A stretch of 64,000 nt of DNA from Pagrus major (lineage: Eukaryota; Chordata; Actinopteri; Spariformes; Sparidae), in NCBI RefSeq assembly GCF_040436345.1, contig NC_133232.1:27124315-27188314 (forward strand), in the 5' to 3' direction. This document shows positions 1 through 64,000 of this stretch, one piece after another. Numbering within the stretch: position 1 is the stretch's first letter; each line of letters begins with the position of its first letter. Both the position numbers and the translations under genes were made by a program. The notes beneath the pieces were generated by a model that ran no database searches, was not told the DNA's origin, and saw only the letters and a list, made by a program, of their open reading frames with translations.

Positions 1-1838
1 AAAAAAAGTTGAATCAAGCTCAACTTCTGCTGCAGATAAACAAATACATGCAAGCACTCATTCCTTGTCGTTTGAACGCCATATTTATACTGTTAAACTC
101 GCAATCGTGACGAAAAGTAATTACTGCCATGATTCTAAAGTTGTAAAACTCGGTCTGTGTGTAGTGTGACCTGTTGTGTAGTGTTTTGGTGTCTAATAAA
201 CATTTGAACACATTAATATGTTACTCCAAAAGGACATGTTTCATGTCTCACAATATCTTTGCAGCCTCTTGCATCATTCAGTCTGTCTAAATGTCTTGCT
301 CCTTTAAAGTTGTCGCTTAGGGATGGGTTTACATTGCCTGTTTATTTTCCTTATCCGTATTTTTTTGTAGATAAGAGGAGTCAAAACTTTTTTTTGTTTT
401 ACCATGCCTTCCTCTGTCCTCTTTCTCAGCCAGTGACCCAGAAATCAATCCAGGTCTACTATCTTTAATGACTCTTCAAATTGTAAAAATTCCTCAGCGT
501 CTCATTAACCACCAGAGAGCCGAGAAAAACCCGTGAGACGGTTTGCATTCATCAGTCAGCCCGTCCACAGAGACGAGACAGTTTACAGAAATGTTAGTGT
601 GTTAAATGCCTTGAAAAAAATGAGTTTCATACCAGCCAGATGTCTGCCCTCATTTGTCAGAACACACAGATATACCAGTGTTTTGTTCTTCCCACAGGGC
701 CTCTTGCTTTTCAGTGGGGCAGTTTTAGGGTTGTTTGTCCTTGTTTTCTGGGAGTACTCATCCGTCTGAGAGAATGAGGAGAGGGATGAATGTTTGGGTC
801 AGATTCTCTCGAGCTTCTAACAGAAACAAGTCAAATGGACAAGAAACCTAATTTACAAACTGTGGTTATGAGGCCAGTTTACTGTACGAGGAGAATCCAA
901 TGATTGGTTGGGAAAATGTTGTACAACTTATGTAACTTATGTAGCATTAGTTGATGTCTAGAGGCCCAAAGGGGTGCTTGTTTACTGTAAGTTCACTGCC
1001 ATGAAGACACAGATGGTCATTCTCCTCATTTATTCATCAGCAAACAGCGTTGACTGACTGATGCTTGCATGTTTCTAGGTCAGGTTCCAGGTGTCTCTCG
1101 GTAAGCACACACAAACACGTTCATGTTGGAACAGAAGATCAAAGTTTAGAAAGTTTAGTGTTTGCTTTAATCGGAAGGAACAAAAGATGAAGAGTGGTCC
1201 AGCGAGACTGAGTGTTCGCCTGACAGCGCCATCAGCAGCCCCGCAGGAGAGACAATCTGTGTTGCACTAGGATTTTATAGCTCAGTTATGACCTGGAGGC
1301 ACACGTTTACTTACTCAAGATGTGGAAATCTGATGTTTTCACAGTTTTCGCAGATGACAAACAAAGGCATTGAAACGTGAGACTAATGTAGGCAGATATA
1401 GAGGTGTAGAAATGTGAAATGCTGCTCTGCAATGGTGAAAGTAGTTAGATTATTAGTATAAGTACCATAACTTCAGCATAGAAACACTCTTTCAAGTAGA
1501 ATTTATTTAAGTAGAATTACAAAAATGTACTTTAAGTATATGTAAAAGTAGGTAGAAATTATGCAGAAAATGGTTCCTGTCACTGTTTTACTGTGATGAT
1601 TTTGGATTAATATTACTGTTGCAAACATGTGTATGAAGCATTTTACCGCACTTAACATTTACCAGTAACTTAACCCTTCAGTTCATCAGACCAAGTCAAG
1701 CAAGGAATACAGGAAGGTTAAAATTTATATTTCTCATAATTTAAGTTATATTGAAGAAAATATATCAGTAAAATCAACCCAATCATATAACCGTCACACA
1801 TAAATGCATATGTAACTGTTACTGTTTAGTAGAAAGTT

Positions 1839-2412
1839 GTACTGGACCCAATAAAGGAGCAAGACAGGTAGAAGATATAAGGTAGTTTATTTAGCAACAT
1901 GTAGTTGACAGTGAAGGAGGCACAGGCTCCGGCAGGCAGCTCCGCATGTGAGGTGGGGGAGACTCACACAGTGTTGCAGGCCGAGGGCTCAGGTGAATGT
2001 GACACAGAGGATCCACAGTGAGGTGTTGGCTGGTGACAGAGGTGCTGGAGGCTGGGTGGTAGAGTGGCAGTGGAGCTGGTCGCGGGGGTGGTCCGATCAC
2101 TGAAGAAGTCGAGGAGAGTCGGAGTTAGACGAAACGCAGGAGTGATGCACAACTGACAAAAGTCAATCTCTAGAGACTGTCGAGAGACCATATATCTTCA
2201 TCAGACGACAAAATCACCTGGCAGCGAGTGGAGTGAAGACCAGAGTACTTGAGCTGGCGCTGATTGAACAAATGCGCTGCAGGTGTGTGAAGGGAAGCAG
2301 CTCCAGCCCACAGAGAAAAACACACCCAGCCTCTGCAGAGCACCTCTGTAACACACAACAACCAACAAAACACAAAAAAAGGCCACAGAAAGTCCAAATC
2401 ATGACAGTAACT
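1839..2412. repeat. Dispersed teleost-type repeat (probable)
   Basis: The block runs from TGTACTGGACCCAATAAAG to GTCCAAATCATGACAG. It is more GC-rich than its flanks and reads like the common fish interspersed repeat that starts near 'GGACCCAA' and ends near 'TCCAAATCATGACAG'. This is recognition from memory; no coding capacity and no clear target-site duplication were seen. The short ORFs across it look spurious. Confidence 0.4.
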
Positions 2413-2751
2413 GTGTTTTTCATACTATAGTGTTAATTTTCTTAACAGAGATGTTATCTCAGGACTACAGACAGGGACTGTCCCTGTCAAAAAAATACAA
2501 ACAGTTGAATAAATAAATACAAATATAAAGATAAATAACTTTGTGTCCGAAGAAAATGTATGAACCAATGAACCACGAGCACAGTCTCAGTCAGTGTGTA
2601 CAGTATATTTAATGTATGCTCAATAACCACTTTAGCTGCAGGCATTCTGGTTTTCTGACCTTGATAAAGGTGACTGAAGTTAATATTTTCAGGTTATGAG
2701 ATTTATGCGACCCACAATTCTATTTTCATCATTCAAATAAATCACACACAT

Positions 2752-2758
<7 letters not shown>

Positions 2759-2837
<79 letters not shown>
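2759..2837. repeat. (CA)n microsatellite
   Basis: About 39 nearly uninterrupted CA units, preceded by a short TCTC stretch. The cysteine-valine runs of overlapping reading frames are products of this repeat. Confidence 0.98.
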
Positions 2838-2838
<1 letters not shown>

Positions 2839-3803
2839 ACTGGGGGATCAGAAATGTCTGAAGAGACACACATTACAGTTATTACTTTCAGCTGTGACTT
2901 TTGCTCGCTTGCTCGATCATCTGGGTCATCTGCATTCACAAATGACATTACAGAAGGGTTTGCAATATCTGCAACAAAGTTTTTCAACACCAAGCTCAGA
3001 AAGAGGACAAAAAGAGAGCGAGAAAAACAGATAAATGGATTCAGTGCATTGAAAACAGGGAACCTCTTTGATCCTATTGAGCCTTCCCCTCCTCTGTGCG
3101 AGCGTCCCTGTTCTGACTTTTTCACTTGGAGCAGAAAGTCTGATGCTCACAGAAATGCTAATTTCACCTTGCAGCCAGAATATGAGAGACATCATTTCCC
3201 AAATGCTATATGGGCACTTTGAAAACACTTCTGAAGTTCATTCTTGGTAAAGACATAGGCTTCAATCTGCAAAATCTGTAGATTTATTATCTTTTTTTGA
3301 ACAATCATAAATTATTTATACAAAGACATTTACAGTTATTGCTTTAAAACACATTTAAGTGAAATAAATAAACAGCCACACATAAACCTGTTAGGAATCT
3401 GTTCATTGTGCATTGGTGAGTGAAGATAAAAACACTCCGTAGAGCATCCTTTCCTATGAATATGGTTTGATTTGGCTCGTTGTGTTTTGTAAAGGAGCCA
3501 ACATGACATTTTATAGTTCATCGCCATTGTTTAAATCCACCTGGGCATACAGTATTTTAGCTGTTTTAAATGGGTCGTGTGATTTGTTAGATGGCTCCAC
3601 TGTGAGAACGTTCAACAGACGTATATTTGGTGACATAAAACACTTCTACACTTTTAAACACCGCCTGGTGTGATGTGGAGATGGAAAATAAATGCAGAGT
3701 TGCAGGTGACGGAGACAATTTTTTAAATATTTTAAATAAAGATCTACACTGCTGTTCTCTCTTATGCAAAACAAAGACTTACTTTTCCTTTTTTTGTTCT
3801 CAG

Positions 3804-6800
3804 GATGAGAAGAACCAAGTGCTGATGACGAACGCCTGGCTGCAGCTGGTGAGTCAGAGTTTGAGAAGGGCACGTTATTATCAACTTAATGTGCTTTAAT
3901 TATATTTTGGATTTTATTACTCAATTATCCTTCATTATGACTGTGTTTCTCAAATTACTAGCGTCACTACATTAAGTGCTTGATGATGACACTGAATCTT
4001 AACTGTGCACATCCAGAGTTACAAGTTATTTCCCAGATTTGCTCATTTAAGCTATCTGCAATTAATTTATTTATTTTTTCTCACAGTTAAGTTCCATATT
4101 AAAACTCTCAAAACTGGACCTCAGCCAGTAGTTGTTGCTGACCGAGTGAGAGACACTGCTTGTGTGCGCTGCTATGTTCGATGCTGGCATCAGCACACTC
4201 AGGAAAACATCACTTCAGGCAGATTGTCAAGCAGAAAGTGCGACAAATGGGAGGAGGAGGAAGAGGGAGGAAGAGTGCAGCGTATTTAAGTGGCAGTCAA
4301 CTTGATTGTTAATGGACTTAATGCCAACAGGAGAAAACAATCCACAGATGGATCCACAGCCTAGAGCCAAATTAGTCTGCGCAACATTTATAGTTACAGG
4401 GCATTATGCCTGTTGCTGGTTTTAAATTAAAACTCTATCTGTGCATTGGATCCACAGCCGCTGTGGCTTTATTATACTGAATGTAACTAGTTGGCTCAAA
4501 ATCATTATAGACTGCTTAAAGCCATCGGGTATGCCTGCACAGTTAGAAATATGTTGACAGTAATAATCTATATCTTTCTTACTGGATAACCTTATTTCTG
4601 TTAGATTTTGAAAACAGCAATAGTGTGAGGATCATTTTATCCCTCCAATTTTTTTAAATTTCTTTCCTGGCAAGATATAGCCCATATCTTTTCCATCAAA
4701 TGTGCCATTTTCTTTTAAAAGTCCAATTAGATTAGTTCAACTAGACATAGCAGAGCATGAGTTATTGAACCCTTTTTAAAAAATGTCAAAAAAAAAAAAG
4801 TCTAGTAAAAAAAACTCTCTTTCTCTGTCTCAGTACTGGACAGACATCTACCTGAGCTGGAATCCAGACAACTACCCTGGTGTCCAGAACCTGCGATTCC
4901 CTTCAGACCAGGTGTGGACCCCTGACATCCTCCTTTACAACAGGTAAGAGCTGCTTTTTCTACTCAATACTTTCTTGAAAGTGGCTGTAACTGATATTTT
5001 ACACTAAGGATAAAGTGAAAATGTTGAGTTACAAGAAACCTATTATGCTTTTTTTCCCTCCTGTCCGTCAGTCTTTTATATAGGTTCTTGTGCATATAAA
5101 AGATATTGAAAGTTAAAAAGGACAACAGAAGCTCCTTTCTCCCACAGAAAACACTGCTCCTGAAACGCCTCGTCAATAGTCCCGCCTTTAATTCCGTGAC
5201 TTTGTGACATCACACTACGTCACCATGTCACACATTTGCATAATGTTTACCTAGCGGCTAGTTTGGCACGTAAGAATTGATTCAGCACAGCTGCTCTGTT
5301 ATTGTTAGCGGTGCTGGGTCAGGCATGTGTGAGCTGACCAATCAGAGGAGACTGGGGGGCCTTAAAGAGACAGGAGCTAATAAAGACTGTGTCTGTTTCA
5401 GACAGAGAGGGAATACAGAGCTGCAGCACTGGACAGTATGAGAAAACTGATGCATTTTTGAGCACTTAAGCATCTAAACCTATTGTAGTGGTAACCCAAA
5501 ATGAAATTATAAACCTGAAAATTAGCACATTATGTCTCCTTTAAAGGAATCACTCACATATTTCCATCAGGACTTGGTAGAGACCAAAAACAGAGCTGTA
5601 TGAGGAGTAAATAATGGACTAACATTCATCAAGTGGCTAAATTGAGACTCCAAATGTTGCTTAAGTTGCTCCGTAACAACTGGATGTATAAATATGCATC
5701 TTTTTGCTAACAATTTTGCAAGATCAACTCAAAATGTGATGATATGTTAATACTGTGCTCACAACTTCTGCTTTGCCCAAGGGATAAGAAAAGTTATAAT
5801 AGGATAATCCTTTATCCATCTCCCAGAGGTCAAATTAAGATGTTACAGCAACACAAAGACAGAAAAAGTGTCCAAAAAAGTTCTATGTATAAGTTTGAGA
5901 AGTTGTTCTATATAAAAGTTGTCCTGTTTTTTTTTGTTGTTGTTGTTTAGTATAATTATTTTTTTTCTTGCTGCCAAAACGGTGTTATAATCCACCATTG
6001 TCACTTTTCTACAGCAGATAAACACAACTGTCAGAGACTGGATGTTTTTTTACAATTTTTTTTTTGGGAAGTGAGTTGGAGTGATTGACATATCAGTCTA
6101 ATCCTCGAGATACACCGCTATTTTATTAAAGTCTCTCTTTAATCTACACAAACCAATACAGTGTGAGAGTTACTGTAAGCCTATGTGATGAACAATCACA
6201 TCCAATCAAACACAAAACGCCAGTGACACCGGTACGGAAAGTAAAAAGTGAGTCATTCAAAAGACGTATACAGTAATTCTGCTTCATTTACTTACTGTAA
6301 TTTCTCCACTGATGGAAAGAAGAGTTGCACTGAACTGACTTTACGCTCCCCAACTGCTTCAATCTAAAATCAGTCAGTCAGTGTTTTTATAATTCATTGT
6401 AGTGGCTGACAAAGGCTGCGGATGTCCTTGGTGAATTGATTTGGACTTGCCTGTTAACAGTAAAGGTGCTAATGTGATAAAATGCTAAATAGCTACAGCA
6501 AAAATGTGTTTTAAATATTATGGAGATAAAAGGGCTGAGGTCAAAGAAATGAATAAAAGATACGGTTGAGCGAGCTCTTTGCATTTTTTTGATTCAGGTC
6601 AGGCTGGTGCTGTTTGCTTATCCACTGTTCTTCACACTTCTCTGCGAGGCTTTCTCGAGTCAGTTAGAAATGTAGGCCAGTTCTTCTTCTCCAAAACAAC
6701 TAATTGCGTTGTGGCTGCATGCCTGAGTGAGGGACGGATGGCCGGGTCTGAGACTGAGGGGAGAGGAAGATGAAGAGATGGATAGAGTCAGTCACAAAGA

Positions 6801-8264
6801 GGAAGAAAATGACACAGATACAATGTGTGAAGGACAGAAGATTTTGGTAGTTGGACAGCTGGTCTTCACTGATGTTCGCTGATGGAGATGTTTCTCCTCG
6901 TGCCCATATTTCTCCCCCGATTCACACACTGAAACAAGCACATGGCACATCGCGGGAACACAGGGACAAAACAAAGGTTTGGGGGTATTAACCCAAATTT
7001 TAAAAGCTCAGCTTTTAGACATGCCTGGATTACCCACCCTAATCTCCCTGCTCTCACCCCGTCTCTGCCATTTACCCTCTGCCTCCACTCCTCCCTCACT
7101 CCCTCCATCATCCACCCCGCCTTACCGTCTCTCTCCTCATCTCATTCTATTTGTGTCTCCCTCCATCTCTGTTTCATAACTCACTGTCTCACTATAATTC
7201 ACTCTATTCAATCAACTCTTTCTCTCCATATTTTATCGTTCCCAGCCTTCACTGACTCCTCTTGATAAATCATCCCATCTACCTGTCTCTGTCTGTCAAG
7301 GTGTCAGCATGTTACTCTCCCCCCTCTTGTCACAGTCTGTTTATGTCTCGCTAGCTGCTCAGCCGACCTTATCTGGTGCTGTATGTTACTCTGCTACCTG
7401 CTCAAATCTGTTCACACATGAAAACGACTCGGTTTTAACAAAAAATAATTTTAGATATTACTGAATTGCTTTTCCAAATATGTATTGGAGCTAAAATAAA
7501 TCCTGTCTGGATTATGTTTACTTGCAGTGTTTTATCTAATCCAGGAAAAATATGCTGCACTGGAGTCAAAGGAGGACAAAACACTGGACCTGAGACACGG
7601 GTTTGTGTCCAGTGTCTCACATGTTGTCATTGGCTTAGAAAGAAAAAAAACATTTTGTGCCAATCTATCGAGCAGATTCTGAGATATTTCACAGGATAAA
7701 GGGCCGTCCACACCAAGAACTATAATAATAATAATGTGAGCATCCACACTGATAAATAATCAAGTTTGGTAAACAGTCACGCATGACTGAACAAACAAAA
7801 CCAACCACAAGGAAATTGAGAGGGGTTAGGAGAATTCAGTACTCTGCTATGAGAGTTGTTGTTTTTTGAAAACCAATTTAATTCATACTTTTGAATGCGA
7901 TCAATTAGCTGACATAAAAGCGATAGGCTACAGTTATAAATATGGAAAAATGTCCCATTTGAAAACAAATCAAATGTAAATGAACATAATTTTTAAAAAA
8001 AACACGTATTCATCGTAAACTGTTGAGAGCAGCCATACATGTCTGATACAGTTGGGGAAATTGAAAACAACATTGCTGATGTTGCTGTTTTTCAGTCTAA
8101 GACTCTTGCTTACCTTGTTGAAGTTGGACACGATGAACGGTAAAGTGAAGCCAAGGGGCAAGATTCAGTTTGCAGCTGAGCCACAGGGTTTACATGTCCC
8201 CTGAGGAGACATTCAAATTTACAGTTTTCAGCAATAATATGGATCACTGCTGGAAACACACACA

Positions 8265-8306
<42 letters not shown>

Positions 8307-10653
8307 CACCTGACTAATTACACCACGCACCTCTAAGCTTTCGTCTCACTAACACACAGTAAATATCTGTGCACGCAGATGCACATATGTTACAAACAAA
8401 TACACTCCTAAACACCAGCCCACCACACATACACACATCCCCTCTGTCACACAATTACAGACAGTAATGGCACAACATGCGCCATTACACAGTGGGCCAT
8501 CAGTGTGCAGCCAATAACACGCTGGTGTTGAATAGCAGTCAGGCTTATTAGCATGCTGCTCAGACGGGAGCTCGTCGTAAATCCATTCACTCATTTCTGT
8601 TGTTTTAATACGAAGTTAATGACGTTAAGGAGAGCCGAGGTCAGATGCTAGTTCAGCATTTAATGTGTTCAAAGAAGAGTCTGTGATGAGTCACTCAGCT
8701 CGTATTATCTCAGTGCGAAACCTCTCGTATCTTTTGCATATTGCTTTTCTTACTTGTTCAGATCATTGTGCAAAATATTTTGTTATTCAACATATTTAAA
8801 AATGTTTTGTGCCGTGATTGACAGCTGACATCCTTCAATTCAAATTAAAGTTATTTGGCAGTTGTTTTTTTTAGGGAAATTTTGTTTCATGTAGCTTAAT
8901 CTGGAGCTACAAACGGTTGATACTACTTTTTTCACATACAGTATAGCATTCTCCAAGAAAAACACACTTTAATGTGTAAAATTGTTGGTTACCCTTTCAT
9001 TTAGAGAAATGTAATACTCTATTATGCAAAAGAAAAATATGACAAAAGGACAAAAGCACTTTTCCTCCATTAAAAGACAGAGATTCATGATTTCAATGAA
9101 GCTCTCTCTCTTCATGGATGAGAAACAGCTGTAAACCTTGTGTCGGCTCCTTCCTGTCTGCCTGTGACAGCCTGTGTGTGCGCGTCTGGCTGTTTTGAAT
9201 GTGTGTGCCAGGCGAGCACGAACTGCTGTGATTGTGTTTGTATAAAGAATATCCAGATCTGAAACAGCTACGCGAGCCGTTGACCTCCTCTCTCATTAGA
9301 GGGAAAAGTCAATGGTCTCACTTGACTGGGGATCGATGAGGCACATGAAGGACGTCCAACTCAGGTAAACCACAGACAGAATCCTGATTCTGCCAGGAGG
9401 GAAGGGAGACGCACAACACAGACAGAGCATTGTGACAGGCCGTAAAGATGAAAGGGGAATTAATCGAACAAATGGATAGTTGGAGGGATGTTTTTTATTT
9501 TTTCTAGACGGATGGACGGTTGAATGAATGGACAGATGGGCAGATTTGATGACTTTTCTCTGATCACTTAAATGAAATGTAAAAATAAAGAAAATATACA
9601 CAGTCTTTAGGACTGATGTACTCGTTTTGAAATGGTTGATGATGGTTTGTAATGAAGAAGATGTGACAGTTAAAAAAAAAGGTCATGTTCTACCTTTACT
9701 TAACTTTGTTATTGCTATTTTTATGCAAATGAAATGGCCTGAATTGGAAACAAATTAGGGAGCTGATAAAATTAGCAAGTGCCGGCACCATCTGTGTGTT
9801 TTTGTAAGGTGTACTATTATACTACTATGTGCAGTTTGAGGATATCAAGTACTGTCGGTACAGTCAGTACTGTCCTTTTGGTATTGTTGTCACTTGCGAA
9901 GGTGAGCACCCAGGAGCCGAAAAACAATCGAGTGCCTGATGACATCGAAAAGCCCATAAAAAAAACAGCACAAAAGCACACAATGACGCTCACATGGTGC
10001 TTTACTTCGCGACATAACCTCAATTTAAATGCTGAGGTGGTTCACAGATAAAAGGATAAGGATGTAAGAGTATTTACACTTCCAGCAAGTATATGTAACC
10101 CAACATAATGCTTACAAGCCTTCTGTTCCCTCTTGAAGATGACGATGAAGATGTTTATAAGAAATCCATCCATAGTTGGTGATGTATGTATATGCACTCT
10201 GCCTCTATAGGAAAAAAACATCCCACTGTAAACCGGGAAAAAAACTGTACATCATGCCTGCAGCTTCCTTCAACAACCACAAAGCCTTAAGGCTGTCAAA
10301 CATACTGAGGCCCTGAGGCTGTTTAGCTGAATGCTATATTTCTGGGATCTGACTCAAAGTACATGGATGGATAGGCCTTTGCTTAATGCAGTCCTGTTAG
10401 GCACTTAGTGTGTGTATCTGTCATCTGTGCGTGGCTGAAGGGAAGGTGTTAGTTTCACAAACTCATTACCTCTCTTTTACTCTGATGTTTTTGATTTGAC
10501 AAATAATTGGGAAAAAAATAATTGCTGTCCTTTAAAGATGCATCATGTTGTCATGCTTTCTACATATTTTTATCAGTACGTGACAATTTATTTCACCCTG
10601 CGTGGCTCTCTTTCTGCCTCCCTCTTTACTTGGCTTTCTTCTTTTCGGTCATT

Positions 10654-10690
<37 letters not shown>

Positions 10691-10833
10691 ACAGCAGCAG
10701 GTGTTGAATGAGTGAGAGGAAAGCTTGGTGACTCATGTCCCATGGTGCAGGAACCTGTCACTGCCGCCATTGTCATTGTCCATCAGTTTCTGTTTTCCAC
10801 CTTGCCCCACTCTCACTTGTCTAAAGTACTCCA

Positions 10834-10866
<33 letters not shown>

Positions 10867-11205
10867 TATGCATTGTACAAACACAGCCACTTCCTGTTCT
10901 CCCAGGGCTATCACTTGTCCAGTTGTAAGCATATTTATTAATTAAAATGTGTACATTGAAAAAGGTCCATTATTCTAAAGTTTCAAAATCGTAACAGAAT
11001 TTGTCTTAGCTTGATGAAAAATAAAACTTCAGATAAATATCAGTTCATTTTTTTCTTTTGAATACTTTGGAAAATAGTTTTTCTCACTCAACGTTAACAT
11101 TTCAAAATAGTTTGTCTTTATGTGCTTAATCTAATCTCTCTTTTATAGCGAGGTGTGTTATATTTTTTTCTGCACATGCATAACTCGTACACTCTGTACT
11201 CTCCA

Positions 11206-11299
<94 letters not shown>

Positions 11300-11467
11300 C
11301 GGGGCATACCCTGCTGTGATGTATGTAAGCGCTGATTGCAGGAAAGCGCGCACCTTCAGATAAAGCGAGGGCAAAACTTGAATAATTCATCGAATAGCTC
11401 CGCCTTGGCCAACCCACACATCTCTGCCCCAGCACCCATAGCTACAGCTGATAGCAACACACACAAG

Positions 11468-11524
<57 letters not shown>

Positions 11525-14500
11525 GAGAAAAAGTTACAACACTTAACCCCCCGAAAAAAAGGTAAAAAAAACCCCCAAAAAACAGGTCTGTCTACAAATT
11601 CTGTTAAGATGCGCGCCACGTTCCTTTGTCGGGGCTGACTGAGGCTCCGGGAGGTTTCAGACACACTGATGTTATCTCTCTTGCTGGGAATTGCATTGTG
11701 TGTGTGTTGATTTGTGTGTGTATGTATAGATGTATTGTGAATGCCTGTCTACTGTAAATGTATGTAGAGTTCAGTGTGTGGGTTGTGTGGATTGCAAAGT
11801 GAAAAGGACTGTCAGCTCTACAGTGGGCTTTTATGTGGCCTAAAATGCAGGACTGTGTGTGTGTGTGTGTGTTTGTGACAATTCATGTAATGAATAAAAA
11901 CTCAGCCCTACTTTACATAAATATTTAAATATTTATTATCCTCTGTGACTGCTGAAAACTTTTTCTTCTTTTTGTAGCGTTTTCAAGCATATCAGTGGTT
12001 TCTTTTTGTCTTTACTGTTTGTGTGGAGCTGGCATTTTGATCTAGTGCAACATCTGATCTAGTACATATTGCACCTTTAATACCTGTGTAGCGTTGGGTT
12101 GAAAATCTGACAGTACATCTTTTCTTTAAAGCTTCGGTATCTTTGAAACTATCGAATGTGTAACTAAGAGAGATTGTATCATTTCAAACATGTGGCATTG
12201 AAAAGAGTATTGAAGTATACGATACTTTTGACAGCCGTACTATAGGTGATGTTTTGCAAACTTTAAGCTTTTTGCTTTTATTGCTTTTTGGTGAATCAAA
12301 AAGTAGGTTCTTGTTTAATTCAGAAAACTGAAAATAAGTGAAGATTTTATAAATGCTTGTGTTCCCTAAATGTTACAGAATTGTTTTTCTGACTCTCCTC
12401 TGGACGTTTTTATTCAGTTACATTCACGAAGGCTGTCAACAAGTGAGAAAAAAATACAATATGAGTAAAAATGTCAAATCTGAGTGAAACAACTGAGAGA
12501 TATTTTTTTTTAAAAACTTACCATCTGGCTGATGATGAAAACAGATAAAGAGAAACCTGTTATGTAACTGTAAATGGAGCTACGTGAATTTTAACTAAGA
12601 CACTCAAACAACATTAGTGTCTCGGTCAAAGGAAAAAGGATAATCCCAAATAAATATAGCACAATGACAAATCGTGTTGACTTACAATTTTTCATAGTTT
12701 CATAATACACACTGGCCTCAATACAGAACTTAAATTCCCTTCAGCTGTCGTATGTTATAATAAAAAGTAACAATGAAGAGGAGGAGAGACGATGTTTCCA
12801 TCCAGTTGCTACAGATCATATTCAGTTTTTTAAGAGAACAGAATTCTGGCCACTTACTATACAAGGAGAAGAGAAGTGCTTAAATTCACTAAAAGTTCAC
12901 ACTTTGCCCTGAGCGCTTAATTTAACAGTTCACACTCTAAACGACACCAGAGGAGCTGCTCGTTAATACTTAATTAGAGTTCAACTGGAGGCTAGAGCTG
13001 AAGTGGATCTAGGGTTCGGTGGTCGAGGCAAGTATCTGTTCCCAAAGGTAGTGTTTGTTTCTTGAAGAGGGGATACAAACTCTACGGTTTCATTGACTTT
13101 TGTGGGATTTAAGATTCCGAGTGAAGCCAAATCCATCACAAAACTTTAAACATTTGAAACTTAACTTACACTAAACCTTTCCACGGCTGCCCTTATATCG
13201 TCTCAGCACCCTGTGAGTTGCAGAGCCTCGAAGGAGGCATCTGTGGTGTTTTCTCAAGTCACTGATTTTGGTTCCTGTTACTGCATATTTGGCATAGCAA
13301 TGAAGGTGAATATTTAATTTCAACGCACCCTGGGATTCACCTCGTTTTTTAACTGTGCATGTGTGGGGGGGAAAAAAGACTGGAGCAGCAAGATGTCGCT
13401 CTACAGATGGCTCGGTATATGAATATCACTTCACTGCTTACTGCTGCGGCAGGCTGAGAGAGAAAAGCAACTGGCACACTTAAAAAACTGGCATATAAAT
13501 ATACACAAACACTAGAAACAGTGAAGATATGGCCTTATCTAACAGGCTGATTAATTCACTTTTTTCATTTTGGAAACAAAAATAAATGAGCATAAAGTGA
13601 CTATAATACAATATTTTAGCAACAATGTCACTTCAGCTATACAGAGCTTTTATACTTTTCAGCTCATTGTTTAGCTGTCCACAACTTTACTGTTTTTGTT
13701 CACTTTCACTGCTCTCATTATGAGTTTTGGCCCACAGTAGGCTCTAAAAAAACGTGCACACAATCTTTTGTGTGCATAGTAGTGTCTTATAATTGCTGGA
13801 TGTGTAAACAACATACTGATTGCCAACAAGTTTGCTGTACCACCTTAAAAGGTGATGATAATTGTTTCCGCTGCTCCCAAGTGGCCGAGAAAATCACTTA
13901 CTGCAGGTTTCAACATGCAAATCGGTTGCTGTTCTTCAAATTAATGTCCTCTCCCTCTAACTAAATACTTTTTTTTATGCCCTAATTTGTCTTGTTGATT
14001 GGAGCAAACAAGCAAAGATAACAAAATTACCCTCCTGTGACTTCTTTCATCACAGTTTACATTCATTCACAAGGTTTATTATATTACGAGTCTTCATCTC
14101 TCTGTGATGGTACAAATTGACAAAACCCATTTCGAAGTAATTGCCAGCTTGTGGTTTCAGAGCATGATGTCAAAAACAATTAAAAAGGCAATTAAGAGAT
14201 TTTAGCTTGCCAGAGCTTTGTCTCACAGCAAGAGGATGAAATGTTGTGAACACACAAACATGGCTCTCTGTTATTCTCTCCTCAGTGCGGACGAGCGGTT
14301 CGACGCCACCTTCCACACCAACGTTCTGGTGAATGCTTCAGGTTACTGCCAGTACATCCCCCCTGGCATCTTGAAGAGCACCTGCTACATCGACGTGCGC
14401 TGGTTCCCCTTCGACGTGCAAAAGTGTGACCTGAAGTTTGGCTCCTGGACGCACAACGGCTGGCTGCTGGACCTCCAGATGCTGGATGTGGACACATCCA

Positions 14501-16677
14501 CCTACATACCCAACGGGGAGTGGGACCTTGTCGGTAAGCGAGACGCACTTTTATTCAGTGCAGAATCTACTGTAGTTGGATAATTCACTGAGTATATTCT
14601 AACATGAAACCAGTTTCTCTATTTGTCCCCTAAAATATCTCTATCTTAGTCCTGAGACTAAATGAAAACAAACTCGGCCAACAATATCTGTATCTGGATG
14701 CTCAATAAATAGATTCCTAAAGTCACAATTATCTGAGATTTTAAAATAGATGACAAAGCTGAAATATTCAGATGTAACTGAAGAAGATTCTACATTTGTG
14801 CTTCCCCCAAATGGATCAGGCCTTGCCAACTTCCTGTGTCCAAAATGGAGTCAAATATACATAACTTTTATATAAATGATTTCACAACATCATTTGGATG
14901 GTTGTAGCTTAATGAACTGGAAAGGGGAAGAATTTTTGGAAGACCTCCCAAGCGGCTTGCTTCCAGCTGGGACAGAGTAGCAGTGCCTGTGCCCCTGAGG
15001 TGACAGTTAGCTGGAAATGGGTGTCAGACAGCACCAGATGGCATGCAAGAGGAATGTCTGACACACTGGCAGGTGTGTAGCCAGGCCATATGTGAGAGAA
15101 GCACACCACATCCCCAGAGTTGGAGTTTAAGGTGGGACAGTTCAGCTATCAGAAATACTAAATGATTCTGCTGAGTTTTCCTTCTTTGCCAGCTTGCTAA
15201 ACATTTTTACTTGTAATGCGAATATAACAATAAAGGCAGAGCAAGGTTCCCACTTTTCTAAATATTCGTACTATTCTAACTTTTTTCTATTCATTCAAAT
15301 CTGATGAGTGTTTTAAACTTTTAAATCCCATTCATACAAATTAAACCCTTTACCCACTCTTAAAACTCTCCATACTCTTTCAGCTGCTTCTCCATACAAA
15401 TTCAAGCCAGCTATGCAGTTAAGCTCCCTAAATTTCCCTAAAAAAAGGGATTGATAAAATATTTAATCTTCTTCTTCTCCTTCTTTTTCTTCTTCCCAGC
15501 CATCAGTTAAGCAATGCAGTTCAAGGCAATTAGAAAAGCAATGTGGTTTAGCTCCCAGCTTGTAATGTAGATCCATCAACCGCTTCCTACTTTTCCAGCT
15601 ATTTATACTCCTTTAGCTGCTACTTTAAAAAAATTAAAGCCAGCAATTCAGTTTAGCTTCAGCAAACTTCAACAAACCTTTAAATATTCCACATCTTTTA
15701 TAGGTGATGGGTAATTTTCGACTTATATAGCCAGCGATGCAGTTTAGCGTCAGCTTTTCAACATCCAGCATTCACAACGCAATTTCTTCAGGAATTGCCT
15801 CTCTAGTTAGTCTGGTGGTTTTCTTAGTTTACATGCATTGTTAATTATATTTAAATCATCAACTTGAATAATTCTTTTGTCTACAATTCCACCCGACCTG
15901 TATGTGTTTGCGTCTTTCTCAGGTGTGCCAGCCAAGCGCAATGAGCTGTATTATGACTGCTGTAAGGAGCCGTATCCTGACGTGACATTCACAGTCACCA
16001 TGCGACGCAGGACGTTATATTATGGCCTCAATTTGCTCATTCCCTGTGTGCTGATCTCTGGCTTGGCCCTGCTGGTCTTCTTGTTACCTGCGGACTCTGG
16101 GGAAAAGATTTCTCTGGGTGAGGAGGGCTTAAACACACATCAACACACATATTGCTCTACAAAACATTAAAAAATTGTGTAGATTTCTGCACAGTTTTTA
16201 AGGAAAAGATAAGTAAAATAATCAAAACTATCAGGAATGGCAAATATTAGTTTGAAGGTGTTCAAGCTTACACTAATACATAAACACGTCAAAGCATATT
16301 TACATGTGTGTGCCTGCATATTTGTCTACAAACATGTCCTTATGAATCATACAGTGAGCCATGAATACATGCATGTCAAATCACCTTGGAAAAATTTAAT
16401 TTCAAAATAAGAGTCTTGCCATGAATTCCATTTTGGAGCTCTATCAGTGCCGGTGAGTTTTGATGAATAGCCGTCTGTGGATGAGCAGTCACCAGTTACA
16501 TAGTCAGAGAGTTTGAGGGATTTCTGGAGCTGTAACCTACCTTGGACACGTCAGAGGAGCCAGCAGCTGATAAATGGTTGCAGTCATGAGAACATAACTG
16601 ATTACATACATAAGTAATTACTGGACTGATTTCATACACCAGTGACCCTGATCACATCATTATGTATAAGCTCATGT

Positions 16678-16709
<32 letters not shown>

Positions 16710-19140
16710 AAGGCATCACTGTGCTCCTTTCGCTAACTGTCTTCATGCTCCTGGTAGCAGAGATCATGCCTGCCACGTCCGACTCTGTTCCTCTCATCGG
16801 TGGGTTACACTCATGCGTGTTTGTGTTGACGTGTTATTTTAAATGTGCACGAGTGTAGAAGCGCCAGGACGGACACGTTTTTTTTTAACGGAAGCAACTT
16901 ATCTCACCGCACAATCTGATATCGACCATTTGGTGTTGTTCCTTCAACACCAAAATTAAATGTTGCTCCAGGACGATCATTGTAACACGGTGATATCAGA
17001 TAAGCCATAACGCCAGGAGCTTTATCTGATACTGTACTTTCCTCTTGTGCAAAGGAGAAGAGGTTCCTTATAAAACTAAGGTGACGATCGATTCCATCTA
17101 TCAGCATTACTGACCACTCCACAGTTACAGCTTAACTGTCCCTCTGAGTATTTCTTGCACTTCCAGTAAACACCAGTAATGTAAAACAGGCATTACTTAT
17201 TGAGCGTTTTTAGTGTAGGAACTGCTTGACCTCTCTATTTACTGTACAGTCTCCTGAAAAAATAATAAATAAATAAAAACCCACATCGCTGTGTGGCTGG
17301 ACTTTGGCTTGAGTAGCCTGAGGGCGTCTATACATCATTCACGGTGCTCCTGGAGTAAATTTGGTGGCCAGAACTAAAGCTGTCAGCACCATTAATAGGC
17401 TGTGAAATGTCTGATTCTCCGCTGGGGAGGCGAGAAAGGAAAGGAGGATAGAAGAAGAAATAATGGATGAGGGGAGGGAGAGGCCAAGGGCTAAAGTTGT
17501 CAGAGAGAAAGACTTCAAAGGTTTTCTGGAGCAAGTGAAGAGGCGGACTTGTTAACAGGGTTAACACTTGTAATTCATCACTGAGAGCTCGCCAGGCCAA
17601 GAAGATATATGTCCTGTAAGTGTGTATTTGTGTGTTTACATGCTCTGAATTATAACTGCAATCCTGTGTGTACTGTGTGATATCAGTTTCACTCGCTCAA
17701 AGTGAAATATATTGTACATATCAGCCATACGTTACCTGTGTGTATCGATGTAAGTAATGTTTGGTCATCCTGAACGTGGCTGCCACTACATCAGTGCAAT
17801 GATAACTGCCCTCGCGGAGAAAAGCTTGATAAATGCTTCATCAGTAGCATGATTAAACTGTTATTTTTTATTTCCCTTGACCTCAACACAAGGCCAACCG
17901 GGACACATTTAGTAGCCTTGTTAAAATGACTCATGTCCCTTTACAACACAGTGGCCGAATGCTGATATGAGTTATTGTAGCTGCTTGAACTCGACTGTAA
18001 ATATATAAAACAAGGCCTGCCAGAATCAGGCCATATGTCTTTTATCATCAGCCCTTTATCACCAAATGAGAACTGCTCATTTCATTTGAGTTAATTTAGT
18101 TAGGCCTTTCTTATCTGGTTCGAGACCATTTGGCTCGGTTCATTTTAATTTTAATTCATTTTTAAATTAGTTCAGCCCTGATCATCAATGTGGTTCATGA
18201 CTGAATGTCCCAGCATTATGTTTTGACATACTACGCATCAAATCTTTAGGCAGTTTTCTTGTGAAGAAGTTAGCAATGACCAACCATAAAGCAGTCAGGA
18301 CTCTCTCAGTAACACATCCTTTGACACCATTTTCTGTTTCTTACCTCATCTCTCTCCTCAACTCTACATTTTATTATTTTCTGCTTCACCTCTCTTCTGA
18401 TCCATCTCCTCTTGCATAAAGGATAAGTTCACCCAAAATGAAAATTCAATCATTAATATCTTCTCACCCCCAGGCCAGTGGAAAGTCAGGTGAAGTTTTG
18501 TACAGTAGTCCACAAAATATTTCATTGCTTTTCTTCACAGCAAAGCAGCACTCTCCTAGACAACTGAAGCAGACGAGGACCTGTTTTAAATGTAAAAGCG
18601 TAACGTCTTTTCAAATCAGTTTGGCATCTCAGGGCTTCCAGACATTTGGATTACGCCAGATGGGCAGTATGGAGCCATTTCATGTTTCTTTTCGGTTATT
18701 TTTTGATGTTTTAAAAAAAGTCCCCATCTACTTACGTTGTTCAGGAGAATGCTGTTTTGTTGTGAAGCTCCAAAAATGTTTTATGTGCTGTGAAACTTCA
18801 CCTGACTTTCGGATGAACTGTTCCCTTAAACACATCCTTGAACACCATTTTCTGTTCTTATTTCTCACCTCATCTCTCTCCTCAACTCTACATTTTTATC
18901 ATTTTCTGCTTCACCTCTTTTCTGATCCATCTCCTCTTGCTTAAGCACTCCCTCCCCATTTCCCTCCATCTTTTCTTTTATGATCCCAACAAATAAGGTT
19001 AGAACACCTGAATTCATGAGGTCACAAGAAGTTTGACTTTGCTGGCACTGCAGTAGCTGTAGTTGAGTTTAGCTTTTCTTTGTTCAAAGTCACTCGGAAG
19101 AAAGAGAAAGGAGGGCAGGCCCTCAGTTATACTTTATATA

Positions 19141-19194
<54 letters not shown>

Positions 19195-20963
19195 TGTTTG
19201 AATAGTGTTCAGTTAATGCTCCCCTCCTCTCTTTACTGTTCCCCCTTGTGGGTGAAAACATCCCTCCTGAACCAGCACTAATCTCTCTCTCTCTATCCCC
19301 CACTGTTTTTTAGTTTGTTTACCCCTATTCTCTGTTTTATCACAATTTTTGCACAGATTTTATTTCTCCTGTTAGAGTGCAAGTGTACATCTTCTCCCCT
19401 TGGCAATTTAACCTCTTGCACAGACTGATCAGACTCGCTTTCCTTTCATGTTAGGGTGTGAAATCAACCCATTTTGGGTATTAATTTAAGCTGAATGTTT
19501 TTCACCTGTAAGTAGATGTTTATTAAATGCGACAATGGGGTAGTTAAAGAGGGGTTCAAAAGGTAAAAACATTCCAACAAGTCATAAAATGCAAAAAACT
19601 AAAAGCATGTTAACATTGTTTGTTGTGTTCTCTGCAGCCCAGTACTTCGCCAGCACCATGATGATTGTGGGAATGTCTGTGGTGGTGACAGTTATAGTCC
19701 TGCAGTTTCACCATCATGACCCTCATGGAGGCAAGATGCCCAAGTGGGTAAGTGACTGATTTAAGTTGATATGTTATGATAACATTTCCTTCCTGATAAC
19801 AATTTTAGTACTTGTACATCAAGTATCAGCACATCAAAGACAACAGCGCTGCCAGCCTGGACCCTCACCAGTATGCATTCGCCATGAGCCAACAGATCTA
19901 CAGATGATGCCATATCCACTGCCCTCCACTCAGTCTTCACACACCTTGAGAATAAGAACAGCGTTACCAGAATGCTGTTTGTTGACTACAGCTCAGCAAC
20001 ACAACACAATCTCACCAATGAAACTGATTGGAAAACTTAACAGTCTGGGCTCGAGTACCACACTCTTCAGACACTTTTTACAGAGCCAAATTCTGGTAAA
20101 CTTTTACAGAAGGGCAATAGAAAGCATCTGGTGAAGTGAGATGTTTGCACAGAGCCCAAAGGAAACTAAAATACAGCACCCATCCCCAGCCACAGTCTGT
20201 TCACCCTGCTGCCATCTGGCAAAAGATATATAAGTATCTGCTGCCATGTGTCGCCATACATAACATTTAGCACAAATGCCTATGTTTGTATGAATGTGTT
20301 TTTGTGTGTGCTGCTCCACTGACACTACTTCTCTCCATTCAGGTTCGTGTGGTTCTGTTGAACTGGTGTGCCTGGTTTCTCCGTATGAAACAACCTGGCG
20401 ATGACCGCAAGCGGCCCGGTTACAAGTACCGTCACACCACCCAGCACCACTCAAGCACCAGCTCCATAGAGATGGGCAACCTGCCAAGCCTCAGTGTTCC
20501 CCTCTCTCAGACTTCCTGTCCACCCTGCCCCACAGGCACCTCCAACGGTTCCATGAGCCTCTACTTCGGCAACTACCACCCCATAGAGAGCTCACACTGT
20601 CCACCTTCTAGCGACTCCGGGGTAGCACTAGGGGGACGTGCCCGCGGCTCCCTCAGTGATGAGGCTGAGCCTCCTGGAGGAGTTGGCAGTGTTGGAGGCC
20701 TGGGGATGGGAGTTGGAGGGGGTATGGGCATCAGCGTCCCCCCACCAGAGATCCAGCGCATCTTGGAGGAGGTGTCATACATAGCCCAGCGGTTCCGGGA
20801 CCAGGACGAGGCTGAGGCCATCTGCAGCGAGTGGAAGTTTGCAGCAGCGGTCGTGGACCGGCTGTGCCTGGTGGCCTTCTCTCTCTTCTCCATCATTTGC
20901 ACCTTCACCATCCTCATGTCAGCACCCAATTTCATAGAGGCTGTTTCAAAGGACTTCACATAG
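3804..20963 (+). CDS. chrna8: Neuronal nicotinic acetylcholine receptor subunit, alpha-7/alpha-8 group (alpha-8-like), 5' partial
   Basis: Subunit of a ligand-gated cation channel at the plasma membrane; alpha-7/alpha-8 subunits can form homopentamers with high calcium permeability (family knowledge). Coding exons read in frame across GT/AG introns: 3804-3848, 4834-4943, 14286-14533, 15923-16117, 16713-16799, 19638-19747 and 20343-20963, giving 471 residues. Visible motifs are loop A (WTPDILLYN), the 13-residue Cys-loop ([15 protein letters not shown]), the agonist-binding vicinal cysteines ([11 protein letters not shown]), M1 (exon at 15923), M2 ([13 protein letters not shown], split across 16117/16713), M3 (exon at 19638), and a long M3-M4 loop then M4 in the last exon, ending [11 protein letters not shown]. 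Alpha-8 rather than alpha-7 is favoured by [30 protein letters not shown] and [15 protein letters not shown], compared from memory. Exons for the signal peptide and mature N-terminus were not found at 1-3803, so the gene starts upstream. An alpha-7 paralogue remains possible. Confidence 0.93.
3849..4833 (+). other. Receptor gene intron between the 45-bp and 110-bp exons
   Basis: The donor is GTGAGT at 3849 and the acceptor a pyrimidine tract plus CAG at 4831-4833. AT-rich sequence with no recognisable repeat or RNA gene. Confidence 0.85.
5034..5544. mobile_element. Non-autonomous DNA-transposon-like element in a receptor intron
   Basis: The left end (AGAAACCTATTATGCTTTTT) and the inverted right end (ATTAGCACATTATGTCTCCTTTAA) share an imperfect terminal inverted repeat of the type ACCTATTATGCT/AGCACATTATGT. 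The internal sequence (GTGACATCACACTACGTCACC, GACAGAGAGGGAATACAGAG) matches my memory of a very common teleost MITE-like repeat. No transposase ORF. Confidence 0.55.
8273..8303. repeat. (CA)n microsatellite
   Basis: About 15 CA units after an interrupted CACATGCGCG lead-in. Confidence 0.95.
10655..10687. repeat. (GT)n microsatellite
   Basis: About 16 GT units, non-coding. Confidence 0.95.
10835..10864. repeat. (GT)n microsatellite
   Basis: About 15 TG units, 150 bp downstream of another GT tract. Confidence 0.95.
11208..11297. repeat. (CA)n microsatellite, long
   Basis: About 45 uninterrupted CA units, the longest dinucleotide tract in the window. Confidence 0.98.
11471..11521. repeat. (CA)n microsatellite
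   Basis: About 25 CA units, separated from the previous CA tract by about 170 bp of non-repetitive sequence. Confidence 0.97.
14534..15922 (+). other. Receptor intron before the M1 exon
   Basis: Donor GTAAGC at 14534 and acceptor TTTCTCAG ending at 15922. Holds the reiterated repeat at 15255-15810; the first half shows nothing assignable. Confidence 0.8.
15255..15810. repeat. Interspersed repeat with internally reiterated motif
   Basis: A motif of the form TTCTCCATACAAATTCAAGCC...GCAGTTAAGC recurs several times in this block (near 15388, 15640 and 15735). Its related sequence AAATTAAAGCCAGCAATTCAGTTTAG also appears at about 56755, so this is a dispersed family with internal repetition. It lies in the receptor intron 14534-15922. 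Class unknown. Confidence 0.55.
16118..16712 (+). other. Receptor intron interrupting the M2 channel helix
   Basis: A phase-1 intron splitting the glycine codon of SLG/ITV in M2, with donor GTGAGG. The acceptor pyrimidine tract is itself a (TC)n microsatellite (16679-16704). Confidence 0.85.
16679..16704 (+). repeat. (TC)n microsatellite forming the acceptor polypyrimidine tract
   Basis: About 13 TC units lie immediately 5' of GTCTCAAG, the acceptor of the 87-bp M2 exon that starts at 16713. The repeat therefore serves as the polypyrimidine tract of that exon. Confidence 0.85.
16895..17035. repeat. Fold-back repeat remnant in receptor intron
   Basis: A perfect 10-bp inverted pair, TTTGGTGTTG (16929-16938) and CAACACCAAA (16945-16954), sits inside a larger imperfect palindrome built from CTTATCTCACCG/ATCTGATATCG and CGGTGATATCAGATAAG. 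This looks like a decayed fold-back transposon remnant; family not identified. Confidence 0.45.
18311..18421. repeat. Direct duplication, left copy flanking the MITE
   Basis: About 110 bp beginning AACACATCCTTTGACACC and ending CTCCTCTTGCATAAAG. It recurs almost identically at 18829-18945 on the other side of the MITE. Confidence 0.8.
18420..18831. mobile_element. Non-autonomous DNA transposon (MITE-like), terminal inverted repeats
   Basis: The left end GGATAAGTTCACCCAAAATG and the inverse complement of the right end (TTAAGGGAACAGTTCATCCG) form an imperfect terminal inverted repeat. This is the 'GTTCACCCAAAATGAAAATTC' type very common in fish. Subterminal GTGGAAAGTCAGGTGAAGTTT and AAACTTCACCTGACTTTC are also inverted copies. 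The 168-residue ORF across it has no recognisable domain and is judged spurious. Confidence 0.65.
18829..18945. repeat. Direct duplication, right copy flanking the MITE
   Basis: Matches 18311-18421 with a few substitutions and small indels (TTTCTTACCTC against TTCTTATTTCTCACCTC). Far too long to be an ordinary target-site duplication. Confidence 0.8.
19143..19192. repeat. (GT)n microsatellite
   Basis: About 25 GT units in the intron before the M3 exon. Confidence 0.97.
19793..20250 (+). mobile_element. Decayed LINE (L2/CR1-like) reverse transcriptase remnant
   Basis: Translations in shifting frames give pieces typical of the jockey/L2-type reverse transcriptase: [10 protein letters not shown] followed by stop-interrupted sequence, [12 protein letters not shown] (from FxDFSSAFNTI-like), [10 protein letters not shown], then [10 protein letters not shown]. 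The 3' end resembles the L2 C-terminus ([20 protein letters not shown], from [17 protein letters not shown]). Several frameshifts, stops and internal deletions show it is dead. It lies in the intron between the M3 and last exons, in gene orientation. Family assignment rests on remembered motifs. Confidence 0.65.
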
Positions 20964-22385
20964 CTGGTTACAGCAGCAGGAGGGAGATTAGGGATAAAGA
21001 AGAGAAAGTGGATGGGGGGAAGGAAACAGTTAAGAGGGCAGTATGTGGTCCCCAACCTACAGTTTGGGCAACCTATTGGAAAGGAGGTGAGCCACTTAGT
21101 GTTTTATGAGACACATTGTAAATAAAGCCCTGCAGCTCTCCCAAGCTGTTGAATCATGTAGTCAATCATGAAACACAGTACTCATGGAAAAAAAAAAGTA
21201 ATTTGAAAGACGCATCATTATGTTACATTAGAACATTCAAAATAAAACATACATTCATGTCCTGCTGTGTCTTGTCGTAAGACTGCAGACTGGGGAGAGA
21301 AAGGTTGGGACTCACTGGGGCAATAAAGAGAGCACTGCATAGGTTTTCTTTTTACATATCGAATAAGATATCAATAACAGGGAAATAATGTGGCTGCAAA
21401 TGTCTCTTTACCCTGAAACAGTGTAAATATCATTGTATTATCTGCACTTTTCATTAAAAAACCAGCACCACGGTCCACCTCACTGCTTCTGTAGTTCATT
21501 TTAATCATCCTAACTATTGTTGTCCTGTAATGTATGTACAAACAAGTCAGTCTGGGCTCATACACCAACTGTTCACGTTCTGAACCGTTGATAAGGAAGT
21601 AAAATATTTTTTCTGATGATGTACCATCACTGTAATGATGTTTGGTTAGTGACTAGAATGAGATGTTTCACTGTGAATTCTATCATTTTTGCTTTTGTTT
21701 TAGATCAACAGAGCAATTGACACAAGTTTAGGATCACTTTTCACTTTGTCTTGACTGTTTCATTTTAGCTGAATCTGTAACATAAGTTTGGGACAGTGTA
21801 AATATGAAACATCAAGGATATTGTTTCAAAAAGCTCCGTGTTGACTTGTTTGTACTGGCGTCGGCCAGTTACAGAAAATGCACAGATGTTGTTGTAAGGT
21901 ACAGTTAAACGCTGTATTTTGAAGTGTACAGTGTGTTGATTTAACTGTTGGAAATGTAAAAATCCAAATATTCATGTACCCCCCAAAAAATAGCAGGGAT
22001 TTGTACTTGTTGGACTTCACTGTACATATGTGGTCACTGAAGAAAGATGAGGAGGGATGTGACTTTTGAACCTCTGACACCACAGACTTTGGTGGCTCGA
22101 GGCTCGACAGCAAGAGGAAAACTTCACAACCCCACCCCGCCCCCATATCACTGGAGAATATACTGTAGACTAATAAAAGGCCCCAGTGTCAGTACGTTTT
22201 GTCTGTGTTTTGTAGAAGGAGCCAAGTGACTGATTCACACGACAAAGTTGTTTAGTGTTGAGTTCCACTTCCACCTCCCAGCCACCTCTCTGTTATAGCT
22301 ACAGTCATTGGTCTCTTTATCTGTTATTCCAAGTGTGAGTTTTTCGCTCTCTATGTCAATAAAAGTTTATTTATTCTCTGTATAA
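20964..22385 (+). other. Probable 3' UTR of the alpha-8-like receptor gene
   Basis: Begins after the TAG stop at 20961-20963. Contains AATAAA at 21121-21126, a CAATAAAG at about 21321, and a distal AATAAA at 22358-22363 followed by a TTTATTTATT stretch. Which site is used cannot be told from sequence. Confidence 0.5.
22358..22363 (+). terminator. Candidate distal polyadenylation signal AATAAA
   Basis: AATAAA followed by a T-rich stretch about 15 nt downstream. A proximal candidate at 21121-21126 may be used instead. Confidence 0.4.
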
Positions 22386-25300
22386 CAGGCTCTGATACAT
22401 CTGTGGGGAGAGAATGTGGAGGGAGGGAGCTACTTGAGTACAATAACGACTAAGCTTTGTGGGTGCACTCTGATGAATAGATTAAAAATAAAGTATGCTC
22501 TGTTGTGGTATTCACAGTATTATGCCAAATACAAAAAAGCTGCTACCTCTTCTTCGAATGTTCTCTGTGCAGCTGCAGGGTTTAAACAAATCAAGACTTT
22601 TACGTAACTTACCGGGCAAAACACCAACAAGTCTGTTAAACTCTGCAAGTTGCAAGTTCAGTCAGAGTTTATGCTGCTCTATGACAAAGATGCCAAATTG
22701 AAAAAAAAAAAAAATCTGCCAGTTGTCCTGAAGTGAAAAATTATAAGGATCACATGAAAGAAAATAGGATTAAATCATCTAACTGGTTGCGAAACAGTTG
22801 CAATAATAGCATGAATGTCAGCATCAGTGTCCTCGCCAATTATTAGGAGACTAATGAGACAATAAAGTGTCTGGTGTTTGTGTCACAGAGGACTCGAAAT
22901 ATCCAGCGTCGATCACAGTGATATATTCACAATGCCATCATGTTAATGAGACAGGATGCATTAACCTTGATAGGAAGACAAAAAAAGTCAAAATCAAGTA
23001 GAAGTCATCTGCCTGAGTTTCATTTCGGACAGGTCAAACAATGCAAGAATCTGGTCAGGTTGACACATATGATGCAGAAATTCCCCTCATTTCAGTAAAG
23101 TTCTAATTTTCTTAGATAGCGGTGGAAAAATGTCTTTGGTCTCAGATAAGGAAGGGCAATAAAATATTGAATGGGGAGAGGAAATCAAATAGAAATCTGA
23201 GCCGCAATATGCCAAAAATGCTTGCACGATGAAGAATGTGGGGCATGTTTTCCTTCTGTGGTCTCGGAAATATGCTCTGGTTTCTTTTTTTTTTTTTTGT
23301 GTGGCCAACAAAGGCTTTCTCTCAACTTCCTATTGTTTGATGTTTTGTGGATGAACTCCAACCAACAAGAGAGGGCCCACATTTGAGTGGTTGCTGCAAT
23401 TATTCTTTTAAGAGACTTCGAGTTTTATTTCAATAAGACTGAAGAATCGAGGACAATCAAAAGCCTCCAAGCATCGGCTTTGTCATTGTGTATGCCTCTG
23501 AACTCAATTACTCAACATTTTACTGAAAACTACCAGCGGAATTAAACCATGACTTTGGCGTCATCTTGTGTCCCATAGTTACAGTAATTTGCACAGTTAA
23601 ATGATAGTTAATGTCCGGTATCCAGGTTTGAGCGAGAAATGTGTAAGCAAATATCTCAGATACAATTAGACCGAGCAAGGACAACAGCTTTACTTTGCAA
23701 TGGTGGAATTTATTTATAATCGACAAATACTAAATTAACATTCTGGTTAACATGCAAAGACTGAAAATACCAGCCAGACATCATAATACAATGATGACAA
23801 TGATGTGATGATTCTGTTATATTATTTCAGATGAACATTGTGAAATCAGTCATTTTGAAACATTACTTGTGTATGGTCATACTGGTCTGTTTAAATCATA
23901 AGAGAGAGAGATGGACTGGATTTAATGGTAGCAACCAGTCAGTAGGCTATACGTAAAGGATGTTACATAACTGAGGATAAACAGAGAATCCCAGCTACAA
24001 GGATAGATTGTATGTTAATGACAGAAATGGGAAGTTCATGATGAAGACTGAGCCTTGCTGGTCCATATGTTCATGTATTTGTGTGTGCGTGTGTGTGTGT
24101 GTGTGTGGGTATACCTAGTGCCCAAAGGCTCTCAAGGCATTTTGGCTAAAAGACAAACAGCCTCTCTCTTTACACTGTGTTAAAGGTTAATCCCTCTCTC
24201 TCTGTGTTTCTGCAAGACAGCTCCTCCTCTGTTTTTTTTCTGCTTAACTTAGCTACACCCTTGAGGTTTTGGAGTGTGTGTGAGCATGTGTGTGTGTGTG
24301 TGTGTGCAGAACAACAGTAAGTGTAAGTGTCTATGCACTGAAGATTATATACTGGAGTAAAAAATGAGGGCTTTGTAAAAGGATGGACCGTACGAAACTT
24401 AAAAGAAGTTGAACGGTGAGATATGGACAAGCAGAATGCCATCAAATTTTGCAGGATTACCCAAAGTACAGATGTAAATTTGTTTTGTTGTAACTGCACT
24501 GTGTGTTCAGGATTTAAGGAAATGTGTTTCAAATAATGCATACACACAAGTATTTGGCAATAGTACAGTGCAGCTAAACATAAAGCATTTTCCAAATTAC
24601 TGAGGCAGTACAGGCACCCAAAACTAATAACTCCATGAAACTTTATTAAAACATCCTTACTGAAAGAAATTACCTGTTCATAACAATAAATTAAGCTCAA
24701 AATGTTCATTACTTCTAAGACAGTTGCCTTCATTATTGTTGTTGGAACAAAACAAAGTGGAAGGACGTCAGCGTTGTCTCGGTACACGTAAAAAAATAAC
24801 CATCACTGCAGGCAGGAGGAGTCATGGATGCCTAAAATGCCCAGCAGCCACAACCTAAAAGGAGCAGGAAGCACACCCAAACACAGTCAAACTCAACTCC
24901 CACTGGCAAAATCCTGACCTTGTGAACTGCTCCAACCTTTAACTCTCTTTAGACTGAATCATTGTGTATAACTGCACAAAGTCTGACCAAACTGGACGGA
25001 CAATCATGTTTCATATCTGGATGTTTTCCAAAGACACTACATGCAGTCTTGTTCTTGTGACTGACCCAAAGGTTAGTGATACTTTACAGGCCTCAGAATT
25101 ATGAAATGTTAAGCTGTAGTTGATACATTAAAAATGTGCTATGTCTGCACAGACATTGACAGTTTGTCTGGACCAGGACCTTGGATCACAGGGCGGTCAC
25201 CATGGGCCTTAACTGGATTTGGCAGCCTGTCCTGAGAGTGAACATGGCTGGACCCTAAACTGGGACTGAACACAGCGTCCAAGATCGACAGAGGTCAGTT

Positions 25301-27540
25301 TGACAACAGAGGATATGGTGCAGAGGTGATTTACAGCAGCTCTGACAATGACTATGACTTTGGGGATGACAAGACATGGCAGGCGGGGATATTTTCACAT
25401 CGTACTCACATTGATTTATTTAAACCAAACCAGAGGTGATGCAGAAAGACAAACCAAGACTTTTGGTGAGTTTTTATTCAGTTTATGTCGAATTTCAGGT
25501 CTGATTACTCAACAATATGCTGCGGCAACTGCTAGATTGTGTTTTTTTTTTTAAATGTAAAATCATGTATAACATTGACTCTGCATGACTGCAGCAAACC
25601 TGAACACAACAGTGTTTGTCACGGGGGAAAAGTCAAATATATTTAACCTTGTAATTATTGAGTAATGTGGGGAATACACAGTAGACACTCACCACATTAT
25701 ACACAGTTTAATTAGATACCTTTTCGTCCTTATTTTCCTCTGAGACATATGTGTGAATTTCATCAGGGATCAGAGCACAACAGTGGTGAGAAGGTAGAGG
25801 CTCAGTGACCACAGCACTAAAACGTAACATACATAGTCAAATACACACCACATGACACAAACATCACATCAATCTCCACATCATATGCAGTTTTATAAAA
25901 TGGTAAAAGGTATTTTTATATTAATTATACAGTGCAGGACTTGGAAGGTACGGGTAAAATAATGAAACAAAGTACAGAACAATGCAGAAAATGATCTATC
26001 TTTGCTGTAAACAAATACAAGTAGATTCTTTTTCTCCAGAAAGGGTTTTCCCCTGGTCTTCAGAATTTGGGGACTTTTTGCCCTCCCCCACGTGCCACAT
26101 GTCTTATATTATGTCTCACATTATGAAAATTAGATAACAGTCTTGGGGAAAACAAACCATCGGAACAGATGCGTGTACCCAAATCTCATCAACACCGCCT
26201 GGTATACATCCCAACCCCCCTGTGAGGAAGCACAGCTCAGCTGCCAGACTTGTGCTTGAAATATTCAGCCAGACCTCCCCAGTCAAGAAGCTCCTGAGAT
26301 GACAACATGTAAACAAGTTTTGTTGTGGTTGCTGTTGTGTTTGTTATGTTGTTGTTGTTTTATGTCAGGCCAGCAACAGGAGGCTCTGATGTGTGGATTT
26401 GATGGCCTAGATCCAAAAAAAAGTCAATACAGATAGGTACCAACTGACTCCAAATGGCCTAAACACTTTCTGGAGGAACAATTTTGGCCCGACACTTTGT
26501 CAAATTTCACCATTGATCCATCCCATTCACTTTGCAAGCCTGCCTCTAACCTAACCCTAGCCCTAGAGCCTCCACGACTGAGAGTCTGAATATCTCACAT
26601 ACACACATGCAACATTGCAGCCGCACATAAACACAAATATGCCTGTACATAGCCAACATAACACACTCACACACACGGTGCACGGCGGGGGCCTGAGCGA
26701 GAGCAGATTGCATGTTCAGAGAGTGTCAAACGGTCGGACTGCTGAGCTCAGCGTGCAGCTGATGTATACTTCACAGGGAATCAAAAAGTTATGAACCAAA
26801 ACAAAGATGCTTTCCTTTTCTTCCGGGAAAACGGATTACAATCTAATCTGTGAAGGTAAATTATTTTGAAATCCAAATCACAAACCGGTCAAGGGAGCTA
26901 TAGGGTGAAGTGAGGAAAGGGAAAGTAATGAAATCTATGAAAAAGTTATGGGTTGAGGCTCAATCTTATTACCATCCAATATGCCACTGACCTCTGCCTG
27001 CTGAACTGCTGGCCCAGCATTATTAGTTAAAAGAAAAATGAAGCTCTCGCAGTGCGTTTATACGGGTGGCGGGAGGATTGTGGGTGTTTCGGTAGTCACG
27101 TGCTATTCCTTCTTTAACACAAACAGACACACGTCAGCTCCGCAGCAGAGAAACTTGATGTCACCCCAGAGCCTTTCCCTCCTCTCTTGCTTTCACTTCA
27201 CGTCTTCTCATTCCAGTCCCCATTAATTCACCCCTCCCACAATCCCCTGGGGGTCGGAGTTGAGAAACAACCCTGCTGGACGCTGCTGCCACACCAGATG
27301 ATCATCTTCCTGCTCCTTGCCCTCCAAGTTGCCCAGCCACCTGTCTGGTCCTCAGGTCCAAACAGTCTCTCACCTTCACACACTCCCACTCCAAACAGTG
27401 TCTTGGTTAGATCACTTCCTGTTCTTTTCTATTCTGTTGCTCATTTGCATGCTTTACTTTTTAGCCATGCTAGTGGCGTGGCTCTAGGGATGGCACTATC
27501 AGCCTGCCTCTTTGGTTCAGACTGAAATACTCAACTATTA
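22386..27540. other. Intergenic, no gene recognised
   Basis: Non-coding by inspection. Contains short GT tracts at 24081-24108 and 24288-24307. The 205-codon minus-strand frame at 24170-24787 has no domain or splice support. A short open stretch at 25229-25435 is described under findings. Confidence 0.6.
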
Positions 27541-27544
27541 GAGT

Positions 27545-27860
27545 AATTGGTGTGAAAATTGTACAGATTAAAAATCCAAAGAAAAACTCCAAGACACTCT
27601 TTGAAACTATTAAAAAGCCTTTATCGCACTACATGATGTTGACGCACCTGTTTCTGCATCATACCTTTGTCAGGGTCTATTGACGAAGGCTTGATGCCGG
27701 GACGCATTTCAAAGAGTTTAAAAGAGAGTTCGTCTTGTGATTTTTACGTCTATATCTTGCCCTATACAAAGAGCACGTCACACTTACATTATTTGATCCC
27801 CTGACTTTTAATCAAGCGCATCCATGACTTAAACTTTGTTGTTTTAGGTGAAGTATCTTG
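27545..27860. repeat. Interspersed repeat fragments (probable)
   Basis: The segment with TTTGTCAGGGTCTATTGACGAAGGCTTGATGCCGGGACG resembles the 'GATGAAGGCTTGATGCCGAAACG' motif seen in many vertebrate interspersed repeats. It is followed by TTTGATCCCCTGACTTTTAATC, a fragment of the teleost repeat also present at 30186-30770. Recognition is from memory. Confidence 0.35.
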
Positions 27861-30185
27861 CCATGACGTTTGGTACACCCATGTCACAAACTGTCTTCCA
27901 CAAAAAAGTTTGGCTTTGAGTTTGAGGCCCCCAAAACGACGTATGCTTATTTTAGAGCAATGCAGCCCTCTAGTGGCCATTGTGACTCATCCACCTGGCG
28001 CAAAGGAGGTAGTCAGGTGACGTTATTGATGATAGGTGATTGTACTGTATAACCATAAGTACATATTCATTGTAACCCTGACAACAAAGATCTTCTAATC
28101 TTAAAATTTAATTATTGTTTCGACCCAAGCCATGATATTTCCTAACCACAGTGGTGGACTCAGGATGTTTGAGGGGCAGGTGTGCAAAGTGCGCCAGCAT
28201 GCAGAAAGTCATGATACATTTATAGTAAAGAGAGGGCACTTGTTGTAAGGGCATCCTAGAGGACAATTTATTATGTTTTATCTACCATAAGGGCATCCAA
28301 TTTTTTTGAACATCCACCAGTGCATAACCAACTGAAGACTTTTGATCTTTAATTAACGCTCCAATCAGAAAATGTTTCTACGTGTCTTTCTAAATAGTAG
28401 TCACAAACAACTTTGTTGTTTCATTTGGACGACCTGTTGTCATGAGGATAAAATGTAATTATTTTGGTGATCCAATAAGTTTTCATCTACTGCTACCACT
28501 AAGTAAAAAAAGGGCTTATCCAATACAATACTAAGACAAAGACAAAGCTAACAGGTTGTTAGCATTGTCACTGTGAATATACTAGCAAGCTGATCTAAGT
28601 ACTTAATTTTCTGTCTGGCTGTATTATCTTATCTGTCTCTATTTTCTTGTTCTTTTTTCCTGTCTTTGCTGTGCTATTCCGCTTCAGTAATTCATTAGGC
28701 CATTATTTAATCAGTTTTATCGTGACACTTTCATTACTGTAATAAGCTGTGATTCATTTCTGTGGGTGTGAAAAAAGGGACAGCCTGAATGCTAATGTGA
28801 CGCATCGCCGAATGAGAGAGCAGCAGCAGCAGCAGCAGGGATGGCTGGACAGGGAGTCCTGTCATCCATCAGTCTCGTCCTCACTCACACCGTATAGAAT
28901 TCCTGACAGAGCAGAGCTCCTCTCTTTGCGCCAGAGTTCTGGATAACTGTTTACTTGGCTCCGTCTACAGGCTTGAACCAAAACATTAGTTTTATATGTG
29001 AGACGTGTAAATCCCCCCCGAAGAGATATGGCGGCAATTAAGTGAGTCAAATCATATTCATATTCATGGCACAGACAAACAAATGAGCCCAGCATTTGCA
29101 AATACGCACAATAGAGTGCCAAGTGTTGTTCTTGCCAAGTTTCAAGGGCAACCACAGAGAAAGCAGACTCCTGAAATAGTTACGAGTATAACAACCTAGA
29201 TTCAAGCATAATCCGAAACCTAAACATTGTGAAAACCTGGAAAAACAGAGCAAAATTAATCCTTTGAACTTTAGACAGGGAATGATGCCAAAACCAATCA
29301 GATCACAGCGATTAAACAACCTTCTATATTGTAGTTATTAGTTCCAGTGTGCTCAGGAGCTCAGGGGACAGGCTGCGGGTCGCGCTGTTTAATGGCCTGA
29401 CAGGACAGGAACTGAAGTGCTTTTTGATGGTGAAATATAATATTCTTTAAAAAAGAAAGAAAAAACTGCAGGGAACATAATTCATCTTACAGACAGCCAT
29501 AAATGCTGAAGCAAACATGACACACATATACTGCACAAATACCTACGAGAACACAAGGACACATAAACAAATGAAAACAGTACAAGCATGAATCTCTCTT
29601 TCAGCAGCAAAAATGAGATGATGCATGACCCATAATCCGCAGGCATGAAGTAATCTGAGTGAATGTGCATTTGGATTATCAGTCTGGAACAGTCTAATCT
29701 GAAACACTTCTCAAACTGGTTGATTGGGGGCTCATGAGAGAGCTTCAGCCATGTAGCCTCAGTGTTGTCGGGATGGTGAGCAGCAGAAGATGTCACTGAG
29801 CTGTGAGGGCCAGCTGGCAGGTGCGGGCGACTAGTTGCACAGATTCAGAAAGATATTTTTCGCTGTAGCTTTTAAGTTAACTTGGTGGGTTCTCAACCTG
29901 AGTTAACCTCTACTTTTGGCAGATATCAGCCATGAAACTTGTTCCTCTTCTCATTGGCTGCTATTTAGAGATCCTTTGAGCTTCCTCTGCGAGTCAGCGT
30001 CGCTGTTATCACCATGATGCACTGTGTGACAGCTGCTATGGCGGGTCTACCAGCACCCTGATCAGATTTAGGATGTGCAAATTGACTTTTCTGTTGTACC
30101 CTTGTACAGTATGTTTCCTCGTGTTGCATCATCAACTGCACTAAAACATATATTAGTATATATCAGTGAAATTATCATGGTTATC
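27861..30185. other. Intergenic, no gene recognised
   Basis: Contains decayed fragments (about 28430-28600) resembling the repeat at 30186-30770, and a short CAG run at about 28819-28839. Nothing coding identified. Confidence 0.55.
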
Positions 30186-30770
30186 TAGGTGATGACATCT
30201 GTTTAGGGGTGGCAATATTGGTCTGTCTGTAGTTAAGACTGAAAATATTCAAGATACAGTAAGTACTGAAAAGATTGCCATGAAATGTAGTCGGTCAGTA
30301 CATCTACAAACATCTAGTCTCATCGTACCAAATGGATTGGCACACAATTTTGTACAGACATAAATGGCTCCAAGGCAATGAATCCTAATTACCTCATATT
30401 TGATCCCCTGACCTTTTCTCTAGTGCCACCATGAGGCTGATATTTGTGTTTTTGAGTTAAATGCTTCAATAAGCATGAGAAAGATTGCTATGAACTTTGG
30501 AACTAACAGTCATGGTACCCTCAGAGTGGATTGTGATAAATTTGGTGATCCATTAAATTTTCATCTTACATCAGGTCGACATATGATCTTTAGATTATAG
30601 CCAGAGCTACTGCCATTCTTACCTTGGCTGCACTTTGTGTTCAGTCCTAATTAGTTAGACATTATACCTGCTTAGCATTGGCTTGTTAGCATTGCCATTG
30701 TGAACACCGAGCATGCCAATGTCAGCATTAACTCAAAACACTCTGATGTTATATACTTGATGTCATGTGG
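30186..30770. repeat. Degenerate copy of a widespread percomorph-fish interspersed repeat
   Basis: The ordered phrases GATTGCCATGAAATGTAG, CAATTTTGTACAGACAT, TTTGATCCCCTGACCTTTTC, AGTGCCACCATGAGGCTGA, GTGATCCATTAAATTTTC, TTAGCATTGCCATTGTGAAC and ATGCCAATGTCAGCATT match, in order, a repeat I know as very abundant in acanthomorph fish genomes. No protein-coding potential. Transposon class not assigned. Confidence 0.6.
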
Positions 30771-33700
30771 CATCTGCAACGTTTCTTCTTCATGCATTTT
30801 CATCAAAAATCGGTGAACTGTTTTCTAATGACGACCTATTTTCAGAGCTGTGTTGATTTTTGCCCCTTGTGCTCTCTGTGTCACAGCTGTGTGACTGACT
30901 GCATGTTCTGTCTCCGATGCTGAGTCTGTTGGGATTAGACTCCCAGGACAAGTAGCCGCTCTGTTACATGTGAAATTTCATCAAACTAAATGAACGCAAA
31001 TGACCTCAGCTGCAAATGCTCACAGAGCATATTCAGTAGACACACACACACGCAGACTGTGACCGACTACACACATTATCATAACAGTATGTGCATATGC
31101 AGACTTGCACACGCGCATGCTCACTCACATTCTGAACAGGAGAAGATAATGGTCCCTTCCTTGTGTCTGTCCATTTGCTAATGTCCCATATGCGCTTGCT
31201 TGCTTTGAATTCAGCCCTCGTGTCTGTCTGCATTCTCTTCAATGAGCCACAAAGTGCGAGAGCATCCCTTGTGTGTAAATAGAGCGTCTCAGTTGAAGGA
31301 AAAAGCCATCCTAGAATAGAATTCCTCATATAATCAGTTTGTAACAGCCACTACACTTGACTTTATTTCTTAAGTCAGTGATTTTATTTCCCAGAATACA
31401 TTTTCAGCTTCGGCTCGATGATCATGGTAGTTTCGTGACCTTTTTGTGATTTAAGAAAGAAGCCCTAAATCTTCCTTTTTTAGGGCTTCATGTTTACTGT
31501 TCATTGTTGCATCAGTTGTGCCTGTACTGAAAATACAAGTGTAACAAAAAGGGATCGTGACACAGTGTCTGAATTCATCTTCATGATATCAAAATTTTCC
31601 CAGATTCTGAAAGAACAGTAGCACCTTGTATAAAATCAACATCACTGCTTCTAATCTAGTCAAATACTCCTATAATCTGTTCCCTCTGCTTGCCATTCAG
31701 GTGCCTTCCTCGCCAACACACCTGGAATTCAAACTGTCAAAGTTGTCGCGTCTTATCTTGATTCCTCGATATCGCATCTCTGCTTACACCACACCATCAG
31801 TTTCGCACATTTTTCCCATTTAGCTCCCCTCCTCTGCGAGTGTGCAAGAATGGGAGATTTGTCTGACAACTTTCAAGGTTGTGTTGAATTAAAGTGGACA
31901 AGTTTGCCTGAACACCCGGCGGAGGCATAAAAGATGCATCTCTCCACGCTTCTTATATCTCTATGTGGCTTGCACTAGTTCTAACTGCGGGAAGTCTGGT
32001 GACTGTGCACAGACATAAAGATAAAATCAAGTGAGTGCTTAGCCAATTCCAGGAATAATGTCAAATTTCTGTCAAACTGGTCAATTTATGTGACGGCTGC
32101 TCAAGTCTGAAACCTGTTGCTGAGAGCCCAGATTCACACGGCGGCCATTTTCCCAGCTTGAATGTTGGGATAATGTAACGCCGCTGTGTTCCAGGTTGCT
32201 TACATTTAGTGTATCGATGTGTACTGATATTTCCGAATGAATTTAGGCTTTCCCATCGTATCTTGTTACACAATAGACATTACCGTTAGCTAGGATAGTG
32301 GCTGAATGCTAACGTTAGATGTCAACGTAAGCTAATGGGCTTCAACAAGTATGTTATTTTACTTTAAATACGACACGATGTCCCTCCAGATTTGCTCTAT
32401 CTATTGTCTTTTCATTTGTTGATAAATCAGGAAGCAGCGAAATGATAGCAATTAGTCAGATTCCCTTTGTTTACAGGACTTGCACCAGGAACAAAGCAGT
32501 ACCACATTTGAGCTTCCCACCCTGAACATGATGTTGGAGGAAAATGGCCGCTGTCAGTCCAATGTTTTTTCCACTTGACCTGTCACCTTACCTTTCTCAT
32601 GTGTGCGTCATGACTTGTTTATCTGCCTCAGGAGAATGAAGACGTGAGCACCGAACCTCCCCAGAGTCCTCTTCCAGTTGTCAACAGGGATAAAATCTGA
32701 TTGATTTGTCCATCATCGTACCGACAGACTACAATAAGAAACGGGTGAGAGCGTCCACCTGAATGCTGTTAACCTTATTTCATGTGATCTACAACCACAA
32801 GCAGAAGATGTCGAGAAATATTCAAGTTTATTTTATTCTGTTCTGTTCTATCCTTTGCCTGAAGAGTTACAAGATGAGTGACAGGGGCAGCCACAGACCA
32901 TAAATTAGCCCTGTCTGGAGCCTGTGGTTACCTGTTAATACTAATAGGAGACATGGGGGTCAGAAGGTCTGGTGCTTAATGAGGAGCTGTAATACTACAT
33001 GTGCAGGGCGCTGAGACATATGACCCTTCATCAGGGCGATGAGGACAGGACTGAACAGGACAAGCCCTGGGAGGAAATGACCTTTACTGATGTCAATAGA
33101 TTCACTTTCAAATGATTAAATATTGCATCTCGAGCTCTGTCAGAGGAATTTCATGTGTGTGTGTGTGTGTGTGTGTGTCTGTCTGAGGAGTCCACTGAAG
33201 TAAATATCCAGTCCGGATGACTTTCAGACTCTGGCTGACTTTCACATTGTCACACATCGTGTTTAATTTGTGATTCTTTGGAATGAATTCAGTCATTCAC
33301 ATGGATCTCTGTTCACAGTCAAACAAGTTTTCTCAAGTGTGAAATTCTGCTAAATATTCATGCGAGCCAGGTAGTTTTTCGATGCACACGAGAAAGACAA
33401 TTTGCATACGCGCTCTCGTTGCAACTCTAACATCAATCACACATGCAGAGCAAAGTAAATATTCTGGTGACGCCTGCAGTCATGTTTGACTTGTATCACT
33501 TTAGATAAAAGACAGTACGGGGACGTCAGCAGGAGAAAAAAAAAGTAGGTTGCCAGAAAAATAAACTTTGGGAGAAAATGTTGTGCAGCACACAGAGAAT
33601 TCAGATCAGGAACAGTGATTCATCACATCTCCAGTCAAAGAAACTAGAAAATTATGACTATGATTTTTTTTTTTCCATGTATGACTCTAGTCATGTTGGT

Positions 33701-34618
33701 GGAGCTGTGCTAATTTCTATCACAAGTGCAGCTCTTATCACATTAATTTTTTACCTGCAGTCTAACATTAATTACGTCTAAGCCATTCCAATATGTGTAT
33801 GTATGTGGTGCCATCTGGTGGTGATACACAGTATTTCACAATAATTATGTGGTTTCCTAAAGGGTAACTCCACCAATTTTACCTGGCACTTTAATCTGTA
33901 AAATTGAATAAGTAAAATATAAGTAAAATATTTATTTATTTAGAAGACGAATGGAAGGTTTAGAGAGACATATTTAAGAAACACATTAAACCATAACGCA
34001 ATGGTGAGCAAAGAAATAACAAACCTTATTTACAGAAGTTTGAAGACAGCTGTGAAATTGTGACTACCACCTGAATATTCAAAATGTGAAGGTAAGACAG
34101 GCAGACAGAGTGACTGCAGTTAGACACAGTTGTAAATTAATTAGATTAGCTCATCAGTTAAAACCATATCTGGGCCAACAACAAACACACAGGAAGGCCT
34201 CGCAGGCTCAGATCTTCTCTCACACACTTATTCTGCATTTAAATGAACACATACACTGTACTGTACATATACAGACAAGGATTACAAAGGAAACATCAAA
34301 ATCCTCAATTTTATGGTCAATGTTCAAACTGTAGAGTTTCAATTTCAAAGAACATCTCATTTTTAAATGCCTGTCATCTCCAGTACACAACCTCAGTTAT
34401 AATCTCAGGACACTTGAACTAATTGCAGTGTTTATGTTTACATTTAATTGCTGTCAGTTTGTAAACCTGTAGATCTGATATTGCACCTCATTTCAATATT
34501 AAATTAGAAAACATCTGATTGTTCACATGATAAAGAGAAAAAAAACAAACAAAACCAACACACTCTCAGCTGCAGTGTTACACATGGCCTTTGACCTCTG
34601 ATTATCTTGTCTGTAACC
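30771..34618. other. Intergenic and 3' flank of the minus-strand peroxidase-like gene
   Basis: Holds an inverted-repeat element (32140-32552), a GT tract (33154-33179) and an 11-bp perfect hairpin at 31459-31489. No coding exon recognised. The part adjacent to 34618 should include that gene's 3' UTR. Confidence 0.55.
32140..32552. mobile_element. MITE-like element with GGCGGCCATTTTCC termini
   Basis: GCGGCCATTTTCC at 32141-32153 is repeated as its exact inverse complement GGAAAATGGCCGC at 32539-32551, about 390 bp apart. No ORF. Pattern typical of a non-autonomous inverted-repeat element; family not named. Confidence 0.5.
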
Positions 34619-37600
34619 TTACTCCTTTTTCCCTTTCCCCCCATCCTTGCTCTTGTCCCGTGGTACACGTCCCATATTATAAAATTCTAAGTTTGGCCTC
34701 ATGTCTGTGAGGTGGGCGAGCCGGTTGGACATGGCAAAGAAAGCAGCAATAGCAGCGATGTCCCAGGCATCCTCACGGTCAAAGCCCACTTCCTCCAAAG
34801 ACTGGAAATGCTGTTCTGTGATGGTGTCGCTGCGACACACAGCCATCGCAAAGTCCAGCATGGCACGCTCCCGAGGCAACAGCTCTGCATTCTCATAGTT
34901 AACAACGACCTGGGTGAAAGAAGGGAGGGGAATTTCTGTGATTTAATATATCATTTTATCAAACAAAATTTGTTTTGCTCTGATTGTTTTTTAGTACTTC
35001 AGAAAGGAAGTAAATTCAACATTAAAAGCATGTTTAAAGAGTGCTTTTGGCAAGAAGCAACTTCCTGTCCACTCTCATCGCATACTGTTATTTACATGAT
35101 TTCTGATAACTTAACCACATTTATGTTGTGACTACAGTTATTGTGTATTATAATCAGCAAAGTAGTGAAAATCAATTAATGCCGGTACCTGATCGGAAAG
35201 AGTGGGTTTCTTGGAGTAAATGCGGTGCAGTGCGCTGTGGGATACCACACAGTAGAGACACTTGTTGTGGATACTGGTAGCCACTACGATCAGCTCGCGA
35301 TCTGCCTTGGTTAATCCACCTGGAAGACATTAGATACTCATTTAAAAATCGGTTAAAAAAAAAAAACACATTCACAACAACATCAATAATAAAATAAAAA
35401 TTACATTGCATCAGAGGTGGGTGCGGCCAAAACACACACTGAAAGAAATCATGTGAGTTTCAATCCACGTTCCAGATTTTAGTTGGTTCTGGTCAAAGTT
35501 TTTATTTAACAACATTATACAGATAAACGAGTAAAGCTGCTTCTTAAAAACAGGCCCCTGATATTTAATCTCATGTCAAAAGAAGCTGATAATGTTGAGT
35601 GTCCTATAGATGATGTATTGTGGCAGTAAAATGCTTATAGGCCAGCCCGACCTACATAAAAATATAAACAAAAAACATGAAAATCTAAGGGAGAAAGCCC
35701 AATTTCTGCTACTTGGACAATAAATGACTCTTCCTGGTCTAATAAACAAATGTGCTCCTACAAGCCCCAGGGAAATAAAATGTCTAACTGAAGGTGTAAA
35801 GGGGTTCCCAAATAAACCCAGTTTCCTCACTAGAATGATGTGGGCAGCCAAGAAAACAGAAAAGGGCCTAAACAGACCAGAGTTTCTGGCTGGCAATCTA
35901 AGGGGAAAGAGGTTCTCAAAGGGTCAGGGACAGATTCCTGTGTGCCATTCCCCACCTCTTTTAAGCCTTCACAAACAGGGTGTCATCACACCATAATTGG
36001 CTGGGAGGGAAATGCCCCAAGCTGCTTCCACTCCTCAATCAGGAGTCAGTCTCCCCACCCTGTGCACAGGTGATCTGAATCACCTGCAATTATGCTTGAG
36101 GGATTTTGGAAAATCAGCCCAAAACAAAGAAAGACAGCAAGTCTCAAACAATGGGACTGCTACAGTATGAAAGGGTTTAATTTAATTCTATGAGAAGAAG
36201 TTGAACTGAATGTTCAGAGGTGGAATGACTAACACCTACTAAACACATGTAATCAAAAGCCAGCTTGTGGTTATTCAGTAACAACACCCAGACTGAACAG
36301 TTGAGTTTAACGCCATTTGGTTTAGTGAAGTCAAATATTAGCTAAAAAGGAGTGGGCCACCTCGAGGCTAGCTTCTGTTCCACATCGCATGGTAATGTCT
36401 TCTCATTAAGATGCCTTTATCAGTCATTTCTAAAGAGCTTGATAATGGGCTGCTCTGTCCATATTCCAAACCACTGGATCTTAAGTGGTCTAGCCTCAGG
36501 GGCCACATTTCTCCTCACTCAATATGTCACGGTTCACATCGAGGCTAACTGAGCACCCGTGCCGTTTTATTTCACCATTGAAAACAAAGTGCAATTGAGG
36601 TAACCTAATGAAATAAAAGACTCAACAACACAAAATCCTAATACCTAATGTGTTCCACAGATCTTTTTTTGCAATGCCTAATCCGTTTAACCACGGCCCT
36701 CTCACTATGATGACGAGATCAGAAAACAGCACATGCTGCTCATGCCTACCTGATATTTACCTGTTCCAACCAGACCCTATTTATCACAGCGTCTACCACA
36801 CTACCAGCAACTGTTTGATCATCAGCTGAAACAGATTCAACATCACACGTGCCTCCTCATGTACCACCTGCACTCCAAAAGGGGCCTGCTGCCACTGAAA
36901 TGCAACACACCAGCCTATCACAGCCCTGAAAAAGAGTCTCGGCTACTTCAAGTGGTGGATGATGTGTCGTCTGAGCTTGTAGCCAGCGACCAGGGGTGCT
37001 GAATGACGGGTGTGAATGATTCACTGCGTTGTTACTTGCCAAGACTCTCAATTTTCCCGGGAGACTCACATTTTTCATTGTCCTCTCCCGGGGTCACAAT
37101 TCTCCCATATTGCTCTCGATTTATGACACATTTTCACACTTTAGTTATCATAACGTGTGCAGTGTGTAATCTGCTGTACTGTTACGCCTCATCCTCCTCA
37201 GTGAGTGAGCGGTGCATAGAGGAATGGAGAGGAGAAAGAATATTTAAACAAATTCTAGATGCCTGGGAGAAAAAAACGTCCACTTCTTACGTATAGTTTT
37301 TAATGGAAAGGGGCTGTAAGATCTACCATGTCGATTTTTTCTGTCAAGCACAAGGGTCGCACCCAACGATCCCCATCGAAGGGTGGACAAACAGGGCAGT
37401 GGTGTGCACGGGCTCTCTAAAGGGCATGGGCAAAAAAATTAATGAATGAATGAAGAGTGATAAATTAACTTTATGCCACAGATTCACACAAGTCTGCATT
37501 GTTTTCTGATGCAGTTGCACTTTACTTGTTATTTGTACATTCCTTGAATCTCAAATTCTTCAAGGACTGGACCCCAAGAACTCCACGTTGGATACAAAAT

Positions 37601-38763
37601 CCTCAAGGTTAGCAAGTATGCATGCCAAGAATTTCTGGCACAGCCCCTGAGAAAAGCCACTTGCACTTACTGCCAATAAAGAGGAAAAGAACAAACACAC
37701 ACCTGTCTCTTTGTTCATGAGTTCATTGTAGTAAGCGAAGAAGGCTCTGAACTCTGCTGGTCTGTGAGAGAGGACTTTGAAGACATTGGGTAAAAAGCCT
37801 CCCTGTAGGAAACAGGTGGTTAAATCAGACTCGTAAATATATTAAGGTGCAGTAGAGTTAAATACCTCATAGCAGGGCTGTAGCTACCAGTGAGGACACT
37901 GAGGTCATGTCCTCTGTATGTTTTCTGGGTCTTTAATATCTTAATATATATGTACACATTTGGTAACACTTTATTATATCTAACATATTTTTAAAATAAA
38001 CATTTATGTGTTGTACATGTTAAAAATGGCAAATTTATAGTTAATTAAGTTAATAGTTGGTTTAGTTATTTTAACAAGCGATTAAATGCTTTACAAACTA
38101 TTTATTAGCACTTGTTCATTATAACGTTGCAGTTGATGTGGATAATACTGTACATGGTTCATAAATACTGTGTAGTTCATGTATAAACATTATTTAGACG
38201 GCCATCAGAGAGTTGAACTGATGTTTTTAACCTTTAATAAAGTTTTTATGAACCATTTAATTGTTTCTTAACAGTGAAAGAACTCAAGTTAATCTAATTA
38301 ACTATACATTTACCATTTATTACTGATGTTTTTCATAAAGTGTAAAAAGAAGCTACACAATTCAAGATGTTATCTGTGGAGGGTGGCGGGCGTGACCTCA
38401 GTATTTCTAAAATCCTGGCTACGGCCCTGCCTCAGTGTCTTTTACCTTTGACTCAACTTCCTCCATGAGCTCCACTATATCATAAGGAAGATCTTTCTTG
38501 TAAGGGACCGGATAGCGACTGATTTTCTCCGGCGGCTGGTCGCTAGAGAGGAGCCTGCTCCCCGCCACCACCGCTGCTGCTGCCTTCCCCTGAAACAGGC
38601 AGCCCGGCCGGAGAGACGCCTGGACGGAGGACAGGAGAGTCACACGCTGTTTCTGTCACACACGCACACAAAAACAGGAGAAAAAGTAGAAAAGCACTCG
38701 ACAACTTACGAGCTGTGTGAACACAGGCGGACGAAACAACTTGGAGACGAGGTTGCACGCCAT
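34619..38763 (-). CDS. Mitochondrial AhpD-like peroxidase-related (CMD-fold) protein
   Basis: Five minus-strand exons join in frame: 38763-38710 (ATG, MACNLVSK), 38619-38446, 37802-37703, 35319-35189 and 34909-34619 (TAA), giving 249 residues; all junctions are GT/AG. Residues 1-45 are basic, lack acidic residues and end in an RLLSS stretch, as in a mitochondrial presequence. The core carries E118-x11-C130-LY-C133-x3-H137, the proton-relay plus CxxC signature of the AhpD alkylhydroperoxidase/carboxymuconolactone decarboxylase fold. There the cysteines reduce peroxides or act as a disulfide reductase (family knowledge). The C-terminus is a lysine-glycine tail (KDGGKGKKE). Closest remembered family is the 'uncharacterized peroxidase-related enzyme' group, mainly bacterial; substrate unknown. 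Divergently arranged with polr2g, so probably sharing its promoter region. Confidence 0.85.
35320..37702 (-). other. Intron 3 of the AhpD-like gene
   Basis: A 2.4-kb intron with donor GTGTGTG (reading on the minus strand) and acceptor CTTCCAG. The GC-richer block at about 35590-36170 resembles an interspersed repeat but could not be assigned, and no reading frame in it is convincing. Confidence 0.7.
37872..38430. mobile_element. Outer MITE-like element in intron 2 of the AhpD-like gene
   Basis: The left end GCAGGGCTGTAGCTACCAG...ACTGAGGTCATG is the imperfect inverse of the right end GTGACCTCAGTATTTC...CTGGCTACGGCCCTGC. This is the familiar fish 'AGGGCCGTAGCCAGGATTT' terminal repeat. A second element is nested inside it. 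Its right end stops only about 15 bp from the exon-2 splice donor at 38445. Confidence 0.6.
37962..38346. mobile_element. Inner MITE-like element nested in the 37872-38430 element
   Basis: Begins GGTAACACTTTATTATA and ends TTTTTCATAAAGTGTAAAA, an imperfect inverted repeat of the GGTAACACTTTA type. AT-rich interior with repeated TTAATTAA-like words and no ORF. Confidence 0.55.
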
Positions 38764-39397
38764 GTCAGAGCTCGGGAGAGTTTCCAGTCACACAGAACGA
38801 ACAAGGAAGTCAATAACAATAGCGACGCTTGCTTCTGCTGCTGCTAATGTAGTTGAATTATGTTATCGGTTGTCCCAGCTATCATTCGCCCGTCATTGTC
38901 GTGTAATTAAACTACAATCTTCTTCAGACTATCGTTAAGTTGTTGTGTCTGTTGTCGTGTTGTTGATATATCACAACGGACCAATCACAGCGCAGTATTC
39001 AGTCCCGCCTGCTGTCTGTCCCCGCCCCCCTGCACCGGTCCTCCTCGCCGCCAGGGGTCAGGCTGCGTGTGGAGGGGGGGCAGTGTATTTGCCTGTATTT
39101 TATGCAGTTTACATCCATCAAGCCCAGATAAATTGTCCGATTAGAATATTTTAAATTAAAATATGATTTAATTCAGTGTAAAAGGGTTACACCTGTGTTT
39201 TTTGAAGTTTGTGCCTGCGTCTTATCTCCCTGAAAGACGTCACCCAGGGCAACAAAAACACTCAACCACCCTGTGACCCGGAAGGGAAATCGCGGCGAAC
39301 GAGCGACTGGCTTCCATCCATTAGGTGGATGAACATTTTGGATATTTCATCAAAACAAAGAAAAATAATCAAGTACTGGTAGAACATTATAACAGCA
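38764..39397. promoter_or_regulatory. Divergent promoter region between the AhpD-like gene and polr2g
   Basis: 634 bp separate the two start codons. Visible candidate sites are CCAATCACAGCGC (CCAAT box) at about 38981, a CRE-like AGACGTCA at 39236-39243 overlapping an RFX X-box (GTCACC-CAG-GGCAAC, 39239-39253), and an ETS/GABP motif CCGGAAG at 39278-39284. No TATA box is evident near either start, as expected for housekeeping genes. Assignment of sites is by consensus only. Confidence 0.6.
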
Positions 39398-42239
<2,842 letters not shown>

Positions 42240-42586
42240 TTTGCTGCAGGGGGAACACATTTCACATAGGACATTTTATGTAATAGTCTAGTTAATCTTT
42301 TGTTAAAATGAATATTTTTGTACACTGATTGATAACTGTGGTGAAAAAGTGGTGACGCCCTCATAGCTTCATCATTTTAATGCTGTAAAGCCTACATTTC
42401 TTGGTTGTTATTGGAGCTGGTGTAAGAGTAAAACAAAATGTAGCAAACAAAATGCTTGCTAAATTGACAGCAACATTGCATATGATGCCCATATTATTAA
42501 TTTGCAGTTTCTTTCATGTATAATTCATAATTTCCATTTCATCTATATATTGTTGTTGTTTTCTGTTTGTTTTTGTACCGGACTGT

Positions 42587-42592
42587 AATAAA
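42587..42592 (+). terminator. polr2g polyadenylation signal AATAAA
   Basis: AATAAA about 350 bp after the polr2g stop, followed by T-rich sequence and about 250 bp ahead of the eef1g start codon. Confidence 0.7.
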
Positions 42593-42779
42593 GTATTTTT
42601 ATTTGGTCTTATATATTTGTATCTTTTACTATATTATAATATCTCAATATGTTAATATCTTGTTTTTATCTGAAATAGTCATTTTTAAATCCAATCAGAT
42701 GTTTTGAGGTGTGGTAAAGCCTCACCCCGTCCTTACAAAAGATGAGGCCGAACGTGAACGCGGAAATGCAAAGGGCGCG

Positions 42780-42840
42780 CACGTCTTGTGGGCGTAAATA
42801 CGTCAGCGCGCCCTCGTTCTTTCTTTCTCTCGTCCTGAAG
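42780..42840 (+). promoter_or_regulatory. eef1g promoter and TOP-like 5' end
   Basis: A CRE-like TACGTCA occurs at about 42799-42805. A pyrimidine-rich tract TCGTTCTTTCTTTCTCTCG follows just before GTCCTGAAG and the ATG at 42841. Such tracts at the cap site mark 5'-TOP mRNAs of translation factors, controlled through mTOR/LARP1 (established for this class). The exact start site is inferred. Confidence 0.55.
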
Positions 42841-45800
42841 ATGGCGGCAGGGGTGAGTAAGATGGAGAGATGGCTCAAAATGCGTTTTCCTGTACATTCC
42901 CGGCACAATCCGCCGAAAATCAGGCCCATCTGCCCTCGTGCTGACCAGCTTTGCTCGCAAACCCGTCCCTCGACCTGTTCTGTAGCTGCTGCGGGGTTTA
43001 TTTACAAACAGTTTAATTCAGTGTTCATTGTAGCTGATGTTAGCTCTTGCTATCCTGACGTAGCATTCGCTGAATGACGCCCCTCTGCTGGCCCAGGCTT
43101 GTGCCACGTTACCTTTGCTATTTCAAGCTGTGGAAACTTATTGTCTCAATTATGAAAGTTTTCGTTAAGCGGTGGTACCTGTATCCTGTTTACGTAGTGC
43201 TAAGTGTAACCAGTGTTTGGCATAACAGTCTAAAACGATGTCCATGAAGACTATGTGGTTGTAGTGCCGGTAGTGTTAGCTAGCGTTAGCATTTAAAGCA
43301 AGTAAAAAGCCACGTGAATATAACTGAATTTGCCTTTACTTGGCGTACAAAGCACAGCTAGACTTGATTTTTGGCATATGGTTTATCGAACAACCCTCCA
43401 GCTTCGTTGTAGTCTCATTCGTGTACAATCCATGTAAATGGTAGAGCATCCTGAATTGGAAAGCATCATTTTTATGATACTGCAAAACTGAGTTTAACTC
43501 GTGCTAGCTGGATTTGTGGCTTTAATTGCTGAAACTGTCTTTCCCTAGATGGGTTGCTGTATTTATAGGAAGACAACTGTTTTACAGAGTCAGTTGTATG
43601 ATTTTGTTTAACAGTGGTGAGCTATTGCCACAAGCTCATCCCATTTAGATGTTGAGTTTTTGCTCACGTGCTTGCTAAAAATGTCTCACATGTGTTAAAA
43701 TGAGATGTTTCCTGTTTGATGGTTGAATAATTTGGTCTTTTTCGTTTCCCCTCTTTCCAGACTCTGTACACGTATCCAGAGAACTGGCGGGCCTTCAAGG
43801 CCCAGATTGCAGCCCAGTACAGTGGTGCTCGCCTGAAAGTCGCCAGCAACCCCCCTGCCTTCACCTTCGGGCAGACAAACCGTACTCCTGCCTTCCTCAA
43901 CAACTTCCCTCTGGGCAAGGTGAGTGCAAATGGTTCGGACTGTAGGTCTTGTTTCTGTGTCATCAATGTAGGTAATCGGTTACTGCAAGTAAAATGTAGA
44001 GTAGAAGAGCTCTTTGACCACGGCAACATATTTCATCATGCACTGCATAATAAAAGCATGCTAAATGTGATGAAATCTTAAAATCTGCCATCTTCTTCAG
44101 GTACCCGCCTATCAGGGAGATGACGGCCTCTGTCTGTTTGAGAGTAATGCCATTGCTTACTACCGTAAGTTTAATATTTACTAACTAAATGATTACTTAA
44201 GTTTTTATGCACGGTCAATTTGGTTAGTCATTGAAAAGGTCAATATTTATAGTTTTACCTTAAGTCTTAAAGGAAGTAGAGTAAATCTCACTAGGTTTAA
44301 CAGTTTTCCATGAACACTTGTGGTGGTGTCAATCAGGAATCCTTCCCTCCCTCCCTCTGTGGAAAATGAGTGGTCCCCTGTCATTGGGCAAGGCAGTGTC
44401 CAATCATGGCACCAAGTCTTAATCTGACAGGGGAAGAGGAATTTGAGACCATATTCATCCCAGTCGTCTCTGTTTTAGTGAGTAAAAGGCTGGTTCATGC
44501 TGTGGGCACAGTATTAAAAAAATGCTGACTTTACTGTACTGATGTTAATAAGAACTACAGTACAGCTGTTAGTTTGGGATTTTTTTCTTGTCACTGGTAA
44601 ATCATTATCAAATTGGTACACTTGCAGGTCACTATCTAATGTCTGTCTTTGTCAATTTTCAAAGCAGAAATTTTGATTCTTCACAGTGGAGAGGGGCTAT
44701 AAGGCTATATTTCATTTGGGTGTGCTGGTTGGCCAAACGTGAGCATGTGCAGCACATGGGTCCCTGCACACCTAAATGGTATGCGCATTATTGGTTCTAC
44801 CTGATTGACAAGTTAAATGTTTGAAGTGTCTGTTGCACTGAAGGCAGTATTGCATCAGACAGTTACAAGTCTGCACTTGTAACTGTCAGCATGCTTTTTG
44901 AAAAGGGCGTACAGTAATACTGAAATACAGTTGTTAATGCCACAAAAAAACTACTTTATTGGCTATACAATATTGTCAAATCATATTGTGAGGCGTATTG
45001 GTGATATAATTTTTTAGCATTTATGACTGGAGATCTTATTGATTGCTTAAAAGAAATACTTTCCATCTTTCCACTACAGTGAGCAATGATGCCCTGCGTG
45101 GAGCCACTCCCCAGGCTGCAGCCCAGGTGCTGCAGTGGGTGAGCTTCGCTGACTCAGAGATCATCCCTCCTGCCAGCGCATGGGTCTTCCCCACTCTGGG
45201 AATCATGCAGTTCAACAAGCAGGTTTGCATCTCGGCATTTTCCCGTCAAGCTAAAGACTTAAAAGTATTATTTGGTAGCTGTGGTGGAAGGTTGCTGCCA
45301 GTTTCAGTTAGCCAGAGTGCAGCACCCTGTACATGAGACCTGGCACTTGACCATGCATTGAAGTATATATTGTGTAATACTGCATAGTCATTCTTCTGTT
45401 TGTGTCTGTCCAGGCCACAGAGCAGGCCAAGGAGGACGTGAAGAGGGCCCTTACAGTACTAAACCAACACCTGACCACCCGTACCTTCCTGGTGGGGGAG
45501 AGGCTCAGCCTTGCTGACATCAGCGTAGCCTGCTCCATGATCTGGCTCTACAAACAGGTTCGATCGACTGTCTCACACAGCTTAAATAAATCATACATGC
45601 ATAAAGCTCTGTTTTTCTTGGAACAACACTTGATCTCTGTCATGATATTTGAGTCAAGTTGCTCTCCACAAAGCCCTTAACAACTTTCTGTCCTCTGTAG
45701 GTCCTTGAGCCTTCTTTCCGTCAGCCTTACCCCAACGTGACTCGCTGGTTTGTTACCTGTGTCAACCAGCCCCAGTTCAAGACTGTCCTTGGGGAGGTTA

Positions 45801-48800
45801 AGCTGTGTGAAAAGATGGCCCAGTTTGATGGTGAGTCCCCAGCAAAGAGACCAGAAGACATGCATACTGAGCGCACCGCTGGTTGCTGGAGGATATCATT
45901 TTTAAGGATGAAATTAGACACTTCTTTATTATTTTGAATTTGTTCTTTTTAAGTGTCTAAAACAACATGCAATTGAATAGCTATGCTAAGTTATTGCCAA
46001 TTCCCCATTGGCATTGGGCCTGTACAACAATCATGAAACGCCCCTGTTTGGGAAGACACAGGCAGTCCCCTGTCTTTGGGCAAGGCAGTGTCCAATTATG
46101 GCACTAAGTCTTAATCTGACAGGGGAAGAGAAACTTGAGACCATATTCATCCCAGTCATCTCTGTTTTAGTGAGTAAAAGGCTGGTTCATGCTGTGGGCA
46201 CATTAAAATTCAAACTATTTATTATGGGTACGAATGTCAAATTTCTTGCAATATTTCACAATTGTCTCCAAAATCCTTGCCAGAGATTGGTTCCAGAGTG
46301 GAAAACCAAAGTTGGATCATTGAACATTTAACAGAAAACATGTTTTTGTTTTGTTCTGTTCCTCCAGCCAAGAAGTTTGCCGAGATGCAGCCCAAGAAAG
46401 AGGCCCCTCCTAAGAAGGAGAAGGGAGGAAAGGAGGCAGCCAAGCCCCAGGAGAAGAAAGAAAAGAAGAAGGAAGAGAAGAAGCCCGCCCCAGAAGAAGA
46501 GATGGACGACTGTGATGCTGCTTTGGCTGCTGAGCCCAAAGCCAAGGACCCCTTTGCACATCTGCCAAAGAGGTAGAAAGATGGTGTACTTTTTTTTTTT
46601 TTCCACAAATTTTAGCTGACAATTTTTAGGTTTTTAAATCCACATTGACCAAGGATGGCCATTAAGTAGTTGCAAGTTTTTATTGGAGCCAATTACTTCA
46701 GCTGATTATTTCCCTGAGTACATGCCCTCTACTTGAAAGGGGTGCTAATTAGTGGGTGGAGACGATTGAATTTCCATGGAGCACTTGAAGAATTCAATGG
46801 TGTATTGACCATTTAATCACTCACAGTAAAGGCTGTGTCGTCTGCAGACCATGGGCACGCTAAGCCCCTAACAAAACAAAATATTTGTTTAAATGGAAAT
46901 GGTGGTGCGTTGAACACCCTGTTGTCCATTATGTGCACCTCCCTTATAATACAGTGAGGTTTATATATGTAATATCTGTGGTGTTAACACCTGACACACC
47001 CACCTAATGAGCCCGTTCCACATCCTTGTGAGGAGACGTAGAGACACAGTGCATGTAGTCCTCAGATTGAACATGTATCGTGCATTTGGCATTGGGCCTT
47101 TACAAAATCATGAAGCTCCCCTGTTTGGGAAGACACAGGCAGTCCCCTGTCTTTGGGCAAGGCAGTGTCCAATTATGGCACTAAGTCTTAATCTGACGGG
47201 GGAAGAAAAACTTGAGACCATATTCATCCCAGTCATCTCTGTTTTAGTGAGTACAAGGCTGGTTCATGCTGTGGGCACATTGAAAATAACTATGAAACTA
47301 AATATTATGGGTATGAAAACCCATCTCTGTAAGCTGGGCTAGGTTCTGTATGTTTTCTGTAGCATGTAGAGTGTTTTTTTTTTACTTTGTCACTCCTATA
47401 ATGTGGGCTTTAAGGTGGCAGACTGCAATTGTTCACGGTCACTTGCCTATTTTTCCATACCTCGTCTTTGTCTGTACTGACAGATCTATATGACTTAATA
47501 TTTCTCCCTTTTTCTCTTTAGTACATTTGTCATGGACGAGTTCAAGAGAAAGTATTCCAACGAGGACACCTTGACAGTAGCCATTCCCCACTTCTGGGAG
47601 CACTTTGACCGTGAGGGGTACTCAATCTGGTACTGCCAGTACAAATACCCAGAGGAGCTCGAACAGACCTTCAAGAGCTGCAACCTGATCACAGGTGAGA
47701 CTCAGCAACTGCCACTTTACCCAGCACCTTGATCTGTGAAAGAATAACTTGAGGGGTTGTAACGTATATTTAAATAAATCGTGTAGGCACATGTCATTTT
47801 TTTGTCAGTCCTACCAATTTGTTATCTACAACAATATGGGGACTCTGTGGTTGGAAAGAAAGTGATTGTGATTCTGGCCTTGGTCCTTCACGTATGGCAA
47901 TTTTCTGGTTAATTTGATGGCACAAGTTTTGTACAGGTTGGTTCACATGGTCTGACGATGCTAGTTTGTCCCTATATTTGAAAGCTGTGATCACAAGAGT
48001 TTGTAGGCCTTTAGGAAAAACAATCACGTGGCCTTGAAAGTAGATTAGAGGAGCCAAGTGATTGAGTACACTGAAAAGCCCTTCTATTTTTTTTTAATAG
48101 TCGTGTACATCATGTACCTCCATTTTAAATAATGCATTATGTGTTAGACTTGGTAGACCTCTCCCATAGGTCTAGTGTGTGATTGTTTCGTGTCAAACTT
48201 TTCTCTTTTAATCAGCTGAAGTGGCTCTGGCCCATATTTCAGTGTAGAGCAGTCGAAAAAGATCACTACAGGATTGTAGCCCTGATTTTCTTCTCACCAA
48301 AAGTTTTTGAATAGCAGGAAAAAAAAGCCCCCAGATCAGAGACAAAGCGGTGTCATCGGCACTCAATTCACTAAGTGTGAACTGTTCAAAGACGTGATCT
48401 AAGAGCTCAGCGACGTATCGCAGACGTCTGAAAGATATCAAGCAGACTAAATATCTGGATGCATGAGGGAGAGCTGTTCAACGAGCAGCCACTTCTCTGC
48501 TGCCATGTGCAGTAGTTTTCTGAACCCATTCTTTATGCATCTATTTGTGTGGAGGGGGCAGTATACTGTAGTTTCTATCAGAATATATTGCCATACGCAC
48601 AAGCTTTTCAGTATTCTTAACCATGTCCTCCTTGCTGAACCACAATAACGAGCGGACAGCTATGTTTCATTGCTAATAAATTTACTTCAAACTCTTGCTG
48701 CAGAACAATGGTTACTGATGAGGCATATCCCTATCCTTTCACTCACTCACTTTTCTTTGTGTGCCGATTTGCAGCGAAATAAGCAAAAAACTTTGAATAC

Positions 48801-50354
48801 CCATTTCTCTTATCTCATCACATGAGTTTTTGTGACTAAACATAGTTCGGAGGCCTGACGGACTCGCCTGGAATTCCTCCTGGTGAAAGACCTTGTAATT
48901 TGACCCCCTGACGCTATTTAGTGTGCAATCATAATGACTCATAATGACTGAACCAATTTACAAGACAGAAGCTTTTGTGAACTATACAGCAATCTAGCGA
49001 CTTTTGAAAGTCACGTTGTGTGACTAGCGTGCAAGTGAATATGATTTGGTTCCCCTCAAGCCAGTGCTTGTCTGAGGTGTTTATTTTAAACACCTCAGCA
49101 GCTGCTTCTCCAAAGTTGTTAAGCAGAAACTAGACAGTACTTAAATTGGTAATCACCCCTCTTTAGAGAAAACAGAAGTCCCCTGTCTTTGGGCAAGGCA
49201 GTGTCCAATTATGGCACCAAGTCTTAATCTGACAGGGGAAGAGAAACTTGAGACCATATTCATCCCAGTCATCTCGGTGTCAGTGAGAAAAAGGCTGGTT
49301 CATGCTGTGGGCACATAAAAAAAAAGAAAAAAAAAATCGAATCATGAAGTTTTTTGGTTTTTTTTTAAACAATAGTGATAAACGTATGACAGCACTGGTT
49401 AGTGTGTCTGAAACAATTGATGTTACATTCTGTTGGGACTTCTTGTTTCTATTGATTGATAAAATGATGTCTGCTCTTCACAGGTATGTTCCAGCGCCTG
49501 GACAAACTCAGAAAGAATGCCTTTGCCAGTGTCCTCTTGTTTGGCGGCAACAACGACGGCAGCATCTCTGGCATCTGGGTCTTCAGAGGACAGGATCTGG
49601 CCTTCACTGTAAGTATTCAAGGGGTTAACACATTTTCCTTAAATGTTCAGAATTGACAACACCCCCACACTCAAGCATTTACTGCCTATTTTTTGACAAA
49701 GTGGTCAGGGCAGTCATTCATGTCTTTATGAAACAAAGGGAACCAAAGTTTTAGTTTTCATCTCGATTTAGTGGACAGTCCCCTGTCATTTGGCAAGGCA
49801 GTGTCCAATCATGGCACAAAGTCTTAATCTCACAGGGGTAGAGAAACCTGAGACCATATTCATCCCAGTCATCTCGGTGTCAGTGAGGAAAAGGCTGGTT
49901 CATGCTGTGGGCACAAACGATATGCAAGGTCTAGAATTTAAGAATTGGATGTTGTAGGTTGATGGGTGTCAGTGCTGCTGTACTTGGATGGTGTTTGAGT
50001 AAATGTTTCTTAAAACATTCGTCATACACAGCACAACTTTAATTGTCTGCATTTCAGTGCACACTGTGATGGTCCAAGTATTCTCTATAGGATAATCTTT
50101 CATCTGATAATCAGTTGCGGTAGTTATCAGTTCATCAAACCTTGAAGGTAAATCACTCGCATCTAAATAACGTATTGTGTTTACTCCGGTCCTAGCTGTG
50201 TCCCGACTGGCAGATCGACTACGAATCATACGACTGGCGCAAACTGGATCCAGACAGCGAGGAGTGCAAGACCATGGTAAAGGAGTACTTCGCCTGGGAA
50301 GGAGAATTCAAGCATGTGGGTAAAGCTGTGAACCAGGGCAAGGTCTTCAAGTGA
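42841..50354 (+). CDS. eef1g: Translation elongation factor 1 subunit gamma
   Basis: eEF1-gamma scaffolds the eEF1B guanine-exchange complex that recharges eEF1A during elongation (family knowledge). Ten coding exons join in frame: 42841-42852 (MAAG), 43761-43919, 44101-44164, 45080-45222, 45414-45557, 45701-45830, 46368-46572, 47522-47694, 49484-49608 and 50196-50354 (TGA), giving 437 residues, equal to the vertebrate length. Order of parts: GST-like N-domain ([14 protein letters not shown]), GST C-domain ([26 protein letters not shown]), a Lys/Glu-rich linker in exon 7 (residues about 218-286), then the conserved EF1G C-terminal domain ([30 protein letters not shown], ending GKVFK). Five introns carry H/ACA snoRNA-like copies. 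Candidate AATAAA signals lie at 50535-50540 and 50725-50730. Confidence 0.98.
42853..43760 (+). other. eef1g intron 1
   Basis: Separates the 12-nt coding part of exon 1 from exon 2, with donor GTGAGT and acceptor TTTCCAG. No snoRNA copy or repeat recognised. Confidence 0.85.
44373..44513 (+). ncRNA. Box H/ACA snoRNA-like copy 1 (eef1g intron 3)
   Basis: First hairpin closed by CCCCTGTCA (44375-44383) pairing with TGACAGGGG (44425-44433), then H box AGAGGA (44435-44440). The second hairpin has an upper stem CCAGTC/GGCTGG and a lower CCATA/TGTGG stem, and the terminal ACA is at 44508-44510, three nucleotides from the inferred end. Unlike the other copies it has GGAATTTGAG after the H box. The specific snoRNA family was not recognised; the class call is from architecture. 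Confidence 0.75.
46065..46205 (+). ncRNA. Box H/ACA snoRNA-like copy 2 (eef1g intron 6)
   Basis: Stem CCCCTGTC/GACAGGGG, H box AGAGAA, second hairpin as in copy 1 and ACA at 46200-46202. Ends about 160 nt before the next exon. Preceded by a 55-60-bp segment shared with copy 3. Confidence 0.78.
47142..47282 (+). ncRNA. Box H/ACA snoRNA-like copy 3 (eef1g intron 7)
   Basis: Nearly identical to copy 2. The stem right arm is GACGGGGG (one A-to-G change that keeps a G-T pair), the H box AGAAAA, and ACA is at 47277-47279. Confidence 0.77.
47695..49483 (+). other. eef1g intron 8 outside the snoRNA copy
   Basis: The longest eef1g intron after intron 1. Apart from snoRNA copy 4 it holds a minus-strand open frame at 48208-48441 (see findings). 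The rest is unremarkable. Confidence 0.6.
49178..49318 (+). ncRNA. Box H/ACA snoRNA-like copy 4 (eef1g intron 8)
   Basis: Stem CCCCTGTC/GACAGGGG, H box AGAGAA, ACA at 49313-49315, about 165 nt upstream of the next exon. Second-hairpin loop reads CTCGGTGTCAGTGAG, shared with copy 5 but not copies 1-3. Confidence 0.78.
49778..49918 (+). ncRNA. Box H/ACA snoRNA-like copy 5 (eef1g intron 9)
   Basis: Stem CCCCTGT/ACAGGGG with a G-to-C change removing one pair, H box AGAGAA, ACA at 49913-49915. Loop as in copy 4, so these two are sister copies. Confidence 0.75.
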
Positions 50355-50534
50355 GAGGACACTGGGGCAGTGAACAAAGCACTCTGCGCTTCTGCTTTCC
50401 AGCACTTAAAACCTATGGACTTTCAGCCACCACGTGCTTACTTTACTGCAAGAATGACTCAAAAATGACAGTGTTTGAAGACGAGTGAATTTTCTCAGTG
50501 GCCCCAAACTGGGTTTTGTTGTTTTGACCTGCGA

Positions 50535-50540
50535 AATAAA
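50535..50540 (+). terminator. eef1g polyadenylation signal AATAAA
   Basis: About 180 nt after the TGA; a second AATAAA is at 50725-50730. A 10-bp perfect hairpin lies further downstream at 50871-50900. Confidence 0.65.
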
Positions 50541-50730
50541 GCATTTTCCACAATGCCATCTATGGGATTTGATGTGTTTGGTCTGACTTTAATTTGTTTG
50601 GTTACCACTCAAAACAAATGTTTTAACACCATCTATAATGGTATTTTATTTCCAACATCTTTTCCTGGAGTGTCACCCAGAACAGAGACAAAATGAAGAC
50701 TTTAAGTTGGGCAGCTCTGTGATCAATAAA

Positions 50731-53700
50731 CATATTTGCAGAGAAATGTAATGGCAGTTGAAATTCTTGCTTTTTTTTTTTACCTCTAGTCAAAAGTAGA
50801 AGTGAAAACTTTGCCACAAAGATATGGACATGTTTACGTGACACTCGGAGTACAACAATGCACACTTTTGACCACACCCAATAGTGATGCTGGGTGTGGT
50901 TAGATGTCTTAAGTTCACATTTTCAACCAGAAGAGGTCAGAGAAACTGCTTCTCAGCTTGGTATCAAGTTACTGTAAGGTATCCTAGGCTTGGTGTTCCA
51001 TTTTTATTTTGTGTGACTGGGTTAATAAATTTAGCATGTGTCCCCACTGGGAACACTTGAGTATACAACACTTAAATTAGTTCCCAAAGGAGCAGCTGTT
51101 TATTACTTACAAATAGCTCTGTGTTTAACATAGGGTGCAGTGTTCCTTTATCCCTGCAGAGGGCAGGCAAAGACCTGACATTTAACAGCTGTTGGGCTTT
51201 TTGAATGGAGAGCATCCAACAGAGAGAAAATGACTCTGTGGTTTTCTCAAACTTAGATGAGAATTATGTCTGTTTTAAACTACGGGTTTCTTTGAGGATA
51301 CTGCTTTTGCTTCCACAATAAGAGGAAGCCTGAAACAAAACCTGTAAAAGAAAATCCATAATGCCACGAGTCATTAAAAAAAAACCTTTTCATTTCGTTC
51401 CACTGAGTGAAGTCAGACAACTGTAGTTTATCTTGTATGTAACCAAAAGCCTTTAAGTTTAAATCCACTTACATGTTCATTTTATAAATGCACATAAAAT
51501 CCAAACTGATGAAATGAGAGAAGCCTGACAAACTTCAAACTGCAAAATATTTAGACTTTGTTGAAATGCTCATTTAGTTACAATTTAATTTTATAAATGC
51601 ATGTTCATACATAAAGTGAATTGTGAGTGTATTTCTTCTGAATGACTCATCTATGTGTCACACTGATATAAATACCCGTTGTATGGTTTGACCACACCCC
51701 ACTCAAATGCAGAAATGGCATGTTTCGTGGGGCACTTCTGCAAGTTTGTATCATTTAAGAAGAAATGATTTCGAATTAGGGGAATAACATTTATGGATTC
51801 AGTCGTTATTACATCAGACTGATTGTGTGAAGCTAAAAACTTAAATTTTCTTTCTTTCCTAATGATTGAGGACAATTTCCTGAAGATTTACATGACTCTT
51901 TCAGTGCCAGGTAGAATTAATGTTTGACTTTAACGACAAAGCATTTTTTAAATTTATCTTTTTATCGGACACACCCAGCAACACTTTTTATTGTTGACTG
52001 TTCCCACACCTGCAGCCTGACTTATCCTTTCACTTCTGCTGTAACTGATTTCTTTGTTTGGTGCTTCATTGTGTGTTTTGTGTCTATATACAGCAGCTGT
52101 AGGTAAAATAGCACACCTGGACCTGCCCATATAATGAATTCATGCCACCTGTGGATGTCACTTTTGAGGTTTCAGCAATGTTTTTTGCAAAATCAACCCC
52201 AGTTTAATGACTGAACCTGCTCAATAAAAGTTGAGCAGATCTCGGGCGGATCTCTTTTTCTCTCTGACACACACACACACTCACAAGACATGCGCAAGGA
52301 AGGATTCTCATCCGGAGTGAGTCAGATCTGTCATATTTTCCACCTTACTAAGTGTGATTCAGGATCATTCTGCCGCAACCTTCTTCCACCATAGTGTTGA
52401 ATTGAATCAGGGAGGCCATTTTAGTTTGTTCTGTGGTCTCATGGAAATCAGAAAATGGAAATGTTCCCACAACAGTGAAGCGCCCAAGTCCTTGAACGCA
52501 TGACTCACCCATCCTGTGGATCGTGGTGGAAGAGGGCCGTAACTTGAGCAAATAAGTCCGAGTCCACCCGCAGCATCACAGCACTAACCCTTCGACTGCT
52601 GAAGGAGTGGTGTTAAAAAGACTTCTCATCATGCAATCAAAGATGAAATTAATATGATGAGGCAACAGGCTGTTTTAAGGCTTTTGAGGCAAGCTTCCCA
52701 TGCAGAGGCTGTAATATCACGTCCTTACAATATCCTGCTACTTATTTGTGTTGAGTAATTTCAGAGTTAAAAAGCTGGACTAAAGCGAGCCACAAGAACA
52801 ATACGCAGATTTATGCCAACAGCAACATTTTCTCTCGCAGCCCTGCCAACCTTCCTCCCCCCTTGGTCTTTATTTCTCTCTTGGCCACACACTCACTACT
52901 TCTTTTTTCCTTCCTCTCTCCCTGTCCTTGCTTGCTTTCTGGACATTTTTCTATGTTCATGCACGAGGAAGTGAGGGGAGGAGGTGGTGGTGGTGGGGGA
53001 TTCTTAAAAGTAGTCGCAGCAGTGAGGAGTGCTTGCTGTCGAGGGAGGAACACAGAGAGAGAGGCTGTATTGTTTCCCCGCACAAGGTCCCTGTGTGGCT
53101 GTCAGCCCCCCTGTAGGAGCTTAAGGCATGGTATGCATGTGCTGAGCATCTGGTGGTGCGAGACACACATCTGGAAAAGAGCGAGGTGGTCGGTGGGGGG
53201 CTCGGAACAGCGAGTTGAAGAGCTGGGGGAGTCCGAGGCTGAAGTGCAACACAGCTTAGAGAAGTTCTTCTATGGCTTTAGTGTTTTGAGGCCTAGAATG
53301 AGACAGTTATAATTAGACGGTAGAATGTGCAGATTTTTTTCGGATGCAGCAGTGGCCGCAAAGTCCTTAAATAGATATTTTCTTCCCCGTTAGACATGTT
53401 TACAGCCCTGCTTCACTGTCTGGGCTTAAAAGCTAATGCAAGCGTGTGCAGGCATTGTCAGTCGTTCGTAGGGGCGTCTCTAGGCGGACAGTAACAACAC
53501 CAAGTCACCACGCATATACAGTCCCACCCTCAAAGTTTTATGGAGTTTTCCTTAGACTCTAGACTGGGGTTGGGCTTGGTTGAATTCCCACTTACACACA
53601 CACACACGCTAAACTTGGGCAAAAGGAAGGGGGGCAGGAAAATGGATCCTTAGTCAGCACTTGAGGTCTACTTCACCTTGAGCGTCTCCTCTTTGCATTT

Positions 53701-56689
53701 GCGTTACAGTCAGGGACATGTGAATGAAGGAGTAAGGACTCACACGGATCAAGGATGGACTAACACATGTAACAAAGGAGGAACGATGAAAAGTGTGCAG
53801 AAATGCATACATCCTCATATATCCTCATTCTACAGTGACCTTAGTATCTTAACCTCAGTTCCGGAGCGAGGGGCGTTTGTTCCAATTCGTGCACTTAAAT
53901 GGGTGTGAGCTGCACATTTTTCTCCGGCACTAAAACGCAGTATTGTAATTTAGTACTGGAATGGAATGAGGGAGGTCAAAGGTGAGTCCGCTGCGGGGAA
54001 ATAGCTAAAGAAGGCTGGGAGAGACTAGATGATCATATCAGTCGTATATAGTAACCAAACAACGCCCGCGAATGCCATCCAAAAGCTGAAGTGTGACAGC
54101 CATTGTTTACAGAAGTGATTCTTAATCAGTTCTTTCTCTGTGAGCTGGTGTCGCCCTTTGACGGAGGTTGCCAGAGTGAGAGTGGAGAGGAAAGTGCGTG
54201 ACACGAGGGAAGAGAGGAGAGGTACGGCAGAGGGAAAACAGACAGCCCCTGCACTTTTGGACATGAAACCCCATACTTGCCTCTGGCTCATATTACCAGA
54301 ATCTGGAGGTGGGGCAGGAGGAGTGATGTTGTCAAACTAAAGGAAAACTATAATACGCACTACCATGACTACCAAGTGAAGAAATATTGATCACTGTCCT
54401 GGAAAAACAAACCTAAAAAATTAAATATATAATAATATTAATTGATTTCCTTCGTCATCCTTGTAGTTGATGCCCTACTTACCAGTGATATTCAGCAGTG
54501 AGAATCGGAATTATTAGTCATAACAGCTGCGTAACCACTGTCTGGTTTGGGTGTGTACTGAACATTCAATCTTCAAGTTGGCCCAAGGCTATCCATTATC
54601 TTCTAATGAAACACAGTTGCAACAGTTCCTTGTTACGAATAGGCACTTTGTGGGTATGAGAACTTAAATCAGCACAATTTAGAGTAACTTAAAACATAAA
54701 AATATATTGTAACTTACATTACTTATCGTTTCAGTTCTTTTAAAGGTATTTAACAGACTTTTTCTTGCAATGTCCAGTTGAGAAAGAGGCAGTTTAGACC
54801 TGCATGAGCTGTCTGAACAACCAGGTACCCCAACCCCTTGATTGTGAAAGGATTGATTGCCGTTTCATGTATTGACTTGCTGTTGCAGGCGGTTAACGGC
54901 TTACATCCCACCCAAAGAAAGGGTTGGAGTGTTGGAACGTTTCCAGCTATGACTGGAATGTGCAGCTCAGGAAGGTATCTGCATGTGTTGAAGCAACAAC
55001 AGATGGGTTGTGAGACACAGGGAGGAGAATCTCTTGCAAAACTCCTTATCACTCCCTTGGATCAATAATTCGGGGCAGTTAACAGTGAGTGATTGTTGGA
55101 GCGTGGAGAAATTGATGAAACAGTAGGCTAATCAGATGCAAACACAGGTGTTACTGTGTCTCCATGAATGTGTCACATCTTTGATGTTGCTTAACACTCT
55201 GGTGACTGACGTTTTGAAGCGATTGGGCGTCGGTTACACACCTCATGTGAGTCTTCTCCATGAATGCGTCAAATCTGTGGAGTTAAATCACTCCTGGAGG
55301 CTTATATGTTGAAACAATTAGTAAAACACCTAATGTGAGTTTTCAGTAACCAACCTTTATGACTGCATAGTGACCGCATAGGCGTGACTGAACCTGCCAA
55401 AGGTGTAGCAGCCATCAGTCTGTTTAGATGTGTCTAGTGCGCAGACAGAGAAAGGCCGCGGGGCTGTATTGAAGCAACAGGAAGGGTGGAGGATCATCTT
55501 CCCTTAGAAACAATTCTAAACCTTGTGCGACAAAGTAGAGCAGAGTTCCTCACTACGTCACAAACTGCTTTGCGGCATGTGATATTTATCCATACACACA
55601 CAGGGCACTGCTATGGAAACATCCCTGCAAGTACCTGCCCCCTTGCTTATTATGTTGCTATGGCAGCCATCCCAGAATAGTCTCTTTTTTTCTCCCTCTC
55701 CGTCCCTCCCTCGTGTTCATGACTCACAACTCGCAGTGGAAACCACAATTCAGTCTGTCTCTCATTCCCCTTTTTCCCTTTACATTCTTCTCTGAACCAA
55801 AGGAACAGCTCGCCTTTCTGAATCATCACTGTGTGTTGTGTGTTGTGTGTTGCGTGTGTGTGTCAGGGAGCACGCGCTGCGGGGGAATTCCAAACAGATT
55901 ACCAATGATGAGTTACTATGGTGATGGCAAATATCAGGCGGGGTGACCTGTGTGTTGTCAGATAGTGTATCTTGAGTACTGCACACTGTCATTAGCTGAC
56001 TGTGATTTCTTTGGAGTTGTAATCTCTCCATGGACACACTCTGCTCTCAGTGGTTACTTTAGGTCCACTTTGTTTTGAGAAGTCCCAGCTTGCGGTGCGC
56101 CTACTCACAGGGCTCGAGGGGCAGGAGAGCACAAAATCACATGTATGGTAACACGTTGCACACAACGTAACAAATGATGCACGTGGTAATTAAGTTCGGG
56201 ATAAACCTCTGGATGGCTTGGTGAACAGGGACATGATCTCTTGTTTTGTTTTAGTTCCATGGTCCAACTCATTTGCCAAGAAGATGAGGAAAATCCAATT
56301 ATAAGTGATGATTAAATCAAGTTAAATTGGATTCACATACTGGATATGAGGCCCTTGCCTTAACTTTTGCAGCAATTTTACAAGTCAGGAATTTTCCAAT
56401 TAAAGCCGATGCTTCGCCCGCCTCAGTTTGAGCAAAATGAGGAACGGGAAGACAAACCGTTGATTTTCACTCAGTTGAAGAATATTAAAGATTTTTTGAG
56501 GTTAACATTTTGGATTATAATTCAAATATGTCTGAAAACTGTTTAAAAAATTTAATCAAAGTAACTAAAAGTAATCAGAAGACTGCCCCTTTCTGTATTA
56601 TAGTCACAACATATGTTCTCCTACCACCAAAATTCCTGATTATTATTCAGTCACATTTCAAATAATAATCCCATTTTTAAATCCCGTTT
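50731..56689. other. Intergenic, no gene recognised
   Basis: Reading frames here (for example a 149-codon frame at 52863-53312 with a glycine run from GGTGG repeats) show no domain, no splice context and no conserved motif. Purine- and pyrimidine-rich patches occur near 52850-53050. Confidence 0.6.
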
Positions 56690-56850
56690 ATAATAATTGG
56701 ACGAGTTCCCACTTTTGCAACTCTTCACAACCCTTCAACTACTTCTCCACACAAATTAAAGCCAGCAATTCAGTTTAGGGTTCGCTTTTAAACATTCAAC
56801 ATGCTAACTCATTCACACCGCAATTCCTTTAGAGATTGCTTCTCTTGCAT
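56690..56850. repeat. Second copy of the 15.3-15.8 kb interspersed repeat
   Basis: TTCTCCACACAAATTAAAGCC, AGCAATTCAGTTTAG, ACATTCAACATGC and CACCGCAATTCCTTTAGAG match sequences in 15388-15800 in the same order, showing a dispersed family. Confidence 0.55.
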
Positions 56851-58890
56851 TATAGATTATTTTATTGGATTATGACAGTGATTGAAGAAGTATTAAGATC
56901 ATTTTTAAATGTACCACAATGAACTTTAACTTGTTATGAAACTATCTTAATTTAATAATATTGCCAATGTATGACTTCAATAACCAAATGAGACCATCAG
57001 CAAGGAGATATTTCTAGATATTCTTAATGTTTGCCAGCGGGTTGACTTCTCAAAATTGAAACAATTTTTCATGGCGGAATGCTGAGGTTCAATCGAGGAC
57101 TCTCTCACAGCCTGGGGAAAGAAGCTGCTCTGCCTTGTGATAATAGAAAGTAACTAGTAACTATTTGCAAAATGACTGCAGTGGAGTAAAACATGCAATA
57201 TGTTCCTCCTAAATCTAGTGGAGGATAGAAGTAAAGAATAGCAGTAGTAGTTTAGATGACACAGTTTGCTGAAAACATACTAAACATTCAAATTCAGTAA
57301 CTGTATGCCTATTGTAATTGTAATCTTTTATTTTCTTATTCATATATTATTGCATTTGATTACATTAAAATAAAAAAATACTATGTCAATTTGAGGGGAC
57401 TTAACAGCAACCTGTGGGATCAATTATTTCATTTCATTAATATTTTTATCTCCACAATGCAGATGAGAAACAGTTGTTTCAAAAATTGAACTACTGTCCA
57501 ACTCACCGTGTTTGCATTAAAGCTACTGTAAGTGTTGTTGCCGTCAGCAATCTCCTCCCTTCTCTCTAAGTCACCACATGAATGCACAGCGGTAATCACC
57601 AGACATAGCAGCAAACTGGAGGATCCTGCTCGCTTCAGACAGGATCGCCTTTTTATGGACGTCTCTGTCCAGATTGGATAAAGTGGGCAGGGATACCAGA
57701 CGATGTATTTTCTCTTTTACTGCATGAGCAGGAGGAGGAGAGACATGGGTTACTGACCATCACGCTATAATAGTCATTACTGTAGAAATACAGAGCTATT
57801 TAACACTCATTTCAATAAAAATATATCACTGACAGCAGCTTTATTATTACACAACCCAGAAGTAAAAGATGACTGTTTGTTTTGCTGTAACTACTGAACT
57901 CTCTGTCATCGTCCTGATTAAGGAATGGGCGGCTGACAGATCAGATGCTGCGTGTGATCACACAAAACTTACAGTCATCACTGTCATTATAGAGGAGGAA
58001 GTGTGCTTCTATTTTTATTTTGTCTTTACAACCTCCGTATTGCAGATCCACTATTTGGTTGCCTTGTTTTTCTTAGTTTTGTTATGTTTTCCTGCACAAT
58101 GAAAAGGAGATCTTGATCTCAATGTGACTAAGGATAACGAAATCTAATTCATGAACAGTAACAAGACCAAGAGATATCAATGAAATTAAATAGAAGACAT
58201 GGCATTCTGTATTAATAAACCAGAAACAGCAGGAACATATCATAGGTCTCTGATTTCACTGCTTAATTTTGCAGTGTTTTGGACTCATCATCAACAGTAG
58301 TGCATTCATTCACCTCTGAAGAACACAAACTGAATCTGTAACACATTTCCTTTCACATTCTCCGACACTGACAATGCCTCTTTGACAATGTTTATCTAAC
58401 TGTGTCTTCAGCATCAGCTGGTGAGACACTTGTCACAGTATTGACAATGTTACATTGTGTAAAAAATCTAATGAAGTCGGTACACAAAGATCTCTTCTAT
58501 TTGCACACAACGTGGTATGTGTAGTGAGCGTCTGCTTTTAACAATGATCTCCCCAGATGCAAACTGGACTGCTAAAAGAATTTTAAGTGTATTGACATTT
58601 TCAAGCGACCACAAACGCAGCAAACAAGATCACTTTGAGTGAAAGACGACACTTTGAATAGGCTCGCTGTTTTTGTAAATAACCATTTGTTTCGGATTAC
58701 TGACAATGAAAGTCTTGACACTGCTGTCATTTCAGAACAAGGTGATAAATAAATCCCACAGTCAACAGCATTTTGAATATGTGTCATGTGCAATTACAGA
58801 ATTGTTTAAGTTATTGGTTACAACTTACAATAGTTAAATTTAGTAGTGGTTGCCTATTGTAAACTACGGAAGAGGATTAGGGCCACTGGA
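56851..58890. other. Intergenic, no gene established
   Basis: Contains a small L2/SINE-like fragment at about 57090-57135 (CACAGCCTGGGGAAAGAAGC) and a minus-strand frame at 57429-57680 with a secretory-like leader but no ATG (see findings). Confidence 0.5.
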
Positions 58891-58893
58891 GCC

Positions 58894-58987
58894 TCACTCC
58901 CAACTCGTCAAAAACTGATATTTTGGGATGGCGGCCGACCTGTCCTGCAATCACAAAGTGTCATTTTTTGACGAGTTGGAAATGAGA
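58894..58987. repeat. Inverted repeat / fold-back element
   Basis: TCACTCCCAACTCGTCAAAAA (58894-58914) is an imperfect inverse complement of TTTTTGACGAGTTGGAAATGA (58965-58985), with about 50 nt between. A short element of a type I recall as frequent in fish. Confidence 0.6.
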
Positions 58988-59042
58988 CTCAAAAATCAAC
59001 TTTTCTTACAAATAGGACCTTTAAACTTAGAATTCTGAAAAA

Positions 59043-59043
<1 letters not shown>

Positions 59044-59121
<78 letters not shown>
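59044..59121. repeat. (TATC)n tetranucleotide microsatellite
   Basis: About 19 uninterrupted TATC units followed by TATATAAATATA. Confidence 0.98.
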
Positions 59122-61520
59122 ATAAATATAACAAACATAAGGGAGATGTCCCAAATAATTTATAACATCCAGTGCATCATGTTTTTTACACAATCAATCT
59201 TGTCTTGACTGTCACCAAAAAATAAAAATAACTTTTTTTCTCTGAACTCCCAGGGGAAAAACAACAACAGAAGGCTTCTGTAGTAAACATGCAAAAAAAG
59301 AAAAAAACAAAAGATAAGAAATCACTGAGTTATGTTCTCAAATATGTTTTGGAATAAAACTCCTCTATTGTATCCCATGTTCTCATAAATTATCCTGATG
59401 ACTCATAGAAACAAGCCTCTTACCAAGCACACTGCCTGCATTGTCTGAATTTAGGAAAGAATTTCAGTTAATAATCATGACATTCTGCACAATACAAGAA
59501 TTTTCACTCTTTTGACCAGATCCTAACCTTTATCAGCTAATTTCAAAACTAATGTGAATTCCTTTGGGTTAAAAAACTCCACTGAACTCTTTTGTCATAC
59601 TCCTTTGTGTCTAATTAAACTTTCGTTACGCAATCAAATGTGCAACCTCTGCTCATCTGGCTCTCATGCCTGTAATGCGCAGAGCCAAGCGGTTGCACAA
59701 GGAAATCTGATTTTCAGAAATCATTAGGTCCAGGTGTGGCGTCACTTTTATTAAGTTGTATCACAAGTTACAGTTTTGCTCAGAACAGTGCCGTGTGACT
59801 TCCCTTATGCAGGAGACACTAATCACGCATGCACACTCACACGTACGCACACAAGCATAATATGCGGGCAAATACACACAAACACACACACACACATTCA
59901 ACCGTCCAACCCCATCTAATCCTCTGATTTTCCTCTCCTTTACAGTCTGAGCTTCCCTGTTTTCATTGTAGTCATGGACTGTGAGTCACTGTGCGCCTGA
60001 GCCAAGCTATTTGCGCTGGTTCACACTGGCTGACACACCTAGGACCAGGAAACACACCCATTCCCACATATCCTTGTATTCATCAAGAGTGACCTGCCAC
60101 AAAGTGGTGACAGTCAGACGGGATTCATTTTGTAAAAACATGCACTGGATGTTTCAAAATGATTTGAGACATCTCTCTCATGTTTAGTTTTATCTTTGTT
60201 GCGCAATCGGCATTTTAGCTGTCTCTTCTACTTATCTTTGCTTACTTAGGCTATCTACTTATATTGAACTACAACTCCTGCTGTCGATTGATTTAGATTC
60301 AATACGGGCGAATCAATGAGTAATAAAGCCTTTTATCTGGGTTGACCCCATCAGTGGAAGAATGAGCTGTTGAATAACAGTGAAAGGGCATAAACACGTA
60401 GTACAGAACAAGCAGTAGTGCTAGTCTTAATTGTGGGGTTTGTCAGGTGGCCAAAAACATTTAAAACCTGCAGCAAAGATGTTGAGCAGCACAATGTCTG
60501 GACAGACATCTTGCTACGTACATGCTCAAACATCATAGGAGTCGTACGTCTGGAAGCAGCAATTGCTCTAAGCAGAAAGTGTTCTTCAAAGGCAACAAGG
60601 CCACACCTCAGAGGCAAGAAGGCAAACATGTAGGGAGCTGAGCATACAGGTGCAGCAGCAGGACACTTTTGTGAAGAAGATAATGATCCTTTCTACTGAT
60701 TAAGCAACACAGTTCTGTGGCTAAAACATATAATTCTGTAGACACGCATGCAAGGGTTACTTTAAAAATACAACATGTGGGCAATATAAATGATCTCTGC
60801 CTTCAATAAAATGACGTAATACAATCAACCGACTCATTCACAGAATGTCTTCAGAAGTTTCTGAGCCCTACAGTAACGTGTTTTTTTTATTGTCAGGAAT
60901 TGTTTGACTGTCCTTCAGTGCTGTTTATTTAAAACACTGCTGCAGTCCAAAGAGTAAAGCAATACCACACTTCATGCAGAGTTTTTTAGGGTTTTCTGCT
61001 TATCTTGCACATGTTTGGGATTACTCCTTCACTTTTATCTCAGCATGCACACAATTACAGATAAATACATGCACACACGCGCACATACACACACACACAA
61101 GCACTAAGTGGGTCTTCTTTTTGTTGGAGAGCTGCACCCTGTTTTTAAGAGAAAATAAAATCAGAGCTCTCTTGACTCAGGGTGGTGTAATGTGGCAATA
61201 TTAAAGTAGTAATGTGCACATATACGTCTGTGTGCCACGCCCTGTTCGATCCTGACAAAGCCACGCAGTAACTTCCTCTGTGTTTGTTCTGCTTCTTGTA
61301 TGTTTGCTGTTTCACCTCACCGGCCATGGGTGTGACATGCTGGTAGTGGGGTGTTTCAAGGACGTTCGACATTGCTGTGAGAGGTGAAGAACACACATTA
61401 ACACATGCCTGCACATACATCTGTCCTGTTGCACACACATAACCTAAATAGGTCATTCCCAGCCAGGGGGACTTGTTCTCCAAGGGTTTCTTCTGCCATT
61501 AAGACTATAGAGGCCGAGCA
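59122..61520. other. Intergenic, no gene recognised
   Basis: AT-rich sequence with short CA tracts near 59878-59895 and 61085-61100. No exon, RNA gene or transposon identified. Confidence 0.55.
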
Positions 61521-61522
61521 CA

Positions 61523-61745
61523 CATAATGGATAAATGGTCGAAATAGCTACAAGTAGGCTAATGGATAAATGACTGGAAAATCTAGCTAAGATAAAATTT
61601 GAAAAAAAGGGTGAAATAGATAGCTAACATAAGGGATGAATGGTCGACATAGCTTAACGTAGGCTAATGGACAAATGACTGGAACATCTGGCTAAAGTAA
61701 AAAAATGCTAATGTAACAGATAAATGGCTGAAATGTTTAGCTTCT
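61523..61745. repeat. Decayed tandem repeat, period about 105 bp
   Basis: The unit with ATAAATGGTCGAAATAGC...GTAGGCTAATGGATAAATGACTGGAA (from 61523) recurs at about 61627 as GATGAATGGTCGACATAGC...GTAGGCTAATGGACAAATGACTGGAA. A third partial unit (ACAGATAAATGGCTGAAATG) begins near 61716. Within each unit, ATGGAYAAATG is itself reiterated. Confidence 0.65.
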
Positions 61746-63760
61746 GCTATTCCATGTAGTAGTACTATGAATGCCACCTTAAACAAACCAACCTAAACAT
61801 TTTATACTTCAATTATAAAAAACTATACATGATATCTTGTTAAACAACATTTAAAATCAGTTAATATGGGCACATTTGGAACATGGCAGGCAGTGTTGAT
61901 GAGGGGGTACTTGTGCTTATCCGACAGGGGTGTTGGGGTACAAATACCAAACAAGTCTGGGAATCACTTTTCTGAACTATTCTTTCCAGTCATGCAACGT
62001 TTTCATCTATAAGCCTGTAATGTCTCTCCAAAATAATCCATAATCCCAGGCTGAATTAGTCTGAGGCACCACCCTATGACTGTGCCTCAACAGCTCATGT
62101 AATTTCTTCTATTCTTTCTCCTCTTCACTGAAACAAATGCACAAATTCAACTTTACCATGCATGTATAACTCTTGTTGTTTTGAGTTTTCCAAAACAAAA
62201 GTCAGAGTGGAAAAAATATTGTTTTTTTTAGGCACAGCCCTGTTTGATTTGGCTGACTCTGCCATAGAGCTTGTAGCGACAAAGCCTGTGTCTCAGCGCT
62301 GACTGAAACGTGTGCAGCAACAGTGCTGCGAAAGAGGAAACCCCGACACATCATTCAGAAGATCGGGGCTTTAATGTATACTTGAAATACTTGAAAATAA
62401 CAGTGGGCTGAAAGAGAAACAGTACCTGTGACAATAAGAGTTTCACTGAAAATGTGACAAAGGTAAATCACAGAATCATGCGGGGAGGAGAGTTGGTCTT
62501 CCTGCTGATAATTACTGACATTACTGTTGCAACTGCTATTTTCTGAAATGGTGCCTCGAGATAAAAAAAACACAACAAAACAATAAATATGTGAAGTATG
62601 CTTTCAAAATCTAAAACATCTTAAAACACATTTTAAAACTGGAAACAGAAACAGAATTATGCAACATAAAACATACAGCTGTTACAATTTAGTAGGACTT
62701 GGTTCAGGGTGGTCATTGTTAAAAAAAAAAAAGTCTCGTAAATACACTTTGCCTTTTGTGTGTAAGTAAAGGACTCACTCCTGAGTCATTTTGTTAATGA
62801 TCACTTTGTGTCACTTTGTGTGCAGAAGTTTAAATGCTGTAATAACATGTTTATGTCATTGTCCATCATATGATACTCATTTCGTGGTGTGTTGCTCTGT
62901 GTACTTCAGTCCTATTCTGAAATTTGAAACGAGAGCTGATGAAAAGCAGTTTTATTTTACTAAAATTAGAATCCCAACAAGTTAAAGGCATACTCTCCTT
63001 CTTAGGTTATCAAATACTAACGCTTCGGGTTGGTGGCCTGCCAACCGATTGCGTCTGTAGTTATAAATATCTTGGGAACAAAGCTCAACAATCAGCTATC
63101 ATTCTTGATATAACCTGGGAATAAAACTTTCTCCAGAATCACTGACACTTACAAACGCTCCGAAAAAATATAAGAAAACAATAAATTACAGGCCGAGGAC
63201 AGGATACAGACACTGCCTAGTGGATCATACAAGATGACTGAGAGGGTTTACTTAAGTCTATAAATATTTTTTAAGGAAAATCCTGCACGCTAAGGCCAAG
63301 AATACATTTTGATTGCTGCTCTTATCATTGTGTAAACTTTTATGCAAGGAAGTTAAAGGCTGCCTCTTGTGCATGGCTGTCAGCTGAGTATAGTGAGGCG
63401 TGTCACTTGCTTTGAATAAGCTTTAAACGGTCAAAATGTTTTCTCCCAGTTTAAAAATGATTATTGGCAGCACATACGAAGCAAAAAAATCTCCAAAGCG
63501 TCAAAACTGTCTCGTTAGTATCTGTTTTTCTGCTTGAGTGACATACTATATGGCTCAAAAGAGATCTTCTCAGTCACTGCTCTCCGCTCACATTGACAGT
63601 ACAAGTACTTCGGATTAAAGCGGTGTCAAAAGCGCTGACTGCTGCATAAATCTTTATGATAAATGTAGGTAGGTAGATAGATAGATAGATGATATAGCTA
63701 TTTCATATGTCAATTAACATTTATTTGTATTTTTTGAAGCAGCAGTTAGTTCTCATGTTT
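61746..63760. other. Intergenic, no gene recognised
   Basis: AT-rich; includes a short AGAT repeat at about 63670-63690. No coding signature. Confidence 0.55.
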
Positions 63761-63763
63761 CAT

Positions 63764-64000
63764 ATCATTGGAGCCCTCTGTGTGAAGCAGTGGGTGGTCC
63801 CACGGCTGCTGAGAACCACTCCCTCGCACCGGTCCCCTCCCCAGCATTCTCCTCCCTCTGCAAACCAGGAGCCCTACCCAGCTCTCTATCCAACCACTCT
63901 GCTCAGCCCAGAGGAGCAGCCACACAGAAAAAAAGAAGTTTAAATCAACTCAGAGACGAGGAGGGAGGGAGAGAGAGAGGGGGAGAAAACGCCCTGGAAA
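63764..64000 (+). other. GC/GA-rich edge, possibly the 5' end of a downstream gene
   Basis: Composition changes to C-rich (63800-63920) and then GA-rich (GAGGGAGGGAGAGAGAGAGG) up to the window end. This could be a promoter/5' UTR of a gene beyond the edge, but no start codon, splice site or domain confirms it. Confidence 0.2.

Follow-up and report, generated by a model that had tools for sequence, protein, structure and literature searches.

The introns of the eef1g gene of Pagrus major contain five look-alike segments, and the question is what these encode and why a single gene should carry five of them. A preliminary description of the window (the whole stretch of 64,000 nucleotides that was analysed) had proposed that similar segments of around 140 nt in introns 3, 6, 7, 8 and 9 represent copies of an H/ACA snoRNA. 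The segments as such were confirmed: they form five gap-free copies of 141 nt each, all on the plus strand. The host gene is intact, as its exon model has an open frame of 437 aa and nine GT..AG introns. The product contains the EF1G, GST_N and GST_C domains (Pfam), and its structure matches, 5dqs and 1pbu, are elongation factor 1-gamma. The relevant features are given below, where the bits refer to the Rfam SNORA48 model.

42841..50354, plus strand: eef1g (elongation factor 1-gamma), the host gene, 10 coding exons, 437 aa
42817..42831, plus strand: unbroken pyrimidine run before the eef1g ATG, a TOP-like candidate judged from the sequence
44373..44513, plus strand: SNORA48-like H/ACA snoRNA copy 1, intron 3; 31.5 bits; boxes and structure
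46065..46205, plus strand: SNORA48-like H/ACA snoRNA copy 2, intron 6; 36.1 bits; boxes and structure
47142..47282, plus strand: SNORA48-like H/ACA snoRNA copy 3, intron 7; 33.1 bits; boxes and structure
49178..49318, plus strand: SNORA48-like H/ACA snoRNA copy 4, intron 8; 29.7 bits; boxes and structure
49778..49918, plus strand: SNORA48-like H/ACA snoRNA copy 5, intron 9; 12.2 bits; 5' lower stem with two of its end pairs disrupted

Between any two copies (ten pairs) 124 to 137 of the 141 positions agree, and 20 of the 141 columns vary among the five, so that copy-specific reads should be distinguishable. None of these 20 columns falls within the 40-column 3' core (p 0.0007, or p 0.0019 without the three tail columns). 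The surroundings, compared over 150 nt per side, had been described as dissimilar apart from a short segment upstream of copies 2 and 3. This was found to hold for the other nine of the ten pairs, for which neither side rose above the best of 200 shuffles, and copies 2 and 3 indeed have around 57 nt upstream in common; the description fell short in that 23 nt downstream are common to them as well. The upstream flanks are located as follows.

46009..46064, plus strand: upstream flank of copy 2, common to copy 3
47086..47141, plus strand: upstream flank of copy 3, common to copy 2

Given these flanks, the duplicated unit exceeded the snoRNA itself. Of the two reasons that had been suggested for five copies in one host, repeated intragenic copying is seen, flanks included, for copies 2 and 3 only and may hold for the remaining copies, and a dosage requirement is a possibility.

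H/ACA snoRNAs possess two hairpins with an H box (ANANNA) in between and end in an ACA that is followed by three nt, select a uridine located 14-16 nt before the H or ACA box, and are stable RNAs bound to dyskerin, NOP10, NHP2 and GAR1. We found the ANANNA and ACA boxes in all five copies, and each can form the two-hairpin layout that had been ascribed to it, with the 3' end taken from the sequence. The pocket-to-box spacing is 14 nt in the 5' hairpin (column 49 to 63) and likewise in the 3' hairpin (column 122 to the ACA at 136), and the variable columns within the H box, 66 and 67, are the N positions of ANANNA. Whole-RNA folding agreed less for copies 1 and 5: when unconstrained, copy 5 and part of copy 1 preferred other folds, and the fold z-scores of the copies were modest (-1.1 to -1.8). 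The earlier statement that differences tend to keep pairing turned out to be weakly true. One of the three changes in paired columns retains pairing (U-A to U-G, copy 3) and the two in copy 5 disrupt it; compensatory changes among the copies were absent, with 0 of 34 pairs altered on both sides.

In a comparison with Rfam, none of its families reached the gathering score on the five copies; below it, SNORA48 (RF00554) was the top-ranked family for all five, over model positions 1-135 of 135. The scores, which decrease from copy 2 via copies 3, 1 and 4 to copy 5, all fall below the SNORA48 gathering score of 50 bits, a curation threshold and not a biological feature. The E values were 0.00017 to 0.0064 for four copies (8.2 kb searched) and 2.7 for copy 5 (its own 181 bases searched), the copy whose bit score lies far below the gathering score. 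A genome-wide family search returned an 81-base C19 stretch at 36.1 bits, equal to copy 2, and did not list copy 5, and among the prokaryote controls 6 of 14 gave weak family matches, none above the cut-off; hence the family score alone proves little. The C19 stretch, in which the guide arms were absent by eye and R1 found no match, was rejected as a chance hit. The Rfam SNORA48 consensus contains the identical two guide arms at the same 14-nt spacing, and the guide match discussed below is stronger evidence for SNORA48 identity than the family score.

Even with the right snoRNA, some copies may make no RNA, and copy 5 foremost may be decaying. We regard this as a serious possibility, though one that falls short of even chances: copy 5 has the two broken pairs of the 5' lower stem, scores lowest with the family model and folds differently when unconstrained, and snoRNAs within one host are often unequal in abundance according to PMC10234308, but the copy retains its H box, its ACA and a complete 3' core.

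The scan of 28S rRNA for pocket matches that had been proposed pointed to one site for the 3' pocket. The guide arms are illustrated for copy 4.

49259..49264, plus strand: UUCAUC, left side of the 3' guide pocket in copy 4; found at columns 82-87 of each copy
49299..49305, plus strand: UUCAUGC, right side of the 3' guide pocket in copy 4; found at columns 122-128 of each copy

In all five copies this pocket can form 7+6 Watson-Crick pairs with 28S GCAUGAA-U-G-GAUGAA. The target, including the G that completes the pairing, is carried by the 28S piece recovered from the same genome. This piece is a fragment of 126 bases, not an rDNA unit, and shows changes immediately upstream. Among the uridines of 9.9 kb around this fragment the target scored 13.0 versus 8.8 for the next best, and 1 of 500 shuffled guides equalled the real guide in this region. 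The 28S piece of another eukaryote has T for G, leaving a 7+3 match that ranked first among 827 uridines and was equalled by 50 of 300 shuffled guides when G-U pairs were counted. Judged by this pairing, the target of the 3' pocket is most likely the 28S uridine at human 3797 or yeast LSU2314. We take these two positions to be equivalent, and counting from helix 69 in the partial 28S of the other eukaryote agrees with that. SNORA48 is tabled for human 28S-3797, a target described as predicted, without experimental proof (PMC8240307), and snR86 is required for LSU2314 in yeast. For the 5' pocket, nothing convincing was obtained from the partial 28S of the other eukaryote and the own-genome 28S region, as the best matches required G-U pairs or unusual junctions.

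A structured RNA without guide function, or a conserved splicing element of the introns with no more than a likeness to H/ACA RNAs, would fit the modest z-scores and the bits under the Rfam cut-off. Nevertheless, such an element would have to possess the boxes, a 14-nt spacing in either hairpin and a 13-pair match at exactly the site assigned to the top-scoring family, and we consider it highly improbable. The H/ACA reading of the preliminary description is supported by the boxes, the spacing, the guide-target match and, in addition, the genome count. When searched at the DNA level, the 785.9-Mb genome yielded five matches, all inside eef1g (such counts are lower bounds for repeats). The pattern of arms plus upper stem also matched five times, with 0 matches for the reversed control, and of the 42 genome sites matching a looser pattern these five only form the 6-bp upper stem. 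Within the window, a model of the five recovered no sixth copy at E up to 10. SINEs and snoRNA retroposons are marked by many scattered copies, an A tail and target-site repeats. An A-rich tail does follow copy 4, and snoRNA retroposons are known in mammals. However, the genome searches yielded these five copies only and not the scattered ones envisaged beforehand, the 30 nt before and the 60 nt after each copy have no perfect direct repeat of 7-14 nt in common, and copies 2 and 3 have common flanks on both sides. The reading of the segments as a dispersed repeat, SINE or snoRNA retroposon, inserted into one gene was therefore rejected as extremely improbable.

Mammalian SNORA48 lies in EIF4A1, more explicitly in intron 4 in rat (PMC8240307) and in SENP3-EIF4A1 in human. 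This location does not define the family, and the host here is eef1g. SNORA48 was not detected in the eif4a loci of this genome; in the eif4a1-like locus, where SNORD10 is present, it escaped R1, Rfam (E up to 0.1) and the pocket pattern. Considering that the SNORA48-type guide resides in eef1g and was not found in the eif4a1-like locus, we are dealing with a known kind of snoRNA that has another host and is present five times. In an open-licence literature search SNORA48 and EEF1G were never found together in one paper, and the one open-licence paper naming EEF1G and 'snoRNA host' brings up eef1g, in 12 of 14 passages considered, for start-site choice and not for a snoRNA.

Overall, each copy very probably represents a SNORA48-type H/ACA snoRNA that is encoded in an intron and guides 28S pseudouridylation. 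For expression, modification, dosage and the order of events we infer the following. The eef1g pre-mRNA would be spliced and the intron trimmed to an RNA of ~141 nt bound by the H/ACA proteins, after which the 3' pocket would pair with its 28S site and dyskerin would convert the paired uridine to pseudouridine. The copies would have arisen by duplication within eef1g, possibly with sequence exchange among them, and appear to be the sole genomic source of this guide. On balance we favour, with some reserve, the view that the whole guide supply for a 28S pseudouridine that yeast and mammals have in common lies outside eif4a1 and was amplified five-fold in eef1g, with the guide half kept identical by selection or gene conversion, thereby coupling the modification to the output of one elongation-factor gene. 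A conserved rRNA guide would then vary in host gene between vertebrates and be multiplied within one host. That Rfam thresholds miss the eef1g copies agrees with PMC3349704, where it is argued, mainly for C/D snoRNAs, that annotation is incomplete outside mammals and that snoRNAs vary in host gene and copy number. As SNORA48 is described as the most abundant snoRNA of rat heart in PMC8240307, the five fish copies may provide a natural test of guide dosage.

Among known systems, SNORA48/ACA48 is alike in its H/ACA layout, full-length model match, 3' guide arms and 28S-3797 target, and differs in its mammalian location in an EIF4A1 intron, as against five copies in eef1g here, and in the fish copies scoring under the gathering score. 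Yeast snR86 guides the same LSU2314 position, but measures about 1000 nt and, among yeasts, has the 3' hairpin alone conserved. Cecconi reportedly described, in 1996, several copies of the U17 snoRNA in introns of one gene, that of ribosomal protein S7 of Fugu. This too is an H/ACA snoRNA hosted by a fish gene for translation, in its longer introns, although it belongs to another family and guides no pseudouridylation. Finally, this genome itself has an eif4a2-like locus with two copies each of SNORA81 and SNORD2, which likewise share one host but belong to other families and exceed their gathering scores.

Five repeated segments were found within eef1g. This gene encodes a product with EF1G, GST_N and GST_C domains, and a pyrimidine run upstream of its ATG is, judged from the sequence, compatible with a putative TOP promoter. 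The features are:

42841-50354, + strand: eef1g, intact, ten coding exons, 437-aa frame, nine GT..AG introns
44373-44513, + strand: copy 1
46065-46205, + strand: copy 2
47142-47282, + strand: copy 3
49178-49318, + strand: copy 4
49778-49918, + strand: copy 5

The preliminary description had noted five similar segments of about 140 nt in introns 3, 6, 7, 8 and 9, and these were indeed recovered as direct repeats of 141 nt each, which align without gaps, agree at 124 to 137 positions in the ten pairwise comparisons and vary in 20 of the 141 columns. The introns that host a copy measure 537 to 1789 nt. Of those without one, intron 1 measures 908 nt and introns 2, 4 and 5 range from 143 to 191 nt. 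Elsewhere in the window, an open stretch (20271-20960) encodes the transmembrane region of a neurotransmitter-gated ion channel.

The proposed layout of two hairpins, H box and terminal ACA fits the set. In the fitted structure the 5' hairpin has a lower stem of 9 bp and a split upper stem, the 3' hairpin a lower stem of 5 bp and an upper stem of 6 bp, with the H box at columns 63-68, the ACA at columns 136-138 and a pocket-to-box distance of 14 nt in both hairpins. The 34 pairs are complete in copies 1-4; in copy 5 two are missing, both terminal in the first stem. The two variable columns of the H box are both N positions of ANANNA. Upon unconstrained folding of the whole RNA, copy 5 and part of copy 1 deviate from this structure; the 3' part folded alone yields the expected stems in all five, with the pocket arms closed by 3 bp.

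Rfam returned no matches in the window at gathering thresholds. Below threshold, all five copies matched SNORA48 (RF00554) over the full model: four with 36.1, 33.1, 31.5 and 29.7 bits (E 0.00017 to 0.0064; 8.2 kb searched) and copy 5 with 12.2 bits (E 2.7, first rank; 181 bases searched), so that the Rfam check suggested earlier provided a family but no match above the cut-off. A genome-wide search with the family (41 of 58,928 candidates scored) listed five matches, namely four of the copies, without copy 5, and an 81-base stretch on contig C19 with 36.1 bits. Six of the 14 prokaryote controls also gave weak matches, all of them below cut-off. Given these observations, the SNORA48 score alone is no proof. 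The C19 stretch was rejected as a SNORA48, as by eye the guide arms are missing. The 3' pocket arms of the eef1g copies (UUCAUC and UUCAUGC, columns 82-87 and 122-128) are identical to those of the Rfam SNORA48 consensus. The copies are most probably a set of five divergent SNORA48 genes in a host gene other than the mammalian one, and the mechanism proposed for them is the standard one.

The arms pair with GCAUGAA-U-G-GAUGAA, without G-U. A 28S pattern used as query matched seven contigs, all in bacterial assemblies; of the five submitted to Rfam, two (L002 and L003) were recognised as LSU rRNA, the others having a short stretch only. All seven carry GGATTAACG, which differs from the guide by one base. 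The P. major genome contains one target match, carrying GGATGAACG, with the full 13 pairs. It is located in a lone LSU/28S fragment of 126 bases (L019, 7573-7698, contig C4) that has changes just upstream of the target, around helix 69, and an intact SNORA48 target. As no further exact target pattern was found in this assembly, the rDNA arrays seem to be absent from it. The target scored 13.0 and the next site 8.8 (2974 U in the 9.9-kb stretch around the fragment, mostly non-rRNA), and 1 of 500 shuffled guides equalled 13.0 in that stretch. With the T variant in L002, the site came first among 827 U with a pairing of 7+3, a score reached by 50 of 300 shuffled guides when G-U was counted. The target U in L002 lies 48 nt downstream of the helix-69 U, which we take to be yeast 2266; this spacing agrees with the equivalence of yeast LSU2314 and human 28S-3797 that we assume. 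Tabled targets give 28S-3797 for SNORA48, yeast LSU2314 is described as requiring snR86, and the SNORA48 target is, according to PMC8240307, predicted with experimental demonstration still lacking. Contigs L001, L005 and L007 are recorded as belonging to a bacterial endosymbiont of the tubeworm Escarpia laminata and L006 as a planctomycete MAG; all four end in a short eukaryotic 28S stretch. That stretch begins close to the R2 retrotransposon site, and these contigs could represent R2-type elements of a host, present through contamination of the assemblies.

None of the 20 variable columns falls within the 40 columns of the 3' core (lower stem, pocket, upper stem, linker and ACA; hypergeometric p 0.0007, or 0.0019 leaving out three tail columns, with regions grouped after inspection of the alignment). 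It is through this invariant core that the RNA would act on 28S. The 5' hairpin shows changes in both pocket and stem, and no target was found for it. The claim that differences tend to keep pairing held only weakly, with pairing kept by one of three changes at paired columns and broken by the two in copy 5. Compensatory changes between copies are absent; conservation of the structure thus rests on absence of change.

The flanks are unlike, as had been described, except around copies 2 and 3, which share about 57 nt upstream and additionally 23 nt downstream; in the other nine of ten pairs, neither side was more similar than the best of 200 shuffles. Copies 2 and 3 derive from duplication of a unit that extended beyond the snoRNA. 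Columns 11 and 33 unite copies 1 and 5, whereas columns 99, 102, 104 and 140 unite copies 4 and 5, and these conflicting groupings lie in opposite halves of the element. Such a conflict would be expected from exchange between copies, although a few parallel changes would produce it as well.

In the P. major genome (785.9 Mb, 25 contigs), copy 4 used as DNA query gave five matches, all in eef1g (only the best candidates scored). Searching for the exact pocket arms together with a portion of the upper stem gave 5 forward sites, 0 reverse and 0 in a reversed control. With the pattern relaxed to the arms and their ACA spacing, 42 sites were obtained against 16 in the control; of the 42, only the five eef1g copies form a 6-bp upper stem, and the remaining 37 reach at most 3 bp. 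A second guide with exactly these arms was not seen in this genome by these patterns, which are blind to altered arms. An ordinary SINE, the alternative named beforehand, is rejected since the searches return these five copies alone and none scattered elsewhere.

A search with an eIF4A fragment gave 16 matches, with close ones on C10 (88%) and C21 (83%) and a third at 64%. At the C10 locus (L028), matches to the whole protein cover residues 24 to 406, and part of the first exon and of its intron may thus lie beyond the locus. It contains SNORD10, presumably an EIF4A1 snoRNA, and the eif4a2-like C21 locus (L029, 6339-8210) contains two SNORA81 and two SNORD2 above Rfam cut-offs, which we take to be EIF4A2 snoRNAs; the naming of both loci is based on this snoRNA content, not on a tree. 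Neither the query for SNORA48-like copies (R1) nor Rfam (E up to 0.1) detected SNORA48 in either locus. Allowing one mismatch per arm, a pocket search gave no sites in L028 and two in L029, with two mismatches each and in antisense orientation to the gene. Considering that the mammalian SNORA48 is described in an EIF4A1 intron (rat intron 4; human SENP3-EIF4A1), the host genes differ. That different vertebrates may carry snoRNAs in different host genes is already stated in PMC3349704.

The snoRNA kind, multi-copy hosting and host differences are known; of interest are the different host, eef1g, and the clustering there of five copies, the only ones seen in this genome. Several copies of U17 reportedly lie within the Fugu S7 gene, and a general remark on several snoRNA copies in one host appears in PMC2832892. 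The eif4a2-like locus likewise has several copies in one host, which makes it another instance of doubled intronic snoRNAs in the P. major genome.
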